A stretch of DNA of 64,000 nucleotides, taken from positions 1-64,000 of the forward strand of contig NZ_PIUM01000006.1 of assembly GCF_002845745.1 (NCBI RefSeq). Reading direction: 5' to 3'. The position numbers and the translations under genes were made by a program. Position 1 is the first letter of the stretch. Every line of letters begins with the position of its first letter. Source of the DNA: Telmatospirillum siberiense. GTDB taxonomy: Bacteria; Pseudomonadota; Alphaproteobacteria; Rhodospirillales; Magnetospirillaceae. This document shows positions 1 to 64,000 of this stretch, piece by piece. The notes beneath the pieces are model-generated. The model saw nothing but the letters and a program-made list of their open reading frames with translations. It was not told the origin of the DNA and searched no databases.

Positions 1-658
1 CGGAGTGTGCGTTGCTGGTCCGCGTTCCCCTCGGTCCCCGCCCTTGGCTCCACCGACTCCGCCACCAGTCTTCCGGCTTTGTTCGTCGGCTTCATCGCTA
101 CTATGTTGGGGTCTGACTTCTCGTGCTCGTTCATCGTCGGCTACGGCTCCTCACCTTCCCAACGCGGGCCGGCATGACTGTGGTCATCCGGTCAGACACG
201 AGACCTCTCAGGTTCCGGTCGCAATCCTTTTGTACGTGATGTGGCCTACGACCCCGACGGAGCGTCGATGCCTCGCCTGACGGCATCGCACATATTGCCT
301 TCGCCATGAGCGACCGGCTCGGCCTCCGCAATGTACGCATTTCGTGGCTCAATCCCACACCCCGCACAATCACTGTGTACGCTTCGCGGCCGCCGTCACC
401 GACGACCCCGCAACACTCGTTACCAGGCGGGCGCTACCCCTTACCTGGGCCGGACTTCCACCGGCCGGATCGCGCCAGCTTTCCTGACGCACCGCTCAAC
501 GCGCCAACGCGACGAAAATCACTTTTGGAAGAACGACTCGCGCGCGTTCACCGAATTGCTCCGTTATCACTGATCTGTCTCTTTGACCCGGAGGGCTGCC
601 TCCTGTACATCTGCAGCACTATGCGACGAGTGTCGCTCAACAATTTCGAGGTCATGCG
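1..658. other. no gene seen; non-coding or relic sequence
   Basis: No reading frame here looks like a protein: the possible translations are rich in Arg, Pro and Ser and have no credible start or domain. The sequence around 390-480 gives the conceptual peptide PGGRYPLPGPDFHR. From memory, similar peptides have been annotated as hypothetical proteins in many unrelated bacteria, which would fit a widespread non-coding or mobile-element relic; this is recollection, not a search result. Positions 489-553 belong to a dispersed repeat that recurs at 8544-8608. A promoter for the gene starting at 659 should lie near the right end, but no convincing -35/-10 pair was seen. Confidence 0.5.
489..553. 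repeat. 65-bp dispersed repeat, copy A
   Basis: This 65-base segment aligns without gaps to 8544-8608 with about 56 identical positions. The first 27 bases, starting GCACCGCTCAACGCG, are identical, and so is the last stretch around CGCGCGTTCACCG. The middle differs mostly by transitions. Neither copy is coding. It is one unit of a dispersed repeat family in this genome. Confidence 0.75.
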
Positions 659-1594
659 GTGCAACAGGGTGGGATCAGGCTTCTAGCCGTGCTCGTGGCG
701 ATCGTCCTGGCTTTCGCTCCGGCTTTGGCCGAAGCGAAGGCGGGAAGCGGCTCGAGCATGGGCAGCCGGGGATCGAAGACTTATACGCCGAATACGGCCA
801 AGCCGATCGAACGCAGCATCACCCCTCCGCCGGCGGCCGCGCCGGCCCCCGTTTATACGCCCGCGCCGCAGCCACAAGCGGCGCCCTTGGCCGCTCCGGC
901 GATGCGGCAGGGGTTCTTTGAGCGTCATCCCTTCCTCGGCGGGGTCATGGGCGGCTTCATCGGGGCCGGCATCGGTGCCTTGCTGTTCGGCGGCGGCCAT
1001 ATGTTCGGCGGCGGCATGGGGGGGATTCTCAGCCTTCTCCTGCAGGTCGCGCTGGCGGTGTTTCTGGTGCGCTGGGCGATTGGGTTCTTTCGTCGCCAAG
1101 CCCAACCGGGAACCGTGCCGATGAGTGATTTCCGGCCCAACGCCCCCGTGGCCGCCTCGGCCCCGGCGAGCGGACCGGCGGTAACGCCCGGGGTGGAGTT
1201 GTCTTCTTCCGACCTGTCGACGTTCGAAGGCCTTCTGAACGGCATCCAGACCGCCTGGAGCGTTGGCGATATTGCCGGTCTCCATCGGCTGGCGACGCCC
1301 GAACTGGCCGGCTATATGGAAGAGCAACTGCGCGAGAACACCCGGAAAGGCGTGCAAAATCGCGTCGAACAGGTTCGTCTGCTGAAGGGCGACGTCCTTG
1401 AAACCTGGCGGGAAGGAACCGTGGACTACGCCACGGTCAGCCTGAAATGGAGCGCCGTCGATTATACGGTGCGGATGGGGGGCACCGATCTGGTGTCAGG
1501 CGACGCCACCCATCCGTCCGAATCGGCGGAAGTCTGGACTCTGGTCAGGCATTTGAACGGCCCCTGGCAATTGAGCGCCATTCAGCAGGTTTAA
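659..1594 (+). CDS. Tim44-like domain membrane protein
   Basis: A 311-residue protein. A hydrophobic signal or anchor segment spans residues 6-24 and ends near ALAEA. A Pro/Ala-rich linker (about 50-82) follows, then a Gly-rich hydrophobic hairpin (about 93-143, FLGGVMGGFIGAGIGALLFG followed by a second membrane segment). Residues 183-311 form a Tim44-like domain with the typical pattern LSTFEGLLNGIQTAW and LATPELAGYMEEQL. Bacterial Tim44-domain proteins of this layout are inner-membrane proteins whose role is poorly defined; the domain may bind lipid or partner proteins. The start is GTG at 659, the first in-frame start before the signal segment. It converges on the small lipoprotein gene downstream with only 26 bases between them. 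Confidence 0.75.
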   Translation: MQQGGIRLLAVLVAIVLAFAPALAEAKAGSGSSMGSRGSKTYTPNTAKPIERSITPPPAAAPAPVYTPAPQPQAAPLAAPAMRQGFFERHPFLGGVMGGFIGAGIGALLFGGGHMFGGGMGGILSLLLQVALAVFLVRWAIGFFRRQAQPGTVPMSDFRPNAPVAASAPASGPAVTPGVELSSSDLSTFEGLLNGIQTAWSVGDIAGLHRLATPELAGYMEEQLRENTRKGVQNRVEQVRLLKGDVLETWREGTVDYATVSLKWSAVDYTVRMGGTDLVSGDATHPSESAEVWTLVRHLNGPWQLSAIQQV

Positions 1595-1620
1595 CGCGGG
1601 TCCCGACCGATGGAGGAGGG

Positions 1621-1860
1621 TCATCGCCAATGATGTCCTCCGCCGCCATGCCACCAGCCTCCGCCGATGACGACGGACGGAGAATAGACGTAACCGGGGT
1701 AATAATAGCCTGGGGAGTAGGTGTATCCCGGCCCGTAATAGCCATAGGCGGGGGTCGAATAGTAATAGGGCGCGGGTTCGTAAACCGCACAGGCCGATAG
1801 TCCGAAAGCGACGCAGCACAACAGCAGGATCGTTTTGATCTGGGCGCTGACGACACGCAT
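1621..1860 (-). CDS. small Tyr/Gly-rich lipoprotein
   Basis: A 79-residue secreted lipoprotein. Residues 1-24 form a signal peptide with the lipobox LSAC, so lipid attachment at Cys24 is expected. The mature part is low-complexity: Tyr/Pro/Gly repeats (YYYSTPAYGYYGPGYTYSPG) ending in a Gly/His/Trp stretch (GGGWWHGGGGHHWR). No domain is recognised. A strong Shine-Dalgarno (CGGAGGACACC) precedes the ATG at 1860, and a hairpin (1882-1889 with 1901-1908) lies in its leader. Small Tyr/Gly-rich envelope lipoproteins are common in proteobacteria with no assigned function. The His-rich tail could bind metal; that is speculation. Confidence 0.75.
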   Translation of the reverse strand: MRVVSAQIKTILLLCCVAFGLSACAVYEPAPYYYSTPAYGYYGPGYTYSPGYYYPGYVYSPSVVIGGGWWHGGGGHHWR

Positions 1861-1978
1861 GGTGTCCTCCGAATGAATGGTCCGTTTCCGGCTTTTTTTA
1901 GGAAACGGCCCGTTCGAAATTCCGTATGGTTATTAATAGAACATGCAATCTTGGCGAGATGATGGCCGGCCTGATCCA

Positions 1979-2005
1979 GAGTAATCGGGTGAAGCCGGAT
2001 TACTC
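1979..2005 (-). terminator. hairpin after the EAL gene
   Basis: GAGTAATC (1979-1986) pairs with GATTACTC (1998-2005), with an additional inner GG/CC pair. It sits 15 bases beyond the stop codon of the minus-strand EAL gene. There is no clear T-run, so it could instead be an mRNA 3'-end stabiliser. Its stem resembles the hairpin at 8439-8466 (GTAATCGGG core). Confidence 0.5.
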
Positions 2006-2019
2006 GGCGGCCTGGCTCA

Positions 2020-3234
2020 TCAGCCGTTCGACAAGAGTGGCGTCATAGCCTTCCACGCCGCAATCGCCTGATCCATCGGCATCGGTTTGGCGAACAGAAA
2101 TCCCTGGCCGACGTTGCATCCCAACTGCTCCAGGATCGTCGCGGTTTCGGTGTCTTCGACGCCTTCGATAACGATTTCCATGCCGAGTTCGCGAGACAGC
2201 GAGATGAGGCTGCGCATCACGCTGCGCGGGCGTCCCTCCGCCAATACGCCGGTAACCAGGGTCCGATCGATCTTGAGGACGTGGATGGGCATGCGGTGCA
2301 GGACGCTGAGAGAGGAATAGCCGGTTCCGAAATCGTCGAGGGCCAGTTTGATCCCGATCGCTTCGAGATCGCTCATGATCCTGAGGGCGCGGTTCGGATC
2401 GTCGAGCATCAGGGTCTCGGTGAGTTCGACCCGCATGCGGTGGGCGTCCAGCCCGGTTTTTTCCAAAAGATCGCGGATATTGGGAAGCAGGCGGTCGTCC
2501 TTGAAGTGCCAGGCCGAGAAATTGATGTTGATATAGGGCGGAGCCGTCCCGCCGATGGACCCGATCGCTCGCATGACGCGCTCCGCGATGTGCAGGTCGA
2601 TACGACGGATCAGGCCAGTCCGTTCGGCCAGCGGAAGAAAATCGCACGGAGAGCGCAGGCCGGAGACGGGGGATTGCCAGCGCGCCAATGCTTCGAAGCC
2701 GCGCCAGCGTCCCGTGGTCAGATCGACGATCGGCTGCAGATAGGGAACGATTTCCCCGCGATCCAGGGCGCAGGCCAGATCGCGATGACGTGCCAGCATG
2801 CTGTAGCCCGGTCCCATCGCCGAGCTTTCCTGGCGCGGCAACAGGCTGCCGTCCATCCATGCCCGCTGGGCTTCGCGAAAACGGGCGACCAGTTTGACCA
2901 GCAATTCGGCATGAAAGGGTTCACTACGGCCAAGGAGTGCCTGGAACTGATCGACGGTGATGCGAAGCAGTTTGCAATCTTCCGCGGCGACAGCCGTGGC
3001 GGTTCGAGGGGATCCGTCGATGACCCCCATTTCGCCAAAGATTTCCCCCGGGCCGATCAGCGACAGGGACTGACGCCACCCCGTGCGTTCGGTGTAGATT
3101 TCGACCCAGCCTTCTTCCACGAGATAAGCGCAATCCGCCGGGTCATCTTCTCTGAAAAGAAGATCTCCGGCGGGAACGCTGAAATTCAGCATGAGACGCT
3201 TCTCGTCTTCACGGTTGATGAAGAAAAGTCGCAC
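2020..3234 (-). CDS. cNMP-binding domain + EAL phosphodiesterase
   Basis: A 404-residue cytoplasmic protein that should hydrolyse cyclic di-GMP. Residues 16-125 form a Crp-type cyclic-nucleotide-binding domain (PAGDLLFREDDPADCAYLV, GEIFGEMGVIDGSPRTATA). It has no DNA-binding HTH. Residues 155-400 form an EAL domain with the catalytic set intact: EAL at 181-183, N238, E270, DDFGTG from D300, K321, E357 and Q377. The loop ASAW-like NFSAWHF replaces the usual NVSA. It has no GGDEF domain, so it is probably a dedicated phosphodiesterase gated by a nucleotide or similar ligand. The start is uncertain: GTG at 3234 has a weak ribosome site, and ATG at 3192 would remove 14 residues without harming the domain. 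Confidence 0.88.
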   Translation of the reverse strand: MRLFFINREDEKRLMLNFSVPAGDLLFREDDPADCAYLVEEGWVEIYTERTGWRQSLSLIGPGEIFGEMGVIDGSPRTATAVAAEDCKLLRITVDQFQALLGRSEPFHAELLVKLVARFREAQRAWMDGSLLPRQESSAMGPGYSMLARHRDLACALDRGEIVPYLQPIVDLTTGRWRGFEALARWQSPVSGLRSPCDFLPLAERTGLIRRIDLHIAERVMRAIGSIGGTAPPYININFSAWHFKDDRLLPNIRDLLEKTGLDAHRMRVELTETLMLDDPNRALRIMSDLEAIGIKLALDDFGTGYSSLSVLHRMPIHVLKIDRTLVTGVLAEGRPRSVMRSLISLSRELGMEIVIEGVEDTETATILEQLGCNVGQGFLFAKPMPMDQAIAAWKAMTPLLSNG

Positions 3235-3329
3235 ATTCAGAAGATCCGGGAAATCAATATTTTTCCACTATTGCCAGGAGAGACTTGTTCGCCTTCCGGC
3301 TCTCCCTCTCCCCATTCCCCCCTGGGCAG

Positions 3330-3746
3330 TCAGGATGGTTTGGTGCTGCGCCGTTCGGTCAAACGGAACAGGGGGACATCGAAATCGTCTTGGGAAACCT
3401 GCGATTCGGTGAGATCCGCCATCATGGTATCGGCCGAGAGGATTTCATCTTCGAAATCCCTGCCCAAGGCGAGCCCGATCTTCAATCCTTCGATGACGTC
3501 GAGCATCTGCCCGTAGTCTTCGTCCATGACGTCGCGTACGAGATGGTCCTGCTTGGGCCGCTCCGATTGCGCAACGCCGGTTTCGGGCTGGTGGCACAAC
3601 TCGCGGACCGTGTCGAGCGGTAGCGGCTGTTCGTTACAGTCCAACAGCAGAAGAAAGGCGGAGGTGACGGATTTGTGGAACAGTTTCTGTTCCTCATCCT
3701 TCTTCCGGATGTTCATCGGCCAATCATTGTCGTCCCAACTGTCCAT
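3330..3746 (-). CDS. hypothetical protein
   Basis: A 138-residue acidic soluble protein of unknown function, starting MDSWDDNDWPMNIRKKDEE. No signal peptide, membrane segment or known domain is recognised. The centre (FLLLLDCNEQPLPLDTVRELC) is probably helical. The frame stays open upstream to 3815, but ATG at 3746 is preferred because TGGAGAG lies just upstream and the extra N-terminal residues look non-coding. It lies 95 bases upstream of the EAL gene on the same strand and could be co-transcribed with it. Confidence 0.55.
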   Translation of the reverse strand: MDSWDDNDWPMNIRKKDEEQKLFHKSVTSAFLLLLDCNEQPLPLDTVRELCHQPETGVAQSERPKQDHLVRDVMDEDYGQMLDVIEGLKIGLALGRDFEDEILSADTMMADLTESQVSQDDFDVPLFRLTERRSTKPS

Positions 3747-4410
3747 CACACTCTCCAGGCGAGCACCCCAAAGCATGGGCGCGGGCCAGATCAAAATGGC
3801 CATATGTCTAAGCAAGGCGAGCCATGCTGTAACGATTGCGGGTATATTAGCGAAAGGGGCTGAATTTTCAAGTCAAATCCAGTAAAAAAAGAAATAAAGC
3901 TATGGTTACAACTATAACGAATTTTGTATATTATATGTTAATGCTGTTTACGTAATCTGCGTCATTCGGGTCGGTGTTTTTCAATTCGCGGTAACATGGT
4001 GTATCCGGGTATGCGGAGCTGTCCTGCCCGCCGAAGCGCTTTATCCGGATCGATCACCAGTCCTCCTGATCTTCGAGTTGTCGGATCAAGCCCTGCCGGG
4101 TTCTGTTTGATAGGGAACGGAACCGTCCTCTTTACCCGCGGTCACCTGACAATGGAGCGGCTCTGGCTGAAAAGAGAGACATGGAAGTGCGGTACCCACC
4201 GATGAAACATCATACGCATCAGGCGGTACCTGCCTAGACCTATAGCAGTAGTTGTATTTCCCTACCTATGCGATTCAGGATGGGCTGCCATGTCAGCATT
4301 CTGTTCGCACTGCAGCATGGCACCGTTTATGTTGCACTGCGATATAAAACATCCGCTTATGTTGCGGTGGGGCCGATCTTCGCGGATCGGCCGTCTATGG
4401 GAATGAGAAA
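3747..4410. other. 664-bp gap, partly AT-rich
   Basis: No supported gene. 3870-3990 is clearly AT-rich compared with its surroundings and probably carries promoters, including one for the minus-strand gene starting at 3746. A 19-codon plus-strand frame at 3804-3863 (MSKQGEPCCNDCGYISERG) has a pair of Cys motifs but no clear ribosome site and is not called. 3996-4400 shows no domain or strong hairpin. Confidence 0.4.
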
Positions 4411-4590
4411 ATGCCGAAGGACAGTTCTTCGCTGGTGGACGACGTGGTCAGGCATAGCCCGGTTGGGGGCCTGAGTGATTCTCTTTATTCCGAGTTGAAG
4501 GCTTCCTGTCAGCCGGAGCAGTGGGTTCGCTCGCCCGTGGGCGGATTGAGCCTGCCGGAATTCCTGCGCATCCTGGGTCAGGCCGAATAA
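4411..4590 (+). CDS. possible small protein with internal repeat
   Basis: An open frame of 59 codons from ATG to TAA: it starts MPKDSSSLVDDVV and ends FLRILGQAE. Two segments repeat inside it: HSPVGGLSDSLYSEL and RSPVGGLSLPEFLRIL. Codon use is plausible and the length is close to twice the repeat unit. The upstream GGGAATGAGAAA is only a weak ribosome site. No family is recognised. It may be a genuine small protein, an antitoxin-like peptide or the remnant of a longer gene. Confidence 0.35.
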   Translation: MPKDSSSLVDDVVRHSPVGGLSDSLYSELKASCQPEQWVRSPVGGLSLPEFLRILGQAE

Positions 4591-4706
4591 TACCGGCGAG
4601 TCCCTGACGAGGTTCGTCGGGATGAGTTCCTTAGGCCTTGGCGCCGATATCCATTGGCGGGGCTTAAGCATCGCATCGCTCAGGGCATTGAAAGATTCAA
4701 TGCCCA

Positions 4707-5084
4707 AGGGCCTGTCGTCAGTTACCGCTCTTCCGGTATTTTGGTTTCGCGATTCAATCATAAAGACGTCATGCCCGGCCTTGTGCCACGGCTGTCCGGC
4801 ACGGATTTTGCCCTCAATATTCAGGAAGATTCATACGAGGCCGCTCAATTATAAGTCGTCATGCCCGGACTTGATCCGGGCATCCACCTGGCTGCCTCCA
4901 ATGACGTCGGCAGACCAATGCAATCATGGATTGCCGGATCAAGTCCGGCAATGGCGGTTTTTGGTTGCTGCCATCACTCAAATGCGAGCGACGCACAAAC
5001 TGTGCCGGACAGCCGTGTGTCGAGCACGGCCATGACGGTTTTGGGGGCACCAGCACGATATCCCGGTAACTGACGACAGGCCCT
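4707..5084. repeat. composite inverted-repeat element (MITE-like)
   Basis: A 21-base perfect inverted repeat bounds this block: 4707-4727 (AGGGCCTGTCGTCAGTTACC plus G) and 5064-5084. Inward similarity continues: ACGGCTGTCCGGCAC near 4787 has its complement near 5002-5016. Nested inside are two copies of the alphaproteobacterial palindromic motif, one as ATGCCCGG-ACTTGAT-CCGGGCAT (4861-4883) and one as TTGCCGGA-TCAAG-TCCGGCAA (about 4931-4951). No transposase is present. The right end coincides with the stop codon of the MIF-like gene. The size and symmetry suggest a non-autonomous miniature element or a stack of dispersed repeats. Confidence 0.65.
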
Positions 5085-5427
5085 AGAAAGTGGCGCCGTT
5101 CCATCCCCACAACTCGCCGGGAACGGCGGTGAACTGGATATAGACGCGTGACGGCGCGATCTCGAGGCGCTTTTCGAGAAAGTCGCAAAGCGCTTTGGAG
5201 AAGTCTCCGGTTCGCGCCGTCGGCAGACCGATGCTTTGCACTTCGACATTGGCCAGGGGCTCGTCGGTTCCTCCCAGAACCATGGTCTGCCCCATCTGCA
5301 GATGCACCATCACATAGCGTTCCGGCTTGCCCAGAAGGCGGGCGGCAAACGTCGAAAGGTCCTTGGCGAAGGGCGTTTCCGCCGTGGTCTCCAGTTGTCT
5401 GTTCGATGCGACGCGAATCAGCGGCAT
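5083..5427 (-). CDS. MIF-like tautomerase
   Basis: A 114-residue protein of the macrophage migration inhibitory factor family. Members are small trimeric tautomerases that use the N-terminal proline as catalytic base. Visible features: MPLIRV start (Pro1 after Met removal), LGKPERYVMVHL (Lys of the conserved GKP), the motif RVYIQF (Tyr95 equivalent) and the C-terminal GWNGATF. The CxxC redox motif of mammalian MIF is absent (EPLANV in place of EPCALC), so oxidoreductase activity is unlikely. The start is fixed by the need for Pro at position 2. It ends in TAG exactly at the edge of the inverted-repeat element. It follows the aldo/keto reductase gene by 11 bases, so the two are probably one operon. 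Confidence 0.82.
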   Translation of the reverse strand: MPLIRVASNRQLETTAETPFAKDLSTFAARLLGKPERYVMVHLQMGQTMVLGGTDEPLANVEVQSIGLPTARTGDFSKALCDFLEKRLEIAPSRVYIQFTAVPGELWGWNGATF

Positions 5428-5438
5428 GACGGCAGCCT

Positions 5439-6269
5439 TCACAACATGGCCAAGGGAACTTTGTGGCTCGGGGGAGGGAAGGCTTCGTCCAAAGCCTTGA
5501 GATCGTCGTCGGCCAAGACGATCTCGGCGGCGGCGTGGTTCTGCCGTACATGGTCGAGACGCGCCGCCTTGGGAATGACAATGGCGTCGGTGCGATGCAG
5601 AACCCAGGCCAGGGCGATCTGCAAAGGTGTCGCTTCATGGCGCTGGGCGATGGCCTTGAGCGCATTTTTCGCCGGCAGCCGCCCCTGCTCGATCGGACTG
5701 TAGGCCATCAAAGGCATCCTGCGGGCCTGCATCCAGGGCAGAAGATCGTATTCCGGCCCTCGTCGCGTCAAATTATAGAGAATTTGGTTGGTCGCGCAGG
5801 TCTGCCCGCCGAGACTTTCCAGTTCCCGCATGTCTTCGGTATCGAGATTGCTGACGCCCCAATGCCGAATCTTGCCTTTCCGCTGCAGGGCCTGCATGGC
5901 TTCCGCAGTCTCGCCCAGGGGCACGTTGCCGCGCCAGTGCAAGAGATAAAGATCGAGCCGGTCGGTATTAAGCCGGCGCAGGCTTTGTTCGCAAGCCTGG
6001 GCGAGCCGGGCCCGTCCGGCATTTTGGGGATAGGCCTTGCTGACCAGGAACACTTGGTCGCGCAATCCGGCGAGGGCCTCGGCGAGAAAGCTTTCCGTGC
6101 CCCCTTCACCGTACATTTCCGCGGTGTCGATCAGCGTCATGCCAAGCGCCACGCCTTCGCGAATGGCGGCGAGCTCCTCGGCGCGGCGGTTGCGGTTCTC
6201 TCCCAATCCCCAGCTGCCTTGGCCGAGAGCCGCAACTTGTTCGCCGTCGGGCAGGGACACGCTATGCAT
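5439..6269 (-). CDS. aldo/keto reductase
   Basis: A 276-residue NAD(P)H-dependent aldo/keto reductase with a TIM-barrel fold, reducing aldehydes or ketones; the substrate is unknown. The catalytic tetrad is visible: D48 and Y53 in LIDTAEMYGEG, K78 in VSKAYPQ, H111 in LYLLHWRG. NADPH-site features lie near the C-terminus (IVIPKAARLDHVRQN). The length is normal for the family. It is the first gene of a two-gene minus-strand operon with the MIF-like tautomerase, which suggests both may act on reactive carbonyl or keto-enol compounds; that link is inference. Confidence 0.9.
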   Translation of the reverse strand: MHSVSLPDGEQVAALGQGSWGLGENRNRRAEELAAIREGVALGMTLIDTAEMYGEGGTESFLAEALAGLRDQVFLVSKAYPQNAGRARLAQACEQSLRRLNTDRLDLYLLHWRGNVPLGETAEAMQALQRKGKIRHWGVSNLDTEDMRELESLGGQTCATNQILYNLTRRGPEYDLLPWMQARRMPLMAYSPIEQGRLPAKNALKAIAQRHEATPLQIALAWVLHRTDAIVIPKAARLDHVRQNHAAAEIVLADDDLKALDEAFPPPSHKVPLAML

Positions 6270-6516
6270 GGGAGCTCCTGTTCATGGTTGGTCGATCCAG
6301 TCGATACGTGTCGGACGGAAACAGTGCGGCGACTGGTCCATAAAACGATTTTACGATTAAGATCGCGGACTCTTTTCAAAACGGCATTTCATCCACCCTT
6401 GCCGGGACAGACAACCCTTTTTATTGGCGGGAGCCGGAATTCCACCCCATATTAACCATCACACCGCGCCATTCGGATCGCGGCGCCCTTTTCCTCCGCT
6501 ACAGGTACCCATTCCC

Positions 6517-7962
6517 GTGACCGCCATCGCCCATCTTCATCCCGCTCTAGTCTGGAAGCATTTCGCCACTTTGTGCGAGATTCCCCGTCCGTCGAAGCAG
6601 GAGACGGCATTACGCCGCCATATGGCCGATTGGGCGGAAGCCCGCGGCCTGGCTGCCACCATCGATTCCGCCGGCAATCTGCTGATCCGCAAGGCGGCCT
6701 CCAGGGGGCGAGGGGATCGCCTCGGAGTCGTTTTGCAGGCCCACCTCGATATGGTTTGCCAAGCCAACAGCGGCACCGTTCACGATTTCACCCGGGATCC
6801 AATCCGTCCGGTCGAACGCGACGGTTGGCTGACGGCCCCGGACACCACCCTGGGAGCGGACAACGGCATCGGCGTCGCTCTGGCTTTGGCCGCTTTGGAA
6901 GACGAGACGCTGGAGCATCCACCCTTGGAGGTTCTGTTGACCGTCGACGAGGAGGCCGGGATGGGAGGCGCGCGTGGCTTGCCTCCGGGCTTGCTGACCG
7001 GGCGGAAGATGCTCAATCTCGATACCGAGGAATGGGGGGAATTCTATCTGGGCTGCGCGGGGGGCTGCGACGTCGCCGTCATCCGTCATTGCCGTACCGA
7101 GGCCGTGCCCGAGGGCTATGATGGATATCGTCTGCGCGTTCACGGATTGCGGGGCGGTCATTCCGGCGTCGATATTCATTTGGGCCGGGGTAATGCCAAC
7201 AAGTTGCTGATCAGAGTCCTGCGGCGGCTCGAAAAAAACACGAATCTGCGATTGGCCGCCATGTCTGGCGGAACCGCCCGCAACGCCTTGCCGCGCGAGG
7301 CCTGGGCCGACATCGCGCTGCCGGGTCGGGACGCGGCCGGACTCGCGTCCCTGCTGGCCGATCTGCAGGCGCTGTTTCGCGCCGAGCTGGCCGGTGTCGA
7401 CGAAGCCGTCGCCGTCGAGGCGGTGCCGGCCACGGTATCTGCCGCGATCAGCCTGGGCGATCAGTCCGCTCTGCTCGCCGCGCTGCATGCCGCGCCGCAT
7501 GGCGTGCGCCGGATGAGTGCGGATTTCCAAAATGTGGTTGAGACGTCGGACAATCTTGGGCTTCTTTCCCTGAGCGACGGGGATTTTTCGGCCAGTCTGA
7601 TGGTCCGCTCGTTACGCTCGTCGGGAACGGAGATGCTCGCCGACGAAATCGTCAGCCTTTTCACCCTGGCCGGTTGCCGGATCACCGTCAGCGGTGAATA
7701 TCCGGGATGGACCCCCAATCCCCATTCCGCCTTGCTGGCGCTTTGCCAGGACGTTTATGCGCGGGAGTTTGGGGCGGATGCGAACGTCCAGGTGATCCAC
7801 GCCGGACTGGAGTGCGGCATCATCGGCGCCAAATATCCTGAAATCGATACGGTGTCCTTCGGGCCGACCATTCGTGGCGCGCATGCCCCAGGGGAAAGGG
7901 TGGAGATCGCCTCGGTCGACCGGTCCTGGCGTCTTTTGAAAGCCATTCTGGCGGAAATATGA
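6517..7962 (+). CDS. pepD: cytosol non-specific dipeptidase (aminoacyl-histidine dipeptidase)
   Basis: A 481-residue M20C metallopeptidase that hydrolyses dipeptides including Xaa-His in the cytoplasm, using two zinc ions. Motifs: QAHLDM (H76, D78), TLGADNGIGV (D115), DEEAGMGGA (E145, E146), NLDTEEWGE and the C-terminal IRGAHAPGE histidine. It matches the E. coli PepD pattern closely (CEIPRPS, NLLIRK, TVHDFTRDPI). The frame is open back to 6424, but the upstream residues are Pro/His-rich and unlike the family. GTG at 6517 gives the normal length and is preceded by ACAGG, so it is preferred. Divergent from the aldo/keto reductase; 247 bases between them hold both promoters. Confidence 0.92.
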   Translation: MTAIAHLHPALVWKHFATLCEIPRPSKQETALRRHMADWAEARGLAATIDSAGNLLIRKAASRGRGDRLGVVLQAHLDMVCQANSGTVHDFTRDPIRPVERDGWLTAPDTTLGADNGIGVALALAALEDETLEHPPLEVLLTVDEEAGMGGARGLPPGLLTGRKMLNLDTEEWGEFYLGCAGGCDVAVIRHCRTEAVPEGYDGYRLRVHGLRGGHSGVDIHLGRGNANKLLIRVLRRLEKNTNLRLAAMSGGTARNALPREAWADIALPGRDAAGLASLLADLQALFRAELAGVDEAVAVEAVPATVSAAISLGDQSALLAALHAAPHGVRRMSADFQNVVETSDNLGLLSLSDGDFSASLMVRSLRSSGTEMLADEIVSLFTLAGCRITVSGEYPGWTPNPHSALLALCQDVYAREFGADANVQVIHAGLECGIIGAKYPEIDTVSFGPTIRGAHAPGERVEIASVDRSWRLLKAILAEI

Positions 7963-7974
7963 CCCGCCGCGTCG

Positions 7975-8190
7975 TTACGCGCCCTTCTTGCGCGGTCGTT
8001 TGCGCATGCTCGCCCGTTCGCCCTCTTTCCTGTCGATGAACAGGCGTCCGGCCTGCATGGCGGCCCCCCGGCTGATATAGGTTCCGCAATCGAAGCGCTG
8101 CCCGTCGAAGGTGACGGCCAGGGCAAATTTCTGGGGACCCAGCTCCTCGATTTCGAGGGCTGCCCCGGATGGCTCCGGCCGTGCGATCAA
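7975..8190 (-). CDS. small hypothetical protein
   Basis: A 71-residue basic protein of unknown function. The C-terminus is strongly basic (RASMRKRPRKKGA), suggesting nucleic-acid contact, but no domain is recognised. The start is TTG at 8190, which overlaps the TGA of the preceding small gene (TTGA), implying translational coupling. It converges on pepD with a 12-base gap. Confidence 0.55.
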   Translation of the reverse strand: MIARPEPSGAALEIEELGPQKFALAVTFDGQRFDCGTYISRGAAMQAGRLFIDRKEGERASMRKRPRKKGA

Positions 8191-8357
8191 TGGGCGCTGC
8201 TCTTCAAGCGTTCGCTGACGGCGACGGCCGTTTCCTTGGTCGACTGCACGATCTCCGTCAAGCCGCGACGTTCCGCTTCCCTTTGCAGCAGAGCCAGCTT
8301 GCCGAGAAAGGACAGCCAGCCGTCCGCCGAGGTTTTGATATCGTCTTGCTCTGTCAT
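8187..8357 (-). CDS. very small hypothetical protein (56 aa)
   Basis: An ATG-started frame encoding 56 residues: it begins MTEQDDIKTSADGWLSFLGK and ends SERLKSSAH. The composition is that of a soluble, probably all-helical protein, with heptad-like spacing around LALLQREAERRGLTEIV. No family is recognised. Its stop overlaps the TTG start of the next gene, so the pair forms a small coupled operon. The ribosome site is weak (CTCATAG then a T-run). The coupling and coherent composition are the main support. Confidence 0.5.
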   Translation of the reverse strand: MTEQDDIKTSADGWLSFLGKLALLQREAERRGLTEIVQSTKETAVAVSERLKSSAH

Positions 8358-8438
8358 AAAAAAACTATGAGGGCCGGGGAATGGGGGAGCAATGGCTAAA
8401 TGGGGACAAGCGAAAAATAGACGAGGGATCGTGGCGGC

Positions 8439-8466
8439 AGGGTAATCGGGTTCACCCGATTACCCT
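8439..8466. terminator. perfect 12-bp hairpin
   Basis: AGGGTAATCGGG (8439-8450), loop TTCA, then the exact complement (8455-8466). No gene ends just before it on either strand: pepD stops at 7962 and the small gene starts at 8357. It therefore looks like the first stem of the dispersed repeat that continues to 8608 rather than a dedicated terminator. Confidence 0.5.
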
Positions 8467-8477
8467 GGTTTAAATTC

Positions 8478-8608
8478 TTAGTCCCTCAGGCGCCGGGCGG
8501 CGGACATCCGTCCGCCTCGGGCTTCCTTCGCTAAAGCTTCGGGGCACCGCTCAACGCGCCAACGCGACGAGAATCATTCTCGGACGAGCAGCGCGCGCGC
8601 GTTCACCG
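8478..8608. repeat. structured dispersed repeat, copy with 65-bp unit
   Basis: 8484-8530 (CCCTCAGGCGCCGGGC, then a hairpin GGCGGAC-ATCC-GTCCGCC) matches the arrangement at 26667-26710, where the hairpin stem has different bases that still pair. 8544-8608 is copy B of the 65-bp repeat first seen at 489-553. The stretch 8358-8705 has no gene and is largely made of these units plus the leader of trpB2. Confidence 0.65.
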
Positions 8609-8705
8609 GTTACCCTGGGCGTGGCAGACGAGCCCCTGGCCTTGCCGGCGGGATCGCGGTAGAACGCTCCGTCATGGTCAAGAAAAGCCAGAAAGGGCGG
8701 ATAGC

Positions 8706-10073
8706 ATGAGCGAGCGGGTGAAGTATCTGTTGGGTGAGGATCGGATTCCCAAGGCTTGGTACAATTTGGTTGCCGATCTGCCGAAGCCGCCGCCGCCGCC
8801 ACTGCATCCCGCCACCGGTAAGCCGATCGGCCCCGACGATCTGGCGCCGATCTTTCCCCAGGCGGTTATCGCCCAGGAGGTTTCGACCGAGCGCTGGATC
8901 GAAATTCCCGAGCCGGTTCGCGAGATCTACAAGCTGTGGCGTCCCTCGCCGCTGATCCGGGCACGGGGTCTGGAAAAGGCGTTGGATACGCCCGCCAAGA
9001 TCTTCTTCAAGTATGAAGGTGTCAGCCCCGCCGGCAGCCACAAGCCGAACACCTCGGTGGCGCAGGCTTTCTACAACAAGGAGGAGGGGGTCAAGCGCCT
9101 GGCGACCGAAACCGGTGCCGGGCAATGGGGTTCCTCGTTGGCCTTCGCCGGTTCGCTGTTCGGCCTCGAGGTCGAGGTCTATATGGTCAAGGTGAGCTAC
9201 GGGCAGAAACCTTACCGGCGGGCCCTGATGGAAACCTATGGCGCCCGCTGTATCGCCAGTCCTTCGCCGCTGACCGCGGCGGGCCGCGCCATCCTGGAAA
9301 AATCCCCCGACAGCAGCGGCTCTCTCGGCATCGCCATTTCCGAGGCGGTCGAGGTGGCGGCGGGCCGTGACGACACCAAATACGCGCTGGGCTCGGTGCT
9401 CAACCATGTGCTGTTGCATCAGACGGTGATCGGCGAGGAGGCCATGTTGCAAATGGCCGATGCCGGGGTCGATCCGGACGTGGTCATCGGATGCGCCGGC
9501 GGGGGGAGCAATTTCGCAGGCATCGCCTTCCCCTACATCCGTGAAAAGCTGGCCGGTCGCAGCCATGCCCGTATCGTCGCCGTCGAGCCGACATCCTGTC
9601 CGACCATGACCCAGGGCCGTTACGCTTATGATTATGGCGATACCGGGCATTTGACGCCCCTGGTCAAGATGCACACCCTGGGAGCGTCCTTCGTGCCGCC
9701 GGGCTTCCATGCCGGCGGTCTGCGCTATCACGGCATGGCGCCCCTGGTCAGCCATGTGCTGGAGTTGGGGCTGATCGAGCCGCGGGCTTACGCCCAGACC
9801 GCCTGCTTCGAGGCCGCCGTGCAGTTGGCCCGTACCGAGGGGATCGTGCCCGCCCCGGAATCCAGCCACGCCGTTCGCGCCGCCATCGACGAGGCCTTGC
9901 GCTGCAAGGCGGAAGGCAAAAGCGAAACCATTCTGTTCTGCCTATCCGGGCATGGTCATTTCGACATGCAGGCCTACACCGACTATTTCGCCGGCAAGCT
10001 CAAGGATGTGCCGTTCGATCGTGCCGCGCTGGACCGGGCTTTGTTGGAATTGCCGGTGGTGGATGAAAATTGA
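8706..10073 (+). CDS. trpB2: TrpB2-type tryptophan synthase beta-like protein
   Basis: A 455-residue PLP-dependent enzyme of the TrpB2 family, which converts indole and serine to tryptophan or acts on related substrates. The PLP lysine is K113 in [10 protein letters not shown]. The phosphate-binding loop is [10 protein letters not shown], and [10 protein letters not shown] is the typical serine-site motif. The extended N-terminus ([22 protein letters not shown]) and length separate TrpB2 from the ~400-residue TrpB1. There is no trpA beside it, as is usual for TrpB2, so it may be an indole-salvage enzyme. ATG 8706 has AAAGGGCGG upstream. A strong terminator follows. Confidence 0.92.
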
Positions 10074-10097
10074 AGCGGGGTTGATCTAATCGGGATC

Positions 10098-10129
10098 GCG
10101 AGGCGGGGCTTTTGCCCCGCCTCGCTTTT
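10098..10129 (+). terminator. Rho-independent terminator of trpB2
   Basis: GCGAGGCGGGGC (10098-10109), loop TTTT, exact complement (10114-10125), then TTTT. A 12-bp GC-rich stem with a T tail, 25 bases after the trpB2 stop. Confidence 0.88.
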
Positions 10130-10160
10130 CGGCTTCGGCGGGCGCAAGCGTCGCTCGGGT

Positions 10161-10466
10161 TTAGGTTTGACGGTCCTGGAAATCGGCTAAGCCGCCGATG
10201 GCGTCGGCGAGCGTGCGATGATCGTGGGTCGCCATCACGATATCCAGTATGACCGCGGCTTCTTCGCCAACGACGCCGGCAGCCAGCAGGGCGGGCACGA
10301 ACCCTTCGCTTTCGAGAACGGCGCTGGCTTGCCGGTAGAGCCGATGCCGGCCGCCGCGGCCTTCCCGTTCGATGCATGTGCTCAAGGCGTCGCCGGCCGG
10401 AATCTTGCGTCGGATTTCGAACGCCAATGCCCGTAAGAGGCGGGCCTTATCGATTTCGGGGCTCAT
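10161..10466 (-). CDS. hypothetical helical protein
   Basis: A 101-residue soluble protein of unknown function with no signal or membrane segment. It is mostly predicted helix (LLRALAFEIRRKI, LADAIGGLADF). The layout, with a repeated helix pair and GFVPALLAAGVVGEE in the middle, vaguely recalls the cytoplasmic helical domain of type II secretion F proteins, but this is weak and no such operon is nearby. ATG 10466 has an AAAGG ribosome site. It lies downstream of mucR on the same strand, behind three hairpins, so it is probably transcribed separately. Confidence 0.6.
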   Translation of the reverse strand: MSPEIDKARLLRALAFEIRRKIPAGDALSTCIEREGRGGRHRLYRQASAVLESEGFVPALLAAGVVGEEAAVILDIVMATHDHRTLADAIGGLADFQDRQT

Positions 10467-10552
10467 CGCCTTTGGTCCTTTGCCCCGTTCTGGAATAAGC
10501 CGACCACGTCAGCGGCCGGCTTCATTTCGTCAGTCACGTTTTAATGTCCTAG

Positions 10553-10691
10553 TGCTAAGAATCCGACGGGTAGCGCTCGCGCTACCCGTCGGATTCTTAG
10601 CACAATTCAATCATTTGGTGGGCCAACTTATCCAGACGCTTGGTCCCCAAGCGTCTGGATCGGGCCACGAGCCGGGCGCTTTCGCGCCCGG
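10553..10691. repeat. three consecutive hairpins downstream of mucR
   Basis: Reading left to right: a 23-bp perfect inverted repeat (10553-10575 with 10580-10602, loop CTCG); a 13-bp one (10631-10643 with 10647-10659, loop TCC); and an 8-bp GC stem (10672-10679 with 10684-10691, loop TTTC). All are non-coding. The last two lie directly behind the minus-strand mucR stop and may terminate it. The 23-bp stem is far longer than a normal terminator and lacks a T-run. Confidence 0.8.
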
Positions 10692-10695
10692 ACCC

Positions 10696-11130
10696 TCACT
10701 CGGCGCTGGATTTCGAGGCGCGTTTCGGCTTGCTGGCCGAGGCCGGCGCGCTCTGCCGTGAATGGCCGAGGCCGATCTTCACCGCCAGAGCCGAGCGCCG
10801 CGCCGCGTAATCCGGAGCCACCATCGGATAGGTCGACGGCAGGCCCCACTTGGTGCGGTATTCGTTGGCCGAGGTGTCGTGATCCGTCCGCAGATGCCGT
10901 TTCAGCATGCTGAACTTCTTGCCGCATTCAAGGCAGATCACCGCCGAAGGTGTAACCGACTTCTTGATCGGCACGGCCGGTTGCGCATTGGCAGCTTCCG
11001 TTACCGGATCCGGCGAGGTTGTTGCGACCAGCGCAGCATAAGTGCTGCGAATGAAATCGGAAATTTCATTTTCAGCCAAGTGATTACCGGATAAGTAGGC
11101 GGATACAATTTTAGCGGTTTCTTTTATCAT
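10696..11130 (-). CDS. MucR/Ros family zinc-finger transcriptional regulator
   Basis: A 144-residue DNA-binding protein of the alphaproteobacterial Ros/MucR family. These are global H-NS-like regulators of surface polysaccharide, motility and cell-cycle genes that bind AT-rich DNA. The C2H2-type finger is visible as C66, C69, H79 and H84 (CLECGKKFSMLKRHLRTDH), followed by the conserved TKWGLPSTYPMVAPDYAARRS. The N-terminal ~55 residues are the oligomerisation region. ATG 11130 is preceded by CGAGGTAA. The upstream DNA is AT-rich and holds a 14-bp palindrome, consistent with autoregulation (inferred). Confidence 0.92.
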   Translation of the reverse strand: MIKETAKIVSAYLSGNHLAENEISDFIRSTYAALVATTSPDPVTEAANAQPAVPIKKSVTPSAVICLECGKKFSMLKRHLRTDHDTSANEYRTKWGLPSTYPMVAPDYAARRSALAVKIGLGHSRQSAPASASKPKRASKSSAE

Positions 11131-11570
11131 TGGGGGTTACCTCGACGAGAACATTTGGACAGTTTACCACATGCGGTATTACAACGCCAAAGAACAGTCT
11201 TCAATGCCAATGTGCCGAAAATATGGCAGCACGAAAATATTTTCGGGTTTGGCGTACATCTAAGTAGGTATAGCTGATTTTACTATTCGGATTCTATTTC
11301 TTTGGTTGGGCGGAATGGAGGGGTGGCGTCTTTTCAGGGGGGCGCGTGCTTCGGCTCATGGTGAGCATAATAGACGAGTGCTGAATAACCGCGTCTGCAC
11401 TCTCCATGCCGCGCCACCGGACGGTCGGGCTGGGATGGATCCTCCGTGTCGGCCACGCCTCACACGGCGCTTCGGGCGTTTGGCCCGAAATGACATGGTG
11501 ATTTCTGGGCAAACGCTTAGACTTGCCGGGTGTCTTTCGGGTTTCCCCCCCGTTTTTCATGGAGAGCGAC
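11131..11570. promoter_or_regulatory. mucR promoter region and repeat debris
   Basis: A 440-bp intergenic region between divergent genes. 11131-11300 is AT-rich and contains the palindrome CGAAAATATTTTCG (11232-11245), a plausible MucR-type or other regulator site upstream of mucR. 11330-11520 is GC-rich with no supported gene; it includes a small hairpin TTCGGGC-GTTTG-GCCCGAA (11471-11489) of the dispersed-repeat type. No clear -35/-10 pair is claimed. Confidence 0.4.
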
Positions 11571-12443
11571 ATGTCCCCCACCTTTTCTGCGGCGGCATCC
11601 GGGCCGTTTCTCATCGGCGGTGAGATCGCCGTCAATCGGTTGGGCTTCGGCGCTATGCGCATCACCGGCAAGGGCATCTGGAATGGGCCGGACGACCGGG
11701 CCGAGGCTATCCGGACCTTGCGCCGGTTGCCCGAACTGGGCGTCAATTTCATCGATACGGCGGACAGCTACGGCCCCTTCGTCAGCGAGGATCTGATTGC
11801 CGAGGCTCTGGCTCCCTACGGCGGGCTCCTGGTGGCGACGAAAGGCGGGCTGACCCGGCACGGGCCGAACATCTGGGCGCCGGTCGGGCGGCCGGAATAT
11901 CTGCGTCAATGCGTCCTGATGAGCCTCCGGCGGCTGAAGGTCGAGCAGATCGCCCTCTGGCAGTTGCACCGCATCGATCCCAAGGTGCCGCGCGACGAGC
12001 AGTTCGGCGTCATCGCCGACATGATCAAGGAGGGACTGATCCGTCACGCCGGCTTGAGCGAGGTCGGCGTCGCCGACATCGAAGCCGCCGCCAAGGTCTT
12101 TCCGGTGGCCACCGTGCAGAACCGCTTTAATCTGGTCGACCGCACCAGCGAGGATGTTCTCGACTATTGCACGGCCAAAGGCATCGGTTTCATTCCCTGG
12201 TATCCGCTGGCTGCCGGCACTCTGGCCAAGCCCGGTACGGCCCTGGACGGGATCGTTCGCAAGACCGGCGCCACGCCAAGCCAGATCGCCCTGGCCTGGG
12301 TTCTGAAGTGCAGTCCGGTGATGCTGCCGATTCCCGGCACCGGAAAGCTCGCCCATCTTGAGGACAATGTTCGTGCCGCGGGTATCGTCTTGTCGGATGC
12401 GGATTTTCGGACCCTGGATGCGGAAGGCCGAAGGAAAGCGTAG
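11571..12443 (+). CDS. aldo/keto reductase, oxidoreductase YajO/IolS-like group
   Basis: A 290-residue aldo/keto reductase. It carries the Asp/Tyr pair in FIDTADSYG, Lys in VATKGGL and His in WQLHRIDPK, with the C-terminal cofactor motif [15 protein letters not shown]. This is a different subgroup from the enzyme at 5439-6269, nearer to the subfamily annotated as pyridoxal reductase-like or general stress AKRs. Substrate unknown. The frame opens at 11523, but ATG 11571 is preferred because GGAGAGCGAC lies directly upstream. Monocistronic. Confidence 0.88.
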
Positions 12444-12611
12444 GCGATCCTATCGTTTCGATTTGGCCCCCCGTGCCGTCACCACCAGACCGTCGCCGCC
12501 ATGGGATGAACAGGCATTCACCCCTCTTGTCGCTCGGAGATGATGTCACGACCACGGAAATGCGTTAGATGGCCCATGGTGCGATCTGCTGTTTTTATCG
12601 CATCCGCGCAT

Positions 12612-13124
12612 TCATTTAATTTGCTGCCGGAATTGCAGCGCCAGGGCCATGGCGTCGTCTTTGGCTCTATGTTTTTGCAATGGTGTGTCGGCTGGATGTT
12701 GCGACATTATTGGAAGATCGGCAAAAAGGTCAGGGCTCCTGAACAACGGATCTACCGACTGAAGGTCGAAAGCCGGGCGTTCCATGGTTTCTTCAAACAG
12801 CATGCCCAGCCAATGCGAATCGAATTCGACGGCATCGCTGAAAACGGCCTTGCCGGCAAGGTTGTCATTAAGAGTACGGGCGACGTCCCTGACATCCTGT
12901 CCGTCGCTTTCGAGCGTTTCTCTGTCGAGTCCATGCAGAGCTTCGGCTCGGTGGTCCCACGTCCCTCTTTTCCGCCAGCGGTCAGCAGGTCGGATCAAGG
13001 CTGACCATCCGCTCAGGTCGTGGGCCCGGATAAACCCGATCTCAATCGGGAAACAGCGATCGCCAAGTCCCGAAGCCTCAAGATCGAGAAATACAATGTC
13101 AGAAAGCCTCAACGGCTGGCGCAT
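12612..13124 (-). CDS. DEDDh 3'-5' exonuclease-like protein
   Basis: A 170-residue protein with the RNase T/DnaQ exonuclease signature. Motif ExoI is DIVFLDLEASGLG (Asp and Glu of DxE), followed by FPIEIGFI. HGLDRETL lies between, and the ExoIII-like HRAKDDA near the C-terminus supplies His and Asp. It should degrade single-stranded DNA or RNA from the 3' end with two metal ions. It has no fused polymerase or ATPase domain. Start: ATG 13124 has GCGAGGAT upstream; ATG 13214 would add 30 acidic residues and cannot be excluded. It is the first gene of the 12.6-18.5 kb accessory block. The surrounding DNA is less GC-rich than the core genes. Confidence 0.7.
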   Translation of the reverse strand: MRQPLRLSDIVFLDLEASGLGDRCFPIEIGFIRAHDLSGWSALIRPADRWRKRGTWDHRAEALHGLDRETLESDGQDVRDVARTLNDNLAGKAVFSDAVEFDSHWLGMLFEETMERPAFDLQSVDPLFRSPDLFADLPIMSQHPADTPLQKHRAKDDAMALALQFRQQIK

Positions 13125-13439
13125 CGTTTCATCCTCGCTGTCAGGGTTAGCTTTGATTGAGGTTCCATCCTCGTCATTCTCGAGAGGAGATACGTCAAAT
13201 ATGGACGTTAGCATTTTGAGTTCTTTGCATTAGGCCTTGCCACCGCGCACGGGTGGGCTTTCAATCCTTTGCACGATAAGTGTATCGCGAATGATCCCTG
13301 CAATAGGACGGTGAAGCCTTTCATTTTACGAAATCCAGAGCAACTTCCGATTTGTGGCTAGTGGGCGATAAAGTCGTCGATAATAGTGGTGGTCAGTGAT
13401 GATGAGGAAGCAGCCTAAATAATTTCGAGCGGAGAAATA

Positions 13440-14276
13440 ATGAAACAGAATAGCCGGCATTTTCGTATGCTCCAGGCGGAGCGGGACGTTGCACGCGCTG
13501 TCGCCTCAATGTCGGAAGCACCTTATAGGCCTGGTACATTTGCTACGATTTCTTTTCCTGTTCTCAGCAGAGATGAGGGGCCAAAGTTCGACAACGCGCC
13601 GCTGATTTCTCAAATCGTGCAGAAACGCCCTTCGGCGTTGTTGTTGTGTGCGGGATGGTCTGTCGCCAACCAAGGAGGCATCGACCAGATACGGAAGGCA
13701 ATTGGAAATCTGGCGACAACCGTTATTGCAGAGACGACAGATACAGAAGAAAAAGAGATTTATAGAATCGATAAAAAAGGCTGCCACGCCATGGGAGGCC
13801 AGTGTTTTTACAAAAGCAGCGATAGGTCCATCGGAAAAGTGCGTGATCTCTTGGACCTCTTGGTAAGCGGAAAGCGTATTTTCGAAGTTGCAGGTGGATC
13901 TGCTGCGCTATTTATGTGTGGGGAGAATGCAATTTTGAGTTGTGTTCCCGCACAAAAAGGAGAACGCAGAGATAAGGTCGGCTATCACAAAAACGTTGAT
14001 AAAAATATGAAAGAAATTATTCGTAATTCACGTATTATATTGCACCCAACCCATACGATATTGCCTTTTGCTGGTATTCAAAAGCTGAAGCGTCGTTTTT
14101 TTTCTGACAGACGCCTATATATATCGTCGTCAAATTGGGAAATTGACCGCGCCCCAAAAGATTGGAATTCGCTTCACACGGTAATGCGGAACGGCACAGT
14201 TCTGTCACCAACCTTTTGCGAGAATTCAGAACTGATGTCGTATCGCGAATGGTCTTTTGAAGGGGCTTCCAGTTGA
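13440..14276 (+). CDS. unknown protein, possibly nitrilase-like fold
   Basis: A 278-residue protein of unknown function. One stretch resembles the nitrilase superfamily: a hydrophobic strand followed by ALFMCGENAIL (C160-G-E), where nitrilases place the nucleophile Cys, and RIILHPTHTILP where they have a strand plus Asn/Pro loop. A catalytic Glu in the first quarter is not evident (the strand is ALLLCAG), so activity is doubtful. The gene is visibly AT-rich from 13960 to 14130, unlike its neighbours, which suggests horizontal transfer. CGGAG precedes ATG 13440. Its TGA overlaps the TTG start of the next gene, so the two are translationally coupled and probably work together. Confidence 0.45.
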   Translation: MKQNSRHFRMLQAERDVARAVASMSEAPYRPGTFATISFPVLSRDEGPKFDNAPLISQIVQKRPSALLLCAGWSVANQGGIDQIRKAIGNLATTVIAETTDTEEKEIYRIDKKGCHAMGGQCFYKSSDRSIGKVRDLLDLLVSGKRIFEVAGGSAALFMCGENAILSCVPAQKGERRDKVGYHKNVDKNMKEIIRNSRIILHPTHTILPFAGIQKLKRRFFSDRRLYISSSNWEIDRAPKDWNSLHTVMRNGTVLSPTFCENSELMSYREWSFEGASS

Positions 14277-14890
14277 GCGCCATCCCTTCCTATTGTTCCC
14301 TGAGGTCCCCTGGGCGTACGATACGGCCACTTTGTAAAATATTGGAAGAACTTGGGCTTGCTCCGCGTTATGAGGCGCGCTTCCCCTGGTTAACTTTGCC
14401 GAATGTAATCGGCGAGGGCTCTCCCGATGAACTCCGAGTTGCGGAGGCGTTGACCGATCATGCGGCGAGTACCGTCTCTCGATTGCGCCGAGACCTTGAA
14501 CTGGGGGCGCCCAAGAGAGGTCGGCACCGCAAGGCGGATTGTGATCTGGCTAAGCTTCTGCAGCCGATGTCGACCGTTTTGTCGCTCGACATCTGGCTGG
14601 CTGATCTCGGCTTGGCAATTGAGTTCGATGAGAGGCAACATTTTTCTGAAGAACGGAGAGTGTCTCTTGATGCCTATCCGGACGACGATTTCCCATTTTC
14701 GGTGAGCCGTTGGCGATCCGAGTGTTCGTCGGTAATTTACGATCCGACACCACCGTCACGTGACTGGCGCCGTGCGTTTCGCGATTCGGTGCGCGACTTA
14801 CGGTGTCGTGCTCACGGCCTACGATTGATCCGTCTGAACTATAAAGACTCGTTGGATCGGGTGGGAGAACTTCTGATGGCCTCTGAGTAG
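14273..14890 (+). CDS. PD-(D/E)XK nuclease-like protein
   Basis: A 205-residue protein with a likely PD-(D/E)XK endonuclease core of the Vsr/DUF559 type: SLDIWLADLGLAIEFDERQHF (D106, E117, D119 or E120, then Q122-H123), and later RDSVRDLRCRAHGLRLIRLNY, the helix-strand that usually closes this fold. The catalytic Lys is not evident; Gln or His may replace it, as in some family members. The N-terminal 90 residues are basic and may bind DNA. The start is TTG 14273, overlapping the previous stop (TTGA). Function is inferred from the motif only. Paired with a nitrilase-like gene, it forms an unrecognised two-gene cassette. Confidence 0.5.
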   Translation: MSAIPSYCSLRSPGRTIRPLCKILEELGLAPRYEARFPWLTLPNVIGEGSPDELRVAEALTDHAASTVSRLRRDLELGAPKRGRHRKADCDLAKLLQPMSTVLSLDIWLADLGLAIEFDERQHFSEERRVSLDAYPDDDFPFSVSRWRSECSSVIYDPTPPSRDWRRAFRDSVRDLRCRAHGLRLIRLNYKDSLDRVGELLMASE

Positions 14891-14932
14891 AGGCTTTGCA
14901 GAATATTGGGAGAGCTTTCATGCATCAGGGCG

Positions 14933-15937
14933 TCATGCGATCTCATTCCCGGTAAAACAGGATATCTGCTCGGCCATCATCCGTTTCAGTTCCGGCGGTT
15001 CCAGCACTTCGATCTCACCGCCCCAGGTAAACAGATGCCAGCACATCTCCACCAGTCCTCCGGCACGGAATTTTACGATCAGGGAGCCGTCGGGCTGGTC
15101 TTCCATTGTTTGCGATGGATGAAAAATCCAGGTGCGGGCGTCCTCGGCCGATGTGGGGCGGACCCGCCATGCGACCTCGACCGGAGATTCCTGAAAGGTT
15201 CCGAACGAACGGGCGGCATAGTCCGCAAGTGAGAACGTCGGGTCGCGTACAAAGGTCGTCTTCAGTTGCCAGGCCTTGTCGATGTTGGCGAGGCTGAAAA
15301 GGCGCAGACCTTCAGCTTGCGGATTTGCGCTCCGCGCCACCAGATAGGGCCGCAGACCATAAAGAAATCCGTACGGCTCCACTGTTTGATGGCTGATTGA
15401 TCCGGTGCCCCGGGACCGATAGTCGAATGCGACCTGCTGGGAACATAGAATGGCGAGCCGCAATAAGTCCCGGGTGTCGCCTTCGATCGTTGCCTGGGGA
15501 CCGGGGCGGAAAGCCAAACCCTCGGACTGAACGAGCAACTCGTAATCCGGTTCGATCCGGGTCAGCGTCTCACGCGGCAGATAGGTCCTCAGCTTTGCTC
15601 CGAGTTTGTCCAGCAAAGCGGCCTGCTCTTCGCGTCCTTCATGTCTGAGCGATTCCGCGCCGGCGGCCAGTGCCGTCATTTCTCCCGCCTGGATAGGATC
15701 GGGAGTACGGTTGAGCCCGGCCGGTATCCGCCACCGCTTCAAGCCATCCGGTGCCCATTCCTCCAGGTAATCGGGATATAGGCGGAGTACCGCATCCCTC
15801 ATGCGTTCGGCGGTGCGGCGGCTGACATCGAAGCGCTCCTCGATTTCGCCAAGAGTCAGGCCGGTGACCGATCCCTGCATGTCTCGAGCAAGGCGCATCA
15901 GGTTCTCAGCCTTTTCATGGCGCGCACTTTTGGTCAT
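14933..15937 (-). CDS. WYL-domain transcriptional regulator
   Basis: A 334-residue regulator with an N-terminal winged-HTH (about 1-65, LTLGEIEERFDVSRRTAERMR), a WYL domain (about 155-235) and a C-terminal WCX-type extension. WYL proteins sense nucleic-acid or nucleotide ligands and often control DNA-repair or phage-defence genes. The signature WYL triplet reads PYL here (197-199, GLRPYLVA), with the conserved Tyr, Leu and flanking Arg kept. ATG 15937 has TAGGA upstream. It converges on the coupled gene pair ending at 14890 and follows the helical-repeat gene by 54 bases on the same strand, so it may be co-transcribed with that gene. Confidence 0.85.
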   Translation of the reverse strand: MTKSARHEKAENLMRLARDMQGSVTGLTLGEIEERFDVSRRTAERMRDAVLRLYPDYLEEWAPDGLKRWRIPAGLNRTPDPIQAGEMTALAAGAESLRHEGREEQAALLDKLGAKLRTYLPRETLTRIEPDYELLVQSEGLAFRPGPQATIEGDTRDLLRLAILCSQQVAFDYRSRGTGSISHQTVEPYGFLYGLRPYLVARSANPQAEGLRLFSLANIDKAWQLKTTFVRDPTFSLADYAARSFGTFQESPVEVAWRVRPTSAEDARTWIFHPSQTMEDQPDGSLIVKFRAGGLVEMCWHLFTWGGEIEVLEPPELKRMMAEQISCFTGNEIA

Positions 15938-15991
15938 GACAAAATTCCTATACTCCCCATTCCAATACGGTAGCGCCCAGCATCGGAATAA

Positions 15992-16681
15992 TCACGCTTT
16001 GGATGCCGTTGCGGTGAATAACGTCCCCATGTGTTCGGCCAACTCTCCAAGTGCAATGGCTTTCCAGCCGAGTTCTGTTATGGCTTCAATCGCCGCGTGG
16101 CAGGCTTCGGCGTTACCATCGCAAATATGGGCGATCGCCACCTTTCGCAAAGCAAGGCTGCGGCAACCGGAATCGCCGATGGACCGGCCCAGTTTTTCCG
16201 CTTCGGCGATTCGACCTATTTTCACCATGGCGATTGCCAAGTCGGACATCTGATAATCCCCATCCACGTATTTCTCCTGAAATTCGAGAATATCGCGTGC
16301 TCGGTCGAGGTCGCCGATGATCAGGTAACTACGAAAACAGGTCTCAAGCGAAATACGCCGTTTCCAGGGCGTACGGATACGACGGGCATCAATATCGGCC
16401 GATTCAGCCAATGACGTGGCTTTTTCGGGCATGTTTGCCTTCGTGCATGCGCGGATAAGGGTAAGGATGATCGTGCTCCGGTCAAAAGGACTGAGCCGTC
16501 TGATGCCGCGTTCCGCATAGTCCAGGTACCGGGAAAAGCGCGGGCCGTCTCCGAGCGCAGCGGCGTGTGAGGCCAGATTTGCAAACGCACGCGCCTGAAG
16601 CCAAGGGCGGGCGGCCAGCGTCGCGGCGTTCTCCGCTTCATCAAGCAAAGCTTCGATCTTAGCCGCGATGTCGTCCGTCAT
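15992..16681 (-). CDS. helical-repeat (TPR-like) protein
   Basis: A 229-residue soluble, all-helical protein with repeated two-helix units (for example ARAFANLASHAAALGD, LAIAMVKIGRIAEAEKL, SLALRKVAIAHICDGN) spaced about 34-40 residues. This resembles TPR or SEL1-like solenoids used as protein-binding scaffolds. No catalytic motif is seen. The frame continues to 16822, but ATG 16681 is preceded by a strong GAGGGAG site and the upstream residues look unstructured. It probably lies in an operon with the WYL regulator downstream. Role unknown. Confidence 0.6.
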   Translation of the reverse strand: MTDDIAAKIEALLDEAENAATLAARPWLQARAFANLASHAAALGDGPRFSRYLDYAERGIRRLSPFDRSTIILTLIRACTKANMPEKATSLAESADIDARRIRTPWKRRISLETCFRSYLIIGDLDRARDILEFQEKYVDGDYQMSDLAIAMVKIGRIAEAEKLGRSIGDSGCRSLALRKVAIAHICDGNAEACHAAIEAITELGWKAIALGELAEHMGTLFTATASKA

Positions 16682-17018
16682 GGTCGCTCCCTCAAGAAAG
16701 GTCAGGGGGCGTTTATAATCGACGCCCACGTCAAAAACGGTCGTGTTGGCCGATGTTGGTGAAGTCGTGTCGATGTGTCCGAATGTGACGCGTAGACGTT
16801 GTAGGAATGGAAATAAGAGCATTTCTGAGAAAAGATAAAATTTTGTCTTTGATCGTTATTGTATTTTTTTGAACCATCGTCATAGTGTGTGATTTATTTA
16901 GTCTGTTTCCATGTATATTATTAATGCGCGATGAATAATGGCATATGTATTTAATTCACAAATGAAAATTGATATTTCATTCAACATAAGTTCTGTCTGA
17001 ACTGCCAATGAGGCGGAG
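16682..17018. promoter_or_regulatory. AT-rich divergent promoter region
   Basis: 337 bases between divergent genes. 16830-17000 is strikingly AT-rich compared with the genome. It should contain promoters for the helical-repeat gene (minus) and the FtsZ-C-like gene (plus). A 72-codon minus-strand frame at 16898-17116 overlaps the start of the next gene and lacks a ribosome site, so it is not called. Confidence 0.45.
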
Positions 17019-17543
17019 ATGAATTTTTTAACTGTCGTGATCTCTGTCGGCAATGGGACCGGGAAAATCTGGTGCGTGGAACTGGACATGGTCCGAGAAG
17101 CCGACCGTCTCGTCATTGGAGTCGGGCGGGACAGGACATGCGACGGGGTTCTGACCCATTCGGTCGAAGACCCTGATCAATTGCCTGTCTTCCTGGGACT
17201 CCTGGGATCATTCCTTTTCAAGCCAAGCCTCGTCGGTATCGACATTGCCGATCTGAACGCCGTCCTCCGAAGAGGTCAGGGGATTCGCGTCGGCGTCGGC
17301 CATTGCGACCTGCCCGGCGGACTGACGAAAGCGGGGCTTCTGGCGATGCGCTCCGCCGGAGTCGGTCCTGCCACTCGTGGCGTCGCCTTGGAGGTGGAGA
17401 TACCGAAGAGCGGAACCTTGTTCGATGTGGACATCTGTGCCGCCGCCGTTCGAAATTCGATATCCGGGGAAGCCGATTTTATCGTCTGGGCGACGGTCTC
17501 CAGAATCCCTGGCTACGTTGTTACCCTGATGGCTGTTACGTAA
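17019..17543 (+). CDS. orphan FtsZ C-terminal-domain-like protein
   Basis: A 174-residue protein. Residues 65-95 (FLFKPSLVGIDIADLNAVLRRGQG) follow the FtsZ core-helix pattern in which ...GLINIDFADVRAVM... leads into the C-terminal domain. Residues 118-174 fit the FtsZ_C strand pattern: GVALEVEIPKSGTLFDVD, EADFIVWATV, YVVTLMAV. The N-terminal GTPase domain and its GGGTGTG loop are absent; SVGNGTGK near residue 9 is only a faint echo. If correct, it cannot bind GTP by itself and might cap or interfere with tubulin-like filaments. A good ribosome site (GAGGCGGAG) precedes ATG 17019. The family call is by eye and tentative. Confidence 0.45.
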   Translation: MNFLTVVISVGNGTGKIWCVELDMVREADRLVIGVGRDRTCDGVLTHSVEDPDQLPVFLGLLGSFLFKPSLVGIDIADLNAVLRRGQGIRVGVGHCDLPGGLTKAGLLAMRSAGVGPATRGVALEVEIPKSGTLFDVDICAAAVRNSISGEADFIVWATVSRIPGYVVTLMAVT

Positions 17544-17693
17544 TCCCGCGCAAAAGAAACAGCGCGTCAGGGCGACGGACTTTAAACAGGCCGCTTCAAT
17601 GAGCAATGTCGCTTCGCCATTGTAATCATCACGCAGATCAGCTTTCCCAGCGTCGGAGAAGATGATCGGTCATTTGGCGAAGTCGCGAACCGG

Positions 17694-18389
17694 TCAGCGA
17701 GCCTTGCCAATTCCGGGATGGATCTCCAGCGACTGTCCGGCTGACTGTCCCGCCTCGAATGCTCCGGCCTCCACCTTCTTTCCCGATGCGCGGCCCTGCC
17801 GAAGGTTGAGGTTCAGTTTTTCAAACTCAGATTCAACGACGGCATGACGAACAACAACGAGATTGCGCCCGGTGTCGGCCAGAATGGCGGCATCGCGGCC
17901 GGCCTTCATGGAGGTCAGCTTGTCGGCAATGGAAACGGCCATGCCAAATAGAAACGACCCTTTTTCATCGTGCGAATGGCGGATGAAGCGTTGCGAACGG
18001 GAATATTGCTCCCAGGCTCTCTGCATCGCGGCGGCGATCACGTCGTAGACATAATGGGCCATCTCGATGCTGGGTCTAAGGCCGAAGAACACGAAGAGAA
18101 CTTTGCCGCTTTCATCTTTCTCCCGCCAAACCTTGCAGTCGCAAAAGTCTGCGATGGCCGGCACGCAGGAGGAGATGGGCTGCCGTTGCTTCCTGTTGGT
18201 TTCGATAGCGACCTTAGCGCACTGCTCTTCCCGAATTTCCAAATCGCTGATTGAAAGGTCGTAGCGATCCAGCAGTTCCGCCACTTTGGCGGCAGCCGAG
18301 AGGGCTTCTTCCTCGGTGCAGCCATTGGCGATGGTTTTCGCCCTGAGCGCCTGGAGGCGGGTCTTCAGTTTATCGAGGTCGGTTGCCAT
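17694..18389 (-). CDS. DUF2786 domain protein
   Basis: A 231-residue protein. The N-terminal ~45 residues match DUF2786 (LKTRLQALRAKTIANGCTEE, then AKVAELLDRYDLSISDLEI). The remainder resembles the companion domain usually found with it (CDCKVWREKD, HYVYDVIAAAMQRAW). Such proteins are frequent on phages, plasmids and islands; their function is unknown. ATG 18389 was chosen over a longer frame to 18452 because the domain starts directly after it. It lies between the orphan FtsZ-like gene and the tRNA, at the edge of the accessory block. Confidence 0.72.
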   Translation of the reverse strand: MATDLDKLKTRLQALRAKTIANGCTEEEALSAAAKVAELLDRYDLSISDLEIREEQCAKVAIETNRKQRQPISSCVPAIADFCDCKVWREKDESGKVLFVFFGLRPSIEMAHYVYDVIAAAMQRAWEQYSRSQRFIRHSHDEKGSFLFGMAVSIADKLTSMKAGRDAAILADTGRNLVVVRHAVVESEFEKLNLNLRQGRASGKKVEAGAFEAGQSAGQSLEIHPGIGKAR

Positions 18390-18518
18390 CACATGGAGCT
18401 GTCCAATTTGGGCAGTGTTTTTTCCATAGGAGCGAAGCAGGCGGGGCCGCAAGGGACCCCAAGGAAAAAACTCACAGAGCCGGTCGCAGGACGTATTGGG
18501 CGGGGCGGAGGATTGGAA

Positions 18519-18593
18519 TGGTGGGCGCTACAGGGATTGAACCTGTGACCCCATCCGTGTGAAGGATGTGCTCTCCCGCTGAGCTAAGCGCCC
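18519..18593 (-). tRNA. tRNA-Val (CAC)
   Basis: A 75-base cloverleaf with CCA encoded. The 7-bp acceptor stem pairs GGGCGCT with AGCGCCC. The D arm is GCTC-AGCGGGA-GAGC. The anticodon stem CATCC/GGATG encloses the loop TTCACAC with anticodon CAC. The T arm is ACAGG-TTCAATC-CCTGT. The variable loop is GGGTC. Its 3' end points toward the 12.6-18.5 kb accessory block, the orientation expected for an island attachment site, although no integrase or second copy of the 3' end was found. Confidence 0.96.
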
Positions 18594-18686
18594 ATTCCAA
18601 GAAGAGGCCGGTTTATACGAGGCGGCGCGGGCTCTGTCAAGTTTTGGAAAACGTCCCGGAATGGGGGCCAAGCGTGCCTGTTGGTC

Positions 18687-19511
18687 TCAGGAGTGACTGC
18701 GTAGGATCATGTCGCCGGCAGACAGCATGATTTCGATCACGATCAGAATGACGATATACCATTCCACCCGCATGCTGCGCCGGTTCTGCATGAGTTCGAG
18801 CAGTGTTTCGCTGGTCCGGGCGATCAGTTCCAACTTGCGGTCCAGAACGCGGCCGCGCTCGCGCAGTTCGTATTCGTCCTCCAGGCGCAGATAAATCCGT
18901 TCCAGCCCCGGCCTGTCCCAGAGCACCTCCGGCTTGTCCAGAACCTCGACGCGGCCGACCATGCGTTGCTGGGTCATCAGCACGCCGCCGATCTGCTGAA
19001 GCAGCTCCTTGCCCTGCGAACTGAAATCGCCCTTCCTTTGCAATGTCGCGGCCAGCGGGTCGATACGGTCGAAAACCTGGGCGACGCGCTTTTCGTAATG
19101 GTCGAGGACGGCGTTCTTTCCCAGGATGTCGGACAGCAGTTGCAGGCGTTCGGGCGTCGGTTCGGCCATCACGATGGCGCCGGAATGTTCGACCCGGTCC
19201 TCGCCTCCGGCATGAAGGTAAAGGCGCGTCCCCTCGGCTTCCGGCGGGTCCACCGGCTCGGTCACCAGCCGTTGCAGCGAGGCGAGAAAACCAACCTCTT
19301 CCAGCGGGTCGAGATCGAAGAGGACCACCACCCCGTAGCGGAACAGCACGGCCCGGCCGCGAATGCCGGCGCGGATGGTCAGGGGCGAGGTCGCCAGGAC
19401 CGGTCCCTGCTCGAGATTTTTGGTGTCGATGCGCAAACCGACCAGCAGCGTGCGAACGGATATCGAGGGTAAGTCGGCGATAGCGGGTGAATCCAAGGCG
19501 CTCACGATCAT
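18687..19511 (-). CDS. RMD1/YagE family (DUF155) membrane protein
   Basis: A 274-residue protein of the RMD1/DUF155 family, known from yeast mitochondrial and bacterial members with a poorly defined role. Conserved pieces: AVLFRYGVVVLFDLDPLEEVG in the first third, ERIYLRLEDEYELRERGRVLDRKL in a long helix, and a C-terminal membrane hairpin (VEWYIVILIVIEIMLSAGDM). The frame extends to 19793 with residues unlike the family; ATG 19511 gives the usual length. The ribosome site there is weak. Divergent from glmU with a 172-base intergenic region. Confidence 0.82.
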   Translation of the reverse strand: MIVSALDSPAIADLPSISVRTLLVGLRIDTKNLEQGPVLATSPLTIRAGIRGRAVLFRYGVVVLFDLDPLEEVGFLASLQRLVTEPVDPPEAEGTRLYLHAGGEDRVEHSGAIVMAEPTPERLQLLSDILGKNAVLDHYEKRVAQVFDRIDPLAATLQRKGDFSSQGKELLQQIGGVLMTQQRMVGRVEVLDKPEVLWDRPGLERIYLRLEDEYELRERGRVLDRKLELIARTSETLLELMQNRRSMRVEWYIVILIVIEIMLSAGDMILRSHS

Positions 19512-19683
19512 CTCGGCAGGATGGAAGAGGGCTATCCTATCATCGAACGGATGACGGATCCCCCTTAGATGCGAAGGGTGGTGTAATGTTGTGCAATAAA
19601 GATTGACTTGGCCTTCGCCCCGCTTCTGTGGCACCGTCCGGCCACAACGCAACATATAGTTCATTTGGTGTCTGCGGAACCAT

Positions 19684-21033
19684 ATGCCCCAAGAAAATAT
19701 CGCCGTCATCGTGCTTGCCGCCGGCATGGGCACGCGCATGAAATCCTCTCTGCCGAAGGTGATGCACCGGTTGGCGGATCGACCCATGATCAATCATCTG
19801 CTGGATACCGTGCAGGCTCTTGCGCCCGAGCGGGTGGTGACGGTGATCGGCCCCGGCATGGAACGGGTGGCCGCCGCCGTGGCGCCCCATCCCACGGTGG
19901 TGCAGGTCGACCGGTTGGGAACCGGTCATGCGGTGGCGCAGGCCCGCGCGGCCCTGGCGAATTTCACCGGCACCGTGCTGATCGTTTACGGGGACACCCC
20001 GCTTCTCGGCGCGGCCAGTCTGTCGGCCATGCTGGATCTGCGCCGGAGCGGGACGGTGCCGCCGGCGGTGGTGGTGCTGGGCTTCCGTCCCCGGGATCCC
20101 GGGCATTACGGCCGTCTGCTGGTCGGTCCCGCCGGGCTGGAGGCGATCGTCGAATATAAGGACGCCACGCCGGAACAACGGACGGTGGATTTGTGCAACT
20201 CGGGCGTCATGGCGGTCGAGGGGACGCGTCTGTTCGGTTGGATCGACCGGCTGTCCAACGACAATGCCAAGGGTGAATATTATTTGACCGACATCGTCGG
20301 CTTGGCGCGGGCCGACGGACTGCCTTGCGGCTTCGTCGAGGGTGACGAAGAGGAACTCCTGGGGGTCAATTCCCGGGTCGAGCTGGCGGCGGCGGAGGCC
20401 ATCGCGCAGACCCGTCTCCGGCATGCCGCCATGGAAGGCGGAGCGACGCTGACCGATCCGGCAAGCGTGCATTTCGCCTGGGACACCCGGCTCGGACAGG
20501 ACGTCGTCATCGGTCCGAACGTGGTGTTCGGTCCGGGCGTCTCGGTTGGGGATCGGGTGGAGATTCGCGCCTTCTGCCATTTGGAAGGGGCCCGCGTCGC
20601 CGCCGATTGCGTCATCGGTCCCTTCGCCCGCTTGCGGCCGGGGGCCAGAATCGACGAGAAAGCCCATATCGGCAATTTCGTCGAGATCAAGAATGCCGCC
20701 GTCGAGCCCGGCGCCAAGGTCAATCACCTGACCTATGTGGGCGATGCCCGCATCGGTGCCGGCGCTAATATCGGGGCGGGTACCATCACCTGCAATTATG
20801 ACGGTTTCGACAAGTCCTTCACCGACATCGGCGCGGGAGCCTTCATCGGTTCCAACAGTTCCCTGGTGGCGCCGGTCAAGATCGGTGACGGCGCCGTCGT
20901 CGGTGCCGGTTCGGTAATCACCCGCGAGGTGGCTGCGGGCGCGTTGGCCGTGGCGCGCGGGACGCAAGTGGAGATGTCCGGTTGGGCTGATCGTTTCCGA
21001 ACCCGCAAGGCGGCGGACAAGCAGAAGGAATAG
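19684..21033 (+). CDS. glmU: bifunctional UDP-GlcNAc pyrophosphorylase / GlcN-1-P acetyltransferase
   Basis: A 449-residue bifunctional enzyme making UDP-GlcNAc for peptidoglycan and LPS. The N-terminal nucleotidyltransferase (about 1-230) carries LAAGMGTRMKSSLPKVMH. The C-terminal left-handed beta-helix (about 255-449) carries the hexapeptide repeats and the acetyltransferase motif NYDGFDK after IGAGTITC. Length is normal. It is followed by glmS after 8 bases, so the two steps from fructose-6-phosphate to UDP-GlcNAc (with GlmM elsewhere) are co-expressed. Confidence 0.97.
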   Translation: MPQENIAVIVLAAGMGTRMKSSLPKVMHRLADRPMINHLLDTVQALAPERVVTVIGPGMERVAAAVAPHPTVVQVDRLGTGHAVAQARAALANFTGTVLIVYGDTPLLGAASLSAMLDLRRSGTVPPAVVVLGFRPRDPGHYGRLLVGPAGLEAIVEYKDATPEQRTVDLCNSGVMAVEGTRLFGWIDRLSNDNAKGEYYLTDIVGLARADGLPCGFVEGDEEELLGVNSRVELAAAEAIAQTRLRHAAMEGGATLTDPASVHFAWDTRLGQDVVIGPNVVFGPGVSVGDRVEIRAFCHLEGARVAADCVIGPFARLRPGARIDEKAHIGNFVEIKNAAVEPGAKVNHLTYVGDARIGAGANIGAGTITCNYDGFDKSFTDIGAGAFIGSNSSLVAPVKIGDGAVVGAGSVITREVAAGALAVARGTQVEMSGWADRFRTRKAADKQKE

Positions 21034-21041
21034 GCCGAAAA

Positions 21042-22861
<1,820 letters not shown>

Positions 22862-22862
<1 letters not shown>

Positions 22863-23428
22863 TGAGCAAAGCCCCTCCGCCCGCCTGGTTGAAGCCCCTG
22901 GTCGATTACCTCCCGCTGGTCGTTTTTTTGGCGGCTTTTGAATTCAAGGGGCTGATGGTGGCCACCGTCGCCCTGATGGCAACGACCCTGGTTGCCCTGA
23001 TCCTGTCCCTGGCGGTCGCACGGCGGGTGCCCCTGGTGCCGCTGTTGACCGCAGTAATCGTCGGCGTCTTCGGCGGCTTGACCCTCTGGTTCAACGACGA
23101 GACCTTCATCAAGATCAAGCCGACCATCATCTATGGCCTGTTCGCCGCCATTCTGGGCGGGGGGCTGTTTTTCGGCCGGACATTCCTGAAGGCGGTCATG
23201 GGAGAGGCTCTGCCGCTCGATGAACTCGGCTGGCGCCGCTTGACACTCCGTTTCACTTTATTCTTTGTGGCCATGGCGCTGGCCAACGAGGTGATCCGCC
23301 GTGTTGTGACCACCGAGATGTGGGTGCTATGGAAGGTGCCGGGCAGCATGATCCTGACCTTCCTTTTCATCCTTACCCAGATGGGGCTGATCAAACGCCA
23401 CCGCCTGCCGGACCACGGCGCGGATTAG
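22862..23428 (+). CDS. yciB: inner-membrane-spanning protein YciB (septation protein A)
   Basis: A 188-residue integral membrane protein of the YciB/IspZ family with five or six hydrophobic segments, involved in envelope maintenance or septation. Recognisable pieces: LVDYLPLVVFLAAFEFKG, TLWFNDETFIKIKPTIIYGL, LDELGWRRLTLRFTLFFVAMALANE. ATG 22862 overlaps the glmS stop (TGATG), so it is coupled. The last bases overlap the stop codon of the convergent GntR gene (23425-23428). Confidence 0.93.
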
Positions 23429-24222
23429 CTGCCGCCTTTTTTCCGGGTGGCGGTGACGTCGCCGTAGAAATAACTGGGGTTCTTGCCGGGAAACTCATCC
23501 AACCCGTCGACCAGTCCGTCGAGGTGAATACCCAGCTTGACTACGGCACGGCTGGGGTCGTGGTCGCGGATGGCGTGGACGATGTCCGCATGTTCCTCGA
23601 CCAGTCGGGCCATGCGTCCCGGTTGCGGCAATGTCAAATGGCGGTAACGGTCGACCTGCAGCTTCACCTGCTGCACGACCGTCCAGATGCCCGGATAGCC
23701 GGCGGATTCGGCGATTGTCGCGTGAAAGTCCTCGTCGGCTTCGTGGAACGCGTCCTGATCCTCGGCAGCCACCGTTTCGCGCTGGCGTTCCAGATTGGCT
23801 TCCAGCAAGGCGATCTGGCTGCGGGATGCATTTTCCGCGGCGCTTTTGACCGAAAACTCCTCCAAAGCACGACGGATGACGATGGCTTCGGGAAGAGCGT
23901 TCAACGGAATCCGGGCCACGAAGGTGCCCGACTGCGGCGCTATTTCCACCAGTTGTTCGGTGGCCAGCCGCAGAAGGGCTTCGCGGATCGGCGTCCGGCT
24001 CACGCCGAATGTCGCGGCCAGATCCTTCTCGATGATCGGATCCCCCGGTTTGCGATGAAGGGAGACGATGTCGCGGCGCAGCGTCTGATAGATCAACGCC
24101 GCCGCGCTGTTTCCATTGGACCCCGGCCCGGCCCGCACGAGGGCGGGGCGGGCGTTGCGGGCGCGGCCTCGTCTTTCTTTCGTCTCGCCGGTCTCGTCCG
24201 GGGGATCCGATATCGTCGCCAT
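23425..24222 (-). CDS. GntR/FadR-type (FCD) transcriptional regulator
   Basis: A 265-residue regulator. After a basic N-terminal tail, the winged HTH occupies about 40-105 (IVSLHRKPGDPIIEKDLAAT, SRTPIREALLRL). The rest is an all-helical FCD ligand domain with likely metal ligands in ADEDFHATIAE and later HADIVHAIRDHD and KLGIHLDGL. FCD regulators of this type control sugar-acid catabolism. It lies 12 bases behind kduI in the same operon, so it probably represses its own operon in response to a uronate intermediate. The candidate operator is the palindrome at 25251-25265. Confidence 0.9.
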   Translation of the reverse strand: MATISDPPDETGETKERRGRARNARPALVRAGPGSNGNSAAALIYQTLRRDIVSLHRKPGDPIIEKDLAATFGVSRTPIREALLRLATEQLVEIAPQSGTFVARIPLNALPEAIVIRRALEEFSVKSAAENASRSQIALLEANLERQRETVAAEDQDAFHEADEDFHATIAESAGYPGIWTVVQQVKLQVDRYRHLTLPQPGRMARLVEEHADIVHAIRDHDPSRAVVKLGIHLDGLVDGLDEFPGKNPSYFYGDVTATRKKGGS

Positions 24223-24234
24223 GGGGCCTGCAGC

Positions 24235-25071
24235 TCAGCGCAATTCGCTGATTTTCAGGTGGTCCATATCGTCGAACACCTGGTTCTCGCCGACCATGCC
24301 CCAAATGAAGGTATAGGCCTTGGTGCCGACGCCGGAGTGGATCGACCAACTGGGCGAGATCACCGCCTGCTCGTTCTGGATGACGATGTGCCGGGTTTCA
24401 TCCGGTTTGCCCATCATGTGAAAGACCGCGGTGTCGGCATCCATGTTGAAATAGAAGTAGACCTCCATCCGCCGTTCGTGGGTGTGGCAGGGCATGGTGT
24501 TCCACAGGCTGCCCTCTTCCAGTTTGGTCATGCCCATGGAGAGCTGACAGGTGGGCAGCACGGAAGGGACGATGTATTTGTAAATGGTGCGCCGGTTGGC
24601 GGTCTTGGCGTCGCCCAGCGTGGCCGGGGAGGCTTCCGCCAGGGTGATCCGCCGTGTCGGATAGGAGGTATGGGCGGGCGCGGAATTGTAATAGAACTTT
24701 GCCGGCTTCGCTTTGTCGATGCTGCCGAAGCTGACCTTGCGAGCGCCTTGCCCGACGTAGAGCGCCTCTTCCGGCGCGATGTCGTAACGGGTGCCGTCAA
24801 CGTCGGCCCAGCCCGCGCCGCCGATATTGATCAAGCCCAATTCCCGGCGTTGCAGGAAGAAGTCGACCCCGAAGGCCTTGCCCAGATCGTCCGCGAAGCC
24901 GAGGGTGCCGCCGGTGGGCATGATGCCGCCGAAGACGATGCGATCGATGTGGCTGTAAGTCATCGTCAGCTCACCGGGGACGAAGACCCGTTCGACCAGG
25001 AATTCGCGGCGCAAACCCAGCGTGTCCAGTGTTTTGGCGTGATCACTGTGAATGCTCTGGCGCGTGTCCAT
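24235..25071 (-). CDS. kduI: 5-dehydro-4-deoxy-D-glucuronate isomerase
   Basis: A 278-residue cupin isomerase converting 5-keto-4-deoxyuronate to 2,5-diketo-3-deoxygluconate in pectin or other uronate breakdown. The zinc site is [15 protein letters not shown] (His, His, Glu), with the second cupin piece [21 protein letters not shown] near the C-terminus. Length is typical. AAGGAGAG precedes ATG 25071. The partner dehydrogenase gene kduD is not in the window, unless the SDR at 54704 fills that role (not supported). Confidence 0.97.
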
Positions 25072-25250
25072 TCAATACTCTCCTTAAACACTTTCGAAGT
25101 GTCATCTACGTGCGGTTATGCCATGGACACGCCCGCCATGGCGACGGCTTCCCTTCGGCGGGGGCGATCATGGTCCAAAGCGTCCGCCTCACCAAGAGGC
25201 AACATGAGGACGGAGCTGATTTGCATTTTACGATATCGACTGGATGACTG

Positions 25251-25265
25251 ATATATCAGATATAT
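25251..25265. promoter_or_regulatory. candidate operator for the kduI-gntR operon
   Basis: A perfect inverted repeat ATATATC-A-GATATAT, 180 bases upstream of the kduI start in otherwise GC-rich DNA. The size and symmetry suit a FadR-type GntR dimer. It is the best palindrome between kduI and the next gene. Binding is inferred from position. Confidence 0.45.
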
Positions 25266-25606
25266 GAAAAAGTCAATCCGCCGGCCGGCTAGGCGGGGCA
25301 AGCGCGTGAAACCGATAGTCCGGCTAAGCCACCCGGGGGCAATCCGCAACAATCGACCGCGATCTGTATTCGCAATATAAGAAGATAAAATTGTAAATAA
25401 TTTTGAAATCTATATCGAGGGTTGAATTAATTATAGTATGTAATGCAATTTGTCGTGGTGATTATGGCAAGGTGTGTACCAGAATATGCGAATATCCACG
25501 AATTTTTTTCAGTCAAAGAAGCCGTATATTATCTTTTTGACTTGAGTTTATCTCGGAAAAGTTTCAAATAATGTTGCGATTATAAAAACAGCCCAAGAGG
25601 GGAATC
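25266..25606. other. AT-rich intergenic stretch
   Basis: No gene is seen. 25360-25600 is strongly AT-rich and probably carries the promoter for the Ntn-hydrolase gene; TTGAGT at 25542 with AATAAT at 25567 is a possible but poorly spaced pair. Nothing else is recognised. Confidence 0.4.
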
Positions 25607-25639
25607 ATGGGATTTATTCTCGACGGTTTCGCCCGCTAG
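25607..25639 (+). CDS. 10-residue leader peptide or interrupted N-terminus
   Basis: ATG 25607 has the best ribosome site in the area (AGAGGGGAATC) and opens the frame MGFILDGFAR, which ends in TAG at 25637-25639. The same frame resumes three codons later with the ATG of the Ntn hydrolase. It may be a translated leader that couples to the next gene, or the main protein may have lost its N-terminus to an amber mutation. Confidence 0.35.
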   Translation: MGFILDGFAR

Positions 25640-25648
25640 GCATCATTC

Positions 25649-26623
25649 ATGATGCCGGAAATTCCCGTGATCGATATCGGAACCGGGGGTGCTTCCGCCC
25701 TGGCGAAGAGCTGCCCGGAACAAGTGACCGAACTGCGCCTGGCGATGCGGCGGCGTTTCGGTGCCCTGGGCTTGCGGCTGGGGGATGTGGCGACGCGATC
25801 CTGGCTTCGCCGTAGCGAAAATCCCTTCCTGGCCGAGTTCGAGAGCTTGGCCGAACTGTGGAATGGGGCCGGCGTCTACATCTTGAATGCGATGTCGGAT
25901 TTTTCCAGCACCAGCGCCGCCGTGACGGATCATCAGGGGTATTTCCGCCTGGTTCGGGTTGTCGATTGGCGCGTGGAGGGGGCGGGGCGTAATCTGGTGC
26001 TGGCCCGTCAGCGCGGCGCGGCGGGCGCCTTCCTCGCGCTGACCTGGCCGGGAATGGTCGGGGTCATTTCCGCCATGGCCAAAGGACGCTTCGCTGCGGC
26101 TCTCAATCAACCGCCCCAGGCAATCCACCGCTTGGGGAAAAGGGGTGACTGGCTGATCAATCGTGTCGAATTGAGCCGACATGGCGGTCTGCCGGCAGAC
26201 CATCTGCTGCGTCAGGTATTCGAGACGGCGCCGGATTTCGTCACGGCCCGCCAGATGTTGTGCGATACCCCGCTGGCCGCGTCGGCCATTTTCACCCTGG
26301 TCGGCGTCAAGCCCGGAGAAGGCTGCGTCATCGAGCGGACCAGGACCGAGGCGGCGGTGCGTCCGGGCCCGGCGGCGGCGGCCAACCATTGGTGTCAGAT
26401 GCCTCTTGCGGGCCATGCGATCGGCAAGGACAGCGCCGGCCGGCAACGCGCCATGGAGCGTCTGCTCAATTATCCTCCGGCTCGCCTGACCTGGCTGGCT
26501 CCACCGGTACTGAACAAGGACACGCGCGTGGCCATGGTGGCCGATCCTCTCGCAGGAACCCTGGTCGCTCAGGGCTGGGACCGTTGCGAACAGGTGACCT
26601 GCCCCCTGGTTCTCAATTCCTGA
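25649..26623 (+). CDS. acid-ceramidase/NAAA-like Ntn hydrolase, Cys replaced by Ser
   Basis: A 324-residue protein resembling the acid ceramidase / N-acylethanolamine amidase group of linear-amide hydrolases. In that family the chain is cut before a Cys in a CTSxxxxD context, followed by a GRNLDW motif and a WxGxVGxxTG-type strand. Here the matching stretches are SSTSAAVTDHQGYFRLVRVVDW (S87 where Cys is expected; R103, D106, W107), then TWPGMVGVISAMAKGRFAAALN. Loss of Cys could mean a Ser nucleophile or an inactive protein. No signal peptide. The start at 25649 or 25652 has only TAGG upstream; a better ribosome site belongs to the leader at 25607. Function inferred by eye. Confidence 0.55.
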   Translation: MMPEIPVIDIGTGGASALAKSCPEQVTELRLAMRRRFGALGLRLGDVATRSWLRRSENPFLAEFESLAELWNGAGVYILNAMSDFSSTSAAVTDHQGYFRLVRVVDWRVEGAGRNLVLARQRGAAGAFLALTWPGMVGVISAMAKGRFAAALNQPPQAIHRLGKRGDWLINRVELSRHGGLPADHLLRQVFETAPDFVTARQMLCDTPLAASAIFTLVGVKPGEGCVIERTRTEAAVRPGPAAAANHWCQMPLAGHAIGKDSAGRQRAMERLLNYPPARLTWLAPPVLNKDTRVAMVADPLAGTLVAQGWDRCEQVTCPLVLNS

Positions 26624-26641
26624 CGCCGGCTTATACCAACT

Positions 26642-26730
26642 CTCGGTGATCGTAACCGATCACCGAGCCCTCAGTCGCCGGGCGGGATACGTCCGTATCC
26701 CTTGGCTTTGCGCCAACGATGGCGCGGGCC
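26642..26730. repeat. structured dispersed repeat, second copy
   Basis: A first hairpin CTCGGTGATCG-TAAC-CGATCACCGAG (26642-26667) is followed by CCCTCAGTCGCCGGGC and a second hairpin GGGATAC-GTCC-GTATCCC. The linker matches 8484-8500, while both stems differ in sequence from the 8439-8520 copy and still pair perfectly. The first stem may also terminate the upstream gene, which ends 18 bases earlier. Confidence 0.65.
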
Positions 26731-26879
26731 CTCAACGGGCCAGCCAAGTCTCCATGTGATTTTTCCTCGCCTTCTCCCCCGGCTTCGGTAGGCTGCGGGC
26801 GCAGCTTGGGCTCTCGTGGCGCCGTTTCATTTAAAATGACACGCGCCACTACCAGCTTTAAGGGTGGAGGAGTGCTGCC

Positions 26880-28262
26880 ATGTCCGAATTCGATTACGAC
26901 CTTTTCATCGTTGGAGCCGGGTCGGCCGGGGTGCGGGCCGGGCGTCTTGCGGCGACCAGCGGGGCTCGGGTGGCGATCGCCGAGGAAAGGCGCGTCGGCG
27001 GTACCTGCGTGCTGCGCGGCTGCGTGCCGAAGAAACTGCTGGTGATCGGCAGCCATTTCGCCGAGGACTTCGCCGATGCCCCGGCCTACGGCTGGACGGT
27101 GCCGACGCCATCTTTCGACTGGCCGCGCCTGATCGCCGCCAAAAATCGGGAACTCGACCGGCTGCACGGTATCTACCGGCGTCTTCTGTCCGATGCCGGC
27201 GTGACCGTGCTGGAGGGGCGCGCCAAGCTGGCCGGACCGGGGCGGATCGGCCTTGGCTCCCGGACCATTTCCGCCGAGCGGATCATTGTCGCCACCGGCG
27301 GCTGGCCGGTGTTGCCCGACATTCCCGGTATCGGCCATGCCATCACCTCCAACGAGGCGCTCGATCTGCCGGCCTTGCCGAAACGGTTGGCAATCGTCGG
27401 CGGCGGCTATATCGCGGTGGAATTCGCCGGTCTCTTCAATGCGCTGGGTGTCGAGGTGACGTTGTTCACGCGCGGCGATCTGCCTTTGCGCGGTTTCGAT
27501 GAGGATGTCCGACTCACCCTGGCCGAGGAGATGGCCAAGAAGGGGATCGCCATTCGCAGCCGAACCCGTGTGTCGGCCATCGAAAGGGGCGGCGACGGCA
27601 CGCTGCGTCTGGATCTGGTCGATCAGGACGGTTCGGCCGGCCGGGCGTTCGAAGCCGATTGCGTGCTCTACGCCACCGGGCGGCATCCCAACAGCCGGGG
27701 GATCGGTCTTGAGGAAACGGGGGTTGCCGTCGACGAATTGGGGGCGATCCGCGTCGATGAGTTCTCGCAAACCTCGGTGCCGGGAATTTTTGCCTTGGGC
27801 GATGTGACCAACCGGATGGCCCTGACGCCGGTTGCGCTGGCCGAGGCGCGTTGCCTGATCGAAGGTCTTTATCATGGCAGGCCGCGGGCGATGGATTACA
27901 GCCTGGTCCCCTCGGCGGTATTCAGCCAGCCGGCGGTTGCCACGGTGGGTCTCGGAGAGGCTGCCGCGCGCCAGCGTTGGGGCGAGGTCGATATCTATGT
28001 CACCTGGTTCCGTTCTCTGCGCCATACGCTCACCGGCCGCGACGAGCAGGTGATGATGAAGCTGGTGGTCAAGCGCGACGACCAGCGGGTGGTTGGCTGT
28101 CACATGGTCGGCGCGGAGGCGCCCGAAATCGTGCAGGGGTTGGCGGTGGCGTTGACCGCCGGGGCGACGAAGAAGGATTTCGACGCCACCATCGGCATTC
28201 ATCCCACGGTGGCCGAGGAATGGGTGACATTGCGCGAAAAGCGTCCTGAAACCTCTCTGTGA
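26880..28262 (+). CDS. gor: glutathione-disulfide reductase
   Basis: A 460-residue FAD-dependent disulfide reductase that regenerates GSH with NADPH. FAD site: FIVGAGSAGVRAGRLAA. Redox-active disulfide: GGTCVLRGCVPKKLL. NAD(P)-binding motif: IVGGGYIAVEFAG. C-terminal catalytic pair: GIHPTVAEEWVT. The GCVPKK wording and the dimer region are those of Gor rather than lipoamide or mercuric reductase. ATG 26880 follows GGTGGAGGAG. The radical SAM gene starts 15 bases downstream and is probably co-transcribed. Confidence 0.95.
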   Translation: MSEFDYDLFIVGAGSAGVRAGRLAATSGARVAIAEERRVGGTCVLRGCVPKKLLVIGSHFAEDFADAPAYGWTVPTPSFDWPRLIAAKNRELDRLHGIYRRLLSDAGVTVLEGRAKLAGPGRIGLGSRTISAERIIVATGGWPVLPDIPGIGHAITSNEALDLPALPKRLAIVGGGYIAVEFAGLFNALGVEVTLFTRGDLPLRGFDEDVRLTLAEEMAKKGIAIRSRTRVSAIERGGDGTLRLDLVDQDGSAGRAFEADCVLYATGRHPNSRGIGLEETGVAVDELGAIRVDEFSQTSVPGIFALGDVTNRMALTPVALAEARCLIEGLYHGRPRAMDYSLVPSAVFSQPAVATVGLGEAAARQRWGEVDIYVTWFRSLRHTLTGRDEQVMMKLVVKRDDQRVVGCHMVGAEAPEIVQGLAVALTAGATKKDFDATIGIHPTVAEEWVTLREKRPETSL

Positions 28263-28277
28263 TCGGTGAGGATTCGC

Positions 28278-29153
28278 ATGGTCTACGACCAGCCCCTTTA
28301 TCGGCCGCCCTCCGAGGGCGACAATCTGATCGTCCAGGCGACGCTTGGCTGCAGTTTCAATCAATGCAGTTTCTGCGCCATGTACAAGGGCAAGCAGTTC
28401 CATGAGAAGCCGCATGACCAACTGTTTGCCGAGATCGATCATTTGGCGCGGTTGCGGCCGGATGCGCATCGGGTCTTCCTGGCCGATGGCGACGCCTTCG
28501 GTCTGTCCACCGCCGCCTTGCTGGCCATTGCCGACAAATTGGCAGCCTCGTTTCCCGATCTGCGGCGCATTTCAGCCTATGCGACACCCTCGAATCTGCT
28601 GCGCAAGACCCCGGACGAATTGGCGGCTCTGCGGGCAAAACGAGTGAGTCTGGTCTATGTCGGGATCGAATCCGGCTCGGCCGAGGTTTTGCGGCGGGTG
28701 AGCAAGGGGATCGGAGTCTCGCGCCTGGCCGAAGCCCTGGGCAAGGCGCGTGCTGCTGGATTGAAGATTTCGGCGACGGTGATTTTGGGACTGGGCGGGC
28801 GCCGGTGGGCCGGGGATCACGCGGCGGCCACGGCGGATCTGATCAATCTCGCCCCGCCCCATTATCTGTCGACCCTGCAACTGATCCTGCCGCCCGAAGT
28901 CGATAAAAGTTTCCGGTCACGCTGGGAGGATGATTTCGAACCCCAGGACGACCGGGGTATCCTCACCGAACAGCGCTTGCTGATCGCTGGCCTGTCTCCG
29001 CCGGCGCCCGTCATCTTCCGCTCCAACCATGCGTCCAATTGTCTGGCTCTGGCCGGCACGCTTCCCCGCGACCGGGGGCGGTTGCTGGCCGAGATCGACG
29101 GCGCCTTGTCCGATCTGCAACGGCTGCGGCCGGATTGGATGCGCGGGTTGTAG
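28278..29153 (+). CDS. radical SAM protein
   Basis: A 291-residue radical SAM enzyme of unknown reaction. The cluster motif is LGCSFNQCSFCAMYKG (Cx4Cx2C, with the aromatic residue before the last Cys). The SAM/substrate core continues with VFLADGDAF, YVGIESGSAEVLRRVSKG and ISATVILGLGG, typical of the Elp3/MiaB-like half-barrel. It has no TRAM, B12 or SPASM domain. GTG 28266 is possible, but ATG 28278 has GGTGAGG at good spacing. Its position directly behind gor suggests co-expression, without a clear functional link. Confidence 0.85.
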   Translation: MVYDQPLYRPPSEGDNLIVQATLGCSFNQCSFCAMYKGKQFHEKPHDQLFAEIDHLARLRPDAHRVFLADGDAFGLSTAALLAIADKLAASFPDLRRISAYATPSNLLRKTPDELAALRAKRVSLVYVGIESGSAEVLRRVSKGIGVSRLAEALGKARAAGLKISATVILGLGGRRWAGDHAAATADLINLAPPHYLSTLQLILPPEVDKSFRSRWEDDFEPQDDRGILTEQRLLIAGLSPPAPVIFRSNHASNCLALAGTLPRDRGRLLAEIDGALSDLQRLRPDWMRGL

Positions 29154-29162
29154 AGGCGGTTT

Positions 29163-30173
29163 TTAAACGGCCCGAGACGTCCTCCGTGCCGCCGTCGAAC
29201 CGCGGACGACGCAGCGCCCGTTCAGCACCACCTTGCGGATCGGGGCGTCCGGCGTATCGAGCCGTTCGAGCAGCATGGCCATCGCCGTGCGTCCGATCGC
29301 TTCGACCGGCTGTTCGATCACGGTGATGCCGGGGCCGACGAGTTCGGTCCAGCGTTCGTTATCGAAGCCCGCCACGGCAAGATCCCCCGGTATGACGAGG
29401 CCGGCCTCGCGGACCGCCCGGACCACGCCCATCAACAACAAGCCGTTGCTGGCGATGACCGCATCGGGCCGCGCCGCCACGCCCTCGGCGATCCGGCGCC
29501 TGACCTCGGCCTCGGCGGCTTCTGACGTGGGGGGGATGAAGACCGCATCAGGCGTCAGGCCGAACCGGGTCATCGCCGCGATGTAACCATCGTGCCTTTC
29601 GATGCCGGTGGTGCTGGCATTGCCGAACAGACCGATCATTCGACGGTAGCCCTGGGCATGCAGATGCTCGACCAGCATGCCCGCCGAGGCATGGTTGTCG
29701 AGCACCACCGCGTCCTCCTGGCTGCGGTGGCAGGCGCGATCGATCAGCACGGTCGGAAAGCTTTGCGGCGTTTCCGTCATCCGATCCACCGTCTGGCGCG
29801 TCGGCGCGAAGATCACCCCGGTGACGCGCTCCTCTTCCATCAGCCGGAGATAAAGCGCCTCCTTCTCGGGATTTTCGTCCGTGTTGCAAAGAATCACGCG
29901 CAGGCCGGCCTGATAGGCGATGTCCTCGACGGCGCGTCCCACGGCGGTGAAGAACGGGTTGCGAATGTCGGCGACGATCAGCCCGATCGTCTGCGAATGG
30001 CGCGAGCGCAATCGGCGGGCTGAAAGATTGGGACGGTATCCGGTCTTGCGGACCGCCGCCTCGACCTGGGCGCGCAAGGCGTCGCTGACAACAGTCCCGT
30101 TGCCCAGTACGCGCGAGACGGTGGCGGGGGAAACGCCCGCCACACGGGCCACATCCTTGATGCTGACGGTCAT
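29163..30173 (-). CDS. fruR: LacI-family regulator of the fructose operon
   Basis: A 336-residue LacI/GalR repressor. HTH and hinge occupy about 1-60 (SIKDVARVAGVSPATVSRVLG, then YRPNLSARRLRS); a periplasmic-binding-protein-like effector domain follows. It is divergent from fruBKA, and two LacI-type palindromes lie between them. By family rule and position it should repress the fructose PTS and itself, relieved by fructose-1-phosphate or a similar ester. The name fruR is assigned from context; sequence alone shows only the LacI family. Confidence 0.85.
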   Translation of the reverse strand: MTVSIKDVARVAGVSPATVSRVLGNGTVVSDALRAQVEAAVRKTGYRPNLSARRLRSRHSQTIGLIVADIRNPFFTAVGRAVEDIAYQAGLRVILCNTDENPEKEALYLRLMEEERVTGVIFAPTRQTVDRMTETPQSFPTVLIDRACHRSQEDAVVLDNHASAGMLVEHLHAQGYRRMIGLFGNASTTGIERHDGYIAAMTRFGLTPDAVFIPPTSEAAEAEVRRRIAEGVAARPDAVIASNGLLLMGVVRAVREAGLVIPGDLAVAGFDNERWTELVGPGITVIEQPVEAIGRTAMAMLLERLDTPDAPIRKVVLNGRCVVRGSTAARRTSRAV

Positions 30174-30192
30174 CGGCTTTCGAGCATGTTTA

Positions 30193-30206
30193 TGAAAACG
30201 TTCTCA
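30193..30206. promoter_or_regulatory. LacI-type operator near fruR start
   Basis: TGAAAACGTTCTCA, a near-palindrome with the central CG of LacI/FruR operators. It lies 20 bases upstream of the fruR start codon and would suit autoregulation. It shares its half-sites with 30303-30316. Confidence 0.75.
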
Positions 30207-30302
30207 GGATATCAATCATATAGTGACCTCATTATGGCCAAGAGAGAGTTTTTGGCAACCATAACTTAACTAAAACAAAGAGAATCCTCTTGACGATGTT
30301 TG

Positions 30303-30316
30303 TGAAATCGTTTTCA
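30303..30316. promoter_or_regulatory. LacI-type operator near fruB start
   Basis: TGAAATCGTTTTCA, 33 bases upstream of fruB. The distance to the first operator, centre to centre, is 110 bases, so looping between the two is possible. Confidence 0.75.
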
Positions 30317-30348
30317 TTGATAAACAAAAATCATTATGGGAGGTTCGC

Positions 30349-32856
30349 ATGTCCCCAACCGTGGCCGACGCCTTCGTGGCGAACGAGCTCATCCGTCTGG
30401 CGGCTACCCCGGTCAGCAAGGAAGCGGCCATCCGCGAAGCCTGTCAGCTCTTGATCGCCGCCGGCTGTGTCGAGCCGGGCTATGAAGCCAGCATGATCAG
30501 CCGCGAAGCGGTGGCGAATACCTTCCTCGGTCATGGCGTGTCCATTCCCCACGGGCTTGGCGAGGATCGCGGTCTCGTTCGCCGCGATGGCCTCGCGGTG
30601 TTGCAGATTCCCGGCGGCATCGAATGGAACCCCGGCCAGACGGCGAAGCTGGTCGTCGCCATCGCCGCCCGTTCCGACAGCCATATCACCATCCTTCGCC
30701 GGCTGACCCGGCTGATCCAGGATGATGCCCGCCTCGAAAGGCTGTTCGTCGCCACCGACGCCGGCGAACTGGTCGAGGCGCTGACCCAGGATGAGGCCAC
30801 CGTGGCGGCGACCGCGCCGGCCGTCGATCTTCCGGAACATTTCACCTGGGCAGTCGAATATCCCGTCGGACTACATGCGCGGCCGGCGGCGGTCTGGGTG
30901 GAGGCCGCCCGCGGTTCGGGCGTGCGCATCCAGGTTCGCCATGGCGGAGAAATCGCCGACGCGCGCAATCTCGTCGCCCTGCTCCAGCTTGGATTGCGCG
31001 CTGGCGACAGCGTCACCATTTCGGCGGACGGCGAGCAGGCCGCGACGGCGCTCGCGCGGTTTCGGTCGGTCATTACCGGCCTGACGGCGCAGGAAAAGGC
31101 CGATGCGGCGAAAGCCGCCGAACGGGCCGAGGTTCCGGTGAACGGCTGGGTTCCATCCGGCGCGCCGCGGGCGATCGTGGGTATCGGGGCGAGCCCCGGC
31201 ATCGCGATCGGCGTCGTGCATCTGTTGACCGCGGCCCAGGACGACATCCCCGATGTGCCCGTGCAACTCTCCGAAGGCGGCAATCTGCTGCATGAGGCGC
31301 TGATCGTCACCCGCCAGCAAATGGTCGCCTTGGTCGACGATACGACGCGCCGCCTGGGGGCCGCCGACGCCGCGATTTTCAAGGCACAGGGCGAACTGCT
31401 GAACGACAGCGACCTGATCACGCTGACATGCCAGCTGATGGTCGAGGGGCACGGTGTCGCCTGGTCATGGAACCAGGCCGTCGAACGGATGGCATCGCGC
31501 CTGACCGCCTTGGGAAATCCCGTGCTGGCGGCGCGCGCCGCCGATCTGCGTGATGTCGGGCGCCGGGTTCTCAGCCGGCTTCATCCAGTCTTGAAAACCG
31601 GGTCATTGACCGATGTGCCCGACCATCCCTGCATCATCGTGGCGAACGATCTCTCTCCGTCCGATACCGCCGGCCTCGATAAGGACCGCGTGATCGGCCT
31701 CGCCACCGCCCTGGGCGGTCCCACCTCCCATACGGCCATTCTCGCCCGCACGCTGGGCCTTCCCGCGATCGTTGCCGGCGGGGCGGGTCTGCTGGACGTC
31801 GCCAACGGCACGCCGGCGATCATCGATGGACAGACCGGCCGCCTCTATCTCTCGCCGTCGGAGGCGGATCTCGTCTCGGCCAAGTCCTGGATCGCCGAGC
31901 GCGCCCGCCGCCGCGCCACCGAGGAGGCCGAGCGCGGCCTGCCGGCGCGCACGAGCGACGGCCATGTCGTGGCCATCGGCGCCAACGTCAATCGTCCCGA
32001 CCAGGTTCCCCTTGCCTTGCGCGAAGGTGGCGAGGGCGTCGGCCTGATGCGCACCGAATTCCTGTTTCTCGAACGCGATACCCCTCCCTCGGAAGACGAG
32101 CAGTTCGAAACCTACCGGGGCATGATCGACGCGCTGGACGGCCGGCCGCTGATCGTTCGCGCCCTTGATATCGGCGGCGACAAGCAGGTGGCGCATCTGC
32201 ATCTTCCGCACGAGGAAAATCCGTTTCTCGGGGTCCGCGGCGCGCGGCTCCTGTTGCGCCGGCCCGATCTGCTCGATCCGCAGTTGCGCGCGCTCTATCG
32301 CGCGGCGGCGGGCGGCGGCGATCTGTCGATCATGTTTCCGATGGTGACCTCGGTGGGCGAAGTCTCGGCGTTGCGGGCGGCTTGCGAGCGGATCCGGAGC
32401 GAACTCGGGGCGCCTTGCGTTCCTCTTGGCATCATGATCGAGGTTCCGGCGGCGGCCATTCAGGCCGACAGCCTGGCGGCCCATGTCGACTTCTTTTCCA
32501 TCGGCACCAACGACCTGACCCAATACACGCTGGCCATTGATCGTCAGAATCCCGACCTCGCGGCCGAGGCGGATAGCCTGCATCCCGCGGTGTTGCGCCT
32601 GATCCGGCAGACCGTCGAAGGTGCCGCGCGGCACAAGCGCTGGGTGGGCGTCTGCGGCGGCATCGCCGGGGATCCGTTCGGCGCCGCCTTGCTGGCCGGC
32701 CTGGGCGTCAATGAGCTTTCCATGACGCCCCGCGATATTCCCGCGGTGAAGGCGCGGCTTCGCGGCTGTGAATTGTCGGCGCTGCGCGCGCTCGCCGAAC
32801 GGGCGTTGGCCGTCGAAACCGCCCAGCAGGTCCGCGCCCTGGATTCCCTGTCATGA
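30349..32856 (+). CDS. fruB: multiphosphoryl transfer protein: EIIA(Fru)-HPr-EI
   Basis: An 835-residue three-domain PTS protein carrying phosphate from PEP to the fructose permease. EIIA (about 1-150) has H68 in HGVSIPHG. HPr (about 165-250) has H176 in PVGLHARPAAVW. Enzyme I (about 275-835) has H461 in GGPTSHTAILARTLGLPAIV, the PEP-binding region LMRTEFLFLERD and the C-terminal FFSIGTNDLTQYTLA and GVCGGIAGD. The cell can therefore run this pathway without a separate ptsH/ptsI. GGGAGG precedes ATG 30349. It overlaps fruK by ATGA. Confidence 0.97.
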   Translation: MSPTVADAFVANELIRLAATPVSKEAAIREACQLLIAAGCVEPGYEASMISREAVANTFLGHGVSIPHGLGEDRGLVRRDGLAVLQIPGGIEWNPGQTAKLVVAIAARSDSHITILRRLTRLIQDDARLERLFVATDAGELVEALTQDEATVAATAPAVDLPEHFTWAVEYPVGLHARPAAVWVEAARGSGVRIQVRHGGEIADARNLVALLQLGLRAGDSVTISADGEQAATALARFRSVITGLTAQEKADAAKAAERAEVPVNGWVPSGAPRAIVGIGASPGIAIGVVHLLTAAQDDIPDVPVQLSEGGNLLHEALIVTRQQMVALVDDTTRRLGAADAAIFKAQGELLNDSDLITLTCQLMVEGHGVAWSWNQAVERMASRLTALGNPVLAARAADLRDVGRRVLSRLHPVLKTGSLTDVPDHPCIIVANDLSPSDTAGLDKDRVIGLATALGGPTSHTAILARTLGLPAIVAGGAGLLDVANGTPAIIDGQTGRLYLSPSEADLVSAKSWIAERARRRATEEAERGLPARTSDGHVVAIGANVNRPDQVPLALREGGEGVGLMRTEFLFLERDTPPSEDEQFETYRGMIDALDGRPLIVRALDIGGDKQVAHLHLPHEENPFLGVRGARLLLRRPDLLDPQLRALYRAAAGGGDLSIMFPMVTSVGEVSALRAACERIRSELGAPCVPLGIMIEVPAAAIQADSLAAHVDFFSIGTNDLTQYTLAIDRQNPDLAAEADSLHPAVLRLIRQTVEGAARHKRWVGVCGGIAGDPFGAALLAGLGVNELSMTPRDIPAVKARLRGCELSALRALAERALAVETAQQVRALDSLS

Positions 32857-33806
32857 AGCCCCCCGTCGTTACGGTTACGCTCAATCCGGCGATCGATCAG
32901 ACCATCACGCTGGACAGGCTGCGGCCGGGATCGGTGCATCGCGCCCGCGCCGTGCGTTTCGATGCCGGCGGCAAGGGGGTGAATGTCGCCAGTTGTCTGG
33001 CCGACTGGGGCGTGCCGGTGAGCGCGGCCGGTATTCTGGGCAAAGACAACGACGGCCTGTTCAAGGCGCTGTTCGCCGCCAAGAACATCGACGATCGTTT
33101 CGTCAGGACGGCCGGCGATACCCGCGTGAACATCAAGCTCGTGCATGACGGCGATACCACCGACATCAATTTGCCCGGTCTCGAGATCACGCCGGATGTT
33201 TTTGCCGCGGTGACCACTTCCGTTCTCTCGCTGGTGAGGAAAGGCTCTTTGGCGGTGCTTGCCGGCAGTCTGCCGGCCGGGACCGACGTCGGCATCTACA
33301 GGGAGCTGACGGCGGCGCTCTCCGGTCGCGGCGCGCGCGTCCTGCTCGATACCAGCGGCGCGCCGATGAAGGCGGCGCTCGCCGATGGGGTCCGTCTTCT
33401 TCCCTACTGCGTAAAACCCAATCGTGCCGAACTGGAGGGCTGGATCGGACATCCTCTGCCCGACATGGCCAGCCTCGTCGGGGCGGCCCGGGTGCTGTTG
33501 GCGCGCGGGGTCCGGCTTGTGGTCGTCTCGCTGGGCGAGGAGGGGGCTCTGTTCGTGTCGGACGCCGCCACTCTGCAAGCGTCCCTGTCCGCCGTCGCCT
33601 GCGCCAGCACCGTGGGCGCCGGAGACGCCATGGTCGCCGGAATCGTCGCAGCATCGCGCGACGAGGCGGCTCTGGAGGACATCGCACGCCTCGCGACCGC
33701 CTTCGCCGTCAGCAAACTGGGTCAGGCCGGTCCCAATTTACCGCCCCGCTGGGAGGTCGAGGCCCGCGCGGCGGATGTGACCATCATTCCATTGAACGAC
33801 CTTTAG
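32853..33806 (+). CDS. fruK: 1-phosphofructokinase
   Basis: A 317-residue PfkB-family kinase converting fructose-1-phosphate to fructose-1,6-bisphosphate. Signature 1 is GGKGVNVASCLADWG; signature 2 with the catalytic Asp is STVGAGDAMVAGIV. The N-terminal TLNPAIDQTI is typical of FruK. ATG 32853 overlaps the fruB stop, so it is translationally coupled. It sits between the phosphotransfer protein and the permease, as in classic fruBKA operons. Confidence 0.96.
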   Translation: MKPPVVTVTLNPAIDQTITLDRLRPGSVHRARAVRFDAGGKGVNVASCLADWGVPVSAAGILGKDNDGLFKALFAAKNIDDRFVRTAGDTRVNIKLVHDGDTTDINLPGLEITPDVFAAVTTSVLSLVRKGSLAVLAGSLPAGTDVGIYRELTAALSGRGARVLLDTSGAPMKAALADGVRLLPYCVKPNRAELEGWIGHPLPDMASLVGAARVLLARGVRLVVVSLGEEGALFVSDAATLQASLSAVACASTVGAGDAMVAGIVAASRDEAALEDIARLATAFAVSKLGQAGPNLPPRWEVEARAADVTIIPLNDL

Positions 33807-33848
33807 CCGCGGGCAAGCGGCAGGCGCAGATCTGCCGAGGAGGAAACA

Positions 33849-35552
33849 ATGACGGACCTGGTAGCGTCGATAACGGCCGGAGATGTGACCGTGGCGGGCG
33901 TTCTTGCCGCCGAAGCGCTCAAAAGCGCAGCGGCGTCGCGGAGGCGTTCGATCGAAATCGAGGTGCGCACCGCCGAGGGGGTGCTGAACCCGCTCGGACA
34001 GACACAGATCAGCGGGGCCAAGGCCCTGTTGCTGATTGGTCCCGGCAAGGCCGACGATCCTCGTTTTTCCGGAATTCCCCAGGTGACTGCGACGGTCGGC
34101 GATGTTTTGGCCGATGCGGGGGCGGTGCTGGATCGTGTCGGCGAAGGAGCCGGCGGGACCGATGCGCCCGCCCGGAAAATCGTCGCCATCACCTCCTGCC
34201 CGACGGGTATCGCCCACACCTTCATGGCGGCCGAGGGAATCACCCAGGCCGCGGCGGCCTTGGGCTTCGTCGTGCGCGTCGAGACGCAAGGCTCGGTCGG
34301 CGCGCAGAACACCCTGACGGATGCCGAAATCGCCGAGGCGGATGTCGTCCTGATCGCCGCCGACAAACAGGTCGAATTGAGCCGGTTCGCCGGCAAGCGG
34401 GTATTCCAAAGCGGGACCAAGGCCGCGATCAACGATGGCAAGGCACTGATCAATCGCGCGCTTGCCGAGGCGGCTTTGCAGGAAGGTTCGACAGCGAAGA
34501 AGGCGGCAGGCGGCAGCGCCGCCGGCAAGGTCGGGCCTTATAAGCATCTGATGACCGGCGTTTCCTTCATGCTGCCCTTCATCACCGCGGGCGGCCTGCT
34601 GATCGCGCTGGCCTTCGCGCTTGGCGGCATCTACGCCTACGATCCCGCGCAGAGCAGTCCGCTGGCCTATGCGCTGTTCCAGATCGGTGGAAAATCGGCC
34701 TTCGTGCTGATCGTGCCGGCATTGGCCGGCTATATCGCATTCTCGATCGCCGATCGTCCGGGCATCGCGCCGGGCATGATCGGCGGCATGCTGGCCTCCA
34801 ATCTCGGTGCGGGATTCCTGGGCGGAATCGCCGCCGGCTTCATCGCCGGCTACGGAACCGCCTGGTTCAACCGCCATATCAAGCTTCATCGCAATCTCGA
34901 AGGCCTGAAGCCCGTTCTGATCCTGCCGCTGCTGGGCTCGCTGCTGACCGGGTTGCTGATGATCTTTCTGGTTGGAACGCCGGTTGCCAACCTGCTCGCC
35001 TTCCTCACCGAATGGCTCAAGGGCATGCAGGGAACGAGCGCCGTTCTGCTGGGCCTGCTGATCGGTGGGATGATGGCCTTCGACATGGGCGGGCCCGTCA
35101 ACAAGGCCGCCTACGCCTTTTCCACGGGGCTTCTGGCAAGTCAGATCTATACGCCGATGGCCGCCGCAATGGCCGCCGGCATGACGCCGCCCCTGGCGCT
35201 GGCGCTCGCCACCCGGCTGTTCCCGGGACGCTTCACCCATGATGAGCGCGAAGCCAGCGGCGCCGCCGGCATCCTCGGCCTCGCCTTCATCACCGAAGGC
35301 GCCATTCCCTTCGCCGCGCGCGATCCCTTCCGGGTCATTCCGGCGAACATGGCGGGCTCCGCCGTCGCCGGCGCGATTTCCATGGTGGTGGGGGTAGAAT
35401 TGAAGGTGCCGCATGGCGGCGTCTTCGTTCTGCCGATTCCCAATGCCGTCACCCATCTCGGCCTCTATGTCGTCGCCCTGGCGGCTGGAACGGCGGTCAG
35501 CGCCTTGGCGCTTGGACTTCTGAAAAAACCAATTCAAGACGGCGTCGTTTGA
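33849..35552 (+). CDS. fruA: PTS fructose transporter subunit EIIBC
   Basis: A 567-residue permease. An N-terminal degenerate EIIB' domain (about 1-100) precedes the active EIIB domain, which has phospho-Cys C117 in [18 protein letters not shown]. The EIIC membrane domain (about 225-567) shows eight or more hydrophobic segments, including [20 protein letters not shown] and the substrate loop [15 protein letters not shown]. Fructose is imported and phosphorylated to fructose-1-phosphate. GAGGAGGAAACA precedes ATG 33849. Confidence 0.96.
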
Positions 35553-35636
35553 GGAAAAGACGTCCTGCGATCAACAGGAACGGCAACTTACGATTATCGC
35601 AAATAATAAAATAAAACGGCCAACGGAGTGAACGTT

Positions 35637-36821
35637 ATGAAGAAGGTCATGTTGTCGGTGAGTATATCGGCCTTGCTGTTCTCGGCGTCCGCCTTTGCCA
35701 AGGATTTCGTCCTGACCGACGTCGCCGGTAATATCGAAGAGGCCAATTGGCAAACCACCAGCGGAGAACTGGGGCTGACGGATGCACAGCCTTTCAGCGT
35801 CACCAAGAAAACGCTGCATGGCGGCAAGCAGGAAGGCAGCACGCTGATCACCATTGAGACAAAAGATCTGCAGGTCTCGCTGATTCCAACCCGCGGCATG
35901 AACATTCTTGAAATCAAAAGCGGCGATGTGCGCTTTGGCTGGACCTCGCCGGTCGATGAAATCGTCAATCCCGCCTTCATCAATCTGGAGATGCGCAACG
36001 GCGTCGGCTGGCTGGACGGCTTCAACGAAATGATGGTTCGTTGCGGATACGAATGGACCGGTCATCCGGGACGGGAAAACGACAGACTGACGAGTTTGCA
36101 CGGCCGGGCTGGAAATACCCCCGCCTCCAAGGTTGTCGTCAGCATTGACGATGCGGCGCCCCATACCATCCATGTCAGGGGATTGCTGAAAGAAAACACC
36201 TTTAAACTCAGCGCTCTCGAAACATGGACGGAACTGTCGGTCACCCCGGGCGTGAAGGCCGTGAAAATCCATGATGAATTGACCAATAACAGTGACTACG
36301 ACCGCAACTACCAGATCATCTACCACAGCAATTTCGGGACCCCGATCCTGGAAGAGGGGGCGAAGTTCGTGGCGCCCGTCAAAGAGATCTCGCCGTTCAA
36401 TGATTATGCGAAGAAGGGTCTGAAAGACTGGCAGACCTATCTTGGGCCGACCAAAGGCTATGACGAGATGGTCTTCAACCTGGTTCCCTATGCGGACAAA
36501 GACGGCCGGACCATCGCCATGATCCATAACAAGGCGGCCGATCGCGGCATCGCCGTAGGTTTCGATACCAGGCAATTGCCGGTTCTGACGTTGTGGAAAA
36601 ACACCGACACCCTGAAACAGGGGTACGTCTCCGGCATCGAGCCCGGTACCAGCTATGCCTATCCGCGTCAGATCGAACGCAAACAGGGCCGTGTTAAGAC
36701 GCTGGCGGCCGACGGCCGACAGTCATTCGATCTGGAATATCGCATTCTGACCACTTCGGAAGAAGTGAAGGGTATCGACTCTGAAATAACTGCCATCACA
36801 TCAGGTCAAAAAACAAACTGA
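35637..36821 (+). CDS. secreted DUF4432/aldose-epimerase-like protein
   Basis: A 394-residue protein with a clear signal peptide (MKKVMLSVSISALLFSASAFA, cut after AFA), so it is periplasmic. The mature part matches the galactose-mutarotase fold of DUF4432: LIPTRGMNILEIKSGDVRFGW, WLDGFNEMMVRCGYEWTG, HGRAGNTPA and the late SYAYPRQIERKQGRV. It could interconvert sugar anomers or isomers before uptake. ATG 35637 is preferred over GTG 35628, since CGGAG sits eight bases upstream. It follows fruA by 84 bases on the same strand and probably belongs to the fru regulon. Confidence 0.78.
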   Translation: MKKVMLSVSISALLFSASAFAKDFVLTDVAGNIEEANWQTTSGELGLTDAQPFSVTKKTLHGGKQEGSTLITIETKDLQVSLIPTRGMNILEIKSGDVRFGWTSPVDEIVNPAFINLEMRNGVGWLDGFNEMMVRCGYEWTGHPGRENDRLTSLHGRAGNTPASKVVVSIDDAAPHTIHVRGLLKENTFKLSALETWTELSVTPGVKAVKIHDELTNNSDYDRNYQIIYHSNFGTPILEEGAKFVAPVKEISPFNDYAKKGLKDWQTYLGPTKGYDEMVFNLVPYADKDGRTIAMIHNKAADRGIAVGFDTRQLPVLTLWKNTDTLKQGYVSGIEPGTSYAYPRQIERKQGRVKTLAADGRQSFDLEYRILTTSEEVKGIDSEITAITSGQKTN

Positions 36822-37010
36822 TAAACCAGTCGATCGCCAAAGAGTAACAGCTTTATATGAACGGTATGACTTTTATAGTCATGTCGTTTGACCGTCATAA
36901 TTTTATCCGGCCTCGCCGGAAGTTACAAAACTGTGCGCAAGGCGCGGCAGATGCCACACATCTGTCCGCAGTCTTCAAATGACCTTCCGCATGGCGCAAG
37001 GAGAAAAGAA

Positions 37011-38342
37011 ATGTCCAAATATCCGCTTATCCCCGCCGCGCTCGCCGCCGGCAGCCTGATTTTCGGCGCCAATGCTTTCGCTCAAACGACGGACGCCAAT
37101 CGTAGCCCGGGGCAGGTCCTCTTCGACAATGGCGTCAGTCTCAGCGTCAATTACACTGGCGAGGCGGCCACCAACCCGAGCGGCGGCATCCGGCAGAGCA
37201 CGGATTACGCCGGACAGATCTATTTCGGCGCGGATTTCGATTTCGCCAAGATCGCCGGCCTCGACGGCACCTCGGCCCATGTCGCGATGACGCAGCGCCA
37301 CGGCCGCAATCTCGCCTCCGATGCCATCGGTAACAACACCTCGGTCCAGGAAATCTACGGCACCCAGAATCTTCATCTGGCCGAACTTACCGTCGAGCAG
37401 AAGCTTTTCGACGGGCGGCTCGACGTCACGGCCGGCCGTACGGTGGCGAACGTCGCCTTTCTGAATTCGCCGATCTATTGCAATTTCCAATCGAACTCCA
37501 CCTGCGGCAATCCGACCTTCATCTTCAAGGACAGCAACTTCACCTATTTTCCGGCAAGCAGTTGGGGCGGCGACGCGAAGGCTCTCCTGACCGATAAGAT
37601 CTACCTGCACGCCGGGGCTTATGAGGTCAATCCGCACGACAAGACCTCGGCCACCCATGGTTTCGATTTCGGGACCGACAATGCGACGGGAACGACGATA
37701 CCGTTCGAACTCGGCTATGAGACGAGTTTCGCCAATGATTCTCTGCCGCGCCACTATCAGATCGGCGGTTGGTATGACGATTCCGATTATGCGGATCCGC
37801 TGCTCGACGCCGCCGGCAATACCGCGCTTCTCAGCGGAAAACCCTATGCGACGAATCATGGACGGTCGGGGGGCTTCTTCCGTTTCGATCAGATGATCTG
37901 GCGCCCCGATTCGGCGTCGAAGCGCGGGTTGACGCTGTTCGGCATCGTGATGACGCGGGTTTCCGGGCGCGTGTCGGAGGAGCGTTTCTATGAACTGGGC
38001 CTGCTCCAGACGGGGACCTTCGCCGGCCGCGACGAGGATACTTTGGGCTTCATGGTCAATGACCAGCAATTCAGCGATTCGACCCTGGCCGGAATCAGGG
38101 CCGCCCGGCAATCCGCCGGTGGCAGCGGTTCAATTCCCAAGCATGAGGTGATGATGGAGTTGGCCTATGGCGCGCAAGTAACCTCCGCCATCAGGTTTTC
38201 GCCCAACCTGCAATATATCATCAATCCGGATCAGACGGCCGAGCCCTTCCGGACCAAGAACATTCCGGATGCCTTTGTCGTGGGCTTCAAATTCACCGTC
38301 GACTTGGCGAAAATCGCCGGTCTCGCCCCGCCGTCGTTTTAA
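37011..38342 (+). CDS. OprB-type carbohydrate-selective porin
   Basis: A 443-residue outer-membrane protein. The signal peptide ends at ANAFA (about residue 24). The mature chain alternates short amphipathic strands and ends in the aromatic TVDLAKIAGLAPPSF, a beta-barrel C-terminus. OprB-like marks: DYAGQIYFGADFDFAKIAGL, a Cys pair in YCNFQSNSTCGNP, ELGYETSFANDSLPRHYQIGGWYDDS, NLQYIINPDQT. It should let sugars cross the outer membrane. GGAGAAAAGAA precedes ATG 37011; the frame open upstream to 36888 is not used. It is the last gene of the collinear fru cluster, 189 bases after the epimerase-like gene. Confidence 0.88.
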   Translation: MSKYPLIPAALAAGSLIFGANAFAQTTDANRSPGQVLFDNGVSLSVNYTGEAATNPSGGIRQSTDYAGQIYFGADFDFAKIAGLDGTSAHVAMTQRHGRNLASDAIGNNTSVQEIYGTQNLHLAELTVEQKLFDGRLDVTAGRTVANVAFLNSPIYCNFQSNSTCGNPTFIFKDSNFTYFPASSWGGDAKALLTDKIYLHAGAYEVNPHDKTSATHGFDFGTDNATGTTIPFELGYETSFANDSLPRHYQIGGWYDDSDYADPLLDAAGNTALLSGKPYATNHGRSGGFFRFDQMIWRPDSASKRGLTLFGIVMTRVSGRVSEERFYELGLLQTGTFAGRDEDTLGFMVNDQQFSDSTLAGIRAARQSAGGSGSIPKHEVMMELAYGAQVTSAIRFSPNLQYIINPDQTAEPFRTKNIPDAFVVGFKFTVDLAKIAGLAPPSF

Positions 38343-38355
38343 CGCGCCGGGACCA

Positions 38356-38742
38356 TCACCGGACCCGCCGCTTGTCGAGTGGAACCGTCGGGCGGCGGAC
38401 CAGGTGAGAGCGCACCGAGCGGTGCGGACGGCCTCGGCCGGTGCGATTGAGCAGGAAAGCCAGAAGCAGGGGAGGGGCCAGGATCAGCGTCGTCTTTTTC
38501 ACCCAGACAAGGAAGCTCTCGCGCCCTTTGGCGATGATGATCGCCTCCTTGCAATCGTAGCGCTGCTGGAAGGAGCCGCCACAGCCCTTCATCCGCGCCT
38601 CCACCTCGGTGGCATGAAAGCCATAGTCCTCAGGGTCGACGTCAAGGAATTCCTGGTAGAAAGTCACGGAAATCCAGATGACGCTGGCGACGATGGCTGT
38701 CGATTTGAGCACCGTGCGCGTATTCAGTGTCTGCGCGGCCAT
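38356..38742 (-). CDS. small two-helix membrane protein
   Basis: A 128-residue protein of unknown function with two membrane segments: residues about 12-30 (STAIVASVIWISVTFYQEFL) and 83-98 (TTLILAPPLLLAFLLN). The loop between contains MKGCGGSFQQRYDCKEAIIIAKG, with two Cys that could form a disulfide if the loop is periplasmic. The C-terminus is Arg-rich. ATG 38742 with GGGGATGGATCA upstream is preferred over a start at 38781. It converges on the porin gene. Confidence 0.6.
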   Translation of the reverse strand: MAAQTLNTRTVLKSTAIVASVIWISVTFYQEFLDVDPEDYGFHATEVEARMKGCGGSFQQRYDCKEAIIIAKGRESFLVWVKKTTLILAPPLLLAFLLNRTGRGRPHRSVRSHLVRRPTVPLDKRRVR

Positions 38743-39096
38743 TGATCCATCCCCGGTACGGATCCCAAACTCGCGCGACACAATGTCGGCGCGCGTCGGC
38801 TCAGAGATAAATCTACCATAAAGATAAGAACTTGGGGCGGAATAACCACCCCGATCCCTCCTGGCCCGAGACCGCCGGAAGTGGAGCGGGGGCGTTATCT
38901 GAAGCCTTGTGTTTCGGAGCGACTATTTCGCTCCGAAACACAAGGGAAGAGCCGACATGGGCATCACCTTTCAGTCACCGTCGGAACGAGAAACTTCGCC
39001 GAAACGGCGATGGACACTTTGCTCGGACTGGCAATCGACCGCTCTTCGGCGTATATCGAGGACTTTCCCTCATCGATTGCCACCCGAGGAAGAGCG
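38743..39096. promoter_or_regulatory. DAHP synthase leader with 18-bp perfect hairpin
   Basis: 354 bases between divergent genes. 38905-38922 pairs perfectly with 38928-38945 around the loop CTATT; the stem contains TGTTTCGGAGCGA. There is no T-run, so it is not a simple terminator. It lies about 150 bases upstream of the DAHP synthase start and may be an mRNA leader structure or a dispersed repeat. An in-frame ATG at 39010 could extend the enzyme by 29 residues. Confidence 0.5.
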
Positions 39097-40470
39097 ATGG
39101 CCGAGAAATGGACCCCCGACAGTTGGCGGACGAAGCCGATCCAGCAGGCTCCCGACTACCCCGATGCTGCGAAACTGACCGCGGTTGAAGGGCAGTTGCG
39201 CAATTTTCCGCCGCTGGTTTTTGCCGGGGAAGCGCGCCGGCTCAAGGATCATCTGGCCAAGGCCGCCGAGGGCAAGGCCTTCGTGCTGCAGGGTGGCGAT
39301 TGCGCCGAGAGCTTCGCCGAATTCCATCCGAACAACATCCGCGACACCTTCCGGGTGTTGCTGCAGATGGCCGTGGTTCTGACCTTCGGCGCCGCCTCTC
39401 CGGTGGTCAAGATCGGCCGCTTGGCCGGTCAGTTCGCCAAACCGCGCTCGGCCTCCACCGAGACGATCGACGGCGTGACCTTGCCGTCCTATCGCGGCGA
39501 CATGATCAACGGCATGGATTTCACCGCGGAAGCCCGCGAGGCCGATCCCGACCGGCTGGTGCATGTCTATAACCAGTCGGCCTCCACCTTGAACCTGCTC
39601 AGGGCCTTCGCCCAGGGCGGCTATGCCGATCTGCACAAGGTGCATCAGTGGAATCTGGGCTTCGTCGCCGGCGCGTCCGGCGCCCGCTACGCCGATTTGT
39701 GCGCCCGCCTCGACGAAACCCTCGCCTTCATGGAGGCCTGCGGGCTGACCTCGGAAGCGACGCCGCAGATCCGCGAGACCGATTTCTTCACCTCGCACGA
39801 GGCGTTGATTCTTCCCTATGAGCAGGCCTTGACCCGCGTCGATTCGACGACCGGCGACTGGTACGACTGTTCCGCCCATATGCTGTGGATCGGCGATCGG
39901 ACCCGCCAGCCCGACGGCGCCCATGTCGATTTCATGCGCGGTGTCGGCAATCCCATCGGCTGCAAGGCCGGGCCGACGACGGCGCCCGACGATCTGCTGC
40001 GCCTGATCGACATCCTCAACCCGAACAACGAGCCCGGCCGTTTGACGGTCATCACCCGGATGGGCGCGGATCAGGTTGAGGGCAAGCTGCCGCCCCTTCT
40101 GCGCGCGGTGAAGCGGGAAGGCCGCAAGGTGGTCTGGCTATGCGATCCGATGCATGCCAACACGGTCAAGATGGGCGATTACAAGACCCGCTCCTTCGAC
40201 CGCATCCTGGCCGAAGTGAAGGCCTTCTTCGCGGCGCATCGGGCCGAGGGAACCTATTCCGGCGGTGTGCATTTCGAAATGACCGGCCAGGACGTGACCG
40301 AATGCGTGGGCGGCACCCAGGCGATCACCGAGGCGCGCCTGGGCGATCGTTACCATACCCATTGTGATCCGCGGCTTAACGCCACCCAAGCCCTGGAACT
40401 GGCATTCCTCATCGCCGAGTCGTTGAAGGACGCCAGGGCCGAGGCCCGAAAGCTCGCGCAAGCATCATGA
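39097..40470 (+). CDS. class II DAHP synthase
   Basis: A 457-residue enzyme for the first step of the shikimate pathway (PEP + erythrose-4-phosphate). Class II (plant/AroA-II type) is shown by [30 protein letters not shown] (metal Cys), [42 protein letters not shown] and the C-terminal [19 protein letters not shown] 39097 follows AGGAAGAG. The next gene overlaps it by ATGA. Aromatic regulation of class II enzymes usually involves N-terminal and inter-helix elements; nothing definite on that is visible here. Confidence 0.96.
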
Positions 40471-41630
40471 GTGAAGCCATGGCCCAGGATGTCAAAACGC
40501 GGTCCTCGTCGCGAATAGGCGACATTCCGGGCCAGACCGACCACTATTTCCTGTGCACGAAGGAAATCGTCGGGCGTTACGGGGACTGCGAGGTCACCTA
40601 TGCGGTGTTCCTGCGCCGTCCGGTGCTGTCGACGCCGCGTCTGGCCGTCGAATGGCTGGAGCGGGTGGCGGAGGAACGCGGCACCCGTTTCAAGATCGAG
40701 CTCAACTACCGGGAAGGCGATTGGGTCGGTGCCGGCGAACCTTTGATGTTCATCACAGGCTCCTTCTATCATCTGGTCGATCTCGAGACGCTTTATCTTC
40801 AAAAGCTCGGGGCCGCCTGCGTCGCCGCCTACAACGCCTACACCATGTGCATCGATCTGCCGCATGTGGCTTTCCTGGCCATGGATGCCCGGCACTGCGC
40901 CGGAGCCGAGATGGCCGAGTTGATGGCCTATGCCGCGTCGGTCGGCTCGGACGCGGCGCGTCGGGCCAACAATGCCAAAGGCTTCGTCGGCAACGCCACG
41001 GCGGCCACCGCCCATTATTTCGGGCAGCCGGACGGACGGGGAACCATGCCGCATGCCCTGGTCGGCTATGCCGGTTCGACGCTGCGCGCCGCGGAAATGT
41101 TCTACGAGACCTTTCCCAATGATGATCTGGTCGTCCTCGTCGATTATTTCGGTCAGGAAGTCACGGATTCCCTCGAAGTTTGCCGCCGGTTTTCCGAACT
41201 GGCGCGGGCCGGGCGCATCGGCCTGCGTCTCGATACCCATGGCGGGCGGTTCCTCGAAGGGCTCGATCCGCAGATTTCCTATGCCGTTCTCGAACGCCAC
41301 TCGCCGAAATCGATCCGCGGTTATCGGACCGACGCCGAACTGCGCCATCTGGTCGGCACCGGGGTATCCGCCGCCGCCGTCTGGCATATGCGCGAACAGT
41401 TGAACCAGAACGGTTTCGACAAGGTCAGGATCCTCGCGTCATCCGGCTTCACTCCGGCCAAATGCAAGGTGATGGCTTTTTCCCATGCGCCGATCGACGT
41501 CATCGGCACCGGATCGTTCCTGCCCGACAGTTGGGGGGAAACTTACGCCACCGCCGATATCGTCGCCTATGATGGCGTGCCCAGGGTGAAAATCGGCCGT
41601 GAATTCCTTTTGCGGCGTGAGGCGGAGTAA
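40467..41630 (+). CDS. nicotinate phosphoribosyltransferase family protein
   Basis: A 387-residue protein of the nicotinate/quinolinate phosphoribosyltransferase superfamily, which forms nicotinate mononucleotide for NAD salvage. Family pieces: [73 protein letters not shown] (substrate loop) and [12 protein letters not shown] near the end. It is shorter than E. coli PncB and belongs to the compact archaeal/alphaproteobacterial group. ATG overlaps the DAHP synthase stop, so the two are coupled, an unusual pairing of aromatic and NAD pathways. Confidence 0.85.
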
Positions 41631-41733
41631 GGGGGCCCATGGTTTTTATGGTGGGATGTCTTGCCCGCTGCCGGGGTTAAGAGATAGCCTGGAGGCCAAT
41701 TGGGCTCAGGCAGTAAGCAAGAGGGATCGCTCT

Positions 41734-42720
41734 ATGGACTTGAAAACGAAGTATCTCGGCCTTGAACTGAACAATCCCCTGATCGTATCGGCCTGTACCC
41801 TTGGGCACAGTGTCGACAACATCCGCAAGCTCGAAGACAACGGTGCCGCCGCCGTCGTCCTGCCGTCGATTTTCCAGGAGGAAATCGAGGGGCATATCGA
41901 GGACATCGAAAGCATCCTGGCGGAAAGCGGTGCCGAGGCGACGACCTATCTGCCGCCTTCCATCGCCGATTCGTCGGGTCCCCAGAATTATCTGGATCTG
42001 ATCAGGAAAGCCCGGGCCGCCGTTGATATTCCGGTGATCGCCAGCCTGAACGGCACCAGCCTCACCGGCTGGACCGACTATGCGGCGCAACTGGAAGAGG
42101 CCGGCGCCAACGCCATCGAACTCAACGTCTATTTCCTGCCGACCGATCTGTCCCTGACCGGTCAGCAGGTCGAGCAGCGTTATGTGGAAATCCTGAAGGC
42201 GGTCAAGAAGGCCGTGAAGATCCCGGTTTCCATGAAGCTGAGCCCCTATTTCAGTTCGCTCGGCCATATGGTGCGCCAACTCGACGCGGCGGGCGCCGAC
42301 GGTTTCGTGCTGTTCAACCGCTTCTATCAGCCCGACATCGATCTGGAGGAGCTGACCCTGCAGCGCGATCTTAATCTCAGCCATCGCGGCGAGATCCGCC
42401 TTCCGCTTCTGTGGCTGGGTGCCCTGCACGGCCATGTCAAGGGTTCGCTGGCCGCCAGTTCCGGCGTGCAGACCGCCAAGGAGGTGGTTAAGTATCTGTT
42501 CGTCGGTGCCGATGCGGTGATGACGGCTTCCGCCCTGATCCGTCATGGCGTCGGCTATATGAAGACCCTGCTCGACGGGCTGAAGCTCGAACTGGAGCAG
42601 CGGGAAATCGAGTCGGTCTCGCGCATTCGCGGCAAGATGAGCCGTCACGCCGTCGCCGATCCGACCGCCTTCGATCGCGCCAATTACATCAAGATCCTGC
42701 AAGGCGCGCCGCGCGGTTGA
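41734..42720 (+). CDS. dihydroorotate dehydrogenase-like flavoprotein
   Basis: A 328-residue TIM-barrel FMN protein in the dihydroorotate dehydrogenase superfamily. It has the N-terminal KYLGLELNNPLIVSACTLG, AIELNVYFLP, VSMKLSPYFSS and SGVQTAKEVVKYLFVGADAVM (FMN phosphate). The pyrimidine-specific active-site loop of PyrD is not obvious, and the family is usually annotated only as dihydroorotate dehydrogenase-like. The true reaction is unknown. ATG 41734 with GAGGG upstream is preferred over the longer frame from 41599. A GC-rich hairpin follows. Confidence 0.85.
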   Translation: MDLKTKYLGLELNNPLIVSACTLGHSVDNIRKLEDNGAAAVVLPSIFQEEIEGHIEDIESILAESGAEATTYLPPSIADSSGPQNYLDLIRKARAAVDIPVIASLNGTSLTGWTDYAAQLEEAGANAIELNVYFLPTDLSLTGQQVEQRYVEILKAVKKAVKIPVSMKLSPYFSSLGHMVRQLDAAGADGFVLFNRFYQPDIDLEELTLQRDLNLSHRGEIRLPLLWLGALHGHVKGSLAASSGVQTAKEVVKYLFVGADAVMTASALIRHGVGYMKTLLDGLKLELEQREIESVSRIRGKMSRHAVADPTAFDRANYIKILQGAPRG

Positions 42721-42745
42721 GCCGTCTGAGGATGTGATGAAGCCC

Positions 42746-42773
42746 GGAGGGAGCGGCGGGAGCCGCTCCCTCC
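42746..42773 (+). terminator. GC-rich hairpin after the DHOD-like gene
   Basis: GGAGGGAGCGGC (42746-42757), loop GGGA, exact complement (42762-42773). A 12-bp stem 25 bases after the stop codon, with GTCGTTG behind it. A probable terminator, despite the weak T tail. Confidence 0.7.
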
Positions 42774-42828
42774 GTCGTTGACGGAAGGAAATGCGATCCC
42801 TACACTCGCCGACGGAGGGCTACGTTCC

Positions 42829-43053
42829 TTGAATCAAGAGACTATTTCCCTGCCGCGCAGCCGCGCGGCGATAGACAGGCTCGAACAGGCGGTTCACCGT
42901 CTGGAAGGGGTGATGGGCAGGCCGCGGGGCGATTTGTTCGGACATGCCGATCTGTCGACCAGCGCCGGTGATTACGCCGACGAGACGACCCGTGTCGTCG
43001 AATCTCGCCTCGATGCGGTGATTGACCGCCTCAAGACCATTCTCGAGGATTGA
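42829..43053 (+). CDS. DUF4164-like coiled-coil protein upstream of zapA
   Basis: A 74-residue helical protein with two short coiled-coil segments: RSRAAIDRLEQAVHRLEGVM and VESRLDAVIDRLKTILED. Small proteins of this type (DUF4164-like) commonly precede zapA in alphaproteobacteria and may act with it at the division ring; that role is not established. The start is taken as TTG 42829 because GGAGGG lies ten bases upstream; TTG 42778 would lie within the terminator hairpin flank. Three bases separate it from zapA. Confidence 0.65.
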   Translation: MNQETISLPRSRAAIDRLEQAVHRLEGVMGRPRGDLFGHADLSTSAGDYADETTRVVESRLDAVIDRLKTILED

Positions 43054-43056
43054 TCC

Positions 43057-43395
43057 ATGGTTGCGACAGTCAACATCATGGTGGTCGGCCGTACCTATGA
43101 AATCAGTTGCGACGAAGGCCAGGAGGAAGATGTCCGCGCCCTCGCGGCCGAAGTCGATCGCCGCGCCACCGAACTGCTGCGTGCCGTGGGACAGGTGGGC
43201 GACGCCCGTTTGCTGGTCATGGTCGGGCTGATGATGGCCGACGAAATCGCCGAGTTGCGCCGCCGCGACGGCGGTGGCACCCCCGCCCCGATGCTCGCCG
43301 CCACCCAGGATGAGGACGATGCCGCGCTGTCGACCAAGCTCGACGTTTTGGCCCGGCAAATCAACGCCATTGCGGATCGTCTGGAGAAAGCCTAA
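43057..43395 (+). CDS. zapA: cell division protein ZapA
   Basis: A 112-residue FtsZ-associated protein that bundles FtsZ filaments. N-terminal domain: VNIMVVGRTYEISCDEGQEEDV, followed by the helical ARLLVMVGLMMADEIAEL and a C-terminal coiled coil (LSTKLDVLARQINAIADRLEKA). Length and layout are typical. The 6S RNA lies directly downstream, then the formyl-THF cyclo-ligase, the conserved proteobacterial order. Confidence 0.93.
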   Translation: MVATVNIMVVGRTYEISCDEGQEEDVRALAAEVDRRATELLRAVGQVGDARLLVMVGLMMADEIAELRRRDGGGTPAPMLAATQDEDDAALSTKLDVLARQINAIADRLEKA

Positions 43396-43401
43396 GTTTG
43401 T

Positions 43402-43575
43402 GTCGGAGCGGGCGCTGCTTGGTGCGATCGGTAGCATTTTTCCCCGGGGCCAATGTCTTCACTCTAGGGGGCTGTCTCTGTCGAGATCGTGGTCTCGATA
43501 CATGGTCCCCACCTGCAAACGCAGGCCACGGAGGGACTTCATACGCCGGACGGCCGTGGCGGCTCCGCTCCACCT
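43402..43575 (+). ncRNA. ssrS: 6S RNA
   Basis: Non-coding, placed between zapA and the 5-formyl-THF cyclo-ligase gene, the classic 6S RNA location. The closing stem pairs GGAGCGG (43405-43411) with CCGCTCC (43565-43571), giving a ~170-base rod. Internal stems include TCGAGA/TCTCGA around GATCGTGGTC and CTGC/GCAG near 43508-43522. 6S RNA mimics an open promoter and binds sigma-70 RNA polymerase in stationary phase. Exact ends are estimated from the pairing. Confidence 0.75.
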
Positions 43576-43608
43576 TTCCATTTCTCCGGATTGTTCCATC
43601 CTTCGCTG

Positions 43609-44202
43609 ATGACCCTTTCGCCTCCGTCCGCCTCGGGCGGCAAAGCAGATTTGCGCCGCCGGGCGGCTGCAATCCGCCGCGAGGCCCATGATCGTCTCGC
43701 CGCGACGGCCGGAACCGGTATTGCCGCGGTTTTCCTGGCCGGCGTCCCCTGGAATCCGGAATGCGCGGTCGCTGGTTATTGGCCGATGGCCGGGGAGGCG
43801 GACGTCCGTCCGCTGCTGGAGGCGTTAGCCGCGCGCGGTTGCCGTGTCGGCTTGCCGGTGGTGGAGAGCAAGGGGCGCCCACTGGCCTTTCGTCTTTGGC
43901 AGCCCGGCATGGCGTTGGAGGCCGGCCCACATGGCACCGCCCATCCGCCGACGGACGTGCCCGTCATGGAACCCGATCTGCTGCTGGTGCCGATGCTGGC
44001 CTTCGATCGCAGGGGCCGCCGCCTGGGGTATGGTGGCGGCTATTACGACCGCACCCTCGCCTTGCTTCGCGGAAAGCGGACGGTCACCGCCGTCGGTATC
44101 GCCTACGCGGCCCAGGAAATGCCCGTTCTGCCCGACGAACCGCACGACCAGCGGCTCGACTGGGTGGTTACTGAAACCGCTGCGCTGGAGGCGCTGTCAT
44201 GA
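43609..44202 (+). CDS. 5-formyltetrahydrofolate cyclo-ligase
   Basis: A 197-residue ATP-dependent enzyme making 5,10-methenyl-THF from 5-formyl-THF. It has the N-terminal LRRRAAAIRREA, VAGYWPMAGEADVRPLLEAL, and the ATP/phosphate motif LLLVPMLAFDRRGRRLGYGGGYYDRTL, followed by GIAYAAQE. A longer frame from 43489 runs into the 6S RNA and is rejected; ATG 43609 gives the family length, although its ribosome site is weak. Its TGA overlaps the next ATG. Confidence 0.92.
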   Translation: MTLSPPSASGGKADLRRRAAAIRREAHDRLAATAGTGIAAVFLAGVPWNPECAVAGYWPMAGEADVRPLLEALAARGCRVGLPVVESKGRPLAFRLWQPGMALEAGPHGTAHPPTDVPVMEPDLLLVPMLAFDRRGRRLGYGGGYYDRTLALLRGKRTVTAVGIAYAAQEMPVLPDEPHDQRLDWVVTETAALEALS

Positions 44203-45014
44203 AACTTTTGTTCTGCGGCGATGTGTTGGGCCGTTCGGGCCGCGACGCCATCGCAGAGCATGTTCCCCTGTTGCGTCAACGGCTGGGGCTCGACTTCGTC
44301 GTCGTCAACGGCGAGAACGCCGCGCATGGATTTGGTATTACCCCGAAAATCTGCGAAGAGTTCTTCGACGTCGGGGTCGACTGTATCACCCTGGGCAACC
44401 ACAGTTGGGATCAGCGCGAGATCATGCCCTATCTGGACAGCGAGCCGCGGGTTCTGCGCCCCCGCAACTATCCGGCCGGAACGCCTGGGAAGGGGGCCGG
44501 CATCTATCCGGCGCCTCGCGGCAGGAAGGTGATGGTTGTCCAGGTGATGGGCCGGCTGTTCATGGATGCGCTCGACGATCCCTTCGCCGCCGTCGAGGCG
44601 GAGATGGCCCGTCAGCGTCTGGGTGTCACCGTGCATGCGGTCATCGTCGACGTTCATGGCGAGGCCTCCAGCGAAAAGATGGCCCTGGGCCATTATCTCG
44701 ATGGCCGGGCCTCGCTGGTCGTCGGAAGTCACAGCCACATTCCGACGGCGGACGCGCAGATCTTTCCCAAGGGAACGGCCTATCAGACGGATGCCGGGAT
44801 GTGCGGAGACTACGATTCCGTGATCGGCATGAAGAAAGAGGCTGCGACCTTCCGTCTGGTCCGCAAACTGCCGGGCGAGCGGTTGAGCCCGGCCGAGGGG
44901 CCCGGTACGCTTTGCGCGGTCTTCGTTGAAACCGATGATGCGACCGGTCTGGCTAAGAGGGTGGAGCCGGTCCGCCTCGGCGGCCGGTTGGCTCAGGCCA
45001 TGCCCGTGGTGTAG
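44199..45014 (+). CDS. ymdB: YmdB-type metallophosphoesterase (TIGR00282)
   Basis: A 271-residue di-metal phosphodiesterase family protein. Metal motifs: FCGDVLGRSGRDA, VVNGENAAHGFGI, TLGNHSWD, VDVHGEASSEK, and VGSHSHIPTADAQI with TAYQTDAGMCGDYDS. In Bacillus, YmdB cleaves 2',3'-cyclic phosphates and influences RNA turnover and biofilm choice; the role in alphaproteobacteria is not defined. ATG overlaps the cyclo-ligase stop. The gene ends at a strong bidirectional terminator facing rne. Confidence 0.92.
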   Translation: MKLLFCGDVLGRSGRDAIAEHVPLLRQRLGLDFVVVNGENAAHGFGITPKICEEFFDVGVDCITLGNHSWDQREIMPYLDSEPRVLRPRNYPAGTPGKGAGIYPAPRGRKVMVVQVMGRLFMDALDDPFAAVEAEMARQRLGVTVHAVIVDVHGEASSEKMALGHYLDGRASLVVGSHSHIPTADAQIFPKGTAYQTDAGMCGDYDSVIGMKKEAATFRLVRKLPGERLSPAEGPGTLCAVFVETDDATGLAKRVEPVRLGGRLAQAMPVV

Positions 45015-45048
45015 CCTCTCCCGCTCTTCCGGCTTCCACCCATAAACA

Positions 45049-45077
45049 AACACCCCCGGGGATGACCCGGGGGTGTT
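45049..45077. terminator. bidirectional terminator between ymdB and rne
   Basis: AACACCCCCGGG (45049-45060), loop GATGA, exact complement (45066-45077). It lies between two convergent genes, 34 bases after ymdB and 36 bases after rne, with short T-rich flanks on both strands. Confidence 0.88.
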
Positions 45078-45113
45078 GTCGTTAAAAAGGCGTTTCCGCC
45101 TGTTCCATGCGGA

Positions 45114-47789
<2,676 letters not shown>

Positions 47790-48376
47790 TAAACTCAAAG
47801 CTCCAAGACGCTGTCGCGGGCGCAGTGGGCGCCATCACGCAGCAAAGGGATCCGACAAAGCCTGCGGCGCCTGCGGTTTCCTGATTCTGCGTCTTGGTCG
47901 TGTGAGTGACGAAGTGCATGGAGGAAGGAATCCTGGCGGGCTGCACGCCCGGCGTTGAAAACTGTACAAACGAACCCGATCGGCAGATAACTCCGACTTG
48001 GTCCGGCGACCCCGGTTGGCGGCGACCGCCAAGTAAAGCGGTGCACGCTTCCGGACTCACCTCTCCCGTAGGAGGGGACCCGACCACGAGTTTCGTCCCG
48101 ACACCATACCCGCAGCACCTTGTTCCGGCAATGATCTTCTTCCCGTTCCAAGGTGGCTGGCCGGACAGGACAACCCTTTTGGATAAAAGGTTTTTGCCTC
48201 CCGATGCGGGTTGCACCAAGCGGCCGGGATGCGCGTCGGGCGTTCAACCTGTGCAAATTCAGATCTTCTTTACCGAAATGGATAGAAGATCAATCGGAAT
48301 CAAGGGGTTTGGCATTGAACCGGAAGAATCGTTTCGGCTATATGAGTGGCGCCTTTAGTTGAGGGATAATGTATCG
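47790..48376. promoter_or_regulatory. rne/amiC divergent regulatory region
   Basis: 587 bases without a supported gene. The part next to rne should include a long 5' UTR, the site of RNase E autoregulation in enterobacteria; no specific hairpin is claimed. Next to amiC, TTGAAC (48315-48320), an 18-base spacer and TATATG (48339-48344) form a possible sigma-70 promoter, 33 bases before the amiC ATG. Confidence 0.45.
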
Positions 48377-49747
48377 ATGGGGCGGTTCCGCGGTTTGCTC
48401 CTCCGCATCGTGACGATTGTCTGCGTTCTGCTGCTCGGGTTGCCCGGTTGGGTCATGGCCGGTGATCGGCCGGCGGTAACGGGCGTTCGCGTCGCGGATC
48501 ACGATGGCGTGACCCGTTTCGTCATGGATTTGTCGCTGTCGATCCCCTTCCAGGTGGTCGGGCAGACCGATCCGTCGCGCGTTGTTATCGAATTTCCCGA
48601 TCTTGCCTGGTCGGCCGAGGCCAAGGGGTTGAGTCGGCCGGTCGGCGTTTTGCGCAACTACCATTTTGATTCGTCCGCCGGCGGACCGGACCGTCTGGTC
48701 CTCGACGCTGGTAAACCGGTGACGGTTCAGAAGGCTTTCCTGATCCCCCCGGCTGCCGGGGGGCATTACCGCCTGGTTCTCGACATGACCGCCGGCGCTC
48801 CGCCGCCGGTGCCCGCCAAGCCGGCCGCGACGTCGCAAAGCGTATCCCAGGCCAATCCCATCCTCACTCCGCCGCCGGCGCCCTCGGGAGCGAAGCGCCC
48901 CGAGGGCGACACCGTCGCACGGGGCGCGGTGCCGCCGCCGCCGCCGCGCGCTCCCGCCCCTGTTCCCGCCGCCCTGCCGGTCGCCGCCGCGCCCGCCCCG
49001 GCTCCAGATCTTTCGGCGCGGCCGTCTGGCCGCAAAAGCGCCCATTCCGGCAAACCGATCGTCGTGATCGATCCCGGCCATGGTGGTGTCGACCCCGGCG
49101 CCATAAGCCTGAGCGGCGTCTACGAGAAAAGTATCGTTCTCGCCCTGGCGCGCGACGTGAAGGCGCAACTCGACAAGGGGGGGAAGGTCAAATGCATTCT
49201 GACGCGCGACCGGGACGTCTTCATACCCTTGCGTGAGCGGGTGTCCATCGGCCGGGCCGACAATGCCGACCTGTTCGTGTCCCTGCACGCCGATACCGTG
49301 TCGGATCCGGACATTCGCGGGTTGTCCGTCTACACCTTGTCGCAGAACGCTTCGGATGCGGAAGCCCAGGCCCTTGCGGACAAGGAAAACAAGGCCGATA
49401 TTGTGGCCGGCATTGATCTGTCGAACGAATCGCCCGAGGTGACCAATATCCTGATCGATCTGGTCCAACGCGAATCGATGAATCTCTCGGCGGTGTTCGC
49501 CCATGGGCTGATTCAGGAAATCTCGCGCGGAACCCGACAGCTTTTGCAAAACACCCACAGATTCGCCGGATTTGCCGTGTTGAAAGCACCCGACGTTCCT
49601 TCGGTGCTGGTGGAAACCGGCTATCTTTCGAACCCGGAGGACGAGCAGATGTTGCGCCGTCCGGAATACCGCGCCAAATTGGCAACCGCCATGGCGCGGG
49701 CGATAGAACACTATTTTGCGCAGACGCAAAAAGCGCGCCGCTCTTGA
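48377..49747 (+). CDS. amiC: N-acetylmuramoyl-L-alanine amidase (AMIN + Amidase_3)
   Basis: A 456-residue periplasmic zinc amidase that splits septal peptidoglycan. Signal peptide about 1-28 (LLLRIVTIVCVLLLGLPGWV). An AMIN targeting domain covers about 30-135. A long Pro/Ala linker follows (about 136-225). The catalytic domain runs 226-456 with zinc ligands in VIDPGHGGVDPGA, the Glu of YEKSIVLALA, VSLHAD and the catalytic VETGYLSN. ATG 48377 has GAGGGA upstream. It is followed by ponA on the same strand, so hydrolase and synthase are neighbours. Confidence 0.94.
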   Translation: MGRFRGLLLRIVTIVCVLLLGLPGWVMAGDRPAVTGVRVADHDGVTRFVMDLSLSIPFQVVGQTDPSRVVIEFPDLAWSAEAKGLSRPVGVLRNYHFDSSAGGPDRLVLDAGKPVTVQKAFLIPPAAGGHYRLVLDMTAGAPPPVPAKPAATSQSVSQANPILTPPPAPSGAKRPEGDTVARGAVPPPPPRAPAPVPAALPVAAAPAPAPDLSARPSGRKSAHSGKPIVVIDPGHGGVDPGAISLSGVYEKSIVLALARDVKAQLDKGGKVKCILTRDRDVFIPLRERVSIGRADNADLFVSLHADTVSDPDIRGLSVYTLSQNASDAEAQALADKENKADIVAGIDLSNESPEVTNILIDLVQRESMNLSAVFAHGLIQEISRGTRQLLQNTHRFAGFAVLKAPDVPSVLVETGYLSNPEDEQMLRRPEYRAKLATAMARAIEHYFAQTQKARRS

Positions 49748-49878
49748 GGTTTCGCCGGGTCGGGAACGGCGGGGCCGGCTTCAGGCGAAAGTTGGAGCAC
49801 CCCCGGCATCGCCACAGGTGCGATTCATCCGTTATCGGGACGATCGCCCGAATGCACTCTTAAGGATGACGTGACGTC

Positions 49879-52488
49879 ATGTTGAGGTTTCTGGTTCTCC
49901 TGTTCAGTACCCTGTTTCTTTTCGCCATCGTTGCCGTCGGGGGCGTTCTGGGGCTGTTTTGGCATTATGGGCGCGATCTGCCGGACTATCATCAGTTGGC
50001 CCATTACGAGCCGCCGATCACGACCCGGGTCTATGCGGGGGACGGCCGGCTCGTTGCCGAATATGCGTTGGAAAAGCGCAGCTTCGTGCCGATCAACGCG
50101 ATGCCGCAGCGGGTCATCAACGCCTTTCTGGCCGCCGAGGACAAGAATTTCTACCAGCATTCCGGCATCGATCCGGCGGGTATCGCCCGTGCCGTCGTGA
50201 CCAACCTGAAGAACCGCGGCATGGGAAGCGACCGGCGTCCGGTCGGGGCATCGACCATCACCCAGCAGGTCGCCCGCAATTTCCTGCTCAACAACGAGGT
50301 CTCTCTCGCGCGCAAGATCAAGGAGGCGATTCTTGCCTTCCGTATCGAACGCGCCTTCACCAAGCAGCATATTCTCGAGCTTTATCTAAACGAGATCTAC
50401 CTCGGCCAGGGGTCCTACGGGGTTGCCGCCGCCGCGCTCAACTATTTCGACAAGAGCCTGGACGAGCTGTCGATCTCCGAGGTGGCCTTTCTGGCCTCGC
50501 TGCCCAAGGCGCCGAGCCGCAACCCGCAGCTGTTCCGCGAGAGGCGCGATTACGTCATCGGACGCATGGCCGAGGATGGCTATATCAGTCCCGCCGAGGC
50601 CCGCGCCGCCATGGCGGACCTGATTTCGACCCGTCCCCGGGCAGAGGCCGTCCTGGTCCCCGGCGGCGAATATTTCGCCGAGGACATCCGTCGCGAGCTG
50701 GCCGATCAATATGGCGAGGATTCCCTTTACAAAGGGGGCCTGAACGTTCGTTCGACCCTTGATCCTGCCTTGCAGGAACTGGCGACCAAGGTGTTGCGGG
50801 CCGGCCTCGAATCCTATGATCGCCGCCACGGCTGGCGGGGACCGCTGACCAAGATCGATGCCGGAGCCGGCTGGAACCGTCGTCTGGCTGCCCTGCCGGC
50901 GCGGCCGGAATTGGCGCCCTGGTTGACGGCGGTGGTGCTGGCGACGGCGGACGATCACGCCGAAGTCGGTTTCGCCGACGGCCGCAAGGGCCGAATTCCC
51001 CTGGCCGAACTGCGCTGGGCGCGGCCGGCGCTGTCGTTGCAGAACATGGGGCCGGTGCCCCGGCGTGCCTCGGATGTGTTGCAGGCGGGCGACGTGGTGG
51101 CCGTCGAGGCGGTGACGAAGAGCGAGGACGGAAAAGAGAAATACGGCGCCGAAACCTATACCTTGCGGCAGCCTCCGAAAGTGGAGGGGGCCCTGGTGGC
51201 CATCGATCCGCACACCGGGCGCGTGCTGGCCATGCAGGGAGGTTTTTCCTACGCGCGCAGCCAGTTCAATCGCGCGACCCAGGCGCTCCGCCAACCCGGA
51301 TCGGCCTTCAAGCCCTTCGTCTATATGGCGGCGCTCGACAGCGGCTATACGCCGTCCTCCCTGGTCCTCGACGGTCCGATCGAGCTTGAGCAGGGGCCCG
51401 GCTTGCCCAAATGGCGGCCGAAGAACGACCATAACGACTATCTGGGTCCGACCACGCTTCGGGTCGGCGTCGAGAAGTCGCGCAATCTGATGACCGTCCG
51501 TCTGGCCGCCACCATCGGTATTTCCAAGGTGGCCAATTACGCCGAGAAGTTCGGCGTGGTCGACAAATTGCCGCACGAACTGGCCATGGCGCTGGGGGCC
51601 GGCGAAACCACGCCGCTTCGACTGACCGCGGCCTATGCCCAGATCGTCAACGGCGGGCGGAAGGTGACGCCCACCCTGATCGACCGCATCCAGGATCGCA
51701 ACGGTCTTACCATTTACCGTCACGACACCCGGATTTGCACGAGCTGCCAGACGACCTTCTATACCGACCAGGACATGCCCGACGTGCCGGACAATGCCGA
51801 GCAGTTGGTCGATCCGATGACCGCCTATCAGATGGTTCATATCCTGGAGGGCGTGGTGGCCCGTGGAACGGGGCGCATCGTCGCTTCCGTCGGCAAGCCG
51901 ATCGCCGGCAAGACGGGGACCAGCAACGATTCCAAGGATACCTGGTTCATCGGGTTCTCGCCGGACCTGGTGGTCGGTGTTTTCGTCGGTTTCGACGAGC
52001 CGGTCAGTCTCGGCCAGCATGAGTTCGGTGCCACCATTCCGGCCCCGATCTTCCGCGATTTCATGACCGAGGCGTTGAAGGACAAGCCGCCGACCCCCTT
52101 CCGCGTGCCGTCGGGCATCCGTCTGGTGCGGGTGAACGCCGCCACCGGCAAGCCGGCGCAGCCTGGCGATAACAATGTCATCTACGAGGCATTCAAACCC
52201 GATACCGTGCCTTCCGGGGTGGAGGAATCGGTGCTCGACAACGATGCCGGCGTGATGGGGCTGGGCTATGGGACGATCTCCGGCGTCGGCGCCGCCGAGG
52301 ATCAGCCCGTCGGGCAGGCGCAGACGGGAAACCTTCCTGCGGACGCGGCCGGCGGCGAGGGCCTTTTGCCGCCCGGCATGCCTGCGTCGGCGCCGGCCCA
52401 ACCGGTTCTTCCGGCGGCGCCCGCCGCCGTGCCGGTACGGCCGGCGCCGGCCGAGCCGGCCATCCCGCAGGCCGGTGGATTGTATTAG
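49879..52488 (+). CDS. ponA: penicillin-binding protein 1A
   Basis: An 869-residue bifunctional peptidoglycan synthase. Membrane anchor 5-28. GT51 glycosyltransferase with catalytic E87 in LAAEDKNFYQHSGID and GASTITQQVARNFLL. An OB-like insert follows (about 310-420). Transpeptidase motifs: S475-x-x-K478 in GSAFKPF, S534-R-N536 and K678-T-G-T. The C-terminal tail is Pro/Ala-rich. A 36-bp palindrome begins at the last base of its stop codon. Confidence 0.97.
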   Translation: MLRFLVLLFSTLFLFAIVAVGGVLGLFWHYGRDLPDYHQLAHYEPPITTRVYAGDGRLVAEYALEKRSFVPINAMPQRVINAFLAAEDKNFYQHSGIDPAGIARAVVTNLKNRGMGSDRRPVGASTITQQVARNFLLNNEVSLARKIKEAILAFRIERAFTKQHILELYLNEIYLGQGSYGVAAAALNYFDKSLDELSISEVAFLASLPKAPSRNPQLFRERRDYVIGRMAEDGYISPAEARAAMADLISTRPRAEAVLVPGGEYFAEDIRRELADQYGEDSLYKGGLNVRSTLDPALQELATKVLRAGLESYDRRHGWRGPLTKIDAGAGWNRRLAALPARPELAPWLTAVVLATADDHAEVGFADGRKGRIPLAELRWARPALSLQNMGPVPRRASDVLQAGDVVAVEAVTKSEDGKEKYGAETYTLRQPPKVEGALVAIDPHTGRVLAMQGGFSYARSQFNRATQALRQPGSAFKPFVYMAALDSGYTPSSLVLDGPIELEQGPGLPKWRPKNDHNDYLGPTTLRVGVEKSRNLMTVRLAATIGISKVANYAEKFGVVDKLPHELAMALGAGETTPLRLTAAYAQIVNGGRKVTPTLIDRIQDRNGLTIYRHDTRICTSCQTTFYTDQDMPDVPDNAEQLVDPMTAYQMVHILEGVVARGTGRIVASVGKPIAGKTGTSNDSKDTWFIGFSPDLVVGVFVGFDEPVSLGQHEFGATIPAPIFRDFMTEALKDKPPTPFRVPSGIRLVRVNAATGKPAQPGDNNVIYEAFKPDTVPSGVEESVLDNDAGVMGLGYGTISGVGAAEDQPVGQAQTGNLPADAAGGEGLLPPGMPASAPAQPVLPAAPAAVPVRPAPAEPAIPQAGGLY

Positions 52489-52523
52489 AGCATCCGAGCG
52501 TCAAATTTGACGCTTGGATACTC
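52488..52523. terminator. 36-bp palindrome at the end of ponA
   Basis: Two 18-base arms (52488-52505 and 52506-52523) match at 16 of 18 positions around the centre GCGTCAAATTTGACGC, with no loop. It starts on the last base of the ponA stop. A second small hairpin CGTGATG/CATCACG (52576-52582 with 52594-52600) follows. Both look like dispersed palindromic repeats used as transcript ends. Confidence 0.6.
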
Positions 52524-52681
52524 CAAAGCGGCCATTGAGCCCGCGCCCTGTGAGGGCTTGGAAAACTAGCTGGAGCGTGATGCGGATTTAAGACATCACG
52601 TTCTAGAGAGACTTGCGAGGGGGGGCCGTTTCGCCTAAAACGACCCTCTCCGACTTAAATCCCGCGACCATAGGATCCAAT

Positions 52682-53809
52682 ATGCGCGCCGAAATCGAGG
52701 CGATCGCCAATGACATCAATCAGTCGCTCGAATTGTTGCGGCGCCATCTTGATTGGGACAATGCTCTGCGTCGTCTCGACGAGTTGAACGCCCGCTCCGA
52801 GAATCCGGACCTGTGGAATGATGCCGCCGCCGCGCAGAAGCTGATGCGCGAGCGGACTCACCTGGAACAGTCGGTCAGCACGGTGCGGAGCATCGAACGC
52901 GATCGCGACGATTTCCTGGGTTTGATCGAGTTGGGCGAGATGGAGGACGACCAGACCGTCGTCGTCGACGCCGAGGAGGGCTTGCGGGCCCTTCGCGAAC
53001 GGGCCGGCAAGATGGAGCTGGAAAGCCTGCTTTCCGACGAGGCCGATTCCAACGACTGCTATATCGAGGTTCATGCCGGTGCCGGCGGCACCGAGGCGCA
53101 GGATTGGGCGGAGATTTTGCTGCGCATGTATATGCGCTGGGCCGAGCAGCATGGCTATAAGGTCGTCTGGCTGGAAGAAAACGCCGGCGAGGAGGCCGGC
53201 CTCAAGTCTGCGACCCTGCAGATCACCGGCCATAACGCCTATGGCTGGCTGAAGACGGAAAGCGGGGTGCACCGCCTCGTGCGCATATCGCCTTTCGATT
53301 CGGCGGCGCGTCGGCACACCAGCTTCAGCTCGGTCTGGGTCTATCCGGTGATCGATGACAGCATCGACATCCAGATCAACGAGTCGGATTGCCGTATCGA
53401 TACCTTCCGCGCCTCGGGCGCTGGCGGCCAGCACATCAACAAGACGGATTCGGCCATCCGCATTACCCATATCCCGACCGGTATCGTGGTCAGTTGTCAG
53501 GCCGACCGCTCACAGCACCGCAACCGCGCGATGGCCTGGGACATGCTTCGTGCCCGCATGTACGAAGCGGAATTGCAGAAGCGCGAGGCGGTTGCCCAGG
53601 CAGAAGCCGATGCCAAGACCGAGATCGGCTGGGGGCGCCAGATTCGCTCCTATGTGCTGCAGCCTTATCAGATGGTGAAGGATCTGCGTACCGGCGTCGA
53701 GACCTCGGATACGCAGGGCGTGTTGGACGGCGATCTGGATCCCTTCATGGCGGCGTCTCTGGCCGCCCGGATCCAGGGCGGTGTCGGAGGTCAGACCGAA
53801 ACCGAATGA
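52682..53809 (+). CDS. prfB: peptide chain release factor 2
   Basis: A 375-residue release factor recognising UAA and UGA. Stop-codon motif S203-P-F205 in [15 protein letters not shown]; peptidyl-tRNA hydrolysis motif G248-G-Q250 in [14 protein letters not shown]. The frame is continuous from ATG 52682, so there is no programmed +1 frameshift and no in-frame TGA near codon 26, unlike E. coli. The frame upstream to 52613 is not needed. ATGA overlap with mepA follows. Confidence 0.97.
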
Positions 53810-54681
53810 TCCATCGCCGCTGCCGCCGTTTCCGCCTGTTCGGCCTGCTCCTGGTGGGGTTGGCGGCCTTCGCGGTGCAAACGCCGGCGGCGGGCGAGGG
53901 GTTTGCGGCATCCGCTCTGACCAGCCGTGTTCGCGAGACCCCGTTTCCCGGCTCCGGCCATTCCATCGGCAGTCCCGCCAACGGATGCTTGAGCGGAGCC
54001 GAAGCCCTGCCCTTGTCGGGCCGTGGCTGGGAGACGCTGAGGCCGGAACGCAACCGGTTCTGGGGGCATCCGTCGATGATCTCCTTCCTCATGGAAAAGG
54101 CCGGGGAAACGCCTTCGCCCTGGCGGCTGCTGGTCGGTGACATCGCCCAGCCCAGGGGTGGGCACATGGCCTCGGGTCATGGAAGCCATCAGACGGGGAT
54201 CGACGTCGACATTCTCTTCCGCCTGTCCGATCGCCCCCTGACCGAGGAGGAGCGGACGACGCCGGCATTGGACGGCGTCCTGGCCGAAGACGGAACCTTC
54301 CTGCCGGGGAGATGGGGCCCCGCCCAGACGGCCATCCTGCACGCCTTCGCCTCGGATCCCCGGGTCGAGCGGATCTTCGTCAATCCCGCCATCAAGCAAG
54401 CGTTGTGCGACGGGGCGGGGGATGACCGCGCCTGGCTTCGCGTCCTGCGTCCCTGGTGGGGACACGACGATCACTTCCATGTGCGCCTGCATTGCCAGCC
54501 CGGCGACGCCGAATGCGTCCCGGGGGCCCCGTTGCCGCCAGGCGACGGATGCGGGGGGGAGTTGCAGTCCTGGATCATCAGCGGTGACTGGAAATCGCGA
54601 CCGAAGCCGCATGATCCCTTGAAGGTTCAACGTCCGGAGCCGCCGGCGGCGTGCCGGACGATTCTTGGAAGCGCGGATTAA
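53806..54681 (+). CDS. mepA: penicillin-insensitive murein endopeptidase
   Basis: A 291-residue periplasmic LAS-type zinc endopeptidase that cuts D-Ala-mDAP cross-links. Signal peptide about 1-29. Metal and catalytic motifs: [19 protein letters not shown] and [14 protein letters not shown]. Conserved Cys residues ([22 protein letters not shown]) are typical of MepA disulfides. ATG overlaps the prfB stop, so the two are co-expressed. Together with amiC and ponA it makes this stretch rich in wall enzymes. Confidence 0.93.
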
Positions 54682-54703
54682 CCTTCTGCCGGGAGCGGCC
54701 CCG

Positions 54704-55417
54704 ATGGCAAACAACCAGTCTGATCCATGTGACGGGGAAATCTTCCGGCGGGCGCTCGTTACGGGGGTGAGTTCGGGTATCGGCGCCGCCATTGCCCGGC
54801 ATCTGTTGCAAGAGGGATGGCGGGTGGAGGGAATGAGCCGGAGGGCGCCGCCTTTCGCTCATCCGCATCTTCATGTCACGCCCGTTGATTTGCTGGACGC
54901 CGCCGCCGTGAGCGAGGCTCTGTCCGGATTACCCCCGGTATCGGCCTTGGTGCACGCCGCGGGCGTCATGCGCGTTGGTAAGATCGGCGAGGTGCCTCCC
55001 GATGCCGCGCGGCTGATGTGGCGTTTGCATGTCGAGGCGGCGACGCAACTGGTGGAGCATGTCGCGGCGCGGATGTCCGATGGCGGGCGTATCGTTCTGA
55101 TCGGCAGCCGCACCGCCGAAGGGGCGGCGGGCCGCAGCCAATATGCCGCGAGCAAGGCCGCCATGGTCGGACTGGCGCGCTCCTGGGCCATCGAATTGGC
55201 ACCGCGTGGAGTGACGGTGAACGTCGTCGCACCGGGCGCGACCGACACGCCGATGCTCAAGGATCCAGGCCGGGCCGGCGTTCAGCCGAAACTGCCGCCC
55301 ATCGGACGCTTCGTCAAACCGGAGGAGGTTGCCGCGTTGACGGCCTTTCTGCTGTCCGATCTGGCGGCCAGCATTACCGGCCAGCGCATATTCGTCTGTG
55401 GCGGCGCCTCCCTGTAG
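54704..55417 (+). CDS. short-chain dehydrogenase/reductase
   Basis: A 237-residue NAD(P)-dependent SDR of unknown substrate. Cofactor motif TGVSSGIGAAIA; ALVHAAGVM where classical SDRs have NNAG; catalytic Ser in LIGSRTAEG; YAASKAA; APGATDTPML. It ends in FLLSDLAASITGQRIFVCGGASL, the usual C-terminal pattern. ATG 54704 with GGGAG upstream is preferred over a start at 54665. It follows mepA by 22 bases. Confidence 0.9.
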   Translation: MANNQSDPCDGEIFRRALVTGVSSGIGAAIARHLLQEGWRVEGMSRRAPPFAHPHLHVTPVDLLDAAAVSEALSGLPPVSALVHAAGVMRVGKIGEVPPDAARLMWRLHVEAATQLVEHVAARMSDGGRIVLIGSRTAEGAAGRSQYAASKAAMVGLARSWAIELAPRGVTVNVVAPGATDTPMLKDPGRAGVQPKLPPIGRFVKPEEVAALTAFLLSDLAASITGQRIFVCGGASL

Positions 55418-55450
55418 GGAGATTTAACCCGGGTTAAGCCCGGAACGGCA

Positions 55451-56596
55451 TCACGTGCTGGCGCGCTCGATCAGGCGGAAGCCGATATCGACCGTCCTCT
55501 CGACCTCCTGACGGCCGTCGATCCGGGCCAGCATCGCCTCCGCCGCCTTCAGGCCGATGGCGTGGCGGTCGATCCGCACCGTCGTCAGGGCGGGATAAGT
55601 GTATGCGGCGAGATCCAGATCGCCAAAGCCGATGACGGCCAGGTCTCCGGGGATGGTCAGATGGCGGGCCTGGGCTTCGGCCAGGACGCCTTGCGCCAGC
55701 GCATCGGAACTGCAGAAAACGGCCTGTGGCGAGGGGCCTGGCTCATCGAGAAGACGGGCCAGGCCTTCGCGTCCCCGCTGCAAGTTGCCCGGTGCGGGCA
55801 CCATGCTGGTGCGAACATCCCCGATGCCTTTTTCAGAGAGCGCCGCCAGAAAACCCTGACGACGGATCTTGGCGCGCTCGTCGTCCGCCCAAACCATGGC
55901 CAGACGGCGGTAGCCCTTGTCCGTCAGGTAGGTGGCGACGGCCCGACCGACGGCGGCATGCGAAAAACCGATGACCACATCGATGGGATTGTCGGTGATG
56001 TCCCAGGTCTCCACCACCGGGATGCCGGCGGCGCGTAAACGGCGATAGGTTTCCGGGGCATGGTTGACCCCGGTCAGAAAGACGCCCTCGGGGCGTCGGC
56101 TCAGGATCGCCTCGACCAGTTTGGCTTCGCGGGTCGCCGGATAACCGGTCAGTCCGAGGAGCACATGATATCCCGCCTCCTCGAGGCGGTCGGTCAGCGC
56201 TTCGACGGCTTCGGTGAAGATGGAATTGGCAATGGTCGGCACGATGGCGGCGACCAGCCGGCTGCGTTTCGAGGCGAGTCCCCCGGCCAGCAGATTGGGA
56301 ACATAGGCGGTTTCGGCAATGGCCGCCCGCACCGCCTCGGTGGTTTTGGCATTGACCAGTTCGGGGCGGTTGAGCACGCGGGAGACGGTGCTGGGCGAGA
56401 CGCCGGCCAGTCGGGCGACATCGCCCAGGGTGATCGCTCCCGAGGCGGAAGGGGCGGGGTGCGGTTCACCGGGCGTGGGGTCGATCTGTTTCAAAGACCC
56501 TGTCGGGTCGTCGGGAGGCAATGATCCGGGCACCAGAAGGCCTTTTAGGTGGTCGAAGGTGGTCTTTGCGTCGCGATGGAAGCGCACAAAACGCAT
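55451..56596 (-). CDS. LacI-family regulator of the glucarate module
   Basis: A 381-residue LacI/GalR repressor. The HTH begins unusually late (about residue 57, ITLGDVARLAGVSPSTVSRVLN) after a Pro/Ser-rich N-terminal extension; the effector domain follows (LVAAIVPTIANSIFTEAVEAL, FCSSDALAQGVL). The start is uncertain: ATG 56596 is weakly supported, and a later non-ATG start is possible. It is divergent from the glucarate transporter with three operators between them, so it very likely controls gudP-gudD and itself; the effector is presumably a hexarate or derivative. Confidence 0.82.
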   Translation of the reverse strand: MRFVRFHRDAKTTFDHLKGLLVPGSLPPDDPTGSLKQIDPTPGEPHPAPSASGAITLGDVARLAGVSPSTVSRVLNRPELVNAKTTEAVRAAIAETAYVPNLLAGGLASKRSRLVAAIVPTIANSIFTEAVEALTDRLEEAGYHVLLGLTGYPATREAKLVEAILSRRPEGVFLTGVNHAPETYRRLRAAGIPVVETWDITDNPIDVVIGFSHAAVGRAVATYLTDKGYRRLAMVWADDERAKIRRQGFLAALSEKGIGDVRTSMVPAPGNLQRGREGLARLLDEPGPSPQAVFCSSDALAQGVLAEAQARHLTIPGDLAVIGFGDLDLAAYTYPALTTVRIDRHAIGLKAAEAMLARIDGRQEVERTVDIGFRLIERAST

Positions 56597-56662
56597 ACCG
56601 ATCAAATCAGGCCGATCCCGGAATGCCAAGGGCTTCCTGCTCAACGATGGTTTAAAGGCATA

Positions 56663-56720
56663 TGAAAGCGCTTGCAGTGATTTTATGAAAGCGCTATCAG
56701 TGGAAATGAAAGCGCTTTCA
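56663..56720. promoter_or_regulatory. three tandem LacI-type operators
   Basis: TGAAAGCGCTTGCA (56663-56676), TGAAAGCGCTATCA (56686-56699) and TGAAAGCGCTTTCA (56707-56720); the third is a perfect palindrome. Centres are 23 and 21 bases apart, about two helical turns, so repressor dimers would sit on the same face. They lie between the divergent regulator and transporter genes. Confidence 0.88.
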
Positions 56721-56778
56721 TCGCCCGGCAGCGATGCCCGGCGATCCAAAAAACAGCGATCATCGGGGAGTCACGTCC

Positions 56779-58140
56779 ATGAGTTCAGAAAAGAACCTGG
56801 CGGACACGAAAAGAAGCCGAGTTCGTCATCTCATCGTCTTCATGTTGTTCGTCCTGACCGCCATCAATTACGCCGACCGGGCGACGTTATCCATCGCGGG
56901 GCCACAGGCTGCCAAGGAGTTGGGGCTGGATGCCGTGGCCATGGGCTATGTGTTTTCCGCCTTCGGCTGGTCCTATGTGATCGGTCAGTTGCCGGGCGGC
57001 TGGCTGCTCGACCGCTTCGGTTCCAAGCCGGTCTATATCGCCAGCCTGCTTCTCTGGTCGTTCTTCACCATGCTCCAGGGCTCGGTGGGCATCATTGCGG
57101 CCGGCTACGCCATCACGACGCTGTTCGTCCTGCGTTTTATGGTGGGTTTGTCCGAATCGCCGTCGTTTCCGGCCAACAGCCGGATCGTTTCGGCCTGGTT
57201 TCCGACCAAGGAGCGCGGCACCGCTTCGGCGATCTTCAACTCCGCCCAGTATTTCGCCACGGTGATTTTCGCTCCGCTGATGGGCTGGATCACCCATGAG
57301 TTCGGCTGGAGATACGTCTTCTATGTGATGGGAGTGCTGGGCATCCTCGTCGCCCTGGTCTGGGCGAAGATCCTGCACAGCCCGAAGGACCATCCATCCA
57401 TCAATGCCGCCGAACTGGCTTATATCGAGGAGGGGGGCGGCCTCGTCTCGATGGATCAGAAACAGGCGGCCAAGGCCGACAACGGCCCGCAGTGGGGCTT
57501 TATCAAACAGCTTCTGAAAAGCCGCATGCTGATGGGCGTCTATATCGGCCAGTATTGCATCACCACGCTCACCTACTTTTTCATCACCTGGTTTCCCGTC
57601 TATCTGGTCCAGGGACGCGGCATGACCATTCTGAAGGCCGGTTTCGTCGCTTCGCTGCCGGCTCTCTGCGGCTTCACGGGTGGCGTCCTGGGCGGCGTCA
57701 TCTCCGATCTGCTGCTGCGTAAAAGCGGCTCACTGTCCCTGGCCCGCAAAGTGCCGATCGTCGTCGGCATGCTGATGTCGATGAGCATGATCGCTTGCAA
57801 CTACATCAACGTCGACTGGATCGTCGTCAGCGTCATGGCGCTCGCCTTCTTCGGAAAGGGCGTCGGGGCTTTGGGCTGGGCCGTGGTCTCGGACACCTCG
57901 CCCAAGGAAATCGGGGGCTTGAGCGCCGGTCTGTTCAATACCTTCGGCAATACCGCCGGCATCACCACGCCGATCGTCATCGGCTATCTCGTGCAGGGGA
58001 CGGGTAACTTCGACGCCGCCCTCGTATTTGTCGCCGCCAACGCCCTCGGCGCCATTGGCTGCTATCTTCTGGTCGTCGGCGAAATCAAACGGTTCGTGTT
58101 GCAGCGGAACACGCCGTCTCTGGGAGGACTCCAAAAATGA
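56779..58140 (+). CDS. gudP: MFS D-glucarate/hexuronate transporter
   Basis: A 453-residue 12-helix major facilitator permease of the anion:cation symporter group. Marks: [16 protein letters not shown] in helix 1, [16 protein letters not shown] (MFS loop 2-3 motif), [25 protein letters not shown]. The group includes GudP and GarP, which import glucarate or galactarate; the adjacent glucarate dehydratase supports this assignment. GGGGAG precedes ATG 56779. ATGA overlap with gudD. Confidence 0.92.
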
Positions 58141-59492
58141 CTAAGATCTCTTCGCAAAACAGTTTCTCGGCGGCGCCGAAAGTCACGGAAATGCGTGTCA
58201 TTCCGGTGGCCGGACATGACAGCATGCTGCTCAATCTGAGCGGCGCGCACGGTCCCTTCTTCACCCGCAATCTCGTCATCCTGACGGATAATGCCGGCCA
58301 TACCGGAGTAGGAGAGGTGCCGGGCGGCGAGGCAATCCGCAAAACCCTGGAGGATTCGATTCCGCTGGTGGTCGGCCAGCCGCTCGGCGCCTATCACGGG
58401 GTACTGAACGCCATGCGCGGACGCTTCGCCGACCGTGACAGCGGCGGACGCGGCCAACAGACGTTCGATCAGCGGATCACCATTCACGCGGTGACCGCCG
58501 TCGAGGCCGCCCTGCTCGATCTGCTGGGGCAGTTCCTGGATGTGCCGGTTGCCGCCCTGCTGGGCGAAGGCCAACAGCGCGAACGGGTCAAGATGCTGGG
58601 ATATCTGTTCTATGTCGGCGACCGCCGCAAGACCGATCTTCCCTATCTGTCCGCTCCCGACGTCAAGGACGACTGGTTCCGGCTGCGCCATGAAGAGGCC
58701 TTGACGCCCGCCTCGGTGCTGCGTCTGGCCGAAGCCACCCACGCCCGTTACGGCTTCGACGATTTCAAGCTGAAGGGCGGCGTGCTGTCGGGCGAAGCGG
58801 AGATGGAGGCCGTCAGTCTTCTCGCCAAGCATTTCCCGGAAGCCCGGATCACGCTGGACCCGAACGGCGCCTGGCCGCTGGCCGAGGCCATCGCCCTGTG
58901 TCGGGGCCGTCATGACGTGCTGGCCTATGCCGAGGACCCGTGCGGGGCGGAGAACGGCTATTCGGGCCGCGAGGTGATGGCCGAATTCCGCCGGGCCACC
59001 GGATTGCCGACGGCGACCAACATGATCGCCACCGACTGGCGCCAGATGGGACACGCCATCCAGTTGAACTCCGTCGATATCCCCCTGGCCGACCCCCATT
59101 TCTGGACGATGCAGGGCTCGGTGCGGGTTGCCCAGATGTGTCATGAATGGGGGCGCACCTGGGGCTCGCATTCCAATAACCATTTCGACGTGTCGCTGGC
59201 CATGTTCACCCATGTGGCCGCCGCCGCGCCCGGCAAGATCACCGCCATCGATACCCATTGGATCTGGCAGGACGGCCAGCGCCTGACCAAGGAGCCCTTC
59301 CTGATCAAGGGCGGCTGGGTCGATGTGCCGAAGCGGGGCGGCCTGGGCGTCGAGATCGACATGGCGGAGGTCGAAAAGGCGCACGCGCTTTATCTCAAAC
59401 ATGGCCTGGGTGCCCGTGACGACGCCGTGGCGATGCAATATCTGATTCCCGGTTGGCGCTTCGACAACAAGAAGCCCTGCCTCGTCCGCTAA
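58137..59492 (+). CDS. gudD: glucarate dehydratase
   Basis: A 451-residue enolase-superfamily enzyme that dehydrates D-glucarate to 5-keto-4-deoxyglucarate. Catalytic Lys pair in FKLKGGV; metal ligands in LDPNGAW, YAEDPCG and TNMIATDW; catalytic His in [10 protein letters not shown]. Length is typical. It overlaps gudP by ATGA. The aldolase or dehydratase for the next step is not in the window. Confidence 0.96.
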
Positions 59493-59600
59493 GGTTCGTG
59501 AAGCGATGCCGGCCGGGCGGCCGGCATCGCCCTTGGCGCCGATGTTAACAAAAGCGGAACCCGAGTTCGGAGCCCCGGCCGCCAGTCGCGCTTCGGGCCC

Positions 59601-59755
59601 ATCTGTGCTCATCTGCGTTCATCTGTGCTGATCTGTGTTTCCTTATGATCGATTCCAGCGGGTTATCCCGGGGCCAGTTGGGCTGCTCCCGAAGGCCCGG
59701 TCCGGGACCGGGGCCTTGTCAAAAGGAGCACAGATAAACACAGATAGGCGCAGAT
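59601..59755. repeat. opposed decamer arrays (10-bp period)
   Basis: Four head-to-tail decamers of ATCTGTGYTN lie at 59601-59640 (ATCTGTGCTC, ATCTGCGTTC, ATCTGTGCTG, ATCTGTGTTT). After an 85-base gap, three decamers of the same motif lie in reverse orientation at 59726-59755. The 10-base period puts every copy on one face of the helix, and the opposed arrays can form a long imperfect stem. The intergenic stretch 59493-60109 holds no supported gene apart from this array and the leader of the DUF2087 gene. Confidence 0.75.
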
Positions 59756-60109
59756 AAGGGCAGGCCCTGGACTGCCCCCCATGTCTGAGACAAGAAACTA
59801 CGGACAGGGTTGATCTGAGCCGCGGTGAGCTGGCGCCTCTTACGACGCTTGGCCAGATAGTCCCGCCCGTTAACCTGAGCAGGTTGCCGTGTCCTTGACG
59901 CTCCCGGCTTGATTCCCGACCTCCTCCAGGGCTATTCTTCGCCCCGGTCGGCAGTTCACCCAGGCGTCGCCATCCCTTTTCCGGGAACGCTAAACCTGCT
60001 TTTCCTTTTCGGCGCAAACAGCGCCGCTTGGCTCGAATTCCCGTGCCAGGCCGTAACGGCGACCAATGGCAAGCCTTTCCGGCTCGGCACGTTTCAGAAG
60101 GATTCGACC

Positions 60110-60694
60110 ATGTCGCGGTCTCTTTACCCATTCCATGCCCAGGATATTTCGGTTTTGGCGCGTTCGCTGGTCAAGCAGTGGAGCGACCAGGCCAAGGCGC
60201 CGGGGCATGTGCAGATGCTCAATATGCTGGTCCGGGCATCGGGTTATCGGAATTTCCAGCATTTCCGCACCCAGGTCGACGCAGGTCCGATCCCGCCGAT
60301 GGCGGCAAAACCGGAAACGGCGCCGGACGAGGGGGCGCTGACCAGTGACGTCAAACGATTGCTGCGATATTTCGACTCCGAGGGGCATCTGATCCGGTGG
60401 CCCGGGAAATATTCCTGCCGTCTTCCCTGTCTGTGGGTGATCTGGGCCGGCATTCCGGCGCGACGGGTGCTGAACGAACGCCAGGTCAACCAGGTCATCC
60501 AGGCGGGCGAGCGCGTTGGCGATCACGTGCTGCTCCGCCGGGAATTGGTCGACCATGGACTGCTCATACGCACGCCGGACGGCAGCCAATACCGGCGTGT
60601 CGAGCAAATGCCGCCCGCCGAGGTTCGGCATTTGCTGCATCTGATGTTTCAACGCCGACGGCGCCGCCCGGATGGCGCCATCAAATCGCCGTGA
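60110..60694 (+). CDS. DUF2087 domain protein
   Basis: A 194-residue soluble protein. The C-terminal part matches DUF2087 (LRYFDSEGHLIRWPGKYSCR, then LNERQVNQVI, DHVLLRRELVDHGLLIRTPDGSQYRR), a small winged-helix-like domain sometimes fused to regulators. The N-terminal part (HAQDISVLARSLVKQW, MLVRASGYRNFQHFR) resembles the short helical domain found in other small alphaproteobacterial proteins. A DNA- or RNA-binding role is possible but unproven. ATG 60110 has AGAAGGA upstream. Confidence 0.78.
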   Translation: MSRSLYPFHAQDISVLARSLVKQWSDQAKAPGHVQMLNMLVRASGYRNFQHFRTQVDAGPIPPMAAKPETAPDEGALTSDVKRLLRYFDSEGHLIRWPGKYSCRLPCLWVIWAGIPARRVLNERQVNQVIQAGERVGDHVLLRRELVDHGLLIRTPDGSQYRRVEQMPPAEVRHLLHLMFQRRRRRPDGAIKSP

Positions 60695-60967
60695 TCATCC
60701 CGGCTCACTTAACGCCGCTCGGACTTGGGGTCGGGCTCCGTCCGTTCGGAATGGAACGGCCTCGGGTTCGAGGGGCATGTGAAAAAAGGCCGATCGTGGA
60801 AATTGCTTTCCGTCGCCGTTTGCGGGATTTTCTGAATCCTCTAGGGTTTCAGGCTATTTTCGGATGATGATCTGTCGTTTCGAGGCGGGTGGCTGGACGG
60901 GAGGACGCACGGTGACGCCGATCAATTCCGCCGCCTCCCCGATGGGTGAACTGCGGGCAAGGGCATC

Positions 60968-61561
60968 ATGACTGGGCATCTGGTGGCCTGTCCGGAATGC
61001 GATGCCCTGCATCGCCGCCGGGCGTTGAGACGCGGCGCCAAGGCCCGGTGCGTCCGTTGCGGTGCCGTGCTTTACCGTCATCCCCATCTGCACCCCGATC
61101 AACTGTTGCCGCTGGTCGTCTGCGCCTTGCTGACCTATGTGATCGCCAATGTATTTCCCATCGTCGATCTGCAGATCCAGGGGCAGACCAACAGCGCCAC
61201 GCTTTACGGCAGCATTCTCGCCTTGTGGCGGGAAGGGCGAGAGTTGGTCGCCGTTCTGGTCTTCGCCACCACGCTCCTCTTTCCGCTGGTCGATCTTCTG
61301 GCCATGCTGGTCTTGCTTCTGACGTTCCGGCGGGGGCGGCCGGCGACGCTCTGGCGCTTCGTCGAAGGGTTGCGTCCGTGGGGTATGATCGAGGTCTTCA
61401 TGCTCGGCATGCTGGTCGCCCTGGTGAAGCTCTCCCATCTCGCCCATGTTCTGCCCGGGGTGGCGCTGTGGGCCTTCGCCGCCCTCACCCTGTTGATGGC
61501 GGCAATTCTGACCTTCGACCCCCGCGCGCTGTGGGATGATCCCGAGGGTGCCTTTCGATGA
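60968..61561 (+). CDS. pqiA: PqiA-type membrane protein, first half
   Basis: A 197-residue inner-membrane protein: an N-terminal zinc ribbon (ACPECDALH, CVRCGAVLY) and four hydrophobic segments (LLPLVVCALLTYVIANVFPI, LVAVLVFATTLLFPLVDLLA and two more). In E. coli PqiA is one chain with two such modules; here the two modules are separate genes. Works with PqiB and PqiC in lipid traffic across the periplasm. ATGA overlap with the second module. Confidence 0.9.
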   Translation: MTGHLVACPECDALHRRRALRRGAKARCVRCGAVLYRHPHLHPDQLLPLVVCALLTYVIANVFPIVDLQIQGQTNSATLYGSILALWREGRELVAVLVFATTLLFPLVDLLAMLVLLLTFRRGRPATLWRFVEGLRPWGMIEVFMLGMLVALVKLSHLAHVLPGVALWAFAALTLLMAAILTFDPRALWDDPEGAFR

Positions 61562-62190
61562 CGGTGATGTCGGCTCGCGATGCCGGTCTTGTCGCCTGTA
61601 CCCATTGCGGTTTGCTTTGCCGTGACGCAGCGGAGGAAACCGGCATTCGCTGCCCGCGCTGCCGGGCCGAACTGCATCCGCGAAAGCCCGACAGCCTGTC
61701 GCGGAGCTGCGCCTATCTGATGGCCGCCGCCATCCTTTATATCCCGGCCAATATGCTGCCGGTGATGGAAACCTCGTCCATGTTCGGCGCCGAAAAGGAC
61801 ACGATCTTAAGCGGCATCGTCTATTTCTGGACGTCGGGCTCCCAGGGGCTGGCGGCCTTGATTTTTTTCGTCAGCATCCTGGTCCCGATGCTGAAGCTGG
61901 GAAGCTTGAGCGTCCTGGCCTGGACGGTCCGTCGGCGGTCGGTTTATAACCGGCGTCAGCGGGCCGTGCTCTTCCGCATCATCGAGATGGTCGGTCGCTG
62001 GTCGATGCTGGATGTCTTCGTGGTCGCGCTGATGGTGGGGTTGGTGCATTTTCAGGGTTTGGCGGTGATCCAGGCCGGCTCGGGGGCGGCCGCCTTCGGT
62101 GCCGTTGTGGTCCTTACCATGTTGGCCGCCAGAAGTTTCGATCCCCGTCTGATCTGGGATCCTCCGGTTTCTAAGGAAAACCATGATTGA
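61558..62190 (+). CDS. pqiA: PqiA-type membrane protein, second half
   Basis: A 210-residue protein with the same layout as the preceding gene: zinc ribbon (ACTHCGLLCRDA, CPRCRAELH) and four membrane segments, including AAAILYIPANMLPVME and FFVSILVPMLKLG. It is the second PqiA module. It overlaps its neighbours on both sides (4 and 8 bases), so the operon is tightly coupled. Confidence 0.9.
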   Translation: MTVMSARDAGLVACTHCGLLCRDAAEETGIRCPRCRAELHPRKPDSLSRSCAYLMAAAILYIPANMLPVMETSSMFGAEKDTILSGIVYFWTSGSQGLAALIFFVSILVPMLKLGSLSVLAWTVRRRSVYNRRQRAVLFRIIEMVGRWSMLDVFVVALMVGLVHFQGLAVIQAGSGAAAFGAVVVLTMLAARSFDPRLIWDPPVSKENHD

Positions 62191-63805
62191 TTCCCCCAAT
62201 CCGCCGTTTCACGCCTTGCCCGAGCCGGTGATCGAGCCGCCCCGGCGATGGCGGTTTTCGATGGTGTGGATCATTCCCCTGCTGGCCGCCGTGATCGGCC
62301 TGTCGTTGGTGGTCCAGGCCATCATGCAGCGGGGGCCGACCATTACCGTCACTTTTTCCTCGGCCGAAGGGATCGAGCCGGGCAAGACCAAGGTCAAATT
62401 CAAGGACGTCGATATCGGCGAGGTCAAGACGGTCCGGCTGAGCCAGGACCGCGCGCGGGTGGTCGTCACCATCGAACTGGTGAAGGAGGCCGGCCAACTG
62501 GCCGTTGCCGACAGCCGGTTCTGGGTCGTCCGTCCCCGGTTCGCCGGATCGGGCGTGTCGGGCCTGGGAACGCTGCTGTCGGGATCCTACATCGGCGTCG
62601 ATGCCGGCCATTCCTCGGACGACAGGACTGATTTCGTCGGCCTCGACACGCCGCCGGTGGTCGCCTCGGACGTTCCCGGGCATCGCTTCAAATTGCTGGC
62701 CGAGGATATCGGATCCGTCGATATGGGCTCGCCGGTCTATTTCCGCCGCATCGAAGTGGGGCATGTCGAAAGCTTCACCCTGGAACCGGATGGGCATCGC
62801 ATCGCTCTTGGTGTTTTCGTCAAATCCCCCTATGACCGCTTTGTCACCACCGAGACCCGTTTCTGGCACGCCAGCGGTGTCGATTTGCGATTGGATTCCG
62901 CCGGGGTGCGGCTGGAAACCCAATCGCTGGCCTCGATTCTCATGGGTGGCATCGCCTTCGAAACGGCAGGAAGTACCGACCAGCCGGCCCAGGATGGAGC
63001 GGTGTTTTCCCTCGCCGCCAGTCATGCCGACGCCATGAAGACGCCCGATGGCGAACCCGAGGCGGTGGTCATGCGCTTCCGACAATCGGTCCGGGGATTG
63101 GCGGTGGGGGCTCCGGTCGATTTTCGGGGCATCGAAATCGGCGTGGTCCGTTCCATCGGTCTGACATTCGATCCTGACGCCGGGGATTTTTCGGCGCCCG
63201 TCATGGTGGACATCTACCCCGACCGGCTGGCCCCCCAGGCCGTCATGAAAAGCACGGATCGCAAGTTCCGCGCCTCCCGCCTCGCCGAACTGGTGCGTCG
63301 GGGATTGAGGGCGCAACTGCGTACCGGCAGCTTTCTGACCGGTCAGCTTTATGTGGCGGCGGATTTCTTTCCCGACGCGCCGGGGGTGCGTTTCGACGCC
63401 GGCGCCCAGCCGATGGAACTTCCCACCGTTCCCAGCGATATGCAGGAGTTGCAGCAGCAGGTGCAATCGATCCTGCGCAAACTGGATAAGGTGCCATTCG
63501 ATACCCTGGGCCAGGATGCCCATCACGCCCTGGTCAGCGTGAATACCACCTTGAAGCGGATCGATACGCTGGTCGGGCGGACCGACAGCGATATCCTGCC
63601 CGAGATCCGCGACAGCCTTCAGGAGGTCCGCCGGACCATGGAGACGACACGGGCTTCGCTGGCCGGCGATTCCCCGCTGCAACAGGATACCCGGCAGGCC
63701 TTGCGCGGCGTGGCGGAGGCCACCCGCTCGTTGAAGGCGCTGTCCGACAGCTTGAACCGGCACCCCGAATCCCTGGTGCGCGGCAGGAAGGGAGAGGATC
63801 AATGA
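62183..63805 (+). CDS. pqiB: PqiB: MCE-domain lipid-transport protein
   Basis: A 540-residue protein with one N-terminal membrane helix (about 27-46, VWIIPLLAAVIGLSLVVQAI) and three MCE/MlaD domains in the periplasm (starting near 50, 165 and 290; for example GIEPGKTKVKFKDVDIGEV, GSPVYFRRIEVGHV, GAPVDFRGIEIGVV). A C-terminal coiled coil follows (about 415-530, MQELQQQVQSILRKLDKV). MCE rings plus coiled coil form a tunnel for lipids between the membranes. ATG lies inside the upstream stop region. Confidence 0.95.
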   Translation: MIDSPNPPFHALPEPVIEPPRRWRFSMVWIIPLLAAVIGLSLVVQAIMQRGPTITVTFSSAEGIEPGKTKVKFKDVDIGEVKTVRLSQDRARVVVTIELVKEAGQLAVADSRFWVVRPRFAGSGVSGLGTLLSGSYIGVDAGHSSDDRTDFVGLDTPPVVASDVPGHRFKLLAEDIGSVDMGSPVYFRRIEVGHVESFTLEPDGHRIALGVFVKSPYDRFVTTETRFWHASGVDLRLDSAGVRLETQSLASILMGGIAFETAGSTDQPAQDGAVFSLAASHADAMKTPDGEPEAVVMRFRQSVRGLAVGAPVDFRGIEIGVVRSIGLTFDPDAGDFSAPVMVDIYPDRLAPQAVMKSTDRKFRASRLAELVRRGLRAQLRTGSFLTGQLYVAADFFPDAPGVRFDAGAQPMELPTVPSDMQELQQQVQSILRKLDKVPFDTLGQDAHHALVSVNTTLKRIDTLVGRTDSDILPEIRDSLQEVRRTMETTRASLAGDSPLQQDTRQALRGVAEATRSLKALSDSLNRHPESLVRGRKGEDQ

Positions 63806-64000
63806 CGTTCTTGCGGAGCGGCCTCATGGCTACGATCCTGGTTGCCGCGCTGGGCGGCTGTGGAACGTCGGCGCCGCCGCGCTATCACGCCCTCGGTCTG
63901 GTTCAGCCGGCCCCGGCTTCCGGCAGCGCGCGAAGGCTGGTGGAAATCCTGCCGGTGGCGGTGCCGGAGCGCCTCAACCGCGAGGAGGTGGTGCTGACCG
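63802..64000 (+). CDS. pqiC: PqiC lipoprotein (partial, cut by window end)
   Basis: The first 66 codons are visible. The signal peptide ends in a lipobox LGGC (Cys20), then PPRYHALGLVQP, typical of the ABC-transport auxiliary lipoprotein/PqiC family that anchors PqiB at the outer membrane. ATG 63802 overlaps the pqiB stop. The gene continues past position 64000. Confidence 0.85.
   Translation, partial: MTFLRSGLMATILVAALGGCGTSAPPRYHALGLVQPAPASGSARRLVEILPVAVPERLNREEVVLT

Follow-up and report, generated by a model that had tools for sequence, protein, structure and literature searches.

The window analysed here is the 64,000 nt stretch at positions 1-64,000 of the forward strand of contig NZ_PIUM01000006.1 from Telmatospirillum siberiense (GCF_002845745.1). 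It contains two adjacent genes, ORF1 and ORF2, which are listed in Table 1 together with the features around them. An earlier reading of the sequence (the original prediction) had described a TTGA overlap between the two genes and a non-ATG start for the second, and both were found, the start of ORF2 being TTG. This arrangement, as read from the sequence, makes translational coupling via the overlap likely. The AT-rich intergenic region upstream of ORF1 is the probable promoter region of the pair. Moreover, PADLOC and Pfam matches agree with the two neighbours named beforehand, a DEDDh exonuclease-like gene and a WYL regulator.

Table 1. Features of the ORF1-ORF2 locus, in coordinates of the window.
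Feature	Coordinates	Strand	Details
Segment without matching DNA in three congeners, includes the pair	11230..18513	.	Comparison at corresponding places
DEDDh-like 3'-5' exonuclease	12612..13214	-	PADLOC E 1.2e-9
AT-rich divergent intergenic region, probable promoter region	13215..13439	.	46.7% GC; sequence reading and GC
GGAG, 5 nt 5' of ORF1 ATG	13431-13434	+	Read directly
ORF1 (P0001)	13440..14276	+	278 aa, ATG start; predicted nitrilase-superfamily fold, CGE subtype
Shine-Dalgarno-like AAGGGG, 7 nt 5' of ORF2 TTG	14260..14265	+	Read directly
TTGA overlap, ORF1 stop / ORF2 start	14273..14276	+	Read directly from sequence; ORF1 stop TGA 14274-14276, ORF2 TTG begins at 14273
ORF2 (P0002)	14273..14890	+	205 aa, TTG start; predicted DUF7255 / Vsr-DUF559-like nuclease
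WYL/WCX-domain regulator, convergent with the pair	14933..15937	-	Pfam WCX E 3e-15, WYL E 3e-8

Both genes had been thought AT-rich and foreign in appearance. This holds for ORF1, whose GC content of 46.6% places it inside the lowest-GC stretch of the window (61.9% overall; mean 61.8%, sd 4.5, in a scan of 837-nt windows), whereas ORF2 is only mildly low at 55.8%. The pair is flanked by housekeeping genes (tryptophan-synthase-beta-like, glmU and glmS, names assigned from their sequences). At the loci corresponding to ~11.2-18.5 kb, three congeneric genomes hold no matching DNA and carry different genes instead, so that the region is variable, a single insertion not being proven. The pair itself was absent from the congeners searched and is rare and patchy in the class (3 of 289 genomes). 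For one congeneric genome (G003) the listing gives 0.9 Mb at 100% completeness, against 5.7-7.1 Mb for its congeners, which reflects either strong genome reduction or an artefact of grouping.

ORF1 matched nothing in Pfam (the CN_hydrolase model included), NCBIfam, PADLOC or PHROGs, and a single-sequence scan of genome contigs with it found nothing. Profile comparison of ORF1-type proteins (type C, see below) with canonical nitrilases was too weak alone, and a sequence search of the PDB with the type C nitrilase and nuclease profiles gave no real matches. The assignment was settled by a structure search. For a model predicted from eight type C sequences (pLDDT 68.5, pTM 0.73), all 40 of 40 PDB matches at E<=1e-3 belonged to the nitrilase superfamily, among them cyanide dihydratase, amidases, beta-ureidopropionase and the glutaminase domain of NAD synthetase. 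TM-scores were ~0.5, so the fold is clear and the model is not fine-grained. By this model ORF1 has the nitrilase alpha-beta-beta-alpha fold, in keeping with the nitrilase-like character that its MCGEN motif, present as described, had suggested.

The active site of this subtype is altered. Q121, C160-G161-E162, H205 and S222 are invariant across 13 ORF1 relatives. The places of the canonical Lys and Glu were assigned by strand topology and alignment with the GRK-containing type B partners rather than by residue superposition; at the former, which ends the strand preceding the Cys half, stands Gln121 in 13/13, and at the latter, also a strand end, none of the 12 sequences spanning it has Glu. 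Of the Glu-Lys-Cys triad, therefore, Cys160 is kept (13/13) and both other residues are gone; the lack of an obvious Glu noted beforehand thus extends to relatives and is joined by that of the Lys. This loss argues against ordinary amidase chemistry in the ORF1 subtype.

We take ORF2 to be a predicted nuclease of the Vsr/DUF559-like (PD-(D/E)XK-type) kind belonging to family DUF7255 (PF23913), on the grounds of its sequence and modelled structure. It matches DUF7255 at 30.2 bits, above the curated cut-off of 27. All 28 relatives match the family at E<=0.1, and 15 of them weakly match DUF559 as well, which upholds the likeness to Vsr/DUF559 nucleases that had been seen in its IEFDERQH motif. 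D106, E117, D119, E120, Q122, H123 and F124 are invariant in 28/28 relatives (motif D-x10-E-x-DExQH). The model (pLDDT 85) has strands at 102-109 and 114-119, a helix at 161-180 and a strand at 184-189, and thus shows both the D...E-x-D acidic core and the C-terminal helix-strand half of Vsr/DUF559-like enzymes. The fold search proposed originally for both proteins, which gave PDB nitrilases for ORF1, returned no significant PDB match for ORF2 (Vsr at E 3.2). Among viral predicted structures, the ORF2 model matched restriction enzymes, homing endonucleases, DUF2726 and DUF559 (E 7e-4 to 0.04, probability mostly 1.0). Plasmid and phage collections gave no matches. Nor did a search of 398 genomes of the phylum with the Pfam DUF7255 model; it missed ORF2 itself and is therefore uninformative. 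Several related nucleases, including those of L012, L017, L022, L029, L044, L051 and L058, carry an N-terminal domain of ~90 aa (SafL...g..lPAKfI...AY...GG...LGF) that ORF2 lacks; it has no Pfam match, and we presume it to resemble the N-terminal head of McrA-type enzymes.

A survey of homologues for conserved adjacency, also proposed originally, bore out the pairing. Nuclease relatives came from three sources, namely whole genomes, the contigs of 84,980 species and viral contigs, and the clade with the DExQH motif comprised 53 loci in bacteria and archaea, counting the window and one locus on a viral contig. Profiles built in this analysis placed a nitrilase-type gene fused or adjacent to the nuclease in 35 of the 53. 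These partners fall into type A (intact Glu-Lys-Cys; 18 loci), type B (PGG/GRK/CYD; 5 loci), type C (CGE, as in ORF1; 9 loci) and type D (CHD; 3 loci), the last being called nitrilase-like because a comparison of profiles links it to type B (probability 91%). The Pfam CN_hydrolase model recognises type A partners, which keep Glu51-Lys111-Cys148 in 8/8. Three active-site states thus occur among the partners: an intact triad, no Glu, and neither Glu nor Lys. The partner profiles had no other match in the 53 loci, in 14 control regions (16 kb, same contigs) or in the rest of the 64-kb window.

The nitrilase-type gene comes first in the window and in L063, L044, L047, L051 and L060, and most other loci are nuclease-first. 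Single-chain fusions occur in about 20 loci and in both domain orders (nitrilase-nuclease in L055; nuclease-nitrilase in L012, L019 and L022). The pair recurs across phyla, which is more than chance would give.

A further recurrent domain, type E, differs from the nitrilase types and is the partner in 10/53 loci (nine by profile, L034 by eye). Its motif HPVRHELYYF...HPTT...APCAINEGP replaces the nitrilase mainly in methanogenic and ANME archaea, fused to the nuclease in L017, L018, L021, L023 and L024 and separate in L026 and L058. The remaining eight loci (L027, L038, L053, L056, L057, L059, L062 and L070), some of which are disrupted or lie at contig ends, show none of types A-E; in L027 a TIR-like gene (L027:1077-1577, found by eye) lies directly upstream of the nuclease. 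In Actinobacteria, no nitrilase accompanies a divergent nuclease branch (part of L064-L080, and viral L082), and at two of its loci a SIR2-domain protein follows the nuclease (L064:8571-10223, L065:8608-10224).

In the nuclease tree, ORF2 groups with the nucleases of L063 and L055 (support 99/98), its exact place within this trio being unsure owing to its long branch. Both relatives have the same order as ORF1-ORF2: in L063 (Rhodobacteraceae) the nitrilase (7181-7990) overlaps the nuclease (7983-8576), and in L055 (Lautropia) the two form one 540-aa fusion. On this tree type C requires 6 changes, well-supported branches making at least 4 of them unavoidable; for types D and E the minimum is 3 each. 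Therefore, the coupling has been kept while partners were replaced.

Viewed from the nitrilase side, the linkage is looser. A nitrilase-led search of Alphaproteobacteria found five genomes with a type C protein, and a nuclease adjoins it in 1/5, the window's own. In two alphaproteobacterial genomes the solo type C gene lies directly after a primase/RepA-like gene (L010:8145-8987, L107:8165-8992) and is probably mobile cargo of an integrated element. The original prediction had asked whether homologues of the two genes are unlinked; they are linked from the nuclease side (35/53), but alphaproteobacterial type C nitrilases mostly stand without a nuclease neighbour, so that the linkage is strong in one direction only, starting from the nuclease.

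WYL regulators had been named beforehand as common at phage-defence loci, and WYL genes are indeed enriched near the related nucleases. Among 30 loci with complete flanks, 8 have one up to about 3 kb away from the nuclease (the window, L015, L022, L030, L035, L049, L051 and L054), against 0/14 control regions (p=0.002 by length, p=0.03 by locus; the sample is small, each genome supplying one control region). A WYL gene is present at each of the three alphaproteobacterial loci that the nuclease search had turned up first. The WYL gene beside ORF2 is thus a probable regulator or island marker of the pair. PADLOC families apart from WYL were not clearly denser near the pair than in control regions; of the enrichment in defence islands originally envisaged, that of WYL is the convincing part. 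L035 has DpdE/ZorD helicase-like, AbiU-like and type II restriction enzyme-like genes beside it, and serine recombinase, relaxase or integrase genes adjoin L012, L030, L036 and L063. The DEDDh exonuclease, considered as a third component, was dropped since it does not recur at related loci. Next to the WYL gene of the window is a TPR/PPR-like repeat gene (15992-16822); a genome of the same family (G006) has a look-alike (L098:7252-8181) near a related WYL gene, and a related DEDDh gene nearby too.

We propose, with a little less than even confidence, that ORF1 and ORF2 are the two components of one module, which would protect its host from phages or mobile DNA. The ORF2 nuclease would be the effector, restrained or switched on by the nitrilase-fold protein, and the adjacent WYL gene would control expression of the pair. 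With its Glu-Lys pair lost and its invariant Cys kept, ORF1 would more likely bind or covalently sense a small molecule or modified substrate than carry out ordinary amide or nitrile hydrolysis. More tentatively, the loci could represent a wide-ranging defence architecture in which nitrilase-fold proteins, exchangeable among loci, control DUF7255 nucleases; one subtype, its Glu and Lys replaced but its Cys kept, would then be a sensor or gate. With their intact triad, type A partners may be active enzymes, and this keeps alive a reading in which the nitrilase is the effector.

In that reading the roles are reversed: the nuclease-family protein would recognise invading nucleic acid and the nitrilase would be a toxic effector acting on an essential metabolite that bears an amide, such as NAD+ or a nucleotide, as proposed for the nitrilase domain of DRT1. 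The 8/8 conservation of the type A triad fits, as do the nearby TIR gene of L027 and SIR2 genes of L064 and L065, three nuclease loci without a nitrilase; TIR and SIR2 folds are known as NAD-cleaving effectors. Moreover, the DRT1 nitrilase domain is described as the effector (PMC13275509). We nevertheless regard reversed roles as unlikely, given that the ORF1 subtype has no intact canonical triad (Gln in 13/13) and that the nuclease motif, unchanged in 28/28, looks like that of an active enzyme. Tight coupling and the mobile-element settings of L012, L036 and L063 would also suit an addiction pair resembling a toxin-antitoxin system, with a nuclease toxin and a nitrilase-fold antitoxin kept by mobile elements and no specific anti-phage role, yet one-chain fusions are unusual for a classical pair and type C nitrilases also exist alone; this seems quite improbable.

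Similarly improbable, if not slightly more so, is a DNA-repair or nucleotide-salvage pair of a Vsr-like nicking enzyme and an amidohydrolase for damaged bases. The nuclease is related to Vsr/DUF559 and amide bonds are the general target of nitrilase folds, but the rarity of the pair in the class, its patchiness, its absence from the congeners searched and its variable or mobile surroundings are unlike housekeeping repair. That two chance neighbours were acquired together is hardly credible at all: type C nitrilases can occur without the nuclease, but both gene orders are found, and the fusions both ways and the recurrence in 35/53 loci rule out chance adjacency.

If the preferred reading of a nuclease effector gated by a nitrilase fold is right, it would provide a concrete, testable function for DUF7255, a nuclease family with none on record, and a second, independent place tying nitrilase folds to nucleic-acid enzymes. 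Few nitrilases are known from phage defence, DRT1 being the one well-studied case, with its substrate still open. Moreover, the natural fusions and the three active-site states allow a direct enzyme-versus-sensor test of the nitrilase fold.

The original prediction knew of no described two-gene system with this pairing, and we found none in the open-access literature searched, where nothing mentions DUF7255 or joins a nitrilase with DUF559 and where nitrilases appear in phage defence solely as reverse-transcriptase fusions. The cognate methyltransferase of a restriction-modification system was found neither among the neighbours scanned at 10.7-18.5 kb nor recurrently beside the relatives. BrxR/CapW-like WYL regulators are known from defence systems, which they control (PMC9122601, PMC9122588), and the module resembles their loci in its WYL neighbour (8/30) but differs in that no BREX, CBASS or other listed system lies beside it and in that the WYL orientation varies. 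ORF2 and its relatives belong to DUF7255, a family without described function or recorded nitrilase partner. ORF1 is like the nitrilase superfamily in its predicted fold and in having an invariant Cys at the corresponding position, and departs from it in having no Pfam match, no Glu and Gln in place of Lys. The defence reverse transcriptases DRT1 and UG5 carry a nitrilase domain (PMC13275509, PMC9122126), and there too phage defence joins such a domain with an enzyme that works on nucleic acids. However, the DRT1 nitrilase keeps its catalytic tetrad, and the partner here is a restriction-like nuclease, a domain scan having found no RT domain in ORF1 or ORF2. We rate the DUF7255-nitrilase architecture as new, although both folds are known.
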